This document shows, one piece after another, positions 1 to 54,109 of a stretch of DNA of 54,109 nt (position 1 is its first letter; every line of letters starts with the position of its first letter). This DNA comes from Thiohalobacter sp. (GTDB lineage Bacteria; Pseudomonadota; Gammaproteobacteria; Thiohalobacterales; Thiohalobacteraceae). Location of the stretch: the NCBI RefSeq assembly GCF_027000115.1, contig NZ_JALTON010000032.1, forward strand, positions 1 through 54,109, read 5' to 3'. The notes under the pieces are model-generated. The model worked only from the letters and a program-made list of their open reading frames with translations, was not told where the DNA came from and searched no databases. A program made the position numbers and the translations under genes.

Positions 1-35
1 GCCAAATCTACGCCAACTCGGGTAATCTCGCTCAT
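1..35 (-). CDS. IS110-family transposase, N-terminal fragment cut by the window edge
   Basis: The minus strand reads ATG at 35 and then M-S-E-I-T-R-V-G-V-D-L-A before the window ends. This matches the N-terminus of IS110/IS1111 transposases, whose DEDD (RuvC-like) domain opens with a V-G-(I/V)-D-L-A-K motif carrying the first catalytic Asp. A strong ribosome-binding site (GAGGAGGAAG) lies about 6 bases before the ATG. Only 11 codons and part of a twelfth are visible, so group (IS110 or IS1111) and intactness cannot be judged. The family call is an inference from one short but characteristic motif plus the RBS. Confidence 0.7.
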   Translation of the reverse strand, partial: MSEITRVGVDL

Positions 36-155
36 GGACTCTTCCTCCTCTGTTCGATTGGACTTAATCACTACCAATCTGGCACATCGATGCCGTTTAG
101 GGGAGGGGGAGTCCATACCATTACGGATGTCGATCGTGTAACACGCAAGGCACCA
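36..155 (-). mobile_element. probable non-coding end of the IS110-family element
   Basis: This stretch lies just upstream of the transposase start and before host-type repeats begin near 155. It holds an RBS, a short hairpin (GGCA/TGCC, 81-94) and a purine/pyrimidine-skewed tract (GGGGAGGGGGAGTCC on the plus strand, about 101-115) that may mark the end of the element. IS110-group elements encode a bridge (seek) RNA in the non-coding end upstream of the transposase; IS1111-group elements carry it at the other end. The short length here fits either a compact leader or an IS1111-type end. The exact terminus is not determined. Confidence 0.35.
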
Positions 156-312
156 CTCCGTGTACTCGGCGTCTTTGCGGCCTCTTCGTTCAAGGACACG
201 ACAGCTCGATAGGCACGCTGCGCTTTGCCCATCCTACGCGTGCTGCGTTGGTAGCCGAAAGGCTGGCTTGAACAGAAGCGTCCGTGTTTTCCGTGCCGTC
301 CGTGGCGCTCTT
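155..312. repeat. host interspersed repeats between the IS end and crp
   Basis: Three short repeat types lie in tandem: a degenerate period-9 stretch at about 158-190, a palindromic unit at 208-237 that is the reverse complement of GTAGGATGGGCAAAGCGCA...CC(T)ATC, and a period-9 array at 278-312 (CCGTG-CCGTG-CCGTGGCGCTCTT). The last two recur at 8168-8523, 30884-31490 and 40243-40274. The array ends 14 bases beyond the crp stop. No gene is supported in 36-325. Confidence 0.7.
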
Positions 313-325
313 CGCTGTTCGCGAT

Positions 326-964
326 TCAGCGCGTGCCGAAGACGACGATGGTCTTGCCACGGGCGGTGATGAGGCCCTGTTCCTCCAGGTTCTTCAGCAC
401 CCGCCCGACCATCTCCCGCGAGCAGCCGACGATGCGGCCGATCTCCTGGCGGGTGATGCGGATCTGCATGCCGTCGGGGTGGGTCATGGCATCGGGCTGC
501 TTGCACAGGTCGAGCAGGGTGCGGGCCACGCGGCCGGTCACGTCCAGGAAGGCGAGGTCGGAGACCTTGCGGCTGGTGGTGCGCAGGCGGGCCGCCATCT
601 GGGTGGACAGGGCGAACAGGATTTCCGGGTCCTCGTGGGCGAGCTGGCGGAACTTCGCGTAGCTGATCTCGGCGACCTCGCATTCGCTGCGGGCGCGCAC
701 CCAGGCGCTGCGGGTGGCATTCTCGCCGAACAGGCCCATTTCGCCGAAGAAGTCGCCCTTGTTGAGATAGGCGAGCACGATCTCGTGGCCGTTCTCGTCC
801 TCGATGAGCACGCTGACCGAGCCGGAGATGATGTAGTAGAGCACGTCCGGGGCGTCACCGGCGTAGATGATGACACTCTTGCTCGGATACTTGCGGCGGT
901 GGCAGTGCTCGAGAAAACGATCGATCGAGGGATTGCCGGTGCCCTTGGGCAGTCTGGTTTCCAT
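326..964 (-). CDS. crp: cAMP receptor protein (CRP/Vfr), global transcription regulator
   Basis: 212 residues, close to E. coli CRP (210) and Pseudomonas Vfr (214). The N-terminal cyclic-nucleotide domain (about 12-130) keeps the cAMP contacts: Gly74-Glu75 in FGEMG, Arg85-Ser86, and Thr130-Ser131 in the long dimer helix. The C-terminal winged helix (about 168-212) carries the recognition helix [11 protein letters not shown], with Arg183, Glu184 and Arg188 matching the DNA-reading residues of E. coli CRP, and the protein ends [10 protein letters not shown]. It should therefore bind TGTGA-N6-TCACA sites, and one lies upstream of this gene. An RBS (AGAAGG) sits before the ATG, and a TAGAAT -10-like hexamer lies on the minus strand at 1007-1012. 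It is divergent from an OsmC gene, as in E. coli and Pseudomonas. Confidence 0.95.
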
Positions 965-1042
965 AGCGTCCTTCTAAGCGGCAGAATGCCGTGAATCCTT
1001 TACCATATTCTAGGCCGAACCGGCCGGGGGTGGCAGCCGATC

Positions 1043-1058
1043 TGTGATAGGCTTCACA
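1043..1058. promoter_or_regulatory. perfect CRP operator in the crp/osmC divergent region
   Basis: TGTGA-TAGGCT-TCACA is a perfect match to both half-sites with the canonical 6-base spacer. Its centre (1050.5) is about 38 bases beyond the possible crp -10 hexamer (1007-1012) and 40 bases before the OsmC start, so it could serve crp autoregulation, osmC activation, or both. The site is seen directly; the regulatory effect is inferred. Confidence 0.85.
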
Positions 1059-1090
1059 AAAAGTTGGCACACCCCGGCGAGGGAGATGGC

Positions 1091-1510
1091 ATGCGAGCAA
1101 GAGTGAAATGGGTCGAGCAGGCGACCTTCATCGGTGAATCGGGGAGCGGCCATGCCGTGGTCATGGACGGCCCGCCCGACAGCGGCGGTCGCGATCTGGG
1201 CGTGCGGCCGATGGAGATGCTGCTGCTGGGCATGGGCGGCTGTACCGCCTTCGACGTGGTCTACATCCTCGGCCGCCAGCGCCAGCCGGTGACCGATTGC
1301 GTGGTCGAGCTGGAGGCCGAGCGCGCGGCCGAGCCGCCGAAGGTGTTCACCCGCATCCATGTGCACTTCATCGTCACGGGCAAGGGGTTGTCGGAGAAGC
1401 AGGTCGCGCGTGCGGTGGCGCTCTCGGCCGAGAAGTACTGCTCGGCGTCCATCATGCTCGGCAAGGCCGCCGAGATCAGCCACGACTACGAAATCCGCGA
1501 GGCGGAATGA
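1091..1510 (+). CDS. OsmC-family peroxide/redox protein
   Basis: 139 residues of the OsmC/Ohr fold. The two family cysteines are present: Cys51 in GMGGCTAFD and Cys117 in SAEKYCSAS, which form the peroxidatic pair in characterised OsmC/Ohr enzymes. The tail (GKAAEISHDYEI) is typical of the YhfA-like subgroup found beside crp. ATG 1091 is preferred over an in-frame TTG at 1064 because GAGGGAG (1079-1085) is a well-placed RBS for the ATG. It sits downstream of the perfect CRP site. The physiological substrate cannot be read from sequence. Confidence 0.9.
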   Translation: MRARVKWVEQATFIGESGSGHAVVMDGPPDSGGRDLGVRPMEMLLLGMGGCTAFDVVYILGRQRQPVTDCVVELEAERAAEPPKVFTRIHVHFIVTGKGLSEKQVARAVALSAEKYCSASIMLGKAAEISHDYEIREAE

Positions 1511-1677
1511 GCGCGGAGCCTGGCCGCGGTCTCGTCAGCGCAGGCGCGTTTCGACGGGCCGGCTCATGCCCTGCGACGAAGGCGATCATGGCGCCTTGCC
1601 GGCGCTGAACGAAAAGCGGCTGGCAAAAGGCCTGCGAGCGGGTATTCTCCTGATTCCATTATCACGCGGAGGTTCCC

Positions 1678-2085
1678 ATGCAACGACCCGGCCGAACCCT
1701 CGGTCTCCGCCACCTGGCCCTGCACGTCGACGATGTCGAGGCCTGTACCCGATTCTATGTCGATCTGCTGGGCATGGAGGTGGAGTGGCATCCCGACCCC
1801 GACAACATCTATCTGACCACGGCCGGCCAGGACAACCTGGCCCTGCATCGGCGCGCCGCCGACCGCCCGCGTGGGCCGGAGACGGTGCTGGATCACCTGG
1901 GTTTCATCCTGCCCGACGCGGCGGCGGTGGATGCCTGGCACGATTTCCTGGTCGGCCAGGGGGTGACCATCCGCGTCGCCCCGCGCACTCACCGGGATGG
2001 CGCCCGCAGCTTCTACTGCGAGGACCCCGAGGGCAACCTGGTGCAATTGATCCACCATCCTCCGATTGCCGGAAATGTGGGATAA
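1678..2085 (+). CDS. VOC-superfamily (glyoxalase/dioxygenase-fold) protein
   Basis: 135 residues with the paired beta-alpha-beta-beta-beta modules of the vicinal-oxygen-chelate superfamily. His12 (LRHLALHV) and His73 (LDHLGF) occupy usual metal-ligand positions. The closing strand reads FYCEDPEGNLVQLIHH, where the usual C-terminal Glu ligand is replaced by Gln123, so metal chemistry may differ from glyoxalase I. An RBS (GCGGAGG) precedes ATG 1678. It lies between osmC and speD in the same orientation, an addition to the order known from Pseudomonas. No substrate can be assigned. Confidence 0.85.
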   Translation: MQRPGRTLGLRHLALHVDDVEACTRFYVDLLGMEVEWHPDPDNIYLTTAGQDNLALHRRAADRPRGPETVLDHLGFILPDAAAVDAWHDFLVGQGVTIRVAPRTHRDGARSFYCEDPEGNLVQLIHHPPIAGNVG

Positions 2086-2124
2086 TCGGCCGCTTTCCCG
2101 TTCGCTCGTTCGGAGTGGGGTGCC

Positions 2125-2949
2125 ATGGTCCGATCCTCGATGAAGAAGCTGAAGCTGCACGGCTTCAACAACCTGACCAAGACACTCAGCTTCAACATCT
2201 ACGACATCTGTTATGCCAAGACGCGCAGGCAGCGTTCCGAGTACATCGAGTACATCGACGAGGCCTACAACGCCGAGCGGCTGACCCAGATCCTGACCGA
2301 GGTGTCCCACATCATCGGGGCGAACATTCTCAATATCGCCCACCAGGACTACGACCCCCAGGGCGCGAGCGTGACCATGCTCATTTCCGAGGAACCGGTA
2401 CTGTCCGAGGAGGAACTCTCCACCAGCGAGCGGCCCGGCCCCCTGCCCGATGCCGTGGTGGCACATCTGGACAAGAGCCACATCACGGTGCACACCTATC
2501 CGGAGAGTCACCCGGACAACGGCATCAGTACCTTTCGCGCCGACATCGACGTGTCCACCTGCGGGCGCATTTCACCGCTGCGTGCCCTGAACTTTCTCAT
2601 CCACTCCTTCGAGTCGGACATCGTCACCATCGACTACCGGGTGCGCGGCTTCACCCGCGACGTCCGCGGCAAGAAGCACTTCATCGACCACAAGATCACT
2701 TCCATCCAGAACTTCCTCGACCGCGGCACCCGTGACCGCTACCAGATGGTCGACGTCAACGTCTATCAGGAGAACATCTTTCACACCAAGATGATTCTCA
2801 AGGAGTTCGATCTGGACAACTACCTGTTCGGAACCGGTGTCGACGAGCTGAGCGCCGCAGAGGAAAGGGAGATCCGCTCGCGCCTGCAGCGCGAGATGTA
2901 CGAGATCTTCTACGGCCGCAACATGAAGGGCTTCAAGGGCTGGAAGTAG
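2125..2949 (+). CDS. speD: S-adenosylmethionine decarboxylase proenzyme, E. coli type
   Basis: SpeD makes decarboxylated AdoMet, the aminopropyl donor for spermidine synthesis. The protein self-cleaves to create a pyruvoyl cofactor. The cleavage dipeptide Lys117-Ser118 is in [15 protein letters not shown], and Cys146 in DVSTCGR matches the catalytic Cys of the class. Length is 274 residues (E. coli 264). E. coli SpeD begins MKKLKLHG, which here is the second ATG (2140), but the only clear RBS (GGAGTGGGG) favours ATG 2125; either is possible. No spermidine synthase gene is next to it. Confidence 0.95.
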
Positions 2950-2973
2950 GCGCGCGGCCCGGCCGGGCGCGGC

Positions 2974-3618
2974 TCAGGTCCAGTAGGCCGTCCCCGTCAT
3001 CACCTTCGAGCCGAGCCGCATCAACGCGCGCACCGGCGCGGGCAGCGGGGCGCCGCCGGCCTCCAACGCGGTGGTGCCGTGATGGGCCTCGTCGATCTTC
3101 ATCTGTTCCAGGATCGCGCGGCTGCGCGCGTCCTGCGGCGGCAGCCGACGCAGGTGTCCATCCAGGTGTTCCACCACCTGGCGCTCGGTCTCGGCCACGA
3201 AGCCCAGGCTCCACTTGTCGCCCGCGGCACCGGCCAGCGCGCCCAGGGTGAAGGCGCCGAGGTAGAAGGGGGGATTGAGCAGGCTGGTGCGGCTGCCCAG
3301 TTCCTGAACCCGCCGTTCGCACCAGTCCAGATGATCGTTCTCCTCCTGCGCGGCCCGCTCCATGCTGTCGCGCACCGCATCCAGCCGCGCCGTCAGCGCC
3401 TGGCCCTGGTAGAGCGCCTGGGCGCACACCTCGCCGGTGTGGTTGACCCGCATCAGTCGCGCCGCCTCGGTGCGCTCCGCCTCGGACAGTTCCGCTTCCG
3501 GGATGTCCTCGGCGGGGTAGGGGCGCTCGGTGACCAGGGGACGGCCGAACAGCGTGCGCAGGGCCTGGTCGAAGTTGGCGATCAGGTGGTCGAAGGGGGT
3601 GTAGCTGCGCTCGCTCAT
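2974..3618 (-). CDS. coq7: 3-demethoxyubiquinol 3-hydroxylase, diiron type (Coq7)
   Basis: Hydroxylates demethoxyubiquinol in ubiquinone biosynthesis. From ATG 3618 it is 214 residues. The diiron ligands are visible: Glu63 (NHTGE), Glu93-x-x-His96 (EENDH), Glu145, and Glu177-x-x-His180 (DEAHH). A longer in-frame start at 3705 would add 29 non-conserved residues read through a repeat and is rejected. It converges with speD, giving a crp-osmC-speD-coq7 order like that in Pseudomonas. Two flavin hydroxylases of the same pathway lie at 19928-22413, so this organism combines the Coq7 and UbiH/UbiI types. Confidence 0.93.
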
Positions 3619-3690
3619 GGGAGGCGACGATACAGGAGGGGGAAATCGGGGGGCAAGGGTCTTGCTGGGTGAGGCGTGAGAGCGGTATTT

Positions 3691-3721
3691 ACTTGTCTCT
3701 GGCATCTTGTATCTTGTCTCT
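3691..3721 (+). repeat. phased heptamer array, single (locus A)
   Basis: Four consecutive 7-base units of the ATCTTGT/CTCTTGT type (ACTTGTC-TCTGGCA-TCTTGTA-TCTTGTC, then TCT) end one base before the ferredoxin ATG. The same array in inverted pairs occurs at 5212-5570 and 22381-22458. It fills the short gap between the divergent coq7 and ferredoxin genes, so it probably overlaps their promoters. Confidence 0.75.
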
Positions 3722-3722
3722 C

Positions 3723-4028
3723 ATGTACTACAAGCACCACGTCTTCTTCTGCACCAACCTCCGCGAGGACGGCCGTCCCTGCTGCCAGCGATTCGATGCC
3801 CGGGCCATGCGCGATCATGCCAAGGCGCGGACCAAGGCGCTGGGCATCGCCGGGCCGGGCGGCGTGCGCGTCAACACTGCCGGCTGCCTGGACCGCTGCG
3901 GCGAGGGTCCGGTACTTGTGGTCTATCCGGAGGGTGTCTGGTATTCCTATGTGGATCAGGAAGATATCGACGAAATCATTGACGAGCACCTGGTCCATGG
4001 CCGCCCGGTGGAACGCCTGAAGATCTAG
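3723..4028 (+). CDS. thioredoxin-like [2Fe-2S] ferredoxin
   Basis: 101 residues with the cysteine pattern of the thioredoxin-fold [2Fe-2S] ferredoxin family (Shethna-like): Cys10, the Cys20-Cys21 pair in REDGRPCCQRF, then Cys55 and Cys59 in NTAGCLDRCGEGPVL. The C-terminus (YSYVDQEDIDEIIDEHL) is typical of stand-alone members. ATG 3723 is chosen because homology starts at MYYKHHVFFC; upstream in-frame sequence is repeat-derived. There is no recognisable RBS because the heptamer array abuts the start. It probably transfers electrons; the partner is not indicated by the neighbours. Confidence 0.9.
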   Translation: MYYKHHVFFCTNLREDGRPCCQRFDARAMRDHAKARTKALGIAGPGGVRVNTAGCLDRCGEGPVLVVYPEGVWYSYVDQEDIDEIIDEHLVHGRPVERLKI

Positions 4029-4080
4029 CCCGAAATTTTTTCGTCGACAGGGGTTGACAACCGGGAATTAATATAAGAAC

Positions 4081-4197
4081 ATGCTTACATACTGATTTGC
4101 CGGGTCCCCCCTCATAGCCGGCAAGTCGGTACTCCTCCATCCTCCTTTGGTGGTTATTGAGCGCGGCAACCCTCCCTCTGGCGCCGCGCTTTTTTTT
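4081..4197 (+). ncRNA. candidate small RNA with C-rich loops and anti-Shine-Dalgarno tracts
   Basis: No ORF fits, yet this gap has the layout of a stand-alone short transcript. TTGACA (4054-4059) lies in an A+T-rich stretch and suggests a promoter, though the -10 is poor. A perfect 7-bp hairpin (TTGCCGG 4097-4103 / CCGGCAA 4118-4124) displays a loop containing six C's. An unpaired pyrimidine tract, ACTCCTCCATCCTCC (4131-4145), is complementary to Shine-Dalgarno sequences. A strong terminator ends it, and its loop also contains CCCTCCC. rplM has its own promoter downstream, so this is not obviously the rplM leader. It resembles in style, not by alignment, known C-rich-loop regulators such as Xanthomonas sX13 and alphaproteobacterial CUCCUCC RNAs. 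Confidence 0.5.
4161..4197 (+). terminator. strong rho-independent terminator upstream of rplM
   Basis: GCGCGGC (4161-4167) pairs with GCCGCGC (4183-4189) across a 15-base loop and is followed by eight T's (4190-4197). It could end the ferredoxin transcript, the candidate small RNA, or both. Confidence 0.9.
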
Positions 4198-4241
4198 GCC
4201 TGTTTCCCGTTGCCGCCAAAAGCCGTTGAAGCGGCAGGCGC

Positions 4242-4270
4242 TTGTATCTTGCGGGCGCATTCTGTAGTAT
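4242..4270 (+). promoter_or_regulatory. candidate sigma-70 promoter of rplM-rpsI
   Basis: TTGTAT (4242-4247) and TAGTAT (4265-4270) are separated by 17 bases and lie 42 bases before the rplM start, downstream of the terminator. The -35 sequence is embedded in CTTGTATCTTG, identical to one unit of the heptamer repeats elsewhere in the window, which may be coincidence. Confidence 0.5.
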
Positions 4271-4311
4271 TCCGCACCTTTCCGAACGATGGTCTGTGGA
4301 GCAGGCTCGAC

Positions 4312-4740
4312 ATGAAGACTTTCAGCGCCAAGCCGGAAACCGTGAAGCGCGACTGGTACGTCGTGGATGCGACGGGCAAGACCCTGGGTCGCCTGGCCGC
4401 CGAGGTTGCGCGCCGACTGCGCGGCAAGCACAAGGCCGAGTACACGCCGCACGTGGACACCGGTGACTACATCATTATCGTCAACGCCGACAAGGTCGCC
4501 GTGACGGGCCGCAAGGAACAGGACAAGATGTACCACCATCACACCGGGTACATCGGCAACCTCAAGTCCATCAGCCTCGGCAAGCTGCGCGCCAAGGCGC
4601 CGGAGCGGATCATCGAGAATGCGGTCAAGGGCATGCTGCCCAAGAACCCGCTGGGCCGCGCCATGTACCGCAAGCTCAAGGTCTACGCCGGCCCCGAGCA
4701 TCGGCATCAGGCCCAGCAGCCCAGGCCGCTGGACATCTGA
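4312..4740 (+). CDS. rplM: 50S ribosomal protein L13
   Basis: 142 residues, the exact size of bacterial L13. The start [20 protein letters not shown] and internal [10 protein letters not shown] and [20 protein letters not shown] are diagnostic. L13 binds 23S rRNA early in 50S assembly. It is followed 49 bases later by rpsI, the conserved bacterial rplM-rpsI pair. Upstream in-frame codons (from 4147) run through the terminator and are not coding. Confidence 0.98.
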
Positions 4741-4789
4741 GCGCGGCATTCATAGAACATTCCATATAGATCACGAATCGGAACAGCTC

Positions 4790-5182
4790 ATGGCTCAGGA
4801 ACAGGTTTACGCCACCGGCCGTCGCAAGACCTCCACGGCCCGGGTCTTTCTCCGCAAGGGCAGCGGCAACATCATGGTCAACAAGCGCCCGCTGGACGAG
4901 TACTTCGGCCGCGAGACCGCACGCATGGTCGTGCGTCAGCCGCTGGATACCACGGAACTGAATGACGCCTTCGACATTCATGTCACCGTCACCGGCGGCG
5001 GCATGAGCGGCCAGGCCGGTGCCATTCGTCACGGCATCACCCGCGCCCTGATCAAGCACGACGAGTCGCTGCGGCCGGCGCTGCGCCGGGCCGGCTTCGT
5101 CACCCGCGACGCCCGCGAGGTCGAGCGCAAGAAGGTCGGCCTGCGCAAGGCACGTCGCGCCACCCAGTTCAGCAAGCGCTGA
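4790..5182 (+). CDS. rpsI: 30S ribosomal protein S9
   Basis: 130 residues as in E. coli S9, starting [20 protein letters not shown] and ending in the basic tail RRATQFSKR, which reaches toward the P-site tRNA. Co-transcribed with rplM. A GC-rich hairpin without a T-run follows at about 5188-5206, so transcription may end by another route before the repeat/pseudogene region. Confidence 0.98.
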
Positions 5183-5211
5183 TCCGCGGCTGCGCTTCGC
5201 GCGGCCAGTTG

Positions 5212-5236
5212 CAGGATACAAGAGACAAGATACAAG
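5212..5236 (-). repeat. heptamer array, left arm of inverted pair (locus B)
   Basis: Read on the minus strand it is CTTGT-ATCTTGT-CTCTTGT-ATCCTG, in phase with 7-base units. It is inverted relative to the array at 5539-5570, and the two frame the decayed four-helix-bundle ORF. Confidence 0.8.
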
Positions 5237-5238
5237 TC

Positions 5239-5558
5239 GTTGCCAGGGATGCGGGCTTCAAGGATCAGGTGACGCGATCCGCGTTGTCCGTACCTTCACA
5301 ACCAAATATATAGCCGAGGGCTGCGAGCGCGATTCGAAGCGCGAATTCATGCGTTTTCTGCGAATGGCGAAGGGTTCCTGCGGCGAACTGCGTACCCAGC
5401 GCTATATTGGCAATCGAATCGGCTCCATTCAGCCGGCACACGGAAAGCGCCTGATTGCCGAAGCCTGGCAGTTGTCGCGTATGCTGCACGGCCTGATCGA
5501 GAGCGTCAGCCGGGCGGATGCGGACGCAGGGAGCCGACACTTGTATCTTGCATCCTGA
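5239..5558 (+). pseudogene. degenerate four-helix-bundle (S23/IVP-like) protein
   Basis: Two frames together give the family signature. Frame one (5239-5310) reads DAGFKDQVTRSALSVPS, matching the usual (Y/D)GFRDQI-RA-VSIPSN. After about 8 surplus bases near 5299-5309, frame two (5310-5558) continues IAEGCERDSKREFMRFLRMA, then KGSCGELRTQ, and ends in a helix like LIAEAWQLSRMLHGLIESV. The N-terminal 30-40 residues are missing; the left heptamer array takes their place. The family includes the proteins of 23S rRNA intervening sequences and relatives of Avd from diversity-generating retroelements; many members are stand-alone genes of unknown function. Translation of the last part from ATG 5349 is possible but unlikely to be functional. 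Confidence 0.75.
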
Positions 5559-5570
5559 ATCTTGTATCTT
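5539..5570 (+). repeat. heptamer array, right arm of inverted pair (locus B)
   Basis: ACTTGT-ATCTTGC-ATCCTGA-ATCTTGT-ATCTT. It overlaps the 3' end of the four-helix-bundle remnant, whose last residues (HLYLAS) are encoded by the repeat, and ends 25 bases before tRNA-Gln. Confidence 0.8.
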
Positions 5571-5595
5571 CATGCGCCGCGCAGCGCATGATTAT

Positions 5596-5669
5596 TGGGG
5601 GATCGTCTAACGGCAGGACAGCGGACTCTGACTCCGTCAATCTAGGTTCGAATCCTAGTCCCCCAGCCA
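5596..5669 (+). tRNA. tRNA-Gln (anticodon CTG)
   Basis: The acceptor stem TGGGGGA (5596-5602) pairs with TCCCCCA (5659-5665), with CCA encoded at 5667-5669. The anticodon stem GCGGA/TCCGT encloses loop CTCTGAC with anticodon CTG, which reads CAG. The T arm CTAGG-TTCGAAT-CCTAG is perfect. No integrase or att duplication is seen beside it, so it is not an evident island site here. Confidence 0.97.
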
Positions 5670-5675
5670 ATAAAA

Positions 5676-5701
5676 GGCCCCGCCACATGGCGGGGCTTTT
5701 T
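5676..5701 (+). terminator. rho-independent terminator after tRNA-Gln
   Basis: GCCCCGCC (5677-5684) pairs with GGCGGGGC (5689-5696) around ACAT and is followed by five T's. It lies 7 bases after the tRNA CCA. Confidence 0.95.
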
Positions 5702-5956
5702 GTTGGCTGGAGGTCGAGGGGTGAGAAGCTAGCCAGGTTCGACACCCGACCGGAGGGAGGCGGCCCGCAACCGAGGTATCCTGATTTCCTTTACCCGGGC
5801 AGGGCTCGAATCGTCCGGTTGCCGTCCCGAGCGGGCAGTTGGTGTCAGTTGCAGCGGGGCATGTCGCCTGCTAGCATCGGGGCATCGGCATCTGGAGTCA
5901 ATCCAGAAAAAGAAGCGAGGATGCCGAACATAACAAACAGGCAGGAGGAGTTGACC

Positions 5957-6706
5957 ATGGAGAATGCCCAGGTATCCGCGCCGGCGCGGCTGCTGGCCGC
6001 GGCAATCGTGCTGGCCCCCGCGACCGCTCTTGCGGCGGTCTGTGACCCCTACGGCGGCAGCGGGCTGACCGTGCTCGAAGGTTCCACCGTCTGCTTCGTC
6101 TATGATCCCGCAAACGTCGACCCCCTGTTCGGCACCCTGCAGGTCTCGGGCGACAATGTCTTCGTGACCCCGACCAGCTTCAAGGCCGAGTCCACCGATG
6201 CCCAGGGCACGGTCGTCACCAGTGCAACCGGTACCATTCAGGTTGTCGCCAAGCCCGGCTATGTCCTCGACGCCATCAATGTGGGCGAGATCGGCGACTA
6301 CAGGATGGTGGGTGGCACGGGTACCGGCGTGGACGTCGATGGCTGGTTGCGGGTATTCGACTGGTTCGATCCGACCCCGTTTTTCGGTACCGAGGAGACC
6401 GCCACCCTGGCCATCTCCGGCGATCTCACCATCGCCGACGGCAACCTTCACAACTGGACCGGTCAGGGCGGTTTCGACCTCACGACGCCGACCTGGGATG
6501 GCCGCGATCACGTTGGCCTGACCTTGCAGAACACCCTTACGGCCATCAGTACCGTCTCCGGCGAAAGCGCCATGATCCAGAAGAAGGCCGTGGGCAGCGA
6601 AATCACGGTGTCCGTGGCGACCACGGCCGTGGTGCCCCTCCCCGGCGCCCTCTGGCTGTTCGGCGCCGGTCTCGCCGGCCTGGTCGGTGTTGCCCGCCGG
6701 CGCTGA
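5957..6706 (+). CDS. exported protein with VPLPA/PEP-CTERM-type sorting signal
   Basis: 249 residues: an N-terminal signal peptide (hydrophobic LLAAAIVLAPATALA, cleavage about residue 27), a beta-rich middle with little charge, and a C-terminal tripartite sorting tail. The tail has a VPLPGALWL motif, a hydrophobic helix (FGAGLAGLVGV) and terminal ARRR. This is the layout of PEP-CTERM/VPLPA-CTERM substrates, cleaved by an exosortase-type enzyme and sent to the envelope or matrix. The middle matches nothing I recognise. ATG 5957 has a strong RBS (CAGGAGGAG); ATG 5921 lacks usable spacing. No exosortase is in the window. The 255-base stretch 5702-5956 holds no clear gene. Confidence 0.8.
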   Translation: MENAQVSAPARLLAAAIVLAPATALAAVCDPYGGSGLTVLEGSTVCFVYDPANVDPLFGTLQVSGDNVFVTPTSFKAESTDAQGTVVTSATGTIQVVAKPGYVLDAINVGEIGDYRMVGGTGTGVDVDGWLRVFDWFDPTPFFGTEETATLAISGDLTIADGNLHNWTGQGGFDLTTPTWDGRDHVGLTLQNTLTAISTVSGESAMIQKKAVGSEITVSVATTAVVPLPGALWLFGAGLAGLVGVARRR

Positions 6707-6734
6707 CGGCAGCCTTCCTGTCCCCGGAATCCGG

Positions 6735-6764
6735 ACGGCGGCCCCTGGCCGCCGTTGTTCTTTT
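6735..6764 (+). terminator. terminator after the sorted surface protein
   Basis: ACGGCGGCC (6735-6743) pairs with GGCCGCCGT (6747-6755) around CCT and is followed by the T-rich TGTTCTTTT. Confidence 0.85.
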
Positions 6765-6931
6765 CGAGGCCCTGTCCTGGCGGCTCCTCTGTTGCGCCCT
6801 GGCGACGCTTGCGTGTGTCTCGGCACCTTTCCCATGAGAATTTCTATTTCATCATAAAATATTCCGATCTCCGTAAACTCAATATCCTGGGATGCCTGCC
6901 GATTTCGCGGGGACGTGGCACAAGCCCTCGG

Positions 6932-6949
6932 TGTTGTATCAGAACAACA
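6932..6949. promoter_or_regulatory. operator-like palindrome in the porin upstream region
   Basis: TGTTGT-ATCAGA-ACAACA is a perfect 6-bp inverted repeat with a 6-base spacer, 115 bases before the porin ATG. A second inverted element (GGTTTT...AAAACC, 6965-6982) follows it, then a weak promoter-like pair TTGCAT (6985-6990) and TAGGGT (7008-7013). The 6707-7063 gap otherwise contains only the terminator. The binding protein is unknown. Confidence 0.4.
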
Positions 6950-7063
6950 GTAAGCAGTGGCTGTGGTTTTTTTGAGAAAACCTGTTGCATGCCCGTCAGA
7001 ACTGGGGTAGGGTAGCTCCGGTTCTCGAAACCAGTCCTGATATTTGGATAAGGGGATTTACAA

Positions 7064-8083
7064 ATGGACAAGAAGCTTCTCTCCACCGCAATCGCCGGCG
7101 CACTGGCCGGCACCATGGCATTCGGCGCAAATGCCGGCACCACCATCTTCGGCCACATCGACCAGTCGATCCTGGCCTGGGACGTCGACGGCGGCGGCGA
7201 CGACATCAACCTGCGCTGCACCACCTGCTCGGTCGGCTTCAAGGGCACCGAGGACCTGGGCAACGGCCTGAAGGTCAAGTTCAAGCTGGACTTCCAGTAC
7301 GACATGAACAATCGTAATCGGGTCAATAATGATGCCGATACCACCGTTGAGCGGGGAGCCATCACCGACCGCGATCAGTGGATCGGCCTGGCCGGCAACT
7401 TCGGCGAGGTCAAGTTCGGTTCCATCAGCTCCGGCTACAAGAGCACCGGCGCCATGATCGACCCCCTGTATCGCACCGTGGTCCAGGCGCGTGACATGGG
7501 CCTGCAGTCCAACCTGCATTCCGGCGCCGGCGAGGAAGGCCAGGGCCGTATGACCAACCACGTCCGCTATGACTCGCCGAACCTGAACGGCTTCAAGGTC
7601 ATCGTCGACTATGTGTTCGACGGCTCCGAGGCCGACGGCGAGAACGACAACCCCTGGGGTATCACCGGCGTCTACAAGAACGGCCCGGCGCTGGTCTACG
7701 GCTCGTACCTGACCAACGACCGCGGCGGCAAGGACGACGCCTGGAAGATCGGTGGCTCCTATGCCTTCGGTGACGCCAAGGTCTTCGCCCAGTACGAGAA
7801 CGACGGCGGCCTGATCTCCCAGAAGAGCGGCGGAACCGTGGACGGGGCCGACGTCTGGCACATCGGTGGCACCTACACCATGGGCAGCAACATGCTGTAC
7901 TTCGCCTATGGCCAGGGTGACGACGACAGCAGCGCTGCCAACACCGAGTATGATACCTGGACGCTCGCCGGCGCACACAGCTTCAGCAAGCGCACCATGA
8001 TCTATGCCGGTTACAACAACCAGGACTATGACGCCAGTGGCGAGATCGACAACGTCACCATCGGCATCAAGCACAAGTTCTGA
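7064..8083 (+). CDS. outer-membrane porin, trimeric general type
   Basis: 339 residues with signal peptide MDKKLLSTAIAGALAGTMAF and cleavage after GANA (residue 24). The mature protein begins as an amphipathic strand (TTIFGHIDQSI), has the features of 16-stranded Gram-negative porins (WIGLAGNFGEVKFGSISSGY for the L3 approach, alternating aromatic strands) and ends in Phe (GIKHKF), the BAM signal. The RBS AAGGGGA is 7-8 bases before the ATG. Flanked by its own terminator and a palindromic upstream region, it is probably monocistronic and regulated. Solute selectivity cannot be read. Confidence 0.92.
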   Translation: MDKKLLSTAIAGALAGTMAFGANAGTTIFGHIDQSILAWDVDGGGDDINLRCTTCSVGFKGTEDLGNGLKVKFKLDFQYDMNNRNRVNNDADTTVERGAITDRDQWIGLAGNFGEVKFGSISSGYKSTGAMIDPLYRTVVQARDMGLQSNLHSGAGEEGQGRMTNHVRYDSPNLNGFKVIVDYVFDGSEADGENDNPWGITGVYKNGPALVYGSYLTNDRGGKDDAWKIGGSYAFGDAKVFAQYENDGGLISQKSGGTVDGADVWHIGGTYTMGSNMLYFAYGQGDDDSSAANTEYDTWTLAGAHSFSKRTMIYAGYNNQDYDASGEIDNVTIGIKHKF

Positions 8084-8111
8084 GATCGTCTCGACGATCG
8101 ACGGACCTTGG

Positions 8112-8140
8112 AACGGGGCCTTCGGGCCCCGTTTTCTTTT
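8112..8140 (+). terminator. terminator after the porin gene
   Basis: AACGGGGCC (8112-8120) pairs with GGCCCCGTT (8125-8133) around a TTCG tetraloop, followed by TTCTTTT. Confidence 0.95.
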
Positions 8141-8167
8141 GTTGTGCCCCGTCGGCCTGCGTTGCTG

Positions 8168-8523
8168 AAAGAGCGTCACGGAAGCCACTGAATCCACGGA
8201 AGGGTATCAGGAGTCCCATAATTGTCTGAACACGCTCTGTCTGATCGTGGCGGACCCGGTAGGATGGGCAAAGGCGCGCAGCGACGTGCCCATCAGCATC
8301 CCGTGACCGCCATGATGGGCACGGCCCTTCCGGCCTTTGCCCATCCTACAAATTCACAGGACTTCCATGTTCAGACAATTCTGAGACTGGCCACAGGATA
8401 GCCCGTACGGAAAGGGACACAACGGGGCAATGCGGAAACTTCGCATCTCACTTCGCTTCATTCGGGCCATTTCACGCACCAGGGTTCCTTTCCGTGGGTT
8501 CAGTGGCTTCCGTGGCGCTCTTT
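8168..8523. repeat. triple-nested inverted-repeat element between porin and FAD oxidoreductase
   Basis: Three inverted pairs share one centre region: an outer 34-bp pair (8168-8201 / 8490-8523, two mismatches, AAAGAGCG(T/C)CACGGAAG...), a middle perfect 13-bp pair AATTGTCTGAACA (8220-8232 / 8368-8380), and an inner perfect 16-bp pair GTAGGATGGGCAAAGG (8259-8274 / 8334-8349). The inner and outer pairs belong to families found elsewhere in the window. No ORF is supported in this 514-base gap; it may form an extended hairpin or be a stack of insertions. Confidence 0.85.
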
Positions 8524-8597
8524 TCCCCGTTATTCCCGATCAAACCCGCCCGCCGCTTTTGCTAGAATAGCCCCTCGTTTCCGGGCAGGCCCGCACC

Positions 8598-11500
8598 ATG
8601 CTGTCGCGCATCCGCGAAATCCCCTACAACTACACCTCCTTTTCGGATCGCGAGATCGTCATCCGCTATCTCGGCGCGCCCATGTGGGACCTGCTCAACG
8701 AGCTGCGCGGCGAACGGAGGACGGGGCGCTCCGCGCGCATGCTGTTCGAGGTGCTGGGCGACATGTGGGTGGTGGACCGCAACCCCTACATCCAGGACGA
8801 CCTGCTGGACAACGCCCGTCGCCTGGCCTCCCTGATCCATGCCCTGAACCACCGCCTGGACCAGATCGTTGCCCGTGCGGAGGGCAACGACAAGGCGCTG
8901 GCCCTGGCGGCGCGGGCGCGCGAGGCAGTGCAGCGCTTCGAGGCGCAGTTCCCACGCATGCGCGAGCTGCGTCGCCGGGTGCTCAGGCGGCTGTCGCGCA
9001 TCACCCGCCGCGACAACATCGACTTCGGGGGGCTGGCGCGGGTCTCCCATGCCACCGACGCCACCGACTGGCGCGTGGAGATGCCCTTCGTGGTGGTCAC
9101 GCCCGACCGCGAGGAGGAGGTGCGTGAGCTGGTCGCCGCCTGCCTGGAGCTGGGCCTGTCCATCATCCCCCGCGGCGGCGGCACCGGCTATACCGGCAGC
9201 GCCGTACCGCTGGATGGCGAGTCGGTGGTCATCAACACCGAAAAGCTGGAGGCGCTGGGCGCGGTCGAGAAGCGCAGCCTGCCCGGCGTGGCCGAGCCGG
9301 TGGCCACCATCCGCGCCGGCGCGGGTGTTGTCACCCGCCGCGTGTCCGAGCGCGCCGAGGCTGCCGGCTTCGTGTTCGCGGTCGATCCCACCTCGCAGGA
9401 CGCCTCCACCATCGGCGGCAACGTGGCCATGAACGCCGGCGGCAAGAAGGCGGTGATGTGGGGCACCACGCTGGATAACCTGGTGTCCTGGCGCATGGTC
9501 ACGCCCGATGCCCGCTGGCTGGAGGTGGAGCGGCTCGACCACAACCTGGGCAAGATCCACGAACAGGCGCGGGTGCGCTTCCGCATCACCCGCTACCAGG
9601 CCGACGGCGTCACCCCCGAGGGCGAACCCGAGATCCTGGAAATGCCCGGCCGGGCGCTGCGCAAGGAGGGCCTGGGCAAGGACGTGACCGACAAGTTCCT
9701 GCGCGGCCTGCCCGGCGTGCAGAAGGAAGGCTGCGACGGCATCATCACCTCCGCGCGTTTCGTGCTGTACCGCATGCCGAGGTTCACCCGCACCGTCTGT
9801 CTCGAGTTCTTCGGCAGCGACCTGCGCGCCGCGGTGCCGGCCATCGTCGAGACCAAGGACTACCTGGATGCGCATCCCGACGTGGTGCTGTCCGGGCTGG
9901 AGCATCTGGACGAGCGCTACGTCCGCGCCGTCGACTACAGCACCAAGGCGCCGCGCCGCGAGTGGCCCAAGATGGTGCTGCTGGCCGACATCTCCGGCGA
10001 CGACGAGGCTGCCGTGGCCGAGGCCGCCTCGCAGGTGGTGCGCATGGCCAACGCCCGTGGCGCCGAGGGCTTCATTGCCGTCAGTCCCGAGGCACGGCGC
10101 CGGTTCTGGGCCGACCGCGCGCGCACTGCCGCCATTGCCGCGCACACCAATGCCTTCAAGATCAACGAGGACGTGGTCATCCCGCTGGAGCGCCTGGCCG
10201 ACTACGAGGAAGGCATCGAGCGCATCAATATCGAGTATTCCACGCGCAACAAGCTGGACATGATCGCCACTGTGCTCGACTACCTGCGCGGCGAGCTGCC
10301 GGAGCTGCGTTCGCCCGACGAACCCGAGAGCGAGGAGAGCCGGGCCATCGACCGGGCCAAGATCGAGGCCGCGGTGGCGCATCTCGAAGCCCGGCGCGAG
10401 TACTGGCAGATGCTGCTCGATCGCCTCGACGAGCCCGCGGAGGCCCTGCGCGAGCAGTTGCCGGAAGCGGTGCGCGATTGCATCCGTCCCGGCGACCGGC
10501 TGGTGAACCTGCTGCTGCGGCGCGACCTGCGCATCTCCTACCGGCGCGAGGTCGAGCGGCCGCTGAAGGAGATCTTCGCCGGGCGCGAGTGGGAGCCGGT
10601 GGTGCAGCGGCTGGATGCCATCCATGGCGAGATCCGTTCCAGCCGCCTGTTCGTCGCCACCCACATGCATGCCGGCGACGGCAACGTGCACACCAACATC
10701 CCGGTCAATTCCAACGACTATGCCATGCTGCACGAGGCCGAGCGTATCGTCGATCGCATCATGGCGCTGGCGCGCTCGCTGAACGGTGTCATCTCCGGCG
10801 AACACGGCATCGGTCTGACCAAGATCCAGTACCTTGAACCCGAGGCCATCGAGGCCTTCGAGGCCTACAAGCGCCGCGTCGATCCCGAAGACCGTTTCAA
10901 TCGCGGCAAGCTGCGCAAGGGTTCCGGGCTGGACAATGCCTACACCCCTTCGCTGCGGCTGGTGCAGCAGGAGGCGCTGCTGCTGGAGGAAAGCGAGCTC
11001 GGCGATCTCAACGACGACGTGCGCAACTGCCTGCGCTGCGGCAAGTGCAAGCCGGTCTGCAACACCCACATCCCGCGCGCCAACCTGCTCTATTCGCCGC
11101 GCAACAAGATCCTGGCCACCGGGCTGATGATCGAGGCCTTCCTCTACGAGGAACAGACCCGGCGCGGCATCTCCACCCGCCATTTCGACGAACTCAACGA
11201 TATCGCCGACCACTGCACCATCTGCCACAAGTGCCTGGCGCCCTGCCCGGTGAACATCGACTTCGGCGATGTCACCGTGCGCATGCGCAACATCCTGCGC
11301 AGCCGTGGCCAGAAGCGCAGCTCGCCGGCGACCTGGGCGGCCATGACCTTCCTCAACATCACCGACCCGCGCACCGTCCGCATCATGCGCAAGGCGATGA
11401 TCGAATGGGGCTATCGTGCCCAGCGCGCGGCCTGGCGGTTTGCGCGCCGGCTGCCGCTGATGAAGCCGAAGGCGCTGCCGGCCGCCACCACCGGCCGCAT

Positions 11501-12437
11501 GCCGGTGCGCGAGCAGGTGGTGAACTTCGTGCGCAAGCCGCTGCCGGACAAGATGCCGCAGCAGACCATGCGCGCGCTGCTCGGCCTGGAGGACAGTCGC
11601 ATGGTGCCCATCCTGCGCGATCCGGCAAAGGTCAGCGAGGAATCGGACGCGGTGTTCTACTTCCCCGGCTGTGGTTCCGAGCGCCTGTTCAGCCAGATCG
11701 GGCTGGCGACCCTGGCCATGCTGCACGAGGTCGGTGCGCAGACGGTGCTGCCGCCGGGTTACCTGTGCTGCGGCTATCCGCAGACCGCGGGCGGGCAGGG
11801 CGACAAGGGGCGCAGGATCACCACCGACAACCGGGTGCTGTTCCACCGGGTGGCGAACACCCTCAACTACATGGACATCCGCACTGTCATCGTCTCCTGC
11901 GGTACCTGCATGGACCAGTTGCTCGATTATGAGTTCGAGAAGATCTTTCCCGGCTGCCGGTTGCTCGACATCCATGAATACCTGATGGAGAAGGGCGTGA
12001 AGCTCGACGGCGTAGAAGGCGTGCAGTACCTGTATCACGATCCCTGCCACACGCCCATGAAGACCCACGCGCCGATGGATGTCGCCAGTCGCCTGCTCGG
12101 CGAGCCGGTGCAGCTCTCCGACCGCTGTTGCGGCGAGGCCGGCACCCTGGCCGTGAGCCGGCCCGACATCGCCACCCAGATCCGCTTCCGCAAGCAGGAG
12201 GAGCTGCAGGCCGGCATCCGTTCGCTCACCGGCGAGGATCGCGCCCGCGACGGCAGGGTGCGCCTGCTCACGAGCTGTCCCGCCTGCCAGCAGGGCCTGT
12301 CACGCTATGCCGATGACACGGGCCTGGAGACCGACTACATCGTGGTCGAGCTGGCCCGGCACAGGCTCGGCGAGGACTGGCAGGCGCGGTTCATCGACGC
12401 CGTGCGCGCGGGTGGCATCGAGCGGGTGCTGCTCTGA
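8598..12437 (+). CDS. DUF3683 / FAD-linked oxidase / Fe-S / CCG-domain fusion oxidoreductase
   Basis: 1279 residues. Order: an N-terminal DUF3683-type region (about 1-140, [17 protein letters not shown]); a FAD-binding type-4 (PCMH) domain with [14 protein letters not shown] at about 191-204; a FAD-linked oxidase C-terminal domain with [14 protein letters not shown] and [10 protein letters not shown]; two ferredoxin-like motifs, [11 protein letters not shown] (about 811-821) and [12 protein letters not shown] (about 873-884); and two cysteine-rich CCG modules ([10 protein letters not shown] about 1021, CCGYP about 1057; HDPCHTP about 1147, CCGEAG about 1177). This joins GlcD/D-lactate dehydrogenase-like and GlpC-like parts in one chain. 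It probably oxidises a 2-hydroxy acid and passes electrons to the quinone pool or a ferredoxin; the substrate is unknown. No strong RBS is seen. Confidence 0.9.
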
Positions 12438-12462
12438 CGCGCCCGGATCGCCGGACAGCCGG

Positions 12463-12615
12463 GTAGGATGGCCAAAGCGAAGGCCTCCCGATCCAGAACC
12501 AACGAACGTGGCGGGTCCGCACGAGGGGTAACGGATCGATGGGCACGGCCCTTCGGGCCTTTGCCCATCCTGCCGGTGGAGGCGGGTAGGATGGGCAAAG
12601 CGAAGCGTGCCCATC
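12463..12615. repeat. three copies of the GTAGGATGGGCAAAG palindromic repeat
   Basis: A degenerate copy at 12463-12486, an inverted copy at 12538-12574 (GATGGGCACGGCCCTTCGGG, continuing CCTTTGCCCATCC) and a full copy at 12586-12615 (GTAGGATGGGCAAAGCGAAG, continuing CGTGCCCATC). Each can fold on itself. The remaining part of the 309-base gap, 12616-12746, shows nothing I recognise. Confidence 0.8.
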
Positions 12616-12746
12616 AATCGCCTCCCAATGCAGCACCGGCAAAGGTACCGCGTCCACGTGAGGGCGCGGGCTCAGGGCTCTTCATCCTTCGTGCCCCCAG
12701 CGTCCCGGCGACCTTTGTGTTGTGTTGCCGAGGCCCGGGTACACGG

Positions 12747-12947
12747 CTACCGGCGCAGCAGCCAGATGATCAGGTTGAGTACCAGGCTGACGAGGATGGC
12801 GGTGGTGACGGGAAAGTAGAAATGAAAGCCGTCGCGCTCGATGACAATGTCGCCGGGTAGCCGGCCGAGACCGAGCCTGGAGATCCAGGGCCAGAGCAGG
12901 CCGAGGACGACCAGAACGATGCCTGCAACGATCAGCCAACGGGACAT
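12747..12947 (-). CDS. DUF2905 small membrane protein
   Basis: 66 residues: a first membrane helix (WLIVAGIVLVVLGLLWPWI), a conserved linker LGLGRLPGDIVIERDGFHFY, and a second helix (TTAILVSLVLNLIIWLL) ending in RR. This is the whole DUF2905 family pattern; function is unknown. It follows rpiA by 56 bases in the same direction and could be co-transcribed. Confidence 0.88.
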   Translation of the reverse strand: MSRWLIVAGIVLVVLGLLWPWISRLGLGRLPGDIVIERDGFHFYFPVTTAILVSLVLNLIIWLLRR

Positions 12948-13003
12948 GGCGTCATACCCGGGTCAGTCGACGTCCGATGCGGCACGCCCGGCGACAATGC
13001 CGC

Positions 13004-13660
13004 TCAGGTCATCACCTTCACGCCCTCGGCGGTGCCCAGCAGCAGCACGTCGGCGGGGCGCAGGGCGAAGATGCCGACGGTGACGATGCCGGGAATGTTG
13101 TTCAGTTCATCCTCCAGCTTCGCCGGTTCCATGATTTCCAGGTCATGCACGTCCAGGATGATGTTGCCGTTGTCCGTGGTGAAGCCCTCGCGCAGCACCG
13201 GTCGGCCGCCGCGCTTGACCAGCTCGCGGGCCACGAGGCCGCGGGCCATGGGGATGACCTCGATGGGCAGCGGGAAGGCGCCCAGCACGTCCACCAGCTT
13301 GGACTGGTCGGCGATGCACACGAACTTTTCCGAGGCGGCGGCGACGATCTTCTCCCGGGTCAGCGCGCCACCGCCGCCCTTGATCAGGTGAAGATGCCTG
13401 TTGGACTCATCGGCCCCGTCGATATAGACCGACAGCTCGCCGGCGTCGTTGAGGTCCAGGACCGGGATGCCATGGCGCTTGAGCCGTTCCGCGCTGGCCA
13501 CCGAGCTTGCCACCGTGCCCTCGATCTTGCCCTTGATGCGGGCCAGGGCGTCGATGAACATGTTGGCCGTGGAGCCGGTACCGACCCCGATGATGGTGCC
13601 GGGCACCACGTATTCCAGCGCCGCCTCGGCCACCTGCCGCTTGAGTTCGTCCTGGTTCAT
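13004..13660 (-). CDS. rpiA: ribose-5-phosphate isomerase A
   Basis: Interconverts ribose-5-phosphate and ribulose-5-phosphate in the non-oxidative pentose phosphate pathway. 218 residues (E. coli 219). Motifs: [10 protein letters not shown] (phosphate loop, about 26-35), YIDGADE (81-85), and [11 protein letters not shown] (94-104) with the catalytic Glu103. Divergent from ilvA with a 92-base gap. Confidence 0.97.
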
Positions 13661-13752
13661 TGGGATGCCTCCGTCGTTGTCTTGTTTGCGGCAGATGATA
13701 CTACGGGTGAGGAGTGAGGAGGAAAAACCGATAAACTGCTATCATCGGCAGG

Positions 13753-15273
13753 ATGCCGGAACGATACCTGAAGATGATCCTGAACGCGCGCGTCTACGAT
13801 GTGGCGCGGGAGACGCCGCTGGAGCGGGCGCCGCTGCTGTCCGGGCGTTGCGGCAACCGCATCTGGATGAAGCGCGAGGATCTGCAGCCGGTCTTTTCCT
13901 TCAAGCTGCGCGGTGCCTACAACAAGATCGCCCACCTCGATGCCGAAGAATGCGAACGCGGCGTGATCGCGGCCTCGGCCGGCAACCACGCCCAGGGTGT
14001 GGCGCTGGGCGCCAGCCGTCGCGGCGTCAAGGCCTTGATCGTGATGCCCAGGACCACGCCGCAGATCAAGGTGGCCTCGGTGCGGGCCCTGGGTGCGCGC
14101 ATCGTGCTGCACGGCGACAGCTACGACGAGGCCTACGAGCACGCCCGAAAGCTCGCCGAGGACAGGGGCATGGTATTTATCCATCCCTTCGACGATCCTC
14201 TGGTGATCGCGGGCCAGGGCACCGTGGGCATGGAGATCCTGCGCCAGTTCACGGGCGACCTGCACGCCATCTTCGTGCCCGTGGGCGGCGGCGGGCTGAT
14301 CGCGGGCGTTGCCGCCTACGTCAAGGCCCTGCGGCCCGGCATACGGGTGATCGGCGTGGAGCCGGACGATGCCCCAAGCCTGTATACGGCGCTCGCGCGC
14401 AAGCGGCGCGTCGCCCTCAAGCAGGTCGGTATCTTCGCCGATGGCGCCGCGGTGCGCAGGGTGGGGAAGGAGACCTTCAGCATGGCGCGCAAGTTCGTGG
14501 ACGAGGTCATCCTGGTCAGTACCGACGAGATCTGCGCGGCCATCAAGGACATCTATGACGACACCCGTTCCATCGTCGAGCCGGCGGGCGCGCTCTCTGT
14601 GGCAGGTCTCAAGAAGTACGTCGAGGCGAAGGGCCTGCGCGACGCCGATCTGGTGGCCATCAACAGCGGCGCTAACATCAATTTCGACCGCCTGCGCCAT
14701 GTGGCCGAGCGGGCCGAGCTGGGCGAGCGGCGCGAGGCGCTGCTGGCCGTCACCATCCCCGAGCGGCCGGGCAGCTTCCGGCGTTTCTGCAAGGCCCTCG
14801 GCCAGCGCAGTATCACCGAGTTCAATTACCGCTACGCCGATACCAGCGAGGCGCATGTGTTCGCCGGCGTGGAGCTGACGGGCGGTGACGAGGAACGGCT
14901 CGCGATCATCGAGCGTCTTCGGCAAGAGGGCTATCCGGTGGTGGACATGACGGACAACGAACTCGCCAAGCTGCACGTCCGCCACCTGGTGGGCGGCCAC
15001 GCGCCGGGGCTGGAGAACGAGCTGCTCTACCGTTTCGAATTCCCGGAGCGGCCCGGCGCCCTGCTCGGGTTTCTGACCGCCATCGGCGCGAAATGGAACA
15101 TCAGCCTGTTCCATTATCGCAATCACGGCGCCGCCTATGGACGGGTGCTGGCCGGCATCCAGGTGCCGCCGGCGGATCGTGCCGGGTTTCAGCGTTTCCT
15201 GGACGAGCTCGGCTATATGTATTGGAATGAAGCCGACAATCCGGCCTATGCCCTGTTCCTCGGTGGCGGCTGA
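13753..15273 (+). CDS. ilvA: threonine ammonia-lyase, biosynthetic
   Basis: Converts threonine to 2-oxobutanoate, the first step toward isoleucine. 506 residues, like E. coli IlvA (514). The PLP lysine is Lys51 in FSFKLRGAYNKI; SAGNHAQGVALGA and the phosphate-binding GGGGLIAGVA follow. The C-terminus holds two ACT-like domains (about 325-415 and 420-505) of the isoleucine/valine-sensing allosteric form, with FPERPGALLGFL in the second. The beginning, including DVARETPLE, agrees with ATG 13753. Confidence 0.96.
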   Translation: MPERYLKMILNARVYDVARETPLERAPLLSGRCGNRIWMKREDLQPVFSFKLRGAYNKIAHLDAEECERGVIAASAGNHAQGVALGASRRGVKALIVMPRTTPQIKVASVRALGARIVLHGDSYDEAYEHARKLAEDRGMVFIHPFDDPLVIAGQGTVGMEILRQFTGDLHAIFVPVGGGGLIAGVAAYVKALRPGIRVIGVEPDDAPSLYTALARKRRVALKQVGIFADGAAVRRVGKETFSMARKFVDEVILVSTDEICAAIKDIYDDTRSIVEPAGALSVAGLKKYVEAKGLRDADLVAINSGANINFDRLRHVAERAELGERREALLAVTIPERPGSFRRFCKALGQRSITEFNYRYADTSEAHVFAGVELTGGDEERLAIIERLRQEGYPVVDMTDNELAKLHVRHLVGGHAPGLENELLYRFEFPERPGALLGFLTAIGAKWNISLFHYRNHGAAYGRVLAGIQVPPADRAGFQRFLDELGYMYWNEADNPAYALFLGGG

Positions 15274-15275
15274 CG

Positions 15276-15298
15276 CCAGCCCGCATATTGCACCAGGG
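15276..15298 (+). repeat. AGCCCGCATATTGCACC-family repeat, short copy
   Basis: CCAGCCCGCATATTGCACCA (plus GGG) begins 3 bases after the ilvA stop codon. Only the left half of the family consensus is present. Confidence 0.8.
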
Positions 15299-15337
15299 CG
15301 TCCCGGTGTGCTTCCTGAACGGCAGAGGAGAATCGGA

Positions 15338-15937
15338 ATGTTCACGACCAAGACAATGATGTCCGCCCTGCTGGTTGCCGGCCTGCTGTCAGCTTCCGTG
15401 TCCGCCCGGGCGGACGATGTGGAGGAATCCATAAAGGAAGCTCTGGAACTCTACAAGGAGGGGGCGTTCAGGGATGCCGTGGAGAGCCTCAATTACGCGG
15501 TGCAACTCATCCAGCAGAAGAAGGGCCAGACCCTTGAAGCCTTGTTGCCCGAGCCTCTGGCGGGTTGGCAGGCCGAGGATTCGTCCTCGCAGGCAGCCGG
15601 TGCCGCCGTGTTCGGTGGCGGCGTGACCGCGGAGCGCGAGTACCGCAAGGGCAATGCCAGCGTGACGGTGCGTATCGTCACCGACTCGCCGCTCATGCAG
15701 GGCATGATGGCGATGTTGACCAACCCCATGTTCGCCGCCTCCGGGGGTGGCAGGCTGGAGCGCATCAAGCGCCAGAGGGCCATCGTTCAGTACGAGGACG
15801 GCGACAGCTCCGGTGAAATCAATATCGTCGTGGACGGGAGGTTCCTGGTTACCATAGAGGGGCAGGGTGCGGCGCTGGAGGACCTCAAGGCCTATGCCGA
15901 GGCCATCGACTACAAGGCTCTGAGAGATATGCCCTGA
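15338..15937 (+). CDS. secreted protein of unknown function
   Basis: 199 residues with a signal peptide (TMMSALLVAGLLSASVSARA, cleavage about residue 25). A predicted helical pair follows (EESIKEALELYKEGAFRDAV), resembling one TPR-like repeat, then a beta-rich domain with a hydrophobic MQGMMAMLTNPMFAASGGG segment. RBS AGAGGAG precedes ATG 15338. I recognise no family. It is bracketed by two copies of the AGCCCGCATATTGCACC-type repeat and probably forms a unit by itself or with ilvA. Confidence 0.75.
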   Translation: MFTTKTMMSALLVAGLLSASVSARADDVEESIKEALELYKEGAFRDAVESLNYAVQLIQQKKGQTLEALLPEPLAGWQAEDSSSQAAGAAVFGGGVTAEREYRKGNASVTVRIVTDSPLMQGMMAMLTNPMFAASGGGRLERIKRQRAIVQYEDGDSSGEINIVVDGRFLVTIEGQGAALEDLKAYAEAIDYKALRDMP

Positions 15938-15991
15938 AGCCGCATTGTCTACACCAGGGGCTGCGGATGATGGCGGACTTGCAGCCGGGCT
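15938..15991. repeat. AGCCCGCATATTGCACC-family repeat, near-full variant copy
   Basis: It starts on the base after the secreted-protein stop and lies between two convergent genes. It keeps the CACCAGGGGCTGCGGATGAT core and ends GCAGCCGGGCT, so the ends (AGCC.../...GGCT) are inverted. Confidence 0.75.
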
Positions 15992-16009
15992 GCCCGAGAC
16001 GCCGCCGCG

Positions 16010-16468
16010 TTACTCCAGCGACAGGATGAACGACCACTGTTCCGGCGTGACCGGCATGATCGACAGGCGGTTGCCCTTGCGCACCAGCGGCATGTCCGCC
16101 AGCTCATCGTAGGTCTTCAGCTCGGACAGCGGGATGTTGCGCTTGAGCTTGCGCACATACTGCACGTCCACCATGTACCAGCGCGGGTTGTCCGGGTCGC
16201 TCTTGGGGTCGTAGTACTTTTCGCTCGGATCGAAGGCAGTGTGATCCGGGTAGCCTTCCCGCACCACTTTCATGATGCCGACGATGCCGGGCTCGTCACA
16301 GTTGGAGTGGTAGAAGAACACCAGGTCGCCCTTCTTCATCTGGTCGCGCATCATGTTGCGCGCCTGGTAGTTGCGCACGCCGTCCCAGTGGTCGCGCTTG
16401 CCGGGCGCCTGTTTCAGGTCATCGATGCCGAAGACATCGGGTTCGGATTTCATCAGCCAGTAGTTCAT
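16010..16468 (-). CDS. EVE-domain protein
   Basis: 152 residues made of a single EVE domain (PUA-like fold; the thymocyte nuclear protein 1 group): MNYWLMKSEPDVFGIDDL at the start, WDGVRNYQARNMMRDQMKKG in the middle and YMVDVQYV later. EVE domains bind modified bases in RNA or DNA; the bacterial role is not settled. It starts 21 bases before the end of fau, as a downstream member of a leftward zapB-like/zapA/6S/fau/EVE run. Confidence 0.92.
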   Translation of the reverse strand: MNYWLMKSEPDVFGIDDLKQAPGKRDHWDGVRNYQARNMMRDQMKKGDLVFFYHSNCDEPGIVGIMKVVREGYPDHTAFDPSEKYYDPKSDPDNPRWYMVDVQYVRKLKRNIPLSELKTYDELADMPLVRKGNRLSIMPVTPEQWSFILSLE

Positions 16469-16492
16469 GATGTCAGGTCCATCGGTGGTTGA

Positions 16493-17089
16493 TCAGTCGT
16501 TGCGTACATCGAGGATGCCTTCCTCGGTGGCGATTGCGGCGAGCGGCACATCCCAGGGCTGCGCCGGCAGGGCGGGCTGGCGCTGGAAGCCGTAGGCGAG
16601 CCCGATCAGGCGCGGGCGCAGGAAGTGCCGGTGCCGCAGCAGGTGGGCGAAGGTGCGGTCGTAGTAGCCGCCGCCCATGCCCAGCCGGTGGCCCCGGGCA
16701 TCGAAGGCCACCAGCGGTGTCAGCACCAGGTCCAGGCGCTGCGGTGGTATTCGGGTGCGGGCGGCGCGGGCGGGTTCGGGGATGCCGAAGCGGTTGGGGA
16801 CCAGCGGCTCGTCCTCCCGCCAGGGCGCGAACCAGAGCCGGTTGGCGCCGGCCGGCAGCAGGACCGGCAGATACAGTGCCTTGCCCATGGCCCGCGCGCG
16901 CAGGATCAGCGGTCCGGGGTCCATTTCGCCGTCGGCGGCGAGATAGACCGCGACATGGCGGGCATTGCGAAAACGCCGGTCGTGGGCGACATGGCGGGCC
17001 ATGCGCTCGGCCAGGGCGCGGCGCTCATGCGCCGGCAGGGTCCGGCGCCGGGCGCGCAGTTCGCGGCGCAGTCGGGCGCGGTCGGTCAT
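16493..17089 (-). CDS. fau: 5-formyltetrahydrofolate cyclo-ligase
   Basis: Converts 5-formyl-THF to 5,10-methenyl-THF using ATP. 198 residues from ATG 17089; an in-frame start at 17149 lies in 6S RNA sequence and is rejected. Motifs: basic N-terminus RRELRARRRTLP, LDLVLTPLVAFDARGHRLG and GGGYYDRTFAHL (substrate/ATP site). The zapA-ssrS-fau order is conserved in gammaproteobacteria, so transcription probably continues from the 6S RNA into this gene. Confidence 0.93.
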   Translation of the reverse strand: MTDRARLRRELRARRRTLPAHERRALAERMARHVAHDRRFRNARHVAVYLAADGEMDPGPLILRARAMGKALYLPVLLPAGANRLWFAPWREDEPLVPNRFGIPEPARAARTRIPPQRLDLVLTPLVAFDARGHRLGMGGGYYDRTFAHLLRHRHFLRPRLIGLAYGFQRQPALPAQPWDVPLAAIATEEGILDVRND

Positions 17090-17137
17090 GGGGCAGTCAC
17101 GGGCAGGGTCGCATCGATGGTGGCGTCGGAAACAGGT

Positions 17138-17322
17138 GGCACCCTCCACCCTGCCGTTGCGGCGATCGACCTTGAACCGTGGGTTCAGGTGGGAGTGGCC
17201 CCGCCGCCGTCAGGCTTACCGTTCGCGCGGTCATGCACACGGGCGACGCGGGATGACCCCCAAGGTCGACGATTGTCGGCTCAAGGATTACAGGGCCGCT
17301 GACCTGCAGGCCAGAAGGTGCC
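17138..17322 (-). ncRNA. ssrS: 6S RNA
   Basis: 185 bases between zapA and fau, the canonical site and size (E. coli 184). The ends pair: GGCACC (17322-17317) with GGTGCC at the 3' end. Conserved pieces in order: CCTTGAGCCGACAAT, GTGTGCATGACC, GGTAAGCCTGACGGC, and the hairpin CCACCTGAACCCACGGTTCA (then AGG), corresponding to CACCUUGAACCAAGGGUUCAAGG of E. coli. A -10 hexamer TATACT (minus strand, 17330-17335) sits 7 bases before the start; the -35 is weak and overlaps the zapA end. 6S RNA binds sigma-70 holoenzyme as an open-promoter mimic. Ends are inferred from base pairing. Confidence 0.88.
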
Positions 17323-17356
17323 TGTGGACAGTATACCGGAAGCGGGGGGACAGGGT

Positions 17357-17671
17357 TCAGAATTCGAGCTGGTTGCCCTTGTTCAGGGCCATCTCGATCT
17401 TTTCCTGGATGCTGCGGATGCGGGCGCTGATGGTCTGCTGGTAGTCGTTCTTGCGGTTCTGGTGCTGGAGCAGTTCGTGGGCCATGTTGAGGGCGGCGAT
17501 GACGCAGATGCGGTCCATGCCCACGGCCTTGCTGCTGTCGCGGATCTCGCGCATGCGGCTGTTGAGCAGTTCCGCGGAAGCCAGCAGGGCGTCACGCTCG
17601 TCGTCCTCGCAGGCGACCTGGTATTCCTTTTCGAGGATGCGGATGGTGACCCCGCGCGGCTTGCTGCTCAT
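17357..17671 (-). CDS. zapA: cell division protein ZapA
   Basis: 104 residues. ZapA binds and bundles FtsZ at midcell. N-terminal globular part VTIRILEKEYQVACEDDERD, then LNSRMREIRDSSKAVGMDRI and VIAALNMAHELL, then a C-terminal coiled coil (about 68-100). ATG overlaps the stop of the upstream coiled-coil gene by 4 bases (ATGA), giving translational coupling. The 6S RNA follows directly. Confidence 0.94.
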   Translation of the reverse strand: MSSKPRGVTIRILEKEYQVACEDDERDALLASAELLNSRMREIRDSSKAVGMDRICVIAALNMAHELLQHQNRKNDYQQTISARIRSIQEKIEMALNKGNQLEF

Positions 17672-17901
17672 GCGCTCTGCTCCATGGCCTTGAGGCGGTT
17701 GATCATGGCCTCCACCCGGGAGCGGGCCAGCTCGTTGCGTTCGATGAGCTGGGCGCGTTCGGAGGTGAGCATCTGTTGTTGGGCGCGCAGGGAACGGTTC
17801 TCTTCCTTGAGGCGCTCGACGGTGCGAATGAGTTCGTCGATACGCACCTCCAGGCGCTTAAGTTCCTGTTCTGCCATCTGTTGTGCGGTGTCCTTGGCCA
17901 T
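17668..17901 (-). CDS. ZapB-like coiled-coil protein (TIGR02449 type)
   Basis: 77 residues predicted to be nearly all coiled coil, with heptads from about 12 to 75 (LKRLEVRIDELIRTVERLKE, ENRSLRAQQQMLTSERAQLI). Members beside zapA are commonly annotated TIGR02449 and resemble ZapB, the ZapA partner. The ATGA overlap with zapA supports a shared divisome role. Function is inferred from context. Divergent from ygfB, with a 99-base gap for both promoters. Confidence 0.85.
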   Translation of the reverse strand: MAKDTAQQMAEQELKRLEVRIDELIRTVERLKEENRSLRAQQQMLTSERAQLIERNELARSRVEAMINRLKAMEQSA

Positions 17902-18000
17902 GCGCACCACTATAGATCGCACCCTGCGGCCGGTCAATCCGCGGTCTGTGCGATAATGCGCCCGCCCTCCCGGGCGTTTTCCTGCTGTTCGAGGTCCGCC

Positions 18001-18567
18001 ATGTCGGAAACCACCCAGCCCAGCTACGAAGATCTCGAGGCCACGCTCGGCCGCGCCGGCGCCGACCTCGATGCCGCCGAAACCCAGGCGCTGATGTGCG
18101 GCCTGTTCTGCGCCTCCGGTCGAATCGAACCGGCGCAGTGGCAGCCGGAGGTGTTCGGCGACGACTTCGACAGCCGCAATGTCGCGGTGCAGCAGGCCGA
18201 CAAGACCCTGCGCCGGCTGGCCGAGGGCATTCGCAATGCCCTGTTCGACGGCGAACTCAACTTCCGTCTGCTCCTGCCCGCCGACGAGGCCCCGCTGGGC
18301 GACCGGGCCGAGGCACTGGGTGCCTGGTGCGAGGCCTTCCTCGCCGGACTCGGGCTGGGTGGCGTGTCCGAGGACAGGGTCCAGGCCGAGGAAGTCCGCG
18401 ACCTGTTGCGTGATCTCGGCGAGATCGCGCGCGCCGGGCTGGAAGGGGAGAGCGGTGACGAGGCCGACGAACAGGCCTATGCCGAGATCGCCGAGTATGT
18501 TCGTGTCGGCGTCTTCTTCCTCTGCGAGACGCTGCAGCCGCTGACCGCGCCCCGGCATTTGCAGTAG
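18001..18567 (+). CDS. YgfB/YecA (UPF0149) family protein
   Basis: 188 residues, all helical, with the UPF0149 pattern: SYEDLEATLGRAGADLDAAE, TQALMCGLFCASG, ALGAWCEAFLAGLGLGG and a C-terminal YAEIAEYVRVGVFFLCETLQ. It lacks the SEC-C metal-binding tail of YecA and is thus the YgfB form, reported in Pseudomonas as a modulator of antibiotic-tolerance gene expression. It heads the ygfB-pepP-ubiH-ubiI order. Confidence 0.9.
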   Translation: MSETTQPSYEDLEATLGRAGADLDAAETQALMCGLFCASGRIEPAQWQPEVFGDDFDSRNVAVQQADKTLRRLAEGIRNALFDGELNFRLLLPADEAPLGDRAEALGAWCEAFLAGLGLGGVSEDRVQAEEVRDLLRDLGEIARAGLEGESGDEADEQAYAEIAEYVRVGVFFLCETLQPLTAPRHLQ

Positions 18568-18620
18568 CCGGGGCCGCGCGGCATCATCTCCCGCATCCTT
18601 CGGTTCAGGCCAGTCTCTCG

Positions 18621-19931
18621 ATGAATATCAAGGAATTCGCGCGCCGCCGGCGTCAGCTGATGCGGATGATGGGCAAGGATGCGATCGCCATCCTGCCCAC
18701 CGCCCCCGAGCACATCCGCAACCGCGACGTGGAATATCCCTTCCGCCCGGACAGCGACTTCTATTACCTCACCGGCTTTCCCGAGCCGCAGGCCGTGCTG
18801 GTCCTCATGCCCGGGCGCAGGGAGGGCGAGTGCGTGCTCTTTTGCCGCGACCGCGACCCGGAGCGCGAGACCTGGACCGGCCGCCGGGCCGGCCCCGAGG
18901 GCGCCATCGAGCGCTACGGCGCCGACGACGCCTTTCCCGTCACCGACATCGACGACATCCTGCCCGGCATGCTCGAGGGGCGTGACCGGGTGTTCTATAC
19001 CATGGGCGTGCAGCCCGAGTTCGACCAGAAGCTGATCGGCTGGATCAATCGCCTGCGCGGCGGTGCCCGCGCCGGCCAGCGCACGCCGGACGAGTTCATC
19101 GCGCTGGAACACCTGGTGCACGACATGCGGCTGTACAAGAGCGCGGCCGAGCTGCGGGTCATGCGCAAGGCCGCGCGCATCAGCGCCGCTGCCCACTGCC
19201 GGGCCATGCAGGTCTGTCGTCCCGGCATGATGGAACACGAGATCGAGGCCGAGTTCGCCTGGGCCTTTCGCCGCGCCGGCTGCGAGCATGCCTATCCGCC
19301 CATCGTCGGCGGCGGCGAGAACGCCTGCATCCTGCACTACACCGAGAACAGCGCCGAACTGCGCGACGGCGACCTGCTGCTGATCGATGCCGGTGCCGAA
19401 CTGGACTGTTATGCCTCGGACATCACCCGCACCTTTCCGGTCAACGGCCGTTTCAGCAAGCCCCAGCGGGCATTGTACGAACTGGTGCTGGCGGCGCAGA
19501 AGGCCGCCATCGCCAAGGTTCGTCCCGGCAACCACTGGAACGATCCCCACAAGGCGGCAGTGCGCGTGCTCACCCGCGGCCTGGTGAAGCTGGGCCTGCT
19601 CAAGGGCGATCCGGCCACGCTCATCCGCAAGGAAGCCTACCGGCGCTTCTACATGCACCGCACCGGGCACTGGCTGGGCATGGACGTGCACGATGTCGGC
19701 GACTACAAGGTCGGCGACCAGTGGCGGGTGCTGGAGCCGGGCATGGTGCTCACCGTCGAGCCCGGCCTCTACATCCCGCCCGGCAGCAAGGGCGTGGCGA
19801 AGAAGTGGTGGGGTATCGGCATCCGCATCGAGGACGACGTGGCGGTGACCCGCGACGGCTGCGAGGTGTTGAGCGACGGCGTGCCCAAGGACCCGGACGC
19901 CATCGAGGCGCTGATGGCGGGCGAGGCATGA
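18621..19931 (+). CDS. pepP: Xaa-Pro aminopeptidase (aminopeptidase P)
   Basis: Removes N-terminal residues preceding proline. 436 residues (E. coli 441). The N-terminal creatinase-like domain (RRRQLMRMMGKDAIAILPTA) precedes the pita-bread M24 domain. Metal ligands by homology: Asp256 and Asp267 in DAGAELDCYASDITRTF, His in TGHWLGMDVHDVG, Glu in LTVEPGLYIP and Glu in IGIRIEDDVAV. It overlaps ubiH by ATGA. Confidence 0.96.
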   Translation: MNIKEFARRRRQLMRMMGKDAIAILPTAPEHIRNRDVEYPFRPDSDFYYLTGFPEPQAVLVLMPGRREGECVLFCRDRDPERETWTGRRAGPEGAIERYGADDAFPVTDIDDILPGMLEGRDRVFYTMGVQPEFDQKLIGWINRLRGGARAGQRTPDEFIALEHLVHDMRLYKSAAELRVMRKAARISAAAHCRAMQVCRPGMMEHEIEAEFAWAFRRAGCEHAYPPIVGGGENACILHYTENSAELRDGDLLLIDAGAELDCYASDITRTFPVNGRFSKPQRALYELVLAAQKAAIAKVRPGNHWNDPHKAAVRVLTRGLVKLGLLKGDPATLIRKEAYRRFYMHRTGHWLGMDVHDVGDYKVGDQWRVLEPGMVLTVEPGLYIPPGSKGVAKKWWGIGIRIEDDVAVTRDGCEVLSDGVPKDPDAIEALMAGEA

Positions 19932-21163
19932 GCGAGCGTTTCGACCTGGTGGTGGTCGGCGGCGGGCTGGTGGGTGCCAGCCTGGTGTGCGCGCTGGCCG
20001 GCCAGGGGCTGCGCATGGCGCTGGTCGAGGCGCAGCCGCTGAAGGTTGCGGACCTGCCCGGCTATGACGACCGGGGCATCGCGCTGGCCGCCGGCTCGCA
20101 GCGCATCTTCGCGGGCATGGGCCTGTGGCCGGCGCTGGCCGATGCCGCCACCCCCATCCGCCGCATCCATGTTTCCGACCGGGGTCGCTTCGGCTTCGTG
20201 CGCCTGGACGCCGCCGACGAGGGCGTGCCGGCGCTGGGCCAGGTGGCGCTGGCGCGCGACCTGGGTGCGGTGCTGCTGGAACGCCTCGCGGATCTGGATG
20301 AGGTCACCCTGTTTGCCCCGGCCCGGGTGGCGGACTTCGGCGTCGACGGCGAGGGCGCGCGGCTGACCCTGGACACCGGCGGCGGCACGCAGACGATCGA
20401 GGCGCGGCTGGTGGTGGCCGCCGACGGTACCCGCTCGGCACTGCGCGACCAGCTCGGTATCGCCACCACCGAATGGGACTATGGCCAGAGTGCCGTGATC
20501 GCCAACGTCACGCCGCAGCTGCCGCACGAAGGCGTCGCCTACGAACGCTTCACCGACACCGGCCCGGTGGCCCTGCTGCCGATGAGCCAGGGGCGCTGCG
20601 CGCTGGTGTGGACGGTGCCGGCCGACCGGGTGGAGGCGGTGATGGCGCTGGACGATGCGGCCTTTCTGGATGGCCTGCAGGCGCGCTTCGGCCAGCGGCT
20701 GGGGCGGCTGGAGCGGGTCGGCCGGCGCAGCGCCTATCCCCTGCGGCTGGTGCGCGCGAAGGCGGCACTGGGGCCGCGGCTGGCGCTGATCGGCAATGCC
20801 GCGCACACCCTGCATCCCATTGCCGGCCAGGGTTTCAACCTCGGGCTGCGCGACGTCGCGGCCCTGGCCGAGGTGCTGGCCGAGGCGCGCCGCGCCGGCG
20901 AGGACCCCGGCGCGCCGGAGGTGCTGGCGCGCTATGCGCGCTGGCGCCAGGCCGACCAGCGCCGGGTGGTCGCCTTCACCGATGGCCTCAACCGCCTGTT
21001 CGCCAATCCGCTGCCGCCGGTGGCCTGCGCGCGTGATCTGGGCATGCTGGCGCTTGACCTGCTGCCGGTCGCCAAGCGGGGCTTCGGGCGGCTGGCCATG
21101 GGCCGCGCCGGCCGCCTGCCGCGCCTGGCCCGCGGCCTGCCGCTGGGCGAGGTGTGCGCGTGA
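19928..21163 (+). CDS. ubiH: 2-octaprenyl-6-methoxyphenol hydroxylase
   Basis: Flavin monooxygenase of ubiquinone biosynthesis (C1 hydroxylation). 411 residues. FAD motifs: VVVGGGLVGASL (dinucleotide fold, 8-20), the ADGTRSALRDQLG region and GNAAHTLHPIAGQGFNLGLR (second FAD signature). ATG 19928 overlaps the pepP stop by 4 bases, and the gene after it is coupled by a GTGA overlap. The assignment to UbiH rather than UbiI rests on position after pepP, as in E. coli. Confidence 0.93.
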   Translation: MSERFDLVVVGGGLVGASLVCALAGQGLRMALVEAQPLKVADLPGYDDRGIALAAGSQRIFAGMGLWPALADAATPIRRIHVSDRGRFGFVRLDAADEGVPALGQVALARDLGAVLLERLADLDEVTLFAPARVADFGVDGEGARLTLDTGGGTQTIEARLVVAADGTRSALRDQLGIATTEWDYGQSAVIANVTPQLPHEGVAYERFTDTGPVALLPMSQGRCALVWTVPADRVEAVMALDDAAFLDGLQARFGQRLGRLERVGRRSAYPLRLVRAKAALGPRLALIGNAAHTLHPIAGQGFNLGLRDVAALAEVLAEARRAGEDPGAPEVLARYARWRQADQRRVVAFTDGLNRLFANPLPPVACARDLGMLALDLLPVAKRGFGRLAMGRAGRLPRLARGLPLGEVCA

Positions 21164-22413
21164 GTGCGCTCTCGCGCAGCGAGGTGCTGGTCGCCGGCGG
21201 CGGCTGTGTCGGCGGCACCCTGGCCTGTGCCCTGGCGCAGGCGGGGGTGGCCACCACCCTGATCGAGGCGCAGCCGCCGCGTGGCCCCTGGGCCGCGGAC
21301 AGCGTCGACCTGCGGGTGTACGCCATCAGCCGCGCCTCCCAGGCCATCTTCGAACACCTCGGGATCTGGGACGAGATCCTCGACGCGGGCGCCTGCCCCT
21401 ACGAGCGCATGCAGGTGTGGGATGCCGGCGGTGGCGGCGAGATCCGCTTCGATGCCGCCGACATCGGCGAGCCGGTGCTGGGGCACATCATCGAGGAACG
21501 GGTGATCGTGCGGGCGCTGGAGGGGCTGGCGCAGCGCAGCGAGGCGTTGACAGTCGAGCGGCCCGCCCGGGTCACGGATCTGGCCCGCGAGCCGGATGCC
21601 GTCCGCGTGCGGCTCGACGACGGCCGCTGGCGGGAGGCGACCCTGCTGGTCGGCGCCGACGGCCGCGCGTCGCGGGTACGCCAGCTCGCCGGCATCGGCG
21701 TCGACGCCCACGACTACCGCCAGCAGGCCATCGTCTGCGTGGTGGAGACCGAGCGCCCGCACCAGGCCACGGCCTGGCAGCGCTTCCTGCCCACCGGGCC
21801 GCTGGCCTTCCTGCCGCTGCGGCGGGGCCGTTGTTCCATCGTCTGGTCGACCACGCCCGAGGACGCCGAGGTGCTGCTGGCGCTCGACGAGGCGAGCTTC
21901 GCCGAACGGCTGGGGGCGGCCTTCGAGCATCGGCTGGGTGCCATCACCGCGGTCGGCGAACGGGTCGCCTTCCCGCTGGCCCGCCAGCATGCCGAGCACT
22001 ATGTCGCCGAGCGGATCGCGCTGGTCGGCGACGCCGCCCATGTCATTCATCCGCTGGCCGGCCAGGGCGTCAATCTCGGCCTGCTGGACGCGGCCGCACT
22101 GGCCGAGATCGTGGCCGACACCCGCCGCCGGCGCCGCGATCCGGGGCGCCTGCACGGCCTGCGTCGCTACGAGCGCTGGCGGCGGGGCGACAACCTCGCC
22201 ATGATGTGGGCCATGGACGGCTTCAAGCGCCTGTTCGGCAGCCGCAACCCCCTGCTCGCGGGCGCGCGCAACCTGGGCCTGGGCCTGGTCGATCGCGCCG
22301 GCCCGCTGAAGACCCCGCTCATGCGCCAGGCCATGGGGCTCGCCGGTGACCTGCCGCGGATGGCGGATGCGCGATACCACAGAGGCAAGATGCAAGAGGC
22401 AGGATACAAGTGA
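21160..22413 (+). CDS. ubiI: UbiI/VisC-type FAD-dependent ubiquinone hydroxylase
   Basis: 417 residues of the UbiH/UbiF/VisC/COQ6 group: LVAGGGCVGGTLACALAQAG near the N-terminus, LVGADGRASRVRQLAGI, and GDAAHVIHPLAGQGVNLGLL. By order this is visC/ubiI, the C5 hydroxylase. GTG 21160 overlaps the ubiH TGA (GTGA); GTG 21154 is also in frame. The last residues, about KMQEAGYK, are encoded by the heptamer array at 22381-22410, so the natural C-terminus was probably replaced when the repeat arrived. Confidence 0.9.
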   Translation: MSALSRSEVLVAGGGCVGGTLACALAQAGVATTLIEAQPPRGPWAADSVDLRVYAISRASQAIFEHLGIWDEILDAGACPYERMQVWDAGGGGEIRFDAADIGEPVLGHIIEERVIVRALEGLAQRSEALTVERPARVTDLAREPDAVRVRLDDGRWREATLLVGADGRASRVRQLAGIGVDAHDYRQQAIVCVVETERPHQATAWQRFLPTGPLAFLPLRRGRCSIVWSTTPEDAEVLLALDEASFAERLGAAFEHRLGAITAVGERVAFPLARQHAEHYVAERIALVGDAAHVIHPLAGQGVNLGLLDAAALAEIVADTRRRRRDPGRLHGLRRYERWRRGDNLAMMWAMDGFKRLFGSRNPLLAGARNLGLGLVDRAGPLKTPLMRQAMGLAGDLPRMADARYHRGKMQEAGYK

Positions 22414-22458
22414 GTTCGCGACCACCCGCTTGTATCTTGCCCCTTGGATCTTGTATCC
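22381..22458. repeat. heptamer arrays, close inverted pair (locus C)
   Basis: The left arm 22381-22410 read on the minus strand is CTTGT-ATCCTGC-CTCTTGC-ATCTTGC-CTCT; the right arm 22429-22458 is CTTGT-ATCTTGC-CCCTTGG-ATCTTGT-ATCC. Only 18 bases separate them, against about 300 at locus B, so this looks like an empty or deleted form of the same unit. It straddles the ubiI stop codon and could form a hairpin there. Confidence 0.8.
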
Positions 22459-22513
22459 CGCACTGAGTCCTGCCTGCTCGCGAAATGACAGCTCCCGACA
22501 AAAGAACCCCTCC

Positions 22514-23128
22514 ATGAACGTATTCGAAGCCATAGAAAAACGCCGTGCCGTCAAGCTGTTCGACCCGGAGGCCAAGATCCGTCCCGAGGACGAGCGGCGC
22601 ATGCTGGATGCCGCGCGGCTGGCACCCACGGCCTTCAACATGCAGAACTGGCGCTTCGTCAAGGTGCGCGATCCCGAGATCCGGGCCGGCATCCGCGCTG
22701 CGGCCTGGGATCAGGCCCAGATGACCGAGGCCAGCCTGCTGGTGGTGATCTGCGCCGACCTCAAGGCCTGGAAGCGCCAGCCGGAGCGTTACTGGGCGCA
22801 TGCGCCGGCGGCGTTCCGCGAGCTGATCGTGCGTTCCATGCAGGACTTCTACCGCGGTCGCCCGGACATGGAGCGCGACGAGGCCATGCGCTCCTGCGGG
22901 CTGGCGGCCATGAACCTGATGCTGGCGGCACAGGCGCTGGGCTATGACACCTGCCCCATGGACGGCTTCGACTTCGAGCGGGTGGGCGAGCTGATCGCCC
23001 TGCCGGAGGACCATGTGATCGGCCTGATCGTGGCCATCGGCCGCCAGCGCGAGCCGGTCTGGCCCCGCGGCGGCCGGCTGTCCGCGGACGAGGTGGTGTT
23101 CGAGGACCGCTTTCCCGCGGACGACTGA
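22514..23128 (+). CDS. nitroreductase-family flavoprotein
   Basis: 204 residues with the FMN-dependent nitroreductase fold: EAIEKRRAVKLFDPEAKI (the RRSVR-like FMN phosphate site), LAPTAFNMQNWRFVKVRD (PSaaNxQPW-like) and a C-terminal VIGLIVAIGRQ segment. It probably reduces quinones or nitro/enone compounds with NAD(P)H. It is an insertion in the usual ubiI-gcvT order and sits between the heptamer pair and the glycine riboswitch. Confidence 0.9.
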   Translation: MNVFEAIEKRRAVKLFDPEAKIRPEDERRMLDAARLAPTAFNMQNWRFVKVRDPEIRAGIRAAAWDQAQMTEASLLVVICADLKAWKRQPERYWAHAPAAFRELIVRSMQDFYRGRPDMERDEAMRSCGLAAMNLMLAAQALGYDTCPMDGFDFERVGELIALPEDHVIGLIVAIGRQREPVWPRGGRLSADEVVFEDRFPADD

Positions 23129-23188
23129 ACGGGCTTGGCTTGCCCGGGGGCAGCGGTTATAGTCGCTCCCTCGACGCACATCCCGCTG

Positions 23189-23389
23189 CGGGAGAGGGTC
23201 CCCGGCCCAGGCCGGAGGAACGCCGAAGGCGCAACTCGCCCGGAAACGCTCAGGCACAAGGACCGCCGCGGGCACGTCGACTCTGGAGAGCGGTCGCGGG
23301 TGCGACCCACCGAAGGGGCCAGGCCCGGTCAGGGCCGAAACTCTCAGGTTGAAGCCGCGCAGGTGGGGCGGCTTTTCGGACAGAGGGGC
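23189..23389 (+). promoter_or_regulatory. tandem glycine riboswitch upstream of gcvT
   Basis: Two consecutive glycine aptamers are visible. Aptamer 1 (about 23189-23265) has CGGGAGAG, CGCCGAAGGCGCAACTC, then GGAAACGCTCAGGCACAAGG and ACCG. Aptamer 2 (about 23281-23389) has CTCTGGAGAG, CCACCGAAGGGG, CCGAAACTCTCAGG and GGACAGAGGGG. This matches the tandem (cooperative) form, joined by a short linker; the sequence just before (23170-23188) may give the leader kink-turn. It precedes gcvT by about 97 bases and should switch the glycine cleavage operon on when glycine is abundant. I did not resolve the expression platform. Confidence 0.93.
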
Positions 23390-23485
23390 GACGGTGGTCC
23401 GATGTCGCGGCAGAGGCCGTGGCGGACCGGTATCCCGTCGTCGTCATCGGTTCGACGCGGCAGGCAGCGAACTCCGGAGACCCGC

Positions 23486-24589
23486 ATGAGCCAGCACACC
23501 CCCCTGCACGATGCCCACGTCCGCGCCGGTGCGCGCATGGTGGACTTCGCCGGCTGGGACATGCCCATCCACTACGGTTCCCAGATCGAGGAACACCATG
23601 CGGTGCGCCGCGACGCCGGCATGTTCGATGTCTCGCACATGACGGTGGTGGACCTCGCCGGCGAGCGGGTACGCGACTGCCTCCGCCACCTGCTGGCCAA
23701 TGACGTCGATCGCCTGCGCGAGCCGGGCAAGGCGCTGTACAGCTGCATGCTCAACGAGCGCGGCGGCGTGATCGACGACCTCATCGTCTACCGGCTCGAC
23801 GACACCCGTTTCCGCATGGTGGTCAATGCCGCCACCCGCGACAAGGATCTCGCCTGGCTGCGGGCGCAGGCCGAACCCTTCGGCGTCAGCGTCACCGAGC
23901 GCCCCGGGCTGGCCATGATCGCCGTCCAGGGACCCAGCGCCCGTGAGCGTACCCTGGACTGCCTGCCGGCCACCCTGCGCGATGCGGCCCGCGAGCTGCG
24001 TCCCTTCTATGCCGTTGCCGGCGGACCCGACCCCGATGCCTGGTTCGTGGCCCGCACCGGCTATACCGGCGAGGACGGCTTCGAGGTGATGCTGCCGGCG
24101 AACGATGCCGAGCGCTTCTGGAAGGCGCTGGCCGATGCCGGCGTGCGACCCATCGGCCTGGGGGCGCGCGACACCCTGCGCCTGGAGGCGGGCATGAACC
24201 TCTACGGCACGGACATGACCGAGGACACCACGCCGCTGGAATCCGGGCTGGGCTGGACGGTGGCCTGGGAGCCGGCGGATCGCGACTTTGTCGGCCGCGC
24301 CGCGCTCGAGGCCCAGCGCGAGGCCGGCGTGCCCTGGCGCTTCGTCGGCCTGGTGCTGGAGGGCAAGGGCGTGCTGCGCAACCACCAGCCGCTGCAGACC
24401 GACGCCGGCCCCGGCGAGATCACCAGCGGCAGCTTCTCGCCCACGCTGGGCACGGCCATCGCCCTGGCCCGGCTGCCGGCGGCCTTCGCGGGCGAGCGCA
24501 TCGAGGTCGACCTGCGCGGCCGCAGGGTACCGGCACGCATCGTCAGGCCGCCCTTCGTGCGCCACGGCAAGGCACTGGTTTCCGTTTGA
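23486..24589 (+). CDS. gcvT: glycine cleavage system T protein (aminomethyltransferase)
   Basis: Transfers the methylene of aminomethyl-lipoyl-GcvH to THF and releases ammonia. 367 residues (E. coli 364). Motifs: [38 protein letters not shown] and [26 protein letters not shown] precedes ATG 23486. First gene after the riboswitch, followed by gcvH 22 bases later. Confidence 0.97.
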
Positions 24590-24611
24590 ACACACTGGAG
24601 AGATTCGAGTC

Positions 24612-25007
24612 ATGAGCGAGATCCCCGCTGAACTCAGGTACAGCCGCAGCCACGAGTGGGTGCGGGTGGAAGACGATGGCAGCGTCACCGTCGGCATTAC
24701 CGACCATGCCCAGGACCAGCTCGGCGACATGGTCTATGTCGAGCTGCCCGAGGTGGGTGCCAGCTATGGCGCGGGGGATGCCTGTGCCGTGGTGGAGTCG
24801 GTCAAGGCGGCCTCGGACGTGTACTGTCCCGTTGGCGGCGAGATCACCGAGGTCAACGCCCAGCTTGCCGATGCCCCCGAACTGGTCAACCAGGATGCCT
24901 ATGGCGACGGCTGGCTGCTGCGCATGAAGCCGGCCGATGCCGGTGAACTCGACGGCCTGCTGGATGCCGAGGGTTACAAGGCCTTCATCGAAAGCGAGGC
25001 GCACTGA
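24612..25007 (+). CDS. gcvH: glycine cleavage system H protein
   Basis: Lipoyl carrier that shuttles the aminomethyl group between P, T and L proteins. 131 residues. Lipoyl-lysine Lys65 lies in [15 protein letters not shown]; the family start [14 protein letters not shown] and end [10 protein letters not shown] are present. An RBS-like GGAGAG precedes ATG 24612. The shared L protein (dihydrolipoamide dehydrogenase) is not in the window. Confidence 0.98.
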
Positions 25008-25036
25008 GGCCCGCATTACCGGACGAAACCGACACC

Positions 25037-26413
25037 ATGCCCTTCATTCCGCACACCGAAGCCGACATCCGCGACATGCTGGCCGCCATCGGCGTCGACA
25101 GCATCGAGCAGTTGTTCGACGAGATTCCGCCCGAGCTGCGCATCCGGGGACTCGAGGGCGTGCCCGAGGGCCTCGGCGAGCAGGCCGTGGCCCGGCTGAT
25201 GACCGAACGGGCCGAGCGCGACGGCCGCCCCCTGAGCTTCATCGGCGCCGGGGCCTACGAGCACCACATACCGGCCGCGGTCTGGGAGATCACCACCCGG
25301 GGCGAGTTCTACAGCGCCTATACCCCCTACCAGGCCGAGGCCAGCCAGGGCACGCTCCAGCTCATCTATGAATACCAGACCATGATGACGCGGCTGATGG
25401 CCATGGCCGTGTCCAATGCCTCGCTGTACGACGGCGCATCGGCACTGGCCGAGGCGGTGCTGATGGCGGTGCGCGCCAACCGCAAGTCGAAGTCGCGGCG
25501 CATCCTTTTGCCGCGCGCGGTACATCCCAATTATCGCGCCACCACCCGTACCATCGTGCACAACCAGGGTATCGAGCTGGTGGAGGTGCCCTACGACCCG
25601 CTGGGCGGGCACACCCCGGTGGAGGCGCTGGCCGAGCATGCCGGTGAGGACATCACGGCACTGGTCATTCCGCAGCCCAACTTCTTCGGCGTCATCGAGG
25701 AGGTCGATGCCCTGACCGACTGGGCGCACGCCAACGGCGCGCTGGCGATCGCCGTGGTCAATCCGACGGCCATGGCACTGCTCAAGCCGCCGGGCGAGTG
25801 GGGCAGCGAGGGCGCCGACATCGTGGTGGGCGAGGGCCAGCCGCTGGGCGTGCCCCTGTCCTCGGGCGGGCCCTACTTCGGTTTCATGTGCTGCCGTCAG
25901 CAGCATGTGCGGCAGATGCCGGGCCGGCTGGTCGGGCGCACCCTGGACCGTGACGGCCGCACCGGCTACACCCTGACGCTGCAGGCGCGCGAGCAGCACA
26001 TCCGCCGCTCCAAGGCGACCTCCAACATCTGCACCAACCAGGGCCTGCTGGTGACGGCGGCGACCATCTACATGGCCATCCTCGGTGGCGAGGGGCTGCG
26101 CCGCGTGGCCACTGCCAGCCATGCCAACACCCGCCGGCTGCTTGACCGGCTGACGCGCAACGACCAGGTGGAACCCCTGTTCGACCGCCCCTTCTTCCAC
26201 GAGGTGGCCCTGCGCTTCAAACTGCCGCTGGATGGCGTGCTGGAGCCGCTGGCGGCGCAGAAGCTGCTTGCCGGTTATCCGCTGGCACAGGACTATCCCG
26301 AACTCGAGAACGGCCTGCTGGTCTGCGCCACCGAGGCGCGGACCGAGGCCGACATCGATCATTACGGCGATCAGCTGGATCGCATCATCGAGCGGCGGAG
26401 CACCGCCGCCTGA
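25037..26413 (+). CDS. gcvPA: glycine dehydrogenase (decarboxylating) subunit 1
   Basis: N-terminal half of the P protein as a separate 458-residue subunit. Motifs: [20 protein letters not shown] at the start, [38 protein letters not shown] and [11 protein letters not shown]. The two-gene (alpha2beta2) P protein differs from the fused E. coli GcvP. Unusually, the partner gcvPB is separated from it by tpx. Confidence 0.96.
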
Positions 26414-26448
26414 ACCGTCAAACCCAGGATGAATCGAGGAGATCCGAT

Positions 26449-26946
26449 ATGGCCGAGATCACGTTGCAGGGAAATCCCATTCACACCAACGGCGAACTGC
26501 CGGCCGTCGGCAGCCAGGCACCCGACTTCAAGCTGGTCGACAAGGACCTGAACGATGTCTCGCTGGCCGACTTCAAGGGCAAGAAGAAGCTGCTCAACAT
26601 CGTGCCCAGCCTGGATACCCCGGTGTGCGCGACCTCCACGAAGAAGTTCAACGAGTTTGCCGCCGGCCGCGATGACGTGGTGATGCTGGTCATTTCCGCC
26701 GACCTGCCCTTCGCCATGGCCCGTTTCTGCACCGGCGAGGGCGTGGACAAGGTCGTTCCGCTGTCGATGATGCGCGACCGCAACTTCGCCAAGGACTACG
26801 GCGTGCTCATCACCGACGGCCCGCTGGCCGGCATCACCGCGCGCGCGGTGGTAGTGCTCGACGAGAACGACAAGGTGGTGCACGCCGAGCTGGTGCCCGA
26901 AATCGCTCAGGAGCCGGACTACGACAAGGCGCTGGCGGCACTTTGA
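26449..26946 (+). CDS. tpx: thiol peroxidase
   Basis: Atypical 2-Cys peroxiredoxin that reduces peroxides with thioredoxin. 165 residues (E. coli 168). Peroxidatic Cys60 in [15 protein letters not shown] and resolving Cys94 in ARFCTGEG, with the Tpx-specific start [24 protein letters not shown] precedes the ATG. It lies between gcvPA and gcvPB in the same direction, followed by a GC-rich hairpin, so it is probably under the glycine riboswitch as well unless it has its own promoter. Confidence 0.97.
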
Positions 26947-26955
26947 GGCTTGAGG

Positions 26956-26989
26956 GACCGCGCGCAGCCTGCATCCGGGCTGCGCGGTC
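26956..26989 (+). terminator. hairpin between tpx and gcvPB, possible attenuator
   Basis: GACCGCGC(GC)AGCC pairs with GGCTGCGCGGTC around TGCATCC, leaving only a weak T-tract (TGTTACC). It may terminate or dampen transcription into gcvPB, or stabilise the tpx message. Confidence 0.45.
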
Positions 26990-27017
26990 TGTTACCTGTA
27001 ACCGGAACCCTGATCAC

Positions 27018-28463
27018 ATGCTGATATTCGAACAATCCCGCAGGGGCCGTCATGCCGAGGCGCAGATGCCGCCCGCAGAGCCGGTCGATGATCTTCCGGC
27101 ATCCCTGTTGCGCGAGGCCGCGCCGCGGCTGGCGGAGGTGTCGGAGCTGCAGGCGGTGCGCCATTACACGCGGCTGTCGCAGAAGAACTTCTCCATCGAC
27201 ACCCATTTCTACCCCCTGGGTTCCTGTACCATGAAATACAACCCGCGGGCCTGCAACAGCTACGCCATGCTGCCGGGCTTCCTTGCCCGCCACCCGCTGT
27301 CGCCCGAGTCCGCGGGCCAGGGATTTCTGGCCTGCATGCATGAGCTGCAGGAGATGCTCAAGGAAGTCACCGGCATGCGGGCGGTGTCGCTGACGCCGGC
27401 GGCCGGGGCGCAGGGGGAGTTCGCCGGCGTGGCCATGATCCGTGCCTATCACGAGTCGCGCGGTGACAGTGCGCGGACCGAGATCCTGGTGCCGGATGCG
27501 GCACACGGCACCAACCCGGCGACGGCCACCATGTGCGGCTACCAGGTGCGCGAGATTCCCACCGATGCCCAGGGCGACGTGGACCTGGCGGCGCTGGAAG
27601 CGGCCCTCGGTCCGCAGACGGCCGGCATCATGCTCACCAATCCCTCCACGCTGGGCGTGTTCGAGCGGCGCATTCGCGAGATCGCGCGGCAGGTGCACGC
27701 GGCGGGAGGGCTGCTCTACTACGATGGCGCCAACCTCAATGCGATTCTCGGCAAGGTGCGGCCCGGCGACATGGGCTTCGACGTCATCCACATGAACCTG
27801 CACAAGACCTTCTCCACGCCCCATGGTGGCGGCGGGCCGGGTGCCGGGCCGGTGGGCGTGTCGGCGCGACTGGAACCCTTCCTGCCGGTACCCATGGTGG
27901 GCTTCGACGGCGAACGCTATCTCTGGATTACCGAGCGCGAGCGGCCGCAGAGCATCGGCCGGCTGTCGGCCTTCATGGGCAATGCCGGCGTATTGCTGCG
28001 CGCCTACATCTATGCGCGCATGCTGGGCCGCGAGGGCATGCACCGGGTGGCCGACTTCGCGACCCTGAACGCCAACTACCTGATGGCGCGACTGCGCGAT
28101 GCCGGTTTCACCCTGGCCTTTCCCGAGCGGCGTGCGACCCACGAGTTCATCGTCACCCTCAAGCGCGAAAAGAAGGAGCTGGGCGTCACGGCCATGGACT
28201 TCGCCAAGCGGCTGCTGGACTTCGGCATCCATGCGCCGACCACCTACTTCCCGCTGCTGGTGCCGGAATGCCTGCTCATCGAGCCCACCGAGACCGAGTC
28301 GCTGGAGGAACTGGACCGCTTCGTCGAGGCCATGGTGGCGATCCGCCGCGAGGCCGAACAGTCGCCGGAGATCCTGCACGAGGCGCCGCATACCCTGCCG
28401 GTGCGCCGGCTCGATGACGTCCGCGCCGCGCGCGAACTGAATCTGGCCCACCCGCTGGGCTGA
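27018..28463 (+). CDS. gcvPB: glycine dehydrogenase (decarboxylating) subunit 2
   Basis: C-terminal, PLP-binding half of the P protein, 481 residues. The cofactor lysine is Lys263 in [33 protein letters not shown] and [11 protein letters not shown] are family motifs, and [19 protein letters not shown] opens the domain. ATG 27018 is chosen on homology ([13 protein letters not shown]); upstream in-frame codons run through the hairpin. Works with GcvPA, GcvT and GcvH. Confidence 0.96.
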
Positions 28464-28475
28464 GCCGGGAACAGC

Positions 28476-28841
28476 ATGGCCGGGCCGGAGGAAGACAGGG
28501 GGCTGCGCCGGTTGGTCCGGGCGGCGGTTTTCTCCTGGCAGGGCCTGCGGGCAGCGGCCCGGCACGAGGCGGCCTTCCGCCAGGAACTGCTGGCCTCGCT
28601 GCTGCTGGTACCGCTGGCCCTGTGGCTGGGCGAGGGCGCCGTGGAAAAGGCGCTGCTGCTCGGTAGCTGGCTGCTGGTGCCGCTGGTCGAGTTGCTCAAT
28701 TCGGCCATCGAGGCCGTGGTCGATCGTATCGGTGACGAGCCCCACGCGCTGTCCGGTCGCGCCAAGGACATGGGCTCGGCGGCCGTACTGCTGGCGTTGC
28801 TCGATGCCGCGGCGGTGTGGGGCATCCTGTTGTTCACCTGA
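28476..28841 (+). CDS. dgkA: diacylglycerol kinase
   Basis: Small integral-membrane kinase that recycles diacylglycerol to phosphatidic acid. 121 residues (E. coli 122). Three membrane helices. The catalytic segment is VELLNSAIEAVVDRIGDE (about residues 70-87), followed by ALSGRAKDMGSAAVLLALL. Starts 12 bases after gcvPB; probably read through from it. Confidence 0.95.
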   Translation: MAGPEEDRGLRRLVRAAVFSWQGLRAAARHEAAFRQELLASLLLVPLALWLGEGAVEKALLLGSWLLVPLVELLNSAIEAVVDRIGDEPHALSGRAKDMGSAAVLLALLDAAAVWGILLFT

Positions 28842-28882
28842 GCCGGTATAATCGCGGCCATCCTCTGTCAGGGAGTACCCGA

Positions 28883-29821
28883 ATGTCGGCACTGATCTGC
28901 GGTTCCTTCGCCTTCGATACCATCATGGTGTTCCACGACCGGTTCAGGAATCACATCCTGCCGGACAAGGTCCACATCCTGAACGTGGCCTTCCATGTGC
29001 CCGATCTGCGCCGCGAGTTCGGCGGTTGCGCAGGCAACATCGCCTACAATCTGAAACTGCTCGGTGGCGATCCCCTGCCCATGGGCACGGTGGGCGAGGA
29101 CTTCGGCCCCTATGCCGAATGGATGGACGCCCAGGGCATTCCGCGCACCCATGTCACCACGGTGGAAGGCACCTACACGGCGCAGGCCTTCATAACCACC
29201 GACATGGACGACAACCAGATCACAGCCTTCCATCCCGGCGCCATGGATCATGCGCATCGCAACCGGGTCGAGGATGCCAGCGGCGTGACCATCGGCATGG
29301 TCTCGCCGGACGGCCGAGACGGCATGCTCGAACACGCCGCCCAGTTCGCCGAGGCGGGCATTCCCTTCATCTTCGATCCGGGCCAGGGCCTGCCGCTGTT
29401 CGGCGGCGAGGAACTGACCCGGTTCATCGATCTGGCCACCTGGGTCTGCGTCAACGACTACGAGGCAGAGCTGTTGCAGGAGCGAACCGGCCTGTCCCCG
29501 CACGAAATGGCCGAGCGCCTGCAGGCGCTGATCATCACCCGCGGTGCCAAGGGTTCGGAGATCTATTTGCCCGAGCACCGCATCGACATCCCGCCGGCGC
29601 CGGCTCGGGAGCTGCTGGATCCCACCGGCTGTGGCGATGCCTACCGGGGCGGGCTGCTGTATGGCCTGATGCACGATCTGGACTGGGAGACCACCGGTCG
29701 TATCGCGGCGCTGATGGGCGCCATCAAGATCGAGCATCACGGCACGCAGAACCACCGCATCGATCGCGCCGGATTCGAGGCGCGCTATCACGAGGCCTTT
29801 GGCCGCAACCTGTGCTGGTGA
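28883..29821 (+). CDS. PfkB-family carbohydrate/nucleoside kinase
   Basis: 312 residues. Ribokinase-like fold: N-terminal ICGSFAFDTIMVFHDRF, the GGCAGNIAYNLKLLGG substrate motif and the C-terminal DPTGCGDAYRGGLLYGL with catalytic Asp and anion hole. The HILPDKVHILNVAFHVPDLR stretch and small lid resemble bacterial kinases annotated as adenosine kinase or 'carbohydrate kinase'. The substrate is not certain. RBS AGGGAG sits before ATG 28883; only 9 bases separate it from the UPF0114 gene. Confidence 0.88.
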   Translation: MSALICGSFAFDTIMVFHDRFRNHILPDKVHILNVAFHVPDLRREFGGCAGNIAYNLKLLGGDPLPMGTVGEDFGPYAEWMDAQGIPRTHVTTVEGTYTAQAFITTDMDDNQITAFHPGAMDHAHRNRVEDASGVTIGMVSPDGRDGMLEHAAQFAEAGIPFIFDPGQGLPLFGGEELTRFIDLATWVCVNDYEAELLQERTGLSPHEMAERLQALIITRGAKGSEIYLPEHRIDIPPAPARELLDPTGCGDAYRGGLLYGLMHDLDWETTGRIAALMGAIKIEHHGTQNHRIDRAGFEARYHEAFGRNLCW

Positions 29822-29830
29822 GGCCGGGGT

Positions 29831-30319
29831 ATGGAACGCTTGATCGAAACTTCGCTGTACGCCGCGCGCTGGCTTCTGGCGCCTGTCTTTCTCGGTCTGA
29901 GCCTGGCGCTGCTGGCGTTGGGCATCAAGTTCTTCCAGGAGATATTCCACCTGTTGCCGCTGGTGCTGGAAAAGAGCGAGGCCGACCTGGTGCTGACCCT
30001 CCTGGCGCTGGTCGATCTGGCGCTGGTGGGCAGCCTGATCGTGATGGTGATGTTCTCGGGCTACGAGAACTTCGTCTCCCAGATCGACGTCGCCGAGGAG
30101 AAGGAAAAGCTGGGCTGGCTGGGCAAGCTGGACGCCGGCACCCTCAAGGCCAAGGTCGCGGCTTCCATCGTTGCCATTTCGTCCATCCATCTGTTACGCG
30201 TCTTCGTCAACGCCGAGCATATCGAGAACGACAAGCTGATGTGGTATGTCATCCTGCACCTGACCTTCGTGGTGTCGGCGTTGCTGGTGGTGTACATGGA
30301 CCGGCTGACCAAGCACTAG
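29831..30319 (+). CDS. UPF0114 (YqhA-type) membrane protein
   Basis: 162 residues with four predicted membrane helices and the family's conserved [10 protein letters not shown] after helix two and [17 protein letters not shown] before helix three/four. Function unknown. Its stop codon TAG (30317-30319) is formed by the terminal CTAG of the MITE-like element that follows. Confidence 0.9.
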
Positions 30320-30577
30320 CCCGCATATTGCACCAGGTCGGAAGCGGGCGGGAGCCAACTTGTTGTCCTGGTACGTAATGAACCGGATTTTTTGCCCATG
30401 GCCCGGAGTACGATTTGTGCCCGCCCGCTTCCTGCTGCGGCCCTGGCGGATTTTCGCTCGGCCTCGGGGGTGCTTCACTCAAGCCGTAGCGACGGCTACG
30501 GCTTTCGTTCCAGCCCTCCCCGAGCCCGGCTGCAAATCCGCCATCATCCGCAGCCCCTGGTGCAATATGCGGGCTAG
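30316..30577. mobile_element. MITE-like element with 22-bp perfect terminal inverted repeats
   Basis: The 262-bp unit begins CTAGCCCGCATATTGCACC (AGG) at 30316-30337 and ends with its exact reverse complement at 30556-30577. Inside are further inverted pairs: GGAAGCGGGCGGG (30340-30352) / CCCGCCCGCTTCC (30420-30432) and a perfect 10-bp hairpin AAGCCGTAGC-GACG-GCTACGGCTT (30481-30504) nested in CTCGGGG/CCCCGAG. The right 50 bases equal a full inverted copy of the short repeats at 44298-44354. No coding capacity is evident. Mobility is inferred from the architecture; no transposase or target duplication has been shown. Confidence 0.75.
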
Positions 30578-30635
30578 GCGACGGGGGCAGGGCCTGTCCG
30601 TCATCATTCATCTGCCACGGAAAGGGAGATCCACC

Positions 30636-30860
30636 ATGAAGAAGATTCTCGTCATTGCCGCGCTGCTGGTTCTCGGCGGCTGCTCCGGACAGGAAGAACC
30701 GGAACCGACACCACCGGCGCAGGGCCAGAGCCGGGTGCCGGATTCCAATGTCTTCAGTGACCAGGTGCGTGCACTGGAACGTGCCGAGGGCGTCGAGCAG
30801 ACCATAAAGGACGCCGCCGAGCAGCAGCGCCAGGCCATCGAGGCGCAGACGGGGCAGTAG
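30636..30860 (+). CDS. small lipoprotein
   Basis: 74 residues: MKKILVIAALLVLGGC is a lipoprotein signal with lipobox L-G-G-C and acylated Cys16, followed by a proline/glutamate linker (EEPEPTPPAQG) and a charged amphipathic helix (SDQVRALERAEGVEQTIKDA AEQQ). Ser17 next to Cys favours outer-membrane sorting in the Lol scheme. RBS AAGGGAGA precedes ATG 30636. No named family recognised. Confidence 0.8.
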   Translation: MKKILVIAALLVLGGCSGQEEPEPTPPAQGQSRVPDSNVFSDQVRALERAEGVEQTIKDAAEQQRQAIEAQTGQ

Positions 30861-30883
30861 GCAGGAGCACCCGCTCGCCCCGC

Positions 30884-31490
30884 GTAGGATGGGCAAAGCG
30901 CAGCGTGCCCATCGGACAAAACCTGCAAGAGCGCCACGGACGACACGGAAGGCACGGATCCAATGAACTGCCAGGCTCTCGCAGCTGACGCCGTAGCCGG
31001 GGTGGAGCGGAGCGCAACCCGGGGACAACCGCGTTTCCCGGATTACGGCCCTGTGGGCCTGCGTCCGGGCTACAGGATGGGCGGGAGCCGCGCTTTCTTC
31101 CGCCCCTGCCGGGCGGCTTACTTTTCTTTGCCCGGCCAAAGAAAAGTAACCAAAAGAAAGGCCGCCCCGCTGTCGCCCCCTTCGGGTGCCCTGCGCTTCT
31201 CGCGGGCCGCGGGGCCGCGAGCAACTCGCTGCGCTCAGACACTCGCGCGGCCTGATCCGCGTCCCGCTGCGATGCTCGGGGCGGCAGAGGGGACCGGAAC
31301 CCGGGTCGGTGGCCGGTCTGGCTGCCGGCCAGCCCGGCATCATTCTTCTGTCCGTGCCTTCCGTGTCGTCCGTGGCGCTCTTGCGGGGGTCTGATGGGCA
31401 CGCTTCGCTTTGCCCATCCTACACCTGCTTGGCGGCCCGCTCGGCAGTTCATTGGATCCGTGCCTTCCGTGTCGTCCGTGGCGCTCTTGC
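30884..31490. repeat. repeat cluster bounded by a 48-bp perfect inverted repeat
   Basis: This 633-base gene-free gap (30861-31493) is almost wholly repeats. Palindrome GTAGGATGGGCAAAGCGCAG (30884-30913). Perfect inverted repeat 30925-30972 / 31443-31490 (GCAAGAGCGCCACGGACGAC... on the left), which includes the period-9 array. A REP-like pair, GTAGCC.../...GGGCTAC, at about 30993-31073. A hairpin TTTTCTTTG...CAAAGAAAA with the AAGTAACCAAAAGAAAGG sequence widespread in gammaproteobacteria (about 31110-31180). An inverted combined module at 31352-31430 (period-9 array, then GATGGGC palindrome). No ORF here is convincing. Confidence 0.85.
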
Positions 31491-31493
31491 CTG

Positions 31494-33590
<2,097 letters not shown>

Positions 33591-33696
33591 GCTCTCGGCC
33601 CATGTGGTGGATGGCCCGCGCCGGCGGGTCCGGGATGCGGACGTCGACTATACGGGCGCCCGTCACCGCGCTCAACCGCAGGAAACCGCACCTTTC

Positions 33697-34419
33697 ATGG
33701 ATCTTTCCCTGGTCATTCCGGTCCACAACGAGGCCGAAAACATCCAGCCGTTGATCGACGAAATCCGCGCCGCCCTCGACGGCCGGCTGGAGTACGAGGT
33801 CATCTACGTCAACGACGGCAGTACCGACGATACCCTCGCGCGTCTGCAAAAGGCGCGCGCCGGCTTCCATCGCCTGCGCATCCTCAGCCACCGTTGCAGT
33901 TGCGGCCAGAGCACCGCGGTACGCACCGGCGTTAAGGCGGCGCGCGCGCCCTGGATCGCCACCCTCGACGGCGACGGCCAGAATGATCCTGCCGATGTGC
34001 CGGCGTTGTTTGCGGCGGCGACCGCGGCCGATGCCCCGCGCGACCTGTGGCTGATCGCCGGCTGGCGCAGGACCCGGCGCGATTCCTGGGTCAAGCGCCT
34101 GTCATCGAGGATTGCCAATGGCGTGCGCAGCCGCATCCTGCGCGACCGTACCCCGGACACCGGCTGTGGCCTGAAGGTGTTCCGGCGTGATGTGTTCCTG
34201 GATCTGCCCTACTTCGATCACATGCACCGTTTCCTGCCGGCGCTGGTGCTGCGCGCCGGTGGCCAGGTGCGTTCGGTCGAGGTGCACCACCGGCCGCGCG
34301 AGCGCGGCCAGAGCAAGTACGGGGTCTGGAACCGGCTGTGGGTGGGCATCGTCGACCTGTTCGGCGTCGGCTGGCTGCAGCGCCGCGCCTGCCGGCCCGA
34401 AGTGAGCGAGATCGACTGA
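33697..34419 (+). CDS. family 2 glycosyltransferase (DPM1/ArnC-like)
   Basis: 240 residues. GT-A fold: LSLVIPVHNEAENIQPLIDE, YVNDGSTDDTLARL, metal-binding DGDGQNDPAD (Asp91-x-Asp93), and late HHRPRERGQSKYG. It lacks the C-terminal membrane helices of ArnC, so it is closer to soluble dolichyl/undecaprenyl-phosphate sugar transferases. With the VTT protein (4 bases later) and the ArnT-like gene it makes a probable pathway: sugar loaded on undecaprenyl phosphate, then transferred in the periplasm. ATG 33697 is supported by homology. Confidence 0.9.
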   Translation: MDLSLVIPVHNEAENIQPLIDEIRAALDGRLEYEVIYVNDGSTDDTLARLQKARAGFHRLRILSHRCSCGQSTAVRTGVKAARAPWIATLDGDGQNDPADVPALFAAATAADAPRDLWLIAGWRRTRRDSWVKRLSSRIANGVRSRILRDRTPDTGCGLKVFRRDVFLDLPYFDHMHRFLPALVLRAGGQVRSVEVHHRPRERGQSKYGVWNRLWVGIVDLFGVGWLQRRACRPEVSEID

Positions 34420-34423
34420 GCCC

Positions 34424-35086
34424 ATGCGCTGGGGCTTCATCCTCCGGGGTCTGGGCGTGATCGCCCTGTTCGTGGCCGTCGGCTATCTGCTCGGCGGACT
34501 GGTGGACGAGGCCTGGATCGACGCCCGCGTGCGCGGCCACGGCCTGGCCGGCGAGCTGCTGTATCTGAGCGTCGGCGGCCTGCTGGTGGCGGCCGGGGTG
34601 TCGCGCCAGTTCGTCTCCTTTCTCGGTGGCTATGCCTTCGGTTTCCTGGCCGGTACCGCGCTGGCGCTGGCCGCCTCCGCGCTGGGCTGCGCGCTGGCCT
34701 TCCTCGCTGCGCGGCTGCTCGGTCGGCGCTGGGTGAGCGGACGCATGGGCGAGCGGCTGGCACGCATCGACCGCTTCATCCACGACAACCCGTTCAGCAT
34801 GACCCTGCTGATCCGGCTGCTGCCGGTGGGCAACAACCTGGCGGTGAATCTCGCCGCTGGCGTGTCCAGCGTGCGCGCGCTGCCCTTCCTCGCCGGATCG
34901 GCGCTCGGTTACCTGCCGCAGACGGCCATCTTCGCGCTGGTCGGCAGCGGCGTGAACGTGGACCCGGCGCTGCGCATCGGCGTCGCGGTAGTGGCCTTCG
35001 TGCTCATGAGTCTGCTCAGCCTGTATCTCTATCGCCGCTACCGCCACGGCGTGAGCCTGGACAGCGAGCTGGACAGCGCGTCATGA
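34424..35086 (+). CDS. TVP38/TMEM64 (VTT/DedA-like) membrane protein
   Basis: 220 residues, five or six hydrophobic segments. The VTT signature is visible: FVSFLGGYAFGFLAGTALAL, LLGRRWVSGRMGERL, FSMTLLIRLLPVGNNLAVN and GSALGYLPQTAIFALVGSG. DedA/VTT proteins are linked to lipid-carrier flipping; position between two glycan-lipid enzymes suggests undecaprenyl-phosphate handling (inference). The last four bases overlap the next gene (ATGA). Confidence 0.9.
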   Translation: MRWGFILRGLGVIALFVAVGYLLGGLVDEAWIDARVRGHGLAGELLYLSVGGLLVAAGVSRQFVSFLGGYAFGFLAGTALALAASALGCALAFLAARLLGRRWVSGRMGERLARIDRFIHDNPFSMTLLIRLLPVGNNLAVNLAAGVSSVRALPFLAGSALGYLPQTAIFALVGSGVNVDPALRIGVAVVAFVLMSLLSLYLYRRYRHGVSLDSELDSAS

Positions 35087-36678
35087 GCGGCGGCGCCGGC
35101 AGCGATTTCCGGCGCTGGCTGGAGCTGGGGCTGCTGTGGCTGGCGGTGCTGGTGACGGCGCTGCTGACGCGGCCGCTGCTGCCGGTGGACGAGACCCGCT
35201 ATCTGGCCGTGGCCTGGGAGATGTGGCAGCGTGGGGATTTCCTGGTGCCGCACCTCAACGGCGAGCCCTACGCCCACAAGCCGCCGCTGCTGTTCTGGCT
35301 CATCCACGCCGGCTGGGCGCTGTTCGGCGTCAGCGAGACCTGGGGGCGGCTGGTGGCGCCGCTGGTGTCGCTGGCCAGCCTGTTCCTGGCCGCGCGCCTG
35401 GCGCGCGCCCTGTGGCCGGACGCAGGTGCCGGGGTGGCCATAGCCTGGCTGCTGTTCGGCAGCTTGATCTGGACCGGCTTCTTCACCCTCACCCAGTTCG
35501 ACATGCTGCTGGTGTTCTGCGTCCTGCTCGGTGCCCTGGGCCTGTGGCAGGCCGCTGCCGGGCAGGCACGCGGCTGGCTGTGGCTGACGCTGGCGCTGGG
35601 TCTGGGGCTGCTGGCCAAGGGGCCGGTGATCCTGCTTCATCTGCTGCCGCTGGCGCTGGCCGCGCCCCTGTGGGCGGAGCGGCCTGCGCGAGGCTGGGCC
35701 GCCTGGTACGGCCGGATCGGTTTGAGCCTGCTCGGCGGCGCGGCCCTGGTACTGGCCTGGGCCGTACCCGCGGCGATCGCCGGCGGCCCCGAGTACCGCG
35801 AGGCCATCTTCTGGGGCCAGACCGCCAACCGGGTGGTGGATTCCTTCGCCCATCGGCAGCCCTTCTGGTGGTATCTGCCGGTGTTTCCGCTGATGCTGCT
35901 GCCCTGGCTGGCCTGGCCGCGGCTGTGGGCGCCGGTGCTCGATGCCGCGCAGTGCCGCACGCGGCCGGTGCGCTTTCTCGGTGTCTGGCTGCTGCTGGTG
36001 CTGGCGGGCTTCTCGCTGGTCAGCGGCAAGCAGGTGAAGTATCTGCTGCCGCTGCTGCCGGCGGCACTGCTGCTGGCGGCGCTGGGCTGGGCGCGGCTGC
36101 CGGCGCGGCCGGCGCGGGCCTGGCCGGCGGCGGCGCTGCTGCTGGTCACGGGGGTGGCACTGCTGCTGTTGCCGCGGCTGGGTCATGCCCCCTGGATGGC
36201 GGACGTGCAGGGGGCCTGGGGCCTGGTTGCGCTGGCACTGGCCGCGGCGCTCGCGTGGCTGCCCCTCGGCGCCTGGGGCCGGCTGCGAGCGGTGACCGCG
36301 GCCAGCGCCCTGATAGTCGTGCTGCTGCATCTGGCAGTGGTTCGTGCGGCGGCGCCCGCCTATGATCTGGCGCCCCTGTCGCGCGAGATCGCGCGCCTGC
36401 AGGCGGCCGGCGTGCCGGTGGCCCATGTCGGCAAGTACCATGGCCAGTTCCATTTCCTCGGCCGGCTCACCCGACCCATCGCGGTGGTGCCGGTATGGAC
36501 GGCGCTGGACTGGGCGCGGGCCCATCCCGAGGGCTACCTGGTGCTGCAGTTCAGCCACTGGCAGGGGCCGCACCCGGCGGAGCTGGCCTGGCTGCAGGAC
36601 TATCGCGGCGATGCCGAGGACCTGGCGCTGGTGGCGGCCCGCGAGTTGCTGGCTGCGGACCCGGCCGCGAGCCGGTAG
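35083..36678 (+). CDS. ArnT/PMT-like GT-C glycosyltransferase
   Basis: 531 residues, at least eleven hydrophobic helices. The first periplasmic loop has the ArnT signature: LPVDETRYLAVAWEMWQRGD, FLVPHLNGEPYAHKPPLLFW (catalytic acidic residues in VDETRY). A soluble C-terminal part follows (LSREIARLQAAGVPVAHVGK). ArnT moves 4-amino-arabinose to lipid A; related PMT enzymes act on other acceptors. No arnA/arnB/arnD genes are nearby, so the donor sugar is probably not aminoarabinose. Translationally coupled to the VTT gene. Confidence 0.9.
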   Translation: MSGGAGSDFRRWLELGLLWLAVLVTALLTRPLLPVDETRYLAVAWEMWQRGDFLVPHLNGEPYAHKPPLLFWLIHAGWALFGVSETWGRLVAPLVSLASLFLAARLARALWPDAGAGVAIAWLLFGSLIWTGFFTLTQFDMLLVFCVLLGALGLWQAAAGQARGWLWLTLALGLGLLAKGPVILLHLLPLALAAPLWAERPARGWAAWYGRIGLSLLGGAALVLAWAVPAAIAGGPEYREAIFWGQTANRVVDSFAHRQPFWWYLPVFPLMLLPWLAWPRLWAPVLDAAQCRTRPVRFLGVWLLLVLAGFSLVSGKQVKYLLPLLPAALLLAALGWARLPARPARAWPAAALLLVTGVALLLLPRLGHAPWMADVQGAWGLVALALAAALAWLPLGAWGRLRAVTAASALIVVLLHLAVVRAAAPAYDLAPLSREIARLQAAGVPVAHVGKYHGQFHFLGRLTRPIAVVPVWTALDWARAHPEGYLVLQFSHWQGPHPAELAWLQDYRGDAEDLALVAARELLAADPAASR

Positions 36679-36710
36679 ACTGGGCGCCTGCATCCAGACC
36701 GTGCCGAGAT

Positions 36711-37940
36711 ATGACCGACACTGCCACCCAGCCCGAAGCCCTGCCCGGCCAGACCCTGCCGCCACTGCGCCTGAAGAAGCGCGAGGACCGGCGGCTGCGC
36801 GCGGGACATCTGTGGGTCTATTCCAACGAGGTCGATACCCGCGCCACGCCCCTGACCGCCTTCGAGCCGGGCGAGGCGGTGCGCATCGAGGCGTCCAACG
36901 GCAGGCCACTCGGCACCGGCTACGTCAACCCGCATTCCCTGATCGCCGCGCGCCTGGTCAGTCGCGGCCTGCGCCACGTACTCGACCGTTCGCTGCTGGT
37001 CCATCGGCTGAAGATCGCGCTGGCGCTGCGCGAGCGCCTGTATCCGCAGCGTGCCTGCCGGCTGGTGCACGGCGAGGGCGACGGCCTGCCGGGGCTGGTG
37101 GTGGACCGCTATGGCGACTGGCTGTCGGTACAGTTCAACACCGCCGGCATGGAACAGGTGCGCGGCCCGGTGCTGGAGGCACTGCAGCGGGTGCTGTCAC
37201 CCCGCGGCCTGGTGCTGCGCAACGACAGCCCGGCCCGGCGGCAGGAAGGACTGGACACGGCCGTCGAGGTGCTCGGTGAGGTGCCCGATCGGGTGTCGTT
37301 CCGGGAAGGCGAGGTGCAGTTCGAAACCTCGCTCGTGCATGGCCAGAAGACGGGCTGGTTCTTCGACCAGGCCGACAACCGCCAGCGCCTGCGACGCTAT
37401 GTGCAGGGCGCCCGGGTGCTGGACCTGTTCAGCTACGCCGGCGGCTGGGCCATCACCGCGCTGAAGCAGGGCGCAGCCGAGGCGGTCTGCGTGGACAGCT
37501 CCGGGGATGCCCTGGCGCAGGCCATGCGCAATGCCGAACTCAACGGCGTCCAGCCGCAGTTGTCGGTGCGCCAGGGCGATGCCTTCGAGGTGCTCAAGGC
37601 GCTGCGCGAGGCCGGCGAGCGCTTCGATGTGGTGATCTGCGATCCGCCCGCCTTCATCAAGCGGCGCAAGGATCTGGCTGCCGGCAGCGAGGCCTACCAG
37701 CGCCTCAACCTGCTCGCCATGCAGATGATCGGCCGCGACGGCTTTCTGGTATCGGCCTCCTGCTCGCATCATCTCCCGCTGACCGACTTTCAGCGCCTGC
37801 TGCAGCGTGCCGCCCGCCATGCCGGCCGCGGCCTGCAGGTCCTGGAAACCGGGCGCCAGGGCGCCGATCACCCGGTGCATGCCGCCATGCCCGAGACGGA
37901 ATACCTGAAGGCCCTCTATTGCCGCGTTCTTCGCGAGTGA
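36711..37940 (+). CDS. rlmI: class I rRNA methyltransferase, RlmI/RlmO-like
   Basis: 409 residues. N-terminal PUA domain (LKKREDRRLRAGHLWVYSNE, YVNPHSLIAARLVSR), central EEHEE-like domain and a Rossmann methyltransferase with DLFSYAGGWAITALKQGA (SAM loop), CVDSSGDAL, and the catalytic VICDPPAFIKRRKDL. E. coli RlmI makes m5C1962 of 23S rRNA. ATG 36711 is preferred; upstream in-frame codons overlap the ArnT gene. Confidence 0.9.
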   Translation: MTDTATQPEALPGQTLPPLRLKKREDRRLRAGHLWVYSNEVDTRATPLTAFEPGEAVRIEASNGRPLGTGYVNPHSLIAARLVSRGLRHVLDRSLLVHRLKIALALRERLYPQRACRLVHGEGDGLPGLVVDRYGDWLSVQFNTAGMEQVRGPVLEALQRVLSPRGLVLRNDSPARRQEGLDTAVEVLGEVPDRVSFREGEVQFETSLVHGQKTGWFFDQADNRQRLRRYVQGARVLDLFSYAGGWAITALKQGAAEAVCVDSSGDALAQAMRNAELNGVQPQLSVRQGDAFEVLKALREAGERFDVVICDPPAFIKRRKDLAAGSEAYQRLNLLAMQMIGRDGFLVSASCSHHLPLTDFQRLLQRAARHAGRGLQVLETGRQGADHPVHAAMPETEYLKALYCRVLRE

Positions 37941-37959
37941 TCCATCGAAGCGATTCCGC

Positions 37960-38772
37960 ATGCTGACCTATCCCGATATCGATCCCGCCATCGTTCGCAT
38001 CGGCGACTTTGCCATCCACTGGTACGGCATGATGTACCTGATCGGCTTTCTCGGTGGCTGGTGGCTGGGCCGGCGCCGTGCCGCGCGGCCGGACTCGGGC
38101 TGGCAGCCGGAAGAAGTGGGCGACCTGCTGTTCCACGTCGCGCTCGGCGTGGTGCTGGGCGGACGCATCGGCTACATCCTGTTCTACAACCTGGATCTGT
38201 TCCTGGAAGACCCGCTGGTGCTGCTGCGCATCTGGCAGGGCGGCATGTCCTTCCATGGTGGCCTGATCGGTGTGCTGGTTGCCATGTGGCTGTATGGTCG
38301 CCGCACCGGCCGTGGCTTCTTCCAGGTCAGCGACTTCGTCGCGCCGCTGGTGCCGGTGGGGCTGGGCGCGGGGCGCATCGGCAACTTCATCAACGGCGAA
38401 CTCTGGGGGCGTCCCACCGATCTGCCCTGGGGCATGGTGTTTCCCTTCGTCGATGCCCGCCCGCGCCACCCCTCCATGCTCTACGAGGCGCTGCTCGAAG
38501 GGCTGGTGCTGTTCGTCATTCTCTGGGTCTATTCGTCGCGGCCGCGGCCCACCATGGCGGTGTCCGGCCTGTTCCTGTTCTGTTACGGGGTGTTCCGCTT
38601 CGCTGTCGAGTTCGTGCGCGAGCCGGACGCCCATCTCGGATTCATCGCGTTCGGCTGGATGACCATGGGTCACCTGCTGTCGCTGCCCATGATCCTGTTC
38701 GGACTGCTGTTGCTGCTGCTGGCCCACCGGCGCCCGCAGACAGCCGGCACCTCATCTGCTGGAGGACACTGA
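37960..38772 (+). CDS. lgt: prolipoprotein diacylglyceryl transferase
   Basis: First step of lipoprotein maturation in the inner membrane. 270 residues, seven helices. Signature GRIGNFINGELWGRP with HWYGMMYLIGF and MSFHGGLIGV (catalytic His region) and RHPSMLYEALLEG. Immediately followed by thyA (3 bases), the lgt-thyA pair known in many proteobacteria. Confidence 0.96.
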   Translation: MLTYPDIDPAIVRIGDFAIHWYGMMYLIGFLGGWWLGRRRAARPDSGWQPEEVGDLLFHVALGVVLGGRIGYILFYNLDLFLEDPLVLLRIWQGGMSFHGGLIGVLVAMWLYGRRTGRGFFQVSDFVAPLVPVGLGAGRIGNFINGELWGRPTDLPWGMVFPFVDARPRHPSMLYEALLEGLVLFVILWVYSSRPRPTMAVSGLFLFCYGVFRFAVEFVREPDAHLGFIAFGWMTMGHLLSLPMILFGLLLLLLAHRRPQTAGTSSAGGH

Positions 38773-38775
38773 AGG

Positions 38776-39609
38776 GTGCGAAACTATCTCGATCTCATGC
38801 GCCATGTGCGCGACCAGGGCGTGCAGAAGGGGGATCGAACCGGCACCGGCACGCTCAGCGTGTTCGGCTACCAGATGCGCTTCGATCTGGCGCAGGGTTT
38901 TCCGCTGGTGACCACCAAGAAGCTGCACCTGCGTTCCATCATCCACGAGCTGCTCTGGTTCCTGCGCGGCGAGACCAACATCGGCTATCTGCACGAACAC
39001 GGCGTCAGCATCTGGGACGAGTGGGCCGACGAGAAGGGCGACCTCGGACCTGTCTACGGCGCCCAGTGGCGCAGCTGGCCGACGCCCGATGGCCGTCACA
39101 TCGACCAGATCAGGCAGGTGATCGGGCAGCTGCGCAGCAACCCGGATTCGCGCCGCATCATCGTCTCGGCCTGGAACGTCGCCGATCTGCCCGATGAGCG
39201 CATCAGCCCGCAGGACAACGTGCGTGCGGGGCGCATGGCACTGGCGCCCTGTCATGCCTTCTTCCAGTTCTATGTCGCCGAGGGCCGGCTGTCCTGCCAG
39301 CTCTACCAGCGTTCGGCCGACATCTTTCTAGGCGTGCCCTTCAACATTGCCTCCTATGCGCTGTTGACGATGATGATGGCCCAGGTTTGCGGTCTGGAAC
39401 CGGGCGAGTTCATCCATACGCTGGGCGATGCGCACCTGTATCTCAATCACCTCGAGCAGGTGGAAACCCAGCTCGCGCGCGAGCCCTACCCGCTGCCGCG
39501 AATGCGGCTCAATCCGGAGGTGCGCGATCTGTTCGCGTTCCGTTTCGAAGACTTCGAGTTGCTGGATTACCAATGTCACCCGCACATCAAGGCGCCGGTG
39601 GCGGTCTGA
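38776..39609 (+). CDS. thyA: thymidylate synthase
   Basis: Methylates dUMP to dTMP with 5,10-methylene-THF. 277 residues (E. coli 264). Catalytic Cys159 in [29 protein letters not shown] and [20 protein letters not shown] are diagnostic. It ends MKAPVAV-like (HIKAPVAV). GTG start at 38776, only 3 bases after lgt, with GGAGG inside the end of lgt. DHF produced is recycled by folA 93 bases downstream. Confidence 0.97.
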
Positions 39610-39702
39610 TCCGGCTGTTTCACCACGCCAGCGGCAGCTGGGCGCGGCCTGTATCGCCGAGGCCGCTTTCCGAAGGCCGTGGCTGATGCAAGGCTTACGT
39701 CG

Positions 39703-40191
39703 ATGCGCATATCCCTGATCGTGGCCATGGATCGCAACCGCCTCATCGGGGCCGGCAATCGCCTGCCCTGGCACCTGCCGGCCGACCTGGCGCACTTCAA
39801 GCGCATCACCCTGGGCAAGCCCATCGTCATGGGGCGTCGCACCTGGGAGTCGATCGGCCGACCCCTGCCCGGGCGGCACAATATCGTGGTCACCCGGGGC
39901 CAGGGCGAATTCCCGGGCGCCACCCGCGTCGCTTCGCCGGAGGAAGCCATTGCCGCCGCCGGCGCGGTCGACGAGCTGATGGTCATCGGTGGCACCCAGC
40001 TCTACCAGGCCTTCCTGCCGCTGGCCGAGCGCATCTATCTCACCCGCGTCGACGCCGAGTTCGAGGGCGATGCCTGGTTTCCGGAACTCGACCCCCGCGA
40101 ATGGCTGGAAGTGGCCTGCGAGCCGCACGAGGCCGACGAACGCAATCCCTGGCCCTATGCCTTCTGCATGTTGCAGCGGCGCAAGCGCTAG
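39703..40191 (+). CDS. folA: dihydrofolate reductase
   Basis: 162 residues. SLIVAMDRNRLIGAGNRLPW, with Trp23 and active-site Asp28 in LPADLAHFK, then IVMGRRTWESIGRPLPGRHN and VIGGTQLY. ATG 39703 matches the family start (MRISLIVAMD). Its stop codon TAG is formed by the CTAG that opens the next repeat. Confidence 0.96.
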   Translation: MRISLIVAMDRNRLIGAGNRLPWHLPADLAHFKRITLGKPIVMGRRTWESIGRPLPGRHNIVVTRGQGEFPGATRVASPEEAIAAAGAVDELMVIGGTQLYQAFLPLAERIYLTRVDAEFEGDAWFPELDPREWLEVACEPHEADERNPWPYAFCMLQRRKR

Positions 40192-40207
40192 CCCGCATAT
40201 TGCACTA
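40188..40207 (+). repeat. CTAGCCCGCATATTGCAC repeat, truncated copy fused to the folA stop
   Basis: CTAGCCCGCATATTGCAC follows the family consensus and then departs. The TAG inside CTAG is the folA stop codon. Confidence 0.8.
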
Positions 40208-40242
40208 CCGTTCCACTGCGACGGCCCAATGGCACGCCCTGT

Positions 40243-40274
40243 CTGTGCCTTCCGTGTCGTCCGTGGCGCTCTTT
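40243..40274 (-). repeat. period-9 array after the apaH stop
   Basis: CTGTGCCTT-CCGTGTCGT-CCGTGGCGC-TCTTT on the plus strand; read in the direction of apaH it begins AAAGAGCGCCACGG 4 bases after the stop codon, the same polarity as at crp and the YyaL-type gene. Confidence 0.8.
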
Positions 40275-40278
40275 CCCT

Positions 40279-41115
40279 TCAGTCCCCGCCCGGCCTGCGG
40301 GCGCCGGGGCAGTCGACCCGGGTGCGTTGCGGCGGCGCGCTGTCCAGGCGCAGGGCGGTGAGACGGCCGCCCCAGAGACAGCCGGTATCCAGCGGGAAGA
40401 TAGTGGGCGCATCCGTCTCGCCCAGCGTGGACCAGTGGCCGAACAGGATGCGCAGGTCAGCCGAGCGCCGATCCGGGATCTCGAACCAGGGCCGGTAGGG
40501 CGCCGGCTGGCTGCCGGGCGGGCCCTTGTACTTCAGCCCCAGCCGGCCGTCGGGCGTGCAGTAACGCAGCCGGGTGAAGCAGTTGGTGATGAAGCGCAGG
40601 CGATCCACACCCTGCAGGCCTTCGTCCCAGCGGTCCGGGCGATCGCCGTACATCACTGCCATGAAGCTGCCCCAGTCGTCGCCGGAGAGCACGGCCTCGA
40701 CCTCGGCGGCGCAGGCGCGGGCGGTGGCGAGATCCCACTGCGGCGGCAGCCCGGCATGGATCAGGGTGTAGCCGAGTGCCGGGTCGTGATGCAGCAGCGG
40801 GCGGCGGCGCAGCCAGTCGACCAGGGCGGCGCTGTCCGGTGCGTCCAGGATTTCGGCGAGTGTGTCCTTGCGGTGCAGCCGGCGCCGGTCATGGGCGGCA
40901 GCGACCAGGTGCAGGTCGTGGTTGCCGAGCACGGTGACCGCGGCCTCGCCCAGGCCGATGACGAAGCGCAGCACGGCCAGCGATTGCGGGCCGCGATTGA
41001 CCAGATCACCCGCAAACCAGAGCCGGTCCCTGCCCGGCTCGAAGCCGAGGCGGTCGAGCAGGCGTCGCAGTTCGTCGTAACAGCCCTGGACATCGCCGAT
41101 GGCGTAGACGGCCAT
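40279..41115 (-). CDS. apaH: bis(5'-nucleosyl)-tetraphosphatase, symmetrical
   Basis: Hydrolyses Ap4A to two ADP. 278 residues (E. coli 280). Metallophosphoesterase motifs: YAIGDVQGCYDEL, WFAGDLVNRGPQSL, VLGNHDLHLVA, LIHAGLPPQWD and FGHWSTLG. It lies 5 bases downstream of apaG in the conserved apaG-apaH pair. Confidence 0.95.
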   Translation of the reverse strand: MAVYAIGDVQGCYDELRRLLDRLGFEPGRDRLWFAGDLVNRGPQSLAVLRFVIGLGEAAVTVLGNHDLHLVAAAHDRRRLHRKDTLAEILDAPDSAALVDWLRRRPLLHHDPALGYTLIHAGLPPQWDLATARACAAEVEAVLSGDDWGSFMAVMYGDRPDRWDEGLQGVDRLRFITNCFTRLRYCTPDGRLGLKYKGPPGSQPAPYRPWFEIPDRRSADLRILFGHWSTLGETDAPTIFPLDTGCLWGGRLTALRLDSAPPQRTRVDCPGARRPGGD

Positions 41116-41120
41116 GGGGA

Positions 41121-41504
41121 TCAGTGGAGAACGCGAGGTATGGACAGGGTGAAGGCGGGGATCTGCGCCTCGAACTCGACACCGTCGTCGGCGATCATGT
41201 GATAGGTGCCACGCATGCTGCCCACCTGCGTCTGGATCAGGGTGCCGCTGGTGTAGCGGAAGCTTTCGCCGGGGCGCAGGTAGGGCTGCTTGCCGACCAC
41301 ACCCTCGCCGCGCACCTCCTCGACCCGTCCATTGCTGTCGGTGATGATCCAGTGCCGCGTCAGCAGCTTCGCCGCCACCGTGCCGCTGTTGGTGAGGGTG
41401 ATGGTGTAGGCAAACACGTAACGGTTCTGGTCGGGTTGCGACTGTTCCTCGATGTAGAGCGTCTCGACCTGTACGTCGACCTGGTAGCGCGCATCCTGGC
41501 TCAT
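41121..41504 (-). CDS. apaG: ApaG (FN3-fold, DUF525) protein
   Basis: 127 residues (E. coli 125). Family pattern YIEEQSQPDQNRYVFAYTIT, WIITDSNGRVEEVRGEGVVG, PYLRPGESFRYTSGT and MRGTYHMIADDGVEFEAQIP. Binding partner and role remain poorly defined. In E. coli apaG and apaH follow rsmA; here the rsmA group is 4 kb away, with glk/pgl between. Confidence 0.95.
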   Translation of the reverse strand: MSQDARYQVDVQVETLYIEEQSQPDQNRYVFAYTITLTNSGTVAAKLLTRHWIITDSNGRVEEVRGEGVVGKQPYLRPGESFRYTSGTLIQTQVGSMRGTYHMIADDGVEFEAQIPAFTLSIPRVLH

Positions 41505-41596
41505 GGTTTGGGATAGGGTCGTCACTTGGAATGGAGAAGGGGCAAAGGGTACCCTGCCGTGGCGTCGATCCCAAATGCCAACGCAAACCCTGGGGT

Positions 41597-42601
41597 TCAC
41601 AATAGCAGTCGGGCGAGGCGGGTGGCGCCGAGCAGGCCCGGGTCGGGGTGGGTGACGACCGCCAGCGGGATGGTTTCCAGCAGCGGGCGCATGCGGCCCT
41701 TGTCGAGAAAGGCGGTCAGGAAGGGACCGCGTTCCAGCAGCGGCAGCAGGTGCTGTGCGATGCCACCGGCGATGTAGAGGCCGGCGCGCGGCAGGCAGGC
41801 CAGGGCCAGGTTGCCGGCCTGGGCGCCATAGAGTTCCACGAACCGCTCCAGAGCCTGTGCGGCCAGCGGGTCCTCGCCGGACAACCCCAGCCGCGTGATT
41901 TCCGGCGCGATGTCGCGGCCTGCGTCGCGGGCCTCGCGAATGGCGGGCGGCGTGGGTCGCCGCTGTCGTTCCTCGAGAAACCCGTAGATGAAGCGCAGAC
42001 CCGGACCCGAGAGCAGGCGCTCGGCCGAGACGTGGCCGAAGCGGTGCCTGAGGGTTTGCAGCATCTGCCAGTCCGCCTCGGTGCGCGCGGCAAAGTCCAC
42101 GTGGCCGCCCTCGGTGGCCCACACCCGGCGCGGTTCCGGGCCCGGCAGCACCAGCACCTGACCCAGCCCGGTGCCGGCGCCGAGCACAGCGGCCATGGCC
42201 TCCGGTTGCGGCCGGCCGGCCTGCAGCGTGACCAGGTCATTCTCGCCCAGCGCCGGCAGGGCGTGGCCGATCAGGCTGAAGTCGTTGGTGAGGCACAGCC
42301 GCGGGATGCCGCAGGCCTCGGAGAGGGCGCGCGCCGACAGGCGCCAGGGCAGGTTGGTGACCTCGGCGGTGGTGTCTTCCCCGGTTTCATGTACCGGTCC
42401 CGCGACGCCCAGGCAGGCGCTGTCGGGGGTCTCGCCGCAGTCGGCGAGGAAGGCGCGCAGCAGCTCGGTAAAGTCGGGGTGTTCGGCGCTGTCGTAGCGA
42501 CGTTCGCACAGCCGCTCCAGGCCGTGCCCGGTGCAGCGGCTGAGCCGGAGCCGCGTGTGGGTGCCCCCGATGTCGCCCGCCAGCAGTCGCGGTTCGTTCA
42601 T
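41597..42601 (-). CDS. glk: glucokinase
   Basis: Phosphorylates glucose. 334 residues. ASKHA-fold, E. coli Glk type: LLAGDIGGTHTRLRLS (phosphate 1), LCLTNDFSLIGHALPALGEN, VLGAGTGLGQVLVL and GLYIAGGIAQHLL. ATG 42601 overlaps the pgl stop (ATGA). The pgl-glk pair suggests an Entner-Doudoroff or oxidative pentose phosphate entry module. Confidence 0.94.
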   Translation of the reverse strand: MNEPRLLAGDIGGTHTRLRLSRCTGHGLERLCERRYDSAEHPDFTELLRAFLADCGETPDSACLGVAGPVHETGEDTTAEVTNLPWRLSARALSEACGIPRLCLTNDFSLIGHALPALGENDLVTLQAGRPQPEAMAAVLGAGTGLGQVLVLPGPEPRRVWATEGGHVDFAARTEADWQMLQTLRHRFGHVSAERLLSGPGLRFIYGFLEERQRRPTPPAIREARDAGRDIAPEITRLGLSGEDPLAAQALERFVELYGAQAGNLALACLPRAGLYIAGGIAQHLLPLLERGPFLTAFLDKGRMRPLLETIPLAVVTHPDPGLLGATRLARLLL

Positions 42602-43344
42602 GCGGGGCCTCCGCTGGCCTCGGCATCCAGCAGCCATTCCACCTGTCCGCGCGGCGACAGGTACTCCACCGGATAGGGGTCCCGGCCCTGCGCACCGGCG
42701 CGCAGGGCGGCGACTATGGCGGCCTTGTCGGCGCCGGCGACCAGGAACAGCAGCCGTTCGGCGCGATCGATCACCGGCAGGGTCAGGGTCAGGCGCCAGC
42801 TGTCGAGGCGTTCGACGTGGACCGGCGTGACACTGCGCCCCAGTTCGTGCAGCGCCGGCGTGTCAGGGAACAGCGAGGCGGTATGGCCGTCCGGTCCCAG
42901 TCCCAGCAGGATGAGGTCGAAGCCCGGCCAACCCTCGCGATCGGGCAGTTCACGTGCCAGCAGTTCCGCGTAGGCCCCGGCGTCGGCCTCGATGGTCTCC
43001 GGGGCGGCACGCATGGGATGGACCTGTGCGGGGGGAACGGGCACATGGTCGATCAGCACCTCCCGCGCCATGCGGTAATTGCTGTCGGGGTGATCCAGAG
43101 GTACGGCACGCTCGTCGCCGAAGAACAGGTGCATGCGGCGCCAGTCGATGCGTGCCCGCTGATCCGGTTCGGCCAGGCGCCGGTACAGACCGCGTGGCGT
43201 ATTGCCGCCCGCCAGTGCCAGGTTGCAGCGGCCGCGTGCCGCGATGGCGTCAGCGCACAGGCGGATCACCCGTTCCGCGGCCTGGGCATGGAGTGTATCG
43301 CGGTCCGGGAACACGCGGGTCTGGTCGGGCAGCAGCGCCTGCAT
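42598..43344 (-). CDS. pgl: 6-phosphogluconolactonase
   Basis: 248 residues. LALAGGNTPRGLYRRLAE, LFFGDERAVPLDHPDSNYRM and LLGLGPDGHTASLFPDTPAL are the DevB/Pgl motifs. ATG 43344 is chosen; the 27 residues upstream in frame are arginine-rich and not conserved. Glucose-6-phosphate dehydrogenase, its usual partner, is not in the window. Confidence 0.93.
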   Translation of the reverse strand: MQALLPDQTRVFPDRDTLHAQAAERVIRLCADAIAARGRCNLALAGGNTPRGLYRRLAEPDQRARIDWRRMHLFFGDERAVPLDHPDSNYRMAREVLIDHVPVPPAQVHPMRAAPETIEADAGAYAELLARELPDREGWPGFDLILLGLGPDGHTASLFPDTPALHELGRSVTPVHVERLDSWRLTLTLPVIDRAERLLFLVAGADKAAIVAALRAGAQGRDPYPVEYLSPRGQVEWLLDAEASGGPA

Positions 43345-43484
43345 GGTCGAGTGTCCAAGCGGGGTGTGGCGAGAGTCTCGCACAAAGCGGTCGCGGCGGA
43401 AATGCCGGCATTTGACGCCGGTCATCCCCGGCGCCGTGTGGGCGGACTATAGTTTGGAGCAGGGACATCGTCGAGGAGGTTGTC

Positions 43485-43700
43485 ATGTATCTCAGGAATA
43501 CCCACACCGGAGACCTGGTCGAGATCATCGATCTGGATGCCCTGTTCGATCCCTGCGCCGAGCGCGTGCGCGGTCGCTACCATGCCGGCGAGGAGATGCA
43601 GGAGCCGGCCGAGTTCGGCAAGAGCGAGCTGGTCTTTCCTTCGGGGGAAGCGCTGCCCGCCTGCTGGACGAACCCGGGCTACCGTCAGGCACAGGCCTGA
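43485..43700 (+). CDS. small conserved-looking cytosolic protein, unknown
   Basis: 71 residues, acidic, one Cys in PCAERV and one in ALPACWTNPGYR. The pattern RNTHTGDLVEIIDLDALFDP, YHAGEEMQEPAEFGKSELVF and PSGEALPACW is ordered and has a very strong RBS (GAGGAGG) and good codon use. I cannot name a family. A TATAGT -10-like hexamer lies at 43448-43453. Confidence 0.7.
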   Translation: MYLRNTHTGDLVEIIDLDALFDPCAERVRGRYHAGEEMQEPAEFGKSELVFPSGEALPACWTNPGYRQAQA

Positions 43701-43767
43701 GTCGCCGGTTCCGTCAATAATGTGACCTAATGCGCCCCCCGCCGTGACGGGGTTCGCAGCTTTTGCT

Positions 43768-43870
43768 ACCCGCATCCCGCAAGCTGGTGCCCAGGCTCAA
43801 GAAAACCGCTGCCGGTCCGAATCCTGCCAGTGAACTGGCAGCCGATGCCGGAACGGACCCCCGAGGTGGG
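43768..43870 (+). other. possible structured 5' leader
   Basis: Upstream of the secreted-protein ATG are a perfect 7-bp hairpin CTGCCAG-TGAA-CTGGCAG (43824-43841) enclosed by GGTCCG (43814-43819) / CGGACC (43854-43859), and before it CAGCTT/AAGCTG arms around 43768-43798. No known riboswitch consensus matches. Confidence 0.3.
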
Positions 43871-43875
43871 ATGAC

Positions 43876-44292
43876 ATGTTGCAGAAGCGATTTCGCAGGC
43901 CCGACCCCATGCTGCTGCTCGCCGTGGCCGTAGGCCTGGGCGTGGTGCTGACCACCGGCGTGCAGGCGGCCGAGCCGTTTGCGTCCATGCCGGCGCGCGC
44001 CGCGCTGGAGGCCCAAGGGGCACGGATGGCGCTGGCTCCGGTACATCGCCTCGCTGATCGACTGGAACTGCGCTGGCTGGAGAAGCCGCTGGACGCGGCC
44101 CCCGTCAACGAGCTGCTGGAGGATCAGCAGCTGACCCTGGTCCCGGCCCGTCAGCGGCGACTGGGCATGAGCCTTTCATGGCGCGAGGCCGAGGCAACGC
44201 GACGCGCCCTCGACGATACGGCCTTGCTGGGCACCGGCGGTCCGGGGAAGGCGCGCGTCGGGCTCTATCTCAACATCGGCCGACGCTGGTAG
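43876..44292 (+). CDS. small exported protein, unknown
   Basis: 138 residues: an N-terminal hydrophobic signal (MLLLAVAVGLGVVLTTGVQA, cleavage about residue 31, VQA-AEP), then a basic helical domain, and a C-terminal beta-like SGPGKAR-type end VGLYLNIGRRW. No Cys in the mature part. I recognise no family. The end is 5 bases from a CTAGCCCGC-family repeat, and the gene has the structured leader above. Confidence 0.65.
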   Translation: MLQKRFRRPDPMLLLAVAVGLGVVLTTGVQAAEPFASMPARAALEAQGARMALAPVHRLADRLELRWLEKPLDAAPVNELLEDQQLTLVPARQRRLGMSLSWREAEATRRALDDTALLGTGGPGKARVGLYLNIGRRW

Positions 44293-44297
44293 CGCGG

Positions 44298-44354
44298 CCA
44301 GCCCGCCTATTGCACCAGGGGTTGCGGATGATGGCGGATTTGCTGGCGGGCTAG
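44298..44354. repeat. full-length CTAGCCCGC-family repeat between convergent genes
   Basis: A 57-bp unit: CCAGCCCGCCTATTGCACCA, GGGGTTGCGGATGATGGCGG, then ATTTGCTGGCGGGCTAG. The ends (CAGCCCGCC / GGCGGGCTAG) are inverted. The terminal CTAG supplies, on the minus strand, the TAG stop of the universal stress protein. Confidence 0.85.
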
Positions 44355-44800
44355 TCGGCCGGCTCGCGCAGGCGCACCGCCAGCACGTCGCAGGGCGCAT
44401 GCTGGAGCACGGCGTTGGCCGTGGAGCCCAGCAGCCGACCGATGCCATGGCGGCCATGCCGCCCCAGGACGATCAGATCCGCATTCTGTTCTTCCGCCAC
44501 TCGCAGGATCTCCTGGCGGGTCTGGCCCAGTGCCACATGCCGCTCGACGGCATCGCCCCCTTCCAGCGTGGCGGCGATGGCGTCCAGCCGCTTGCGCGCC
44601 GCCTCCATCAGTTGTTCCTCCAGTACCAGGTCCTGTGGCAACACCAGCTCCTCGGCCAGATCCATGTGCAGGTATTCCACCACATGGATGAGGCTCAGCC
44701 GGGCGCCGTTCTGGCGCGCAACGGCCGCGGCGCGGCCGGTGACCTGCGCGTGGTCCGGCATGAAGTCCACGGCCACCAGCACATGACGGTAGTTGTCCAT
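44351..44800 (-). CDS. universal stress protein (UspA family)
   Basis: 149 residues. HVLVAVDFMPDHAQVTGRAA at the start; C-terminal ATP-binding pattern G-x2-G-x9-G-(S/T) in GRHGRHGIGRLLGSTANAVL followed by QHAPCDVLAVR. The pattern favours a nucleotide-binding UspFG/MJ0577 type. Stop codon lies in the repeat CTAG. Confidence 0.93.
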   Translation of the reverse strand: MDNYRHVLVAVDFMPDHAQVTGRAAAVARQNGARLSLIHVVEYLHMDLAEELVLPQDLVLEEQLMEAARKRLDAIAATLEGGDAVERHVALGQTRQEILRVAEEQNADLIVLGRHGRHGIGRLLGSTANAVLQHAPCDVLAVRLREPAD

Positions 44801-44837
44801 CGCTTTCCTCCCGGGCGGTAACAGGCTCGGCCTCTAT

Positions 44838-44854
44838 CCCGCATAGTGCACCAG
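44838..44854 (+). repeat. CTAGCCCGC-family repeat, core fragment
   Basis: CCCGCATAGTGCACCAG matches the core at one mismatch. Lies between the small membrane gene and usp. Confidence 0.6.
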
Positions 44855-44953
44855 CGTGTCCGTTTCACCAAGGGTGCGTCACGCGGCAGGTGCCGGCCGT
44901 GGGTTCGGGGATTTCCTGGCCAACAGGGTTCCCGGCCCGGATCGGGGTGCGGA

Positions 44954-45118
44954 TCAGGGATAGGCGTGGCGGCGACCGACGTCCTGCACGAACTCGGTGT
45001 CGGAGAAGGGGTCGTCCGGTGCGAACTTGATGGCCAGCACGAAGATGAGCACCACCAGGCCGATGCCGGTGGCGGCCAGGACGGCATCGATCAGCTTCTG
45101 TTTCTTGCGCTGTTTCAT
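44954..45118 (-). CDS. 54-residue single-helix membrane protein
   Basis: Minus-strand ATG 45118 opens MKQRKKQKLIDAVLAATGIG, then LVVLIFVLAIKFAPDDPFSD and TEFVQDVGRRHAYP, then TGA. It has a basic N-terminus (predicted cytoplasmic), one membrane helix (about residues 10-32) and an acidic periplasmic tail. Codon use matches its neighbours, but no clear RBS is seen. It lies 140 bases after rsmA in the same direction. Unknown function; coding status inferred from the coherent topology. Confidence 0.55.
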   Translation of the reverse strand: MKQRKKQKLIDAVLAATGIGLVVLIFVLAIKFAPDDPFSDTEFVQDVGRRHAYP

Positions 45119-45222
45119 ACGGGTGCTGCGGCAAGCGCCGGATTGCGTGTCTTATCCGGTTGAATCGGCGGGTACACCGGTTTCTTGAGCCGGATCCTGA
45201 TTATCGGCGCGCCCGCTGCCCT

Positions 45223-45250
45223 GGCCCGCATGTTGCACCAGGGGCCGCGG
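45223..45250 (+). repeat. CTAGCCCGC-family repeat, left part, after rsmA
   Basis: GGCCCGCATGTTGCACCAGG (then GGCCGCGG) lies 8 bases beyond the rsmA stop, again at a gene 3' end. Confidence 0.65.
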
Positions 45251-45258
45251 ACAGGGAT

Positions 45259-46041
45259 TCAGGGCGACGGACGGCTGGCGGCATTGGCCAGCGTCGCGAA
45301 CTGCGCCAGCGACAGGGTCTCGGCCCGGGCGCCGGGATCGATGCCCGCCTCCTCGAAGGCGCCGGTCTCCACCAGCCCGCGCAGGCTGTTGCGCAGGGTC
45401 TTGCGGCGCTGGGCGAAGGCGGCTTTCACCACCTGTTCGAAAAGGGCCGGGTCGGCCAGCTCCACCGGCGGACGGGCGTGCGGCACCAGCCGGACCACGG
45501 CCGAATCCACCTTCGGCGGCGGGTTGAAGGCCCCGGGCCGGACCAGGAACAGCGGTTCCACGCGGCAATGCCACTGGACCATCACCGACAGCCGGCCGTA
45601 ATCGCCGCTTCCGGGCGCGGCGGCCATGCGTGTCACCACTTCCTTCTGCAGCATGAAGTGCATGTCGCGTATGCAGTGGCTCTGGCCGATAAGGTGGAAC
45701 AGCAGCGGCGTGGAGATGTTGTAGGGCAGGTTGCCCACCACCCGCAGCGGTGGTTCGGCCAGCGCGCAGAACGCCGTCTTCAGCGCGTCCTGCTCGTGGA
45801 CCCGCAGGGGACGTCCGCCGGTGTCCTGCGCACGCAGCCAGGCGGCGAGATCGCGATCCAGCTCGATCACGTCCAGTTCCCCCGCGCGTTCCAGCAGGGG
45901 GAAGGTCAGTGCACCCTGGCCCGGGCCGATCTCCACCAGGTGATCGCCGGGTTGCGGATCGATGGCGGCAACGATGCGCTCGATGATCCGGGCGTCGTGG
46001 AGGAAGTTCTGGCCGAAGCGCTTTCTCGGGCGATGTTTCAT
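45259..46041 (-). CDS. rsmA: 16S rRNA dimethyladenosine transferase (KsgA)
   Basis: Dimethylates A1518 and A1519 of 16S rRNA. 260 residues. [34 protein letters not shown] (SAM loop), VIELDRDLA, the catalytic [14 protein letters not shown] and [19 protein letters not shown] 46041 overlaps the pdxA stop (ATGA). Last gene of the lptD-surA-pdxA-rsmA series. Confidence 0.97.
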
Positions 46042-47078
46042 TGGCCTGCAGCGACCATGCGCAGCGCCGTGTCCAGCGCCAGCCGCAGGCTGCCCGCCTC
46101 GGCGCGGCCGCTGCCGGCCAGTTCCAGCGCGGTGCCATGGTCGACCGAGGTGCGCACCAGCGGCAGGCCGAGGGTGACGTTGATGGCGTTGCCGAAGCCG
46201 CGGTACTTGAGCACCGGCAGGCCCTGGTCGTGATACATGGCCAGTACCGCATCGGCCTGTTCCAGGTGACGCGGTGTGAACAGGGTGTCCGCCGGCAACG
46301 GGCCGACCAGGTCCAGGCCGGTGGCGCGGGCCTGCTCCAGCACCGGCGCGATTACCTCGACCTCCTCGCGGCCAAGGTGTCCGCCTTCGCCGGCATGCGG
46401 ATTGAGTCCGCACACCAGGATGCGCGGGCGATCGATGCCGAAGCGCAGCCGCAGGTCGCGATCTAGGATGCGCAGTGTTCCCGCCAGGATGTCGGGACGG
46501 ATGGCATCGGCGACCGCGCGCAGCGGCAGGTGGGTGGTGGCCAGTGCGACCCGCAGCCCCTCGGTCGCCAGCATCATCACCACCTGTTCGGTGCCGGTGC
46601 GTTCGGCAAGGTACTCGGTGTGGCCGCTGAAGGCGACGCCGGCCTCGTTGATGACGCCCTTGTGCACCGGCCCGGTGACCATGGCGGCGAAACGGCCGTC
46701 GCGGCAGCCGTCGATGGCGACATCGAGGCAGTGCAACAGGTAGCGGGCGTTGCGCGGATCGAGACGGCCGGGGTGCGCGGGGGCCGCAAGCGACACCGGC
46801 CAGACCGCGAGCCGGCCGGGCCGGTGTGGCTGCGGCGGGCTGGCGGGGTCCAGCTCGCAGATCTCGATGTCGAGACCGAGCAGGGCGGCACGATCGCGCA
46901 GCAGCCCGGGGTCGGCGATGACCACGGCTTCGCAGGGCAACGCCTGCTGTGCCAGCATCAGGCACAGATCGGGGCCTATGCCGGCGGGTTCGCCTGGGGT
47001 CAGGGCGATGCGGGGCGGGGACGGCTGCGGCATTGGGGCGGTCGGAATGTTGCGGCCGGCGCGTGGGCGGTCGCTCAC
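46038..47078 (-). CDS. pdxA: 4-hydroxythreonine-4-phosphate dehydrogenase
   Basis: Pyridoxal phosphate biosynthesis. 346 residues from GTG 47078, which overlaps the surA stop (GTGA); ATG 47033 is an alternative nearer the family start. Motifs: [47 protein letters not shown] (metal His) and [16 protein letters not shown] (second metal His), [14 protein letters not shown]. Confidence 0.95.
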
Positions 47079-48364
47079 TCGTCGAGACGGATTTCGACGT
47101 AGGCCTCGTCGCGCAGCCGCCGCAGCCAGAGTTCCAGTTCCTCGTCCATCTTGCGGCGATGAATGAAGTCGCGCGCCTGGGCGCGGCGGAAGTCTTCGGT
47201 ATTGTCGTGGGTACGGCGATCGAGCACCTGGATCAGGTGCCAGCCGAAGCGGGTCTCCACCGGCTGGCTGATCTCGCCGGGTTGCAGGCGATTCATGGCG
47301 TCCTCGAAGCGCGGTACCAGCTCACCGGGGTTGACCCAGTCGAGGTCGCCGCCGCGCGAGGCCGAGAGCTTGTCCTGGGAATTGGCGCGCGCCAGGGTGG
47401 CGAAGTCCTCGCCGCCGATGATGCGTTCCCGGAGCTGCTGCAGGCGGGTCAGCACCTCGTCGCGGGATTGCAGGGCGTCGGGCCGGAGCAGGATATGGCG
47501 CACCCGGGTCTGGGTGACCACCTTGCGCTCGTCGCCGCGTATGTCGATCAGCTTGATGATGTGGAAGCCGCTGGGGCTGCGGATGAGGTCGCTGACCTCG
47601 CCCGGCTTCAGCTTGCGTACCACGTCGGCAAACAGGCTGGGAAGCTGGGCCGCCTTGCGCCAGCCCAGATCGCCGCCCTCCAGGGCGTTGCGGTCGTCGG
47701 AGTAGGCGATGGCCGTGCGCGCGAAGTCGGCACCGGCACGCAGTTCCGCGAGCACCTTCTCCGCCTCGCGGCGGGTCTCGGCGATCTGTTCCGGAGAGGC
47801 GCCTTCCGGCGTGGCGATCAGGATATGGCCGAGTCGGTACTGGCGGCCCTGGTCGCCCCAGGCGCTCTGGCTGGCAAGCAGGTTGTCGATTTCCTGGTCG
47901 GTGACATTGATGCGATTGCCGACCATCTGCTGGCGCAGCCGGTTGATGCGGATCTGATTGCGCAGGTCCTCGCGGAATCGGGCCCAGTTCTGCCCGTCGC
48001 GTTCCAGCACCTTGCGGAATTCGGTCAGGGTCATGCCGTTTTCGCGAGCGATGTTGCGCAGGCTGGCATTGAGCGTCTCGTCGTCGACGCGGATGTTGTT
48101 CTGGTCGGCGAGTTGCAGCTGCAGGCGCTCCAGGATGAGCCGATCGAGCACCTGACGGCGCAGGGTGTCGTCGTCGGGCAGCTCGGCCTTGCGGGCAGCA
48201 AGCTGCTTCTTGACCAGCCGCAGCCGGTCCTCCAGCTCGCTGACGAGGATGACATCGTCGTTGACCACGGCGACGATGCGATTGAGTTCGGCAGGCGCCG
48301 CCTGGACGGGCAGGGCGCCCAGGCACAACAGGATCAGGAACAGCTTGGCAAGCAGGTTTTTCAT
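47075..48364 (-). CDS. surA: periplasmic chaperone / peptidyl-prolyl isomerase SurA
   Basis: Escorts outer-membrane proteins to BAM. 429 residues (E. coli 428). Signal peptide [20 protein letters not shown] (cleavage after VQA), SurA N-domain ([20 protein letters not shown]), two parvulin domains (about 170-270, [14 protein letters not shown]; and 285-380, [14 protein letters not shown]), and C-terminal helix. ATG 48364 gives the proper signal. Lies 19 bases after lptD, whose product it folds. Confidence 0.96.
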
Positions 48365-48383
48365 TGCAGTCCGCCGGAATGTT

Positions 48384-50750
48384 TCAGTAACCGAGGATAC
48401 CACTTCGGAGCGTTTCACTGACGGGATCGCCGAAGCTGGTCAGACCCTTGAGCTCGATCTGGAACAGCACGGCCGTGTTGCGCTCGCCTGCGGTGTTGTT
48501 GATATAGCTGCGGCCCACCAGCCGGGCAATCCAGCAGCAGGTTTCGTATTCGACGCCGCCCAACCCTTCGAGCAGGGTGCTGTCGGGCAGCGAATGGCTC
48601 CAGCGCCCGACCAGTTGCCAGCGCGGCGTGAGCTGCCACAGGCCGGACAGGGTGACCTGTTCCAGACGGTCGGACCGATAACGGTAGACAAGGTTCAACA
48701 GCCGTCGCTCGCCAGGCCGGTACTGCAGGCGCAGGTTGCTGCGGTCGGTCTTGGTTTCGTGGGGATCCCATTGCAGGCCGGCGGCCAGCGACCAGGCCGG
48801 GCTCAGGGAGAGATCGGCCAGCGCCACCAGGTTGGAACTGGCCTGGCGTTCGGGTGCCCTGCCCGGCAGGGTCACGGTGCGGTCACGGAAATAGAGGATG
48901 TCGCCCAGCGCGAAACGGGCGCGCTGGGCACCGCTGGCCGGGTCCAGCAGGCGGCTGGTCACGGCCAATGTGAGCTGGTTGGCGTCGCCCATGCGATCGG
49001 CGCCGGTGAAGCGGTTGGTGGCGAACAACTGGGCGTAGCTGAAGTCGCGCAGGCTGGTGTCGAACACCGGGATGGCCGACTGGTCGCGCTCGGGGACATA
49101 GAGATAGAAGGCGCGCGGCTCCAGGGTCTGGGTGTAGCGGGTGCCGAACCACTCGGTGCTGCGTTCTAGAAACAGGCCGCCGTCGAGGCTGGCGATCGGG
49201 TTGGTGCGGGTCGGCGCATCGGGGTCGCCCGCGGCCACGCCGTCGAGCCGGTAGCCGGTGTGCCGCAGCGCCAGTGCCGGGGTGAGGAACCAGGCGGCGC
49301 GGCCCAGCGGCAGGCTCAGTGTCGGTGTCAGATCGTAGCGAGTGCCGGTGACGGCATCGGCCTTGTCGAAGCGCACGACTTCGGCGTTCAACTGCAGATC
49401 GATGCCCCCGGGATGCCAGTCCGGCCGGGCAGCCAGGCGCAACTGCGGCAGGCGCCCGTAGGGGCGGCGGGTGGCGGGGATGGTGCGGTCGACGGTCTGG
49501 AAGTCCTGCAGCCGGCCGCTCAGCGTCCACTGTGGTGCGCTGTAGCGCAGTTCGGCGACACGGTTGATGTGGGTGAGGGCGCTGAGACCGAGGTTGTCGC
49601 CCAGGTCCTCGAAGTACTCGGCATCGGAGACGCTGCGGATGTCAACGCGGGCCTGCAGCCGCTCGCTCAGCCGGCCCTGGTGGCGAATGCCGAGGAGTGT
49701 CCGGTCGCGCCCGCCGAAGGCATCGTCCGAGGGCAGGTACTCCAGGTCGAGCTGCCCGCGGCTGTCGCGGGTGAGGTAACGGTACTCACCCTTCATCATC
49801 AGGCCGCGCTTGCCCAGGTAGCGCGGGGTGAGGGTCGCGTCGCGATTGGGGGCGATGTTCCAGTAGTAGGGGATGCGGATATCGACGCCGCCTTCGTCGG
49901 AACGGCCCCAGCCGGGCACCAGAAAGCCGGACTTGCGGCGGTCGTCGATGGGGAAGCTGAGCCAGGGACTGTAGAGCACCGGCACGCCGCCGGCCTCGAG
50001 CCGCACGTGGCGGGCCTTGCCGACGCCGCTGGCCTCGTCGAGCACCACCTCGCGGGCACGCAGGCGCCAGCTTTCGGCATCGGCGTCGCAGGTGGTGTAG
50101 GTGGCGGCCTCGAAGCGCTTGCGGTCGGCGCTCTCCTGGAATGCTGCCGCGGCCTCCCCTCGGGCGTGGCGGCCGCGCAGCGCGTAGTGGACGTCATGGA
50201 TCTCGCCCTGGTCGCTGTCCAGCGCCAGTCGCGCCCGGTTGCCCGTGACCGCCAGTTCGGGGTCGTCGAGTCGCACCCGGCCCTCGGCCTCGGCCACGCC
50301 ACGGGTCTTGTCGTAGCGGATCTCGTCGGCGGTCAGGCGCTGGCCGGCACGCTCGATGCGGGCCCCGCCGCGCAGCAGGAAGCGGTTGCCCTGTTCGTTG
50401 CGGGCCTCGCGCGCGGCCATCCGGGTTTCGGTCTGTCCCGGGCCGGGCAGGGGTTCGGCAAGGGGTGCCAGCGGTCGGCACAGGCGTGGGGTGGCCGGCG
50501 CGGGCGGCGTTGCCGGCGCCGCCGCCGCGGCGGGTGCGGTCGCCACGGGCGTCGTCGGGCCCGGTGACGACGCCGGCGCGGCGGTGGGTGCCGGGGTGCG
50601 CGGCGCGGGGACCGGTTCGTCGCCCGCGCCGGCACACTGCCACTGGCCGTCGGCGCCGGCGCGGCAAAGCCATTCGGCCAGGGCGGGCTGGGCCAGGGCC
50701 AGGCCGCACAGCAGCGGCAGGGTCAGTCGAAAGGGGGGTCGATCGGTCAC
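48384..50750 (-). CDS. lptD: LPS-assembly protein LptD
   Basis: Outer-membrane barrel that inserts LPS. 788 residues from GTG 50750. Signal peptide (RLTLPLLCGLALAQPALA), N-terminal Cys29 and Cys39, then an unusual alanine/proline-rich linker (about 46-89), an OstA/LptA-like jelly-roll (LRGGARIERAGQRLTADEIR; DDPELAVTGNRARL) and a beta-barrel from about 240. The adjacent Cys-Cys pair near the C-terminus (YETCCWIARLVGR) forms the two long-range disulfides needed for function. Head of the lptD-surA-pdxA-rsmA series. Confidence 0.95.
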   Translation of the reverse strand: MTDRPPFRLTLPLLCGLALAQPALAEWLCRAGADGQWQCAGAGDEPVPAPRTPAPTAAPASSPGPTTPVATAPAAAAAPATPPAPATPRLCRPLAPLAEPLPGPGQTETRMAAREARNEQGNRFLLRGGARIERAGQRLTADEIRYDKTRGVAEAEGRVRLDDPELAVTGNRARLALDSDQGEIHDVHYALRGRHARGEAAAAFQESADRKRFEAATYTTCDADAESWRLRAREVVLDEASGVGKARHVRLEAGGVPVLYSPWLSFPIDDRRKSGFLVPGWGRSDEGGVDIRIPYYWNIAPNRDATLTPRYLGKRGLMMKGEYRYLTRDSRGQLDLEYLPSDDAFGGRDRTLLGIRHQGRLSERLQARVDIRSVSDAEYFEDLGDNLGLSALTHINRVAELRYSAPQWTLSGRLQDFQTVDRTIPATRRPYGRLPQLRLAARPDWHPGGIDLQLNAEVVRFDKADAVTGTRYDLTPTLSLPLGRAAWFLTPALALRHTGYRLDGVAAGDPDAPTRTNPIASLDGGLFLERSTEWFGTRYTQTLEPRAFYLYVPERDQSAIPVFDTSLRDFSYAQLFATNRFTGADRMGDANQLTLAVTSRLLDPASGAQRARFALGDILYFRDRTVTLPGRAPERQASSNLVALADLSLSPAWSLAAGLQWDPHETKTDRSNLRLQYRPGERRLLNLVYRYRSDRLEQVTLSGLWQLTPRWQLVGRWSHSLPDSTLLEGLGGVEYETCCWIARLVGRSYINNTAGERNTAVLFQIELKGLTSFGDPVSETLRSGILGY

Positions 50751-50879
50751 GCGGTACCCGTTGTCGTGGTCTGCGGGCGGCCCTTCGGGACGCCGGTCGG
50801 ACAGCCGTCCGGCGGCTGGCGAGCGCCCCGTAAAATCGCATAGAATGGCTTTTCCTTCAATCATTTCGTTGCCCGCCAC

Positions 50880-52049
50880 GTGTCCCCTGGCCGATTCTCC
50901 CGGAAGTCCCTGGTACTGCTGGCCCTGGTCCTGGTGGCCGGGCTTCTGCTCGCCACCCGGCCCGATCGCAGCGTACCGCCGGCGGAACCGGCGCCGTTGG
51001 CGGTGACGGTGGTCGAGGTCGCGCAGCGGGACCTGCGGCCGACCGAGACGCTGACCGGGCGGCTGCTGCCGGCGCGCCGGGTCACCCTGCGCAACCAGGT
51101 GGCGGGCAGGGTGCGCGAGCGACCGGTGGTCGCGGGGCAGCCGGTGACGGCAGGCGCGCCACTGCTGGTCCTGGACGATGCCGACTATCGGGATGCCCTG
51201 GCCGAGGCACGCGCGGCACTGGAACTGGAACGGGCATCGGGTGCCCGCGACCGCGAGCTGCTGGCGCTGGCAAGGCGCCGGCTCGCGCTTCAGCAGGCCG
51301 AGGTGAGGCGCCAGGCATCGCTGGTCGGGCGCTCGCTGGTGGCGCAGTCGCGGCTGGACCAGGCGCGCGCCCAGGCGGTGCAGCTGGCGTCCGAGGTGGC
51401 GCGGCTGGAGGCGGCGGTGGCGGCCTCCGAGACCCGGGTGAGGCTGCAGCAGGCCCGCCTGCAACGCGCCGAGCGCGATCTGGCGCGCACCCGCATCAAG
51501 GCGCCCTTCGATGGCCGGGTGAATCGCTTTCTGGCGGAGCCCGGCGACTATCTGGCGGTCAACAGCCGTGTGGCCGAATATATCGACGCGGCCCGGCTCA
51601 AGCTGCGCGTCGATGTGCGCGGCGCTGTGGCACGGGGCCTGGCGCTGGGCCAGGCGGTCGCGGTGACGGTGAACGGGCGCAGTGCCTCCGGCCGGGTGCA
51701 CAGCCTGCAGACCGATCCCGATGAACGCACCCTGACCCACGCCGTGGAGATTCGGCTCCCCGGCTCGGTGGCGCGGCCGGGCGACTGGGCCCGGGTGGTG
51801 CTGCCGCTGGCGCCGCTGGACGACGTGCTGGTGGTGCCGGTGACGGCAGTGCTGCGCGAAGAGGGCCATGCCTTCCTGTTCGAGGTGGATGCGGGTCGGG
51901 TGCGCCGGGTCGAGGTGACCGCCGGTCCGCGGGTCGGCGACCTGCAGGTCATCGAGCAGGGGGTGACTGCGGGTACCCCGGTGGTGGCGCGCGACGTGGC
52001 CGCGCTGGCCGACGGGCTGCCGGTGACACCGCTGGCGCCCGATGCCTGA
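50880..52049 (+). CDS. RND efflux periplasmic adaptor (membrane fusion protein)
   Basis: 389 residues. N-terminal membrane anchor (SLVLLALVLVAGLLLATRP), lipoyl half-motifs TGRLLPARRVTLRNQVAGRV and ARTRIKAPFDGRVNRFLAEP, a long coiled-coil hairpin (about 105-195) and beta-barrel/MP domains. GTG start 50880 by position; no good RBS. Divergent from lptD with 129 bases between, which include TAGAAT at 50841-50846. Six bases precede the permease gene. Confidence 0.92.
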   Translation: MSPGRFSRKSLVLLALVLVAGLLLATRPDRSVPPAEPAPLAVTVVEVAQRDLRPTETLTGRLLPARRVTLRNQVAGRVRERPVVAGQPVTAGAPLLVLDDADYRDALAEARAALELERASGARDRELLALARRRLALQQAEVRRQASLVGRSLVAQSRLDQARAQAVQLASEVARLEAAVAASETRVRLQQARLQRAERDLARTRIKAPFDGRVNRFLAEPGDYLAVNSRVAEYIDAARLKLRVDVRGAVARGLALGQAVAVTVNGRSASGRVHSLQTDPDERTLTHAVEIRLPGSVARPGDWARVVLPLAPLDDVLVVPVTAVLREEGHAFLFEVDAGRVRRVEVTAGPRVGDLQVIEQGVTAGTPVVARDVAALADGLPVTPLAPDA

Positions 52050-52055
52050 TCCGCG

Positions 52056-54109
52056 ATGTCGCTAATCCGCTATTCCATCCGTCATCCCCTGATCACCAAC
52101 CTGCTGCTGGTGCTGGTGGTCATCCTGGGCGTGCTGTCCTGGCAGGCCATGCCGCAGGAGATGTTTCCCGTGGTCGAAAAGGACATGGTGCGCATCAGCA
52201 CGGTGTTCGAGGGCGCCTCGCCGGAAGAGGTCGAGCAGCAGGTGACGCTGCCCATCGAGGAAGCCTTCGACGGCCTGTCCGACATCGACGTGATGACCTC
52301 GGCCAGCGGCGAGGGCCGGTCGGTCATCACCCTCAAGCTCAAGCCGGGTGCCGATGTCGACCAGTTCATGCGCGATGCGCAGACGGCGCTGGACCAGATC
52401 ACCGAGCTGCCCGAGGAGGCCGAGGCGCCGGAACTGACGCGGCTGGAGACCCGCTTTCCGGTCATCAGCATGAGTCTCTACGGCGCGGTCGATCCCGGTT
52501 ATCTGTACCGGGTCGCCGACGATGTGCGCCGGCGCATGCTGGCCATCCCGGGGGTGGCGGCCGTGGGCGTGGCGGGGCGGCGCGAATGGGAGCTGTGGGT
52601 GGAGGTCGATCCCGACCGGCTGGCTGCGGCGCGCCTGCCGCTGGCCGCGGTCGCCGCCGCCCTGCGCGACAACCTGCGCGATCTGCCTGGCGGCACGCTC
52701 AAGGCGCGGGAGGGCGACATCCTGTTGCGCGGCATGGGCACGCCGCCGGTGCCCGACGCGGTGGCCGACATCGTGCTGCGCACCGGCGAGTCCGGCGGCC
52801 GGCTGCGGCTGGGCGAGCTGGCCAGGGTCGAGCTGCGGCTGGAGGAACCGGTCACGCTCGGCCGCTTCAATGGCAAGCCTTCGGTGAACCTGACCGTCAC
52901 CAAGACCGCGGATGCCTCCACCATCGATGTCTCCGATGCCGTGCGCGCGCTGGCCGCCGAGCTGCGCCGGGAACTGCCGCCCTCGCTCGGGGTGGGGCTG
53001 TTCTCCGACCTGTCGGTCTACGTCAAGACCCGCCTGGAGACGGTGAAAAGCTCCGGCGCCGTGGGCCTGGTGCTGCTGCTGATCTCGCTCTACCTGTTCC
53101 TGAACTTCCGTATCGCGCTGATCACGGCGCTGGGGATTCCCGTGTCCTTCCTGGTCGCGGTCGCGACCATCCACTACCTCGGCTACACCATCAACATGGT
53201 GTCGCTGTTTGCCTTCCTGATTGCGCTCGGCCTCATCGTCGACGACGCCATCATCGTCAACGAGAACATCTATCGCCACATGGAGCTGGGTGCGCCGGCG
53301 GGGCTCGCCGCCGAGCGCGGCGCGCGCGAGGTGTTCTGGCCGGTACTGGCCTCGACCACCACCACCATTGCCGCCTTCCTGCCCATGTTCGCCATCGGCG
53401 GCACCATGGGTGCCTTCATCGAGGTCATCCCGGTGGTGGTGAGCGCGGCCCTGCTCGGCTCGCTGTGGGAGGCCTTCGCGGTGCTGCCCTCGCACGCCAA
53501 CGACCTGCTGCGGGTGAGCCCGGCGCCGCGGCGCCGGCGGGTGGACTGGCAGGGCTGGCTGGCGCGCTATCAGCGCATCCTGCGCTGGAGCCTGCGCAAC
53601 CGTTATTTCGTCGCCCTGCTGTCGATCGCACTGCTGGCGGTGGCGCTGGTCTATGCCGCCACCCGACTGCCCTACCAGCAGTTCGGCCATGTCGACATCG
53701 GCCAGTTCTTCATCAATGCCGAGGCACCCAACACCTACAGCCTGGAGGACACGGCCCAGCTCGCCGCCGAACTGGAGCAGGTGGTGATGGCAGCGCTGGA
53801 CGAGGACGAGCTGGACACCCTGCTCACCAATGTCGGTGTCACCCTGATCGACTTCAACCGATCGCGGCTGGGTTCGCAATACATACAGCTCATCATCGAC
53901 CTCAAGCCGATGAAGCCGCGCGGCTTCATCGAGCGCTTCGTCAATCCGGTGGTCAACCTGAATTTCTCCCGGGAGGGCACGCGCACCCGCCCCACCGAGG
54001 CCATCATCAACGATATCCGGGATCGCATCGCGCGGGTGCCGGGCATCCGGCGCATGTCCATACTGCGCCCGCAGGGTGGCCCGGCCGGTTCCGACATCGA
54101 GGTCGGCAT
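52056..54109 (+). CDS. RND-family efflux permease, 3' end outside the window
   Basis: 684 visible codons. MSLIRYSIRHPLITNLLLVL gives the first helix; the first periplasmic porter region follows, with FEGASPEEVEQQVTLPIEEA. The middle has helices VGLVLLLISLYLFLNFRIAL and the proton-relay helix IALGLIVDDAIIVNENIYRH with its Asp-Asp pair, as in the AcrB/HAE-1 superfamily. The seventh/eighth helix border and a second porter domain begin before the cut. Divergent members such as this are often called 'AcrB/AcrD/AcrF family'. Substrates cannot be read. No outer-membrane TolC partner is visible. Confidence 0.95.
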   Translation, partial: MSLIRYSIRHPLITNLLLVLVVILGVLSWQAMPQEMFPVVEKDMVRISTVFEGASPEEVEQQVTLPIEEAFDGLSDIDVMTSASGEGRSVITLKLKPGADVDQFMRDAQTALDQITELPEEAEAPELTRLETRFPVISMSLYGAVDPGYLYRVADDVRRRMLAIPGVAAVGVAGRREWELWVEVDPDRLAAARLPLAAVAAALRDNLRDLPGGTLKAREGDILLRGMGTPPVPDAVADIVLRTGESGGRLRLGELARVELRLEEPVTLGRFNGKPSVNLTVTKTADASTIDVSDAVRALAAELRRELPPSLGVGLFSDLSVYVKTRLETVKSSGAVGLVLLLISLYLFLNFRIALITALGIPVSFLVAVATIHYLGYTINMVSLFAFLIALGLIVDDAIIVNENIYRHMELGAPAGLAAERGAREVFWPVLASTTTTIAAFLPMFAIGGTMGAFIEVIPVVVSAALLGSLWEAFAVLPSHANDLLRVSPAPRRRRVDWQGWLARYQRILRWSLRNRYFVALLSIALLAVALVYAATRLPYQQFGHVDIGQFFINAEAPNTYSLEDTAQLAAELEQVVMAALDEDELDTLLTNVGVTLIDFNRSRLGSQYIQLIIDLKPMKPRGFIERFVNPVVNLNFSREGTRTRPTEAIINDIRDRIARVPGIRRMSILRPQGGPAGSDIEVG

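Follow-up and report, generated by a model that had tools for sequence, protein, structure and literature searches.

What is encoded in the short segment between the ferredoxin gene and rplM of this Thiohalobacter contig, and does it serve the ribosomal protein genes that follow it or messages elsewhere? The first-pass annotation had placed here a small RNA (sRNA) with a promoter-like start at 4081, a perfect 7-bp hairpin with a C6 loop, an exposed tract complementary to Shine-Dalgarno sequences (anti-SD) and a strong terminator, and had suggested a global regulator situated beside the ribosomal operon. The window referred to below is the whole stretch of DNA that was analysed (54,109 nt), in which the locus has the order crp-osmC-speD-coq7-ferredoxin-RNA-rplM-rpsI.

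Extent and predicted anatomy of the RNA

The features of the locus are as follows.

1088..1510, + strand: osmC (Pfam PF02566), a neighbour common to RF02278-type loci
2974..3615, - strand: coq7 (Pfam PF03232), a neighbour common to Bordetella S17 and RF02278 loci
3723..4028, + strand: thioredoxin-like 2Fe-2S ferredoxin gene, upstream of the RNA (Pfam PF01257 at 20.8 bits, below the cut-off of 24.8)
4054..4082, + strand: promoter by sequence, with -35 TTGACA at 4054-4059, a 17-nt spacer and a -10-like GAACAT at 4077-4082
4089..4197, + strand: predicted sRNA of about 109 nt, from the predicted start to the end of the U tract (fold, homologues, model R1)
4090..4131, + strand: hairpin 1, a 14-bp stem with G-U pairs, 4090-4103/4118-4131 (fold, covariation)
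4131..4153, + strand: core 23-mer ACUCCUCCAUCCUCCUUUGGUGG (pattern conservation in class genomes and GTDB contigs)
4132-4138, + strand: anti-SD site 1, CUCCUCC (sequence)
4134-4139/4148-4153, + strand: hairpin 2, whose loop UCCUCCUU at 4140-4147 is anti-SD site 2 (fold)
4159..4197, + strand: intrinsic terminator, stem 4159-4167/4183-4191 (fold, compensatory pairs)
4312..4740, + strand: rplM, encoding L13 (Pfam PF00572/PF00380 for rplM-rpsI)
4790-5182, + strand: rpsI, after rplM (same Pfam pair)

Judged from its letters, 4089-4197 (+) is a real sRNA gene with the predicted anatomy of an autonomous RNA of about 109 nt. The original proposal of an sRNA between the ferredoxin gene and rplM is borne out by the fold of this segment, which has a minimum free energy of -46.2 kcal/mol where dinucleotide shuffles give -28.2 +/- 2.9 (z -6.2), and by the presence of homologues in all ten other genomes of the family. 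The view that the anti-SD repetition is not a matter of chance is upheld by the same fold, by conservation and by the nine CTCC/CCTC words within the 109-nt RNA, which are the maximum of the 54-kb window (0.04% of 10,800 overlapping segments). Model R1, for which the window copy was among the 30 building sequences, matches the RNA at 71.4 bits and nothing else in the window.

Hairpin 1 is predicted to be closed by a 14-nt loop, GUCCCCCCUCAUAG, that holds the C6 run at 4106-4111. The perfect 7-bp hairpin of the first-pass annotation is the TTGCCGG/CCGGCAA pairing; its elements are present, but they form the upper half of the 14-bp stem, and the C6 run is part of a larger loop. The CTCCTCC-A-TCCTCC sequence does occupy 4132-4145, though not as a single open tract: the second half falls within the loop of hairpin 2, a helix that contains a U-U mismatch. 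The terminator is as first described, with a U8 tail (U tract 4190-4197) and CCCTCCC at 4170-4176 in the apical part.

Upstream, the promoter-like sequence that had been noted is present as TTGACA-N17-GAACAT. The -10-like hexamer occupies 4077-4082, and the predicted start therefore falls at about 4089 rather than at 4081. Since this hexamer is atypical, a simple sigma-70 scan did not flag the window promoter. The hexamer sits in a conserved AT-rich stretch with the family consensus ATATTAGAAAAT, and TTGA(C/T)(A/G) occurs within 110 nt upstream in 100 of 139 unique homologues, most of these promoters having a GAAACT/GAAAAT-like hexamer 17 nt past it. In the window promoter and those of the homologues, TTGACA is also followed, some 11-12 nt on, by a conserved ATATTAG that runs into the unusual G-first -10-like hexamer (GAAAAT/GAAACT). 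ATATTAG and this hexamer might be signs of a regulator site or of an uncommon class of promoter.

Conservation of the core and variation of its flanks

A BLAST search at the DNA level recovered a homologue in the ten other same-family genomes and in eight from other families, which with the host's own makes 19 of 56. The 23-mer ACTCCTCCATCCTCCTTTGGTGG, with up to three mismatches, is present in 78 of 369 sampled genomes of the class, which in this database takes Betaproteobacteria into Gammaproteobacteria; a reversed control pattern is present in two. Matches are often exact and mostly single per genome, with two or three tandem copies in some cases. At least 118 stretches of GTDB contigs contain the exact 22-mer, and among the matches listed are Thiocapsa, Thioalkalivibrio, Halochromatium, Sedimenticola, Thiodiazotropha, Thiothrix, Thiomargarita and Arenicella, together with Acidiferrobacteraceae, many other Gammaproteobacteria and one member of the Gallionellaceae. 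By these matches, the 23 bases of the core have hardly changed among many sulfur-oxidising bacteria. In sets collected with the core pattern the core is invariant by design; the BLAST set (56 genomes) and the RF02278-model set (369 genomes) were collected without it, and the core is still present in most BLAST homologues and in many of the strongest RF02278-model matches. Conservation of the terminator alone had been named beforehand as the outcome that would count against the proposed RNA. The opposite was found, the CU-rich core being far better conserved than the terminator.

The flanking elements behave differently from the core. Of 69 unique homologues with a promoter, 94% have a significant hairpin (z below -2) ahead of the core, and in 58 of the 69 hairpin 1 ends 0-2 nt before it, with 54 different 3' stem ends. 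On these counts, the predicted hairpin 1 is kept as a structure while its stem sequence changes. In seven same-family sequences 99% of its cells are paired and compensatory changes occur, and covariation is 0.283 as against 0.193 for shuffles (2/500), a value that relatedness among the sequences can inflate. The pairs of hairpin 2 never vary and so yield no covariation signal, and the terminator displays compensatory pairs in the 30-sequence alignment. Hairpin 1 and the spacers vary by non-triplet indels, the core being kept at every position. Loop 1 is C-rich in 24 of the 69 unique homologues and the terminator loop in 34; from this distribution, C6 in loop 1 and CCCTCCC in the terminator loop are lineage-specific features. 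Thus, of the three anti-SD loops originally envisaged, it is the anti-SD core that is conserved, and the other two are traits of a lineage.

Tandem core copies, two or three in number, were observed in some Thiotrichaceae-type and other genomes (L040/L114, at three places within about 220 nt; G186:C27; G154:C83), an arrangement reminiscent of the tandem NmsRA/NmsRB of Neisseria.

Probable kinship with RF02278 and the shared neighbourhood

Comparison of the window with Rfam returned ar14 (32.9 bits), RF02278 (28.3), ncS16 (23.9) and NmsRb (22.4), all below threshold, the curated cut-off of RF02278 being 50 bits. The window aligns to the RF02278 model over positions 1-64, and alignment and fold together reveal the order of elements found in that family: a single-stranded CUCCUCCA, a CU-loop hairpin and an intrinsic terminator. 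When the RF02278 model was searched against the 369 class genomes, two matches exceeded the cut-off (67 and 54.5 bits) and were followed by a continuum from 48.7 bits down, within which many matches are core-bearing RNAs. RNAs with the same core reach 48.5 bits, and one from the Gallionellaceae, identical in the 22-mer, scores 51.8 bits and so exceeds the cut-off.

Detection also works in the reverse direction. The 30 exact-core RNAs behind model R1 included neither of the above-cut-off RF02278 RNAs, and the model recovers both (L180 and L181) at 35.5 and 38.6 bits, with E about 1e-9 to 1e-10. Those of its rows that carry organism titles are gammaproteobacterial contigs, and a few others (L152, L157, L165) are of unassigned origin; L157 closely resembles the Gallionellaceae RNA. 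R1 matches of about 25 bits across the phylum were read as mostly terminator-driven and were not counted.

The order osmC-coq7-RNA-rplM-rpsI is found in the window and its relatives, and the ferredoxin gene adjoins the RNA in many homologous loci. Among RF02278/S17-type loci, whose genomes are probably betaproteobacterial, as suggested by the RF02278 match, the order is coq7-osmC-RNA (L180, L181, L247, L249) or osmC-RNA-rplM-rpsI (L243, L245, L246, L248), and S17 adjoins coq7 in Bordetella pertussis (PMC11722255). The window RNA is thus accompanied by the same neighbours, coq7, osmC and rplM-rpsI, as RF02278/S17. Given the score continuum, the reciprocal detection and the shared neighbourhood, the window RNA and the betaproteobacterial S17/bdhR1 (RF02278) genes are most likely orthologs descended from a gene in the common ancestor of the two groups.

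Two other elements in the host genome deserve mention. A second candidate anti-SD RNA at G000:C18:13974-14027 (-) (locus L240/L250; R1 35.2 bits) contains ...GUACUCCUCCACCCCUGUGAGG... ahead of a strong terminator; it is 84-98% conserved in six of the ten other family genomes and may be a sibling sRNA. A third element, at G000:C53:91269-91326 (+) (locus L210), combines CUCCUCC with a terminator (CGACUCCUCCGACGCUGAAAAGCG...; RF02278 30.1 bits, R1 21.1 bits).

Possible function and known counterparts

The locus is very probably best explained as a stand-alone sRNA gene, an ortholog of S17/bdhR1 (RF02278) that would act as an SD-blocking repressor of several mRNAs. The RNA would be transcribed from its own TTGACA promoter and end at the intrinsic terminator, with hairpin 1 probably protecting the 5' end. 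Site 1 (CUCCUCC) and the UCCUCCUU loop of site 2 would pair with GGAGG-type ribosome-binding sites in a set of mRNAs and thereby block translation, the C6 and terminator loops may assist this pairing in the window lineage, and Hfq would most likely be bound at the U-rich 3' end. S17 is Hfq-enhanced and represses BP2158 via its CU-rich site 1, as demonstrated by compensatory mutation; in its absence about 90 genes rise, and complementarity close to the ribosome-binding site is seen in 70 of them (PMC11722255). TCA-cycle genes are repressed by the NmsRs, which are themselves subject to stringent control (PMC5362039). The window RNA carries the corresponding sites in matching order, and an hfq gene is present in the host genome, so that SD-blocking repression appears to be the mechanism with the best support. 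The RNA has the anatomy and conservation described above and is linked to RF02278 in sequence, structure and neighbourhood; by analogy with S17 and NmsR, it would be expected to depend on Hfq, to act in trans and to repress multiple genes, probably metabolic or transport genes.

As for individual targets, a search for 14-nt complements found 24 sites outside the RNA itself and 17 for the reversed control, with no standout; a single extended target was set aside on account of this similarity. Also rejected were gltA, sdhC and hfq, which are known for NmsR- and sX13-type RNAs: duplex energies at their starts are ordinary against the background of a rough ORF set from the window. S17 and NmsR lend plausibility to a global regulator as first imagined (PMC11722255, PMC5362039), although these searches establish no target.

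The position of the RNA, downstream of the ferredoxin gene and upstream of rplM on the same strand as both, invites two cis-oriented explanations. As a 5' UTR, the RNA would be a cis-acting leader or attenuator whose terminator controls the rplM-rpsI operon, and in 83 of 165 loci rplM is indeed found no more than 1.5 kb downstream (counts of loci rather than of independent genomes, some genomes being repeated). Another 20 loci lack the room, and the remaining 62 have room (at least 1.4 kb) but no rplM; in these the core and terminator are intact, as mostly are the promoter and hairpin 1. A leader should always be upstream of rplM, and its persistence in these 62 loci largely refutes that idea. 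The core-to-rplM distance varies from 136 to 1446 nt, RF02278-type RNAs occur at coq7-osmC with no rplM detected in the 3-kb loci, and the core mimics an anti-SD sequence and would not be an L13-binding site. The leader is therefore very unlikely, and adjacency to rplM-rpsI is probably an ancestral arrangement, though not an essential one. Less credible still, to the point of being extremely improbable, is that the segment is the mRNA of a small protein, despite the putative 32-residue frame of S17L (PMC11722255), or simply the ferredoxin gene's terminator, C-rich by coincidence: the RNA has its own conserved promoter, tolerates non-triplet indels in hairpin 1 and the spacers with the core intact, conserves that core far better than its terminator, and is present where the ferredoxin gene is undetected.

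The core contains CCUCCUU, which also occurs at the 3' end of 16S rRNA. It is conceivable, if distinctly unlikely, that the RNA is a ribosome-directed or global modulator that mimics this end and damps translation generally, with no defined target set. The lack of a special target that stands out would fit such a role, as would the naming of RF02278 RNAs for inhibition of E. coli growth on overexpression (PMC5688073, PMC11722255). However, overexpression of S17S left exponential growth of E. coli unimpaired and deletion of S17 altered a limited gene set (PMC11722255), and the conservation of nearly all 23 bases, stem and U-U mismatch included, would exceed what general SD pairing needs. A bolder extension of the SD-blocking repressor is speculative and rather unlikely: the RNA would rank among the most deeply conserved base-pairing sRNAs, as one ancestral gene of the osmC-coq7-rplM-rpsI region, older than the divergence of Beta- and Gammaproteobacteria, with a core frozen beyond seed pairing, for example by simultaneous contact with Hfq and the 30S platform or 16S 3' end, and would be a translation regulator coupled to ribosome synthesis.

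Anti-SD sRNAs as a kind, and the S17/RF02278 family itself, are already known, but the gammaproteobacterial extension appears to be unreported: the S17 paper makes no mention of Gammaproteobacteria (PMC11722255), and searches of the open-licence literature found neither the core letters nor a description of a gammaproteobacterial member. A regulator treated as betaproteobacterial (RF02278, S17) would thus belong to a much wider family, which the Rfam threshold misses in most of the tested Gammaproteobacteria, purple and colourless sulfur bacteria among them. The predicted promoter, start and core in cultured organisms (Thiocapsa, Thioalkalivibrio) make function and targets open to comparative testing, and a near-frozen 23-base core with changing flanks raises the question of what holds each base in place in an sRNA with multiple targets.

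Similar comparisons extend to the known RNAs of this kind. Xanthomonas sX13, which the first-pass annotation had invoked, likewise directs C-rich loops at G-rich sites near starts, but it uses CCCC loops and is Hfq-independent (PMC3771888). In the window RNA, two of the loops hold runs of three or more C. The Rfam search of the window gave no sX13 match at E<=10, the inclusion of an sX13 model in the Rfam copy being unconfirmed, and the closest relative is instead S17/bdhR1 (RF02278). The alphaproteobacterial ar14/NfeR1 (cuckoo RNAs; RF02344) also present anti-SD motifs in successive hairpins and gave the top Rfam score; ar14 was nonetheless rejected as the true family, as the window RNA falls below the cut-off of 58.8 bits and is without the CCUCCUCCC motif that ar14 has in each of three hairpins, and the model finds few relatives. 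In another gammaproteobacterial family, two loci of one genome (G022; L021 and L027) display several CU-rich hairpins with ar14 scores of 36.1 and 32.8 bits, below the cut-off.

Neisseria NmsRA/NmsRB (NmsRb = RcoF1, RF02877) resemble the window RNA in having a 5' hairpin, then CUCCUC-A-..CUCCUUU..GU.G, then a terminator, but they form a tandem pair, and the window RNA's NmsRb score is below the cut-off of 52. Bordetella pertussis S17 shares CU-rich sites at matching places, adjacency to coq7, a third site in the terminator and an Hfq-encoding host (PMC11722255). S17, compared here by description and not by aligned letters, is a 190-nt precursor processed by RNase E to a 67-nt form whose 5' end lies just ahead of site 1, and carries a small ORF (PMC11722255), whereas the window RNA is a predicted primary transcript of about 109 nt in which no such ORF was noted. 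The nearest relative is RF02278 (Betaproteobacteria toxic small RNA; bdhR1, Burkholderia ncS03/05/27/62), which has in common with the window RNA the CUCCUCCA tract, a CU-rich-loop hairpin with a UGG arm, a short linker and a GC terminator with a U tract; in the window RNA, by contrast, hairpin 2 is shorter and contains the U-U mismatch, and an extra 14-bp 5' hairpin with the C6 loop precedes the core.
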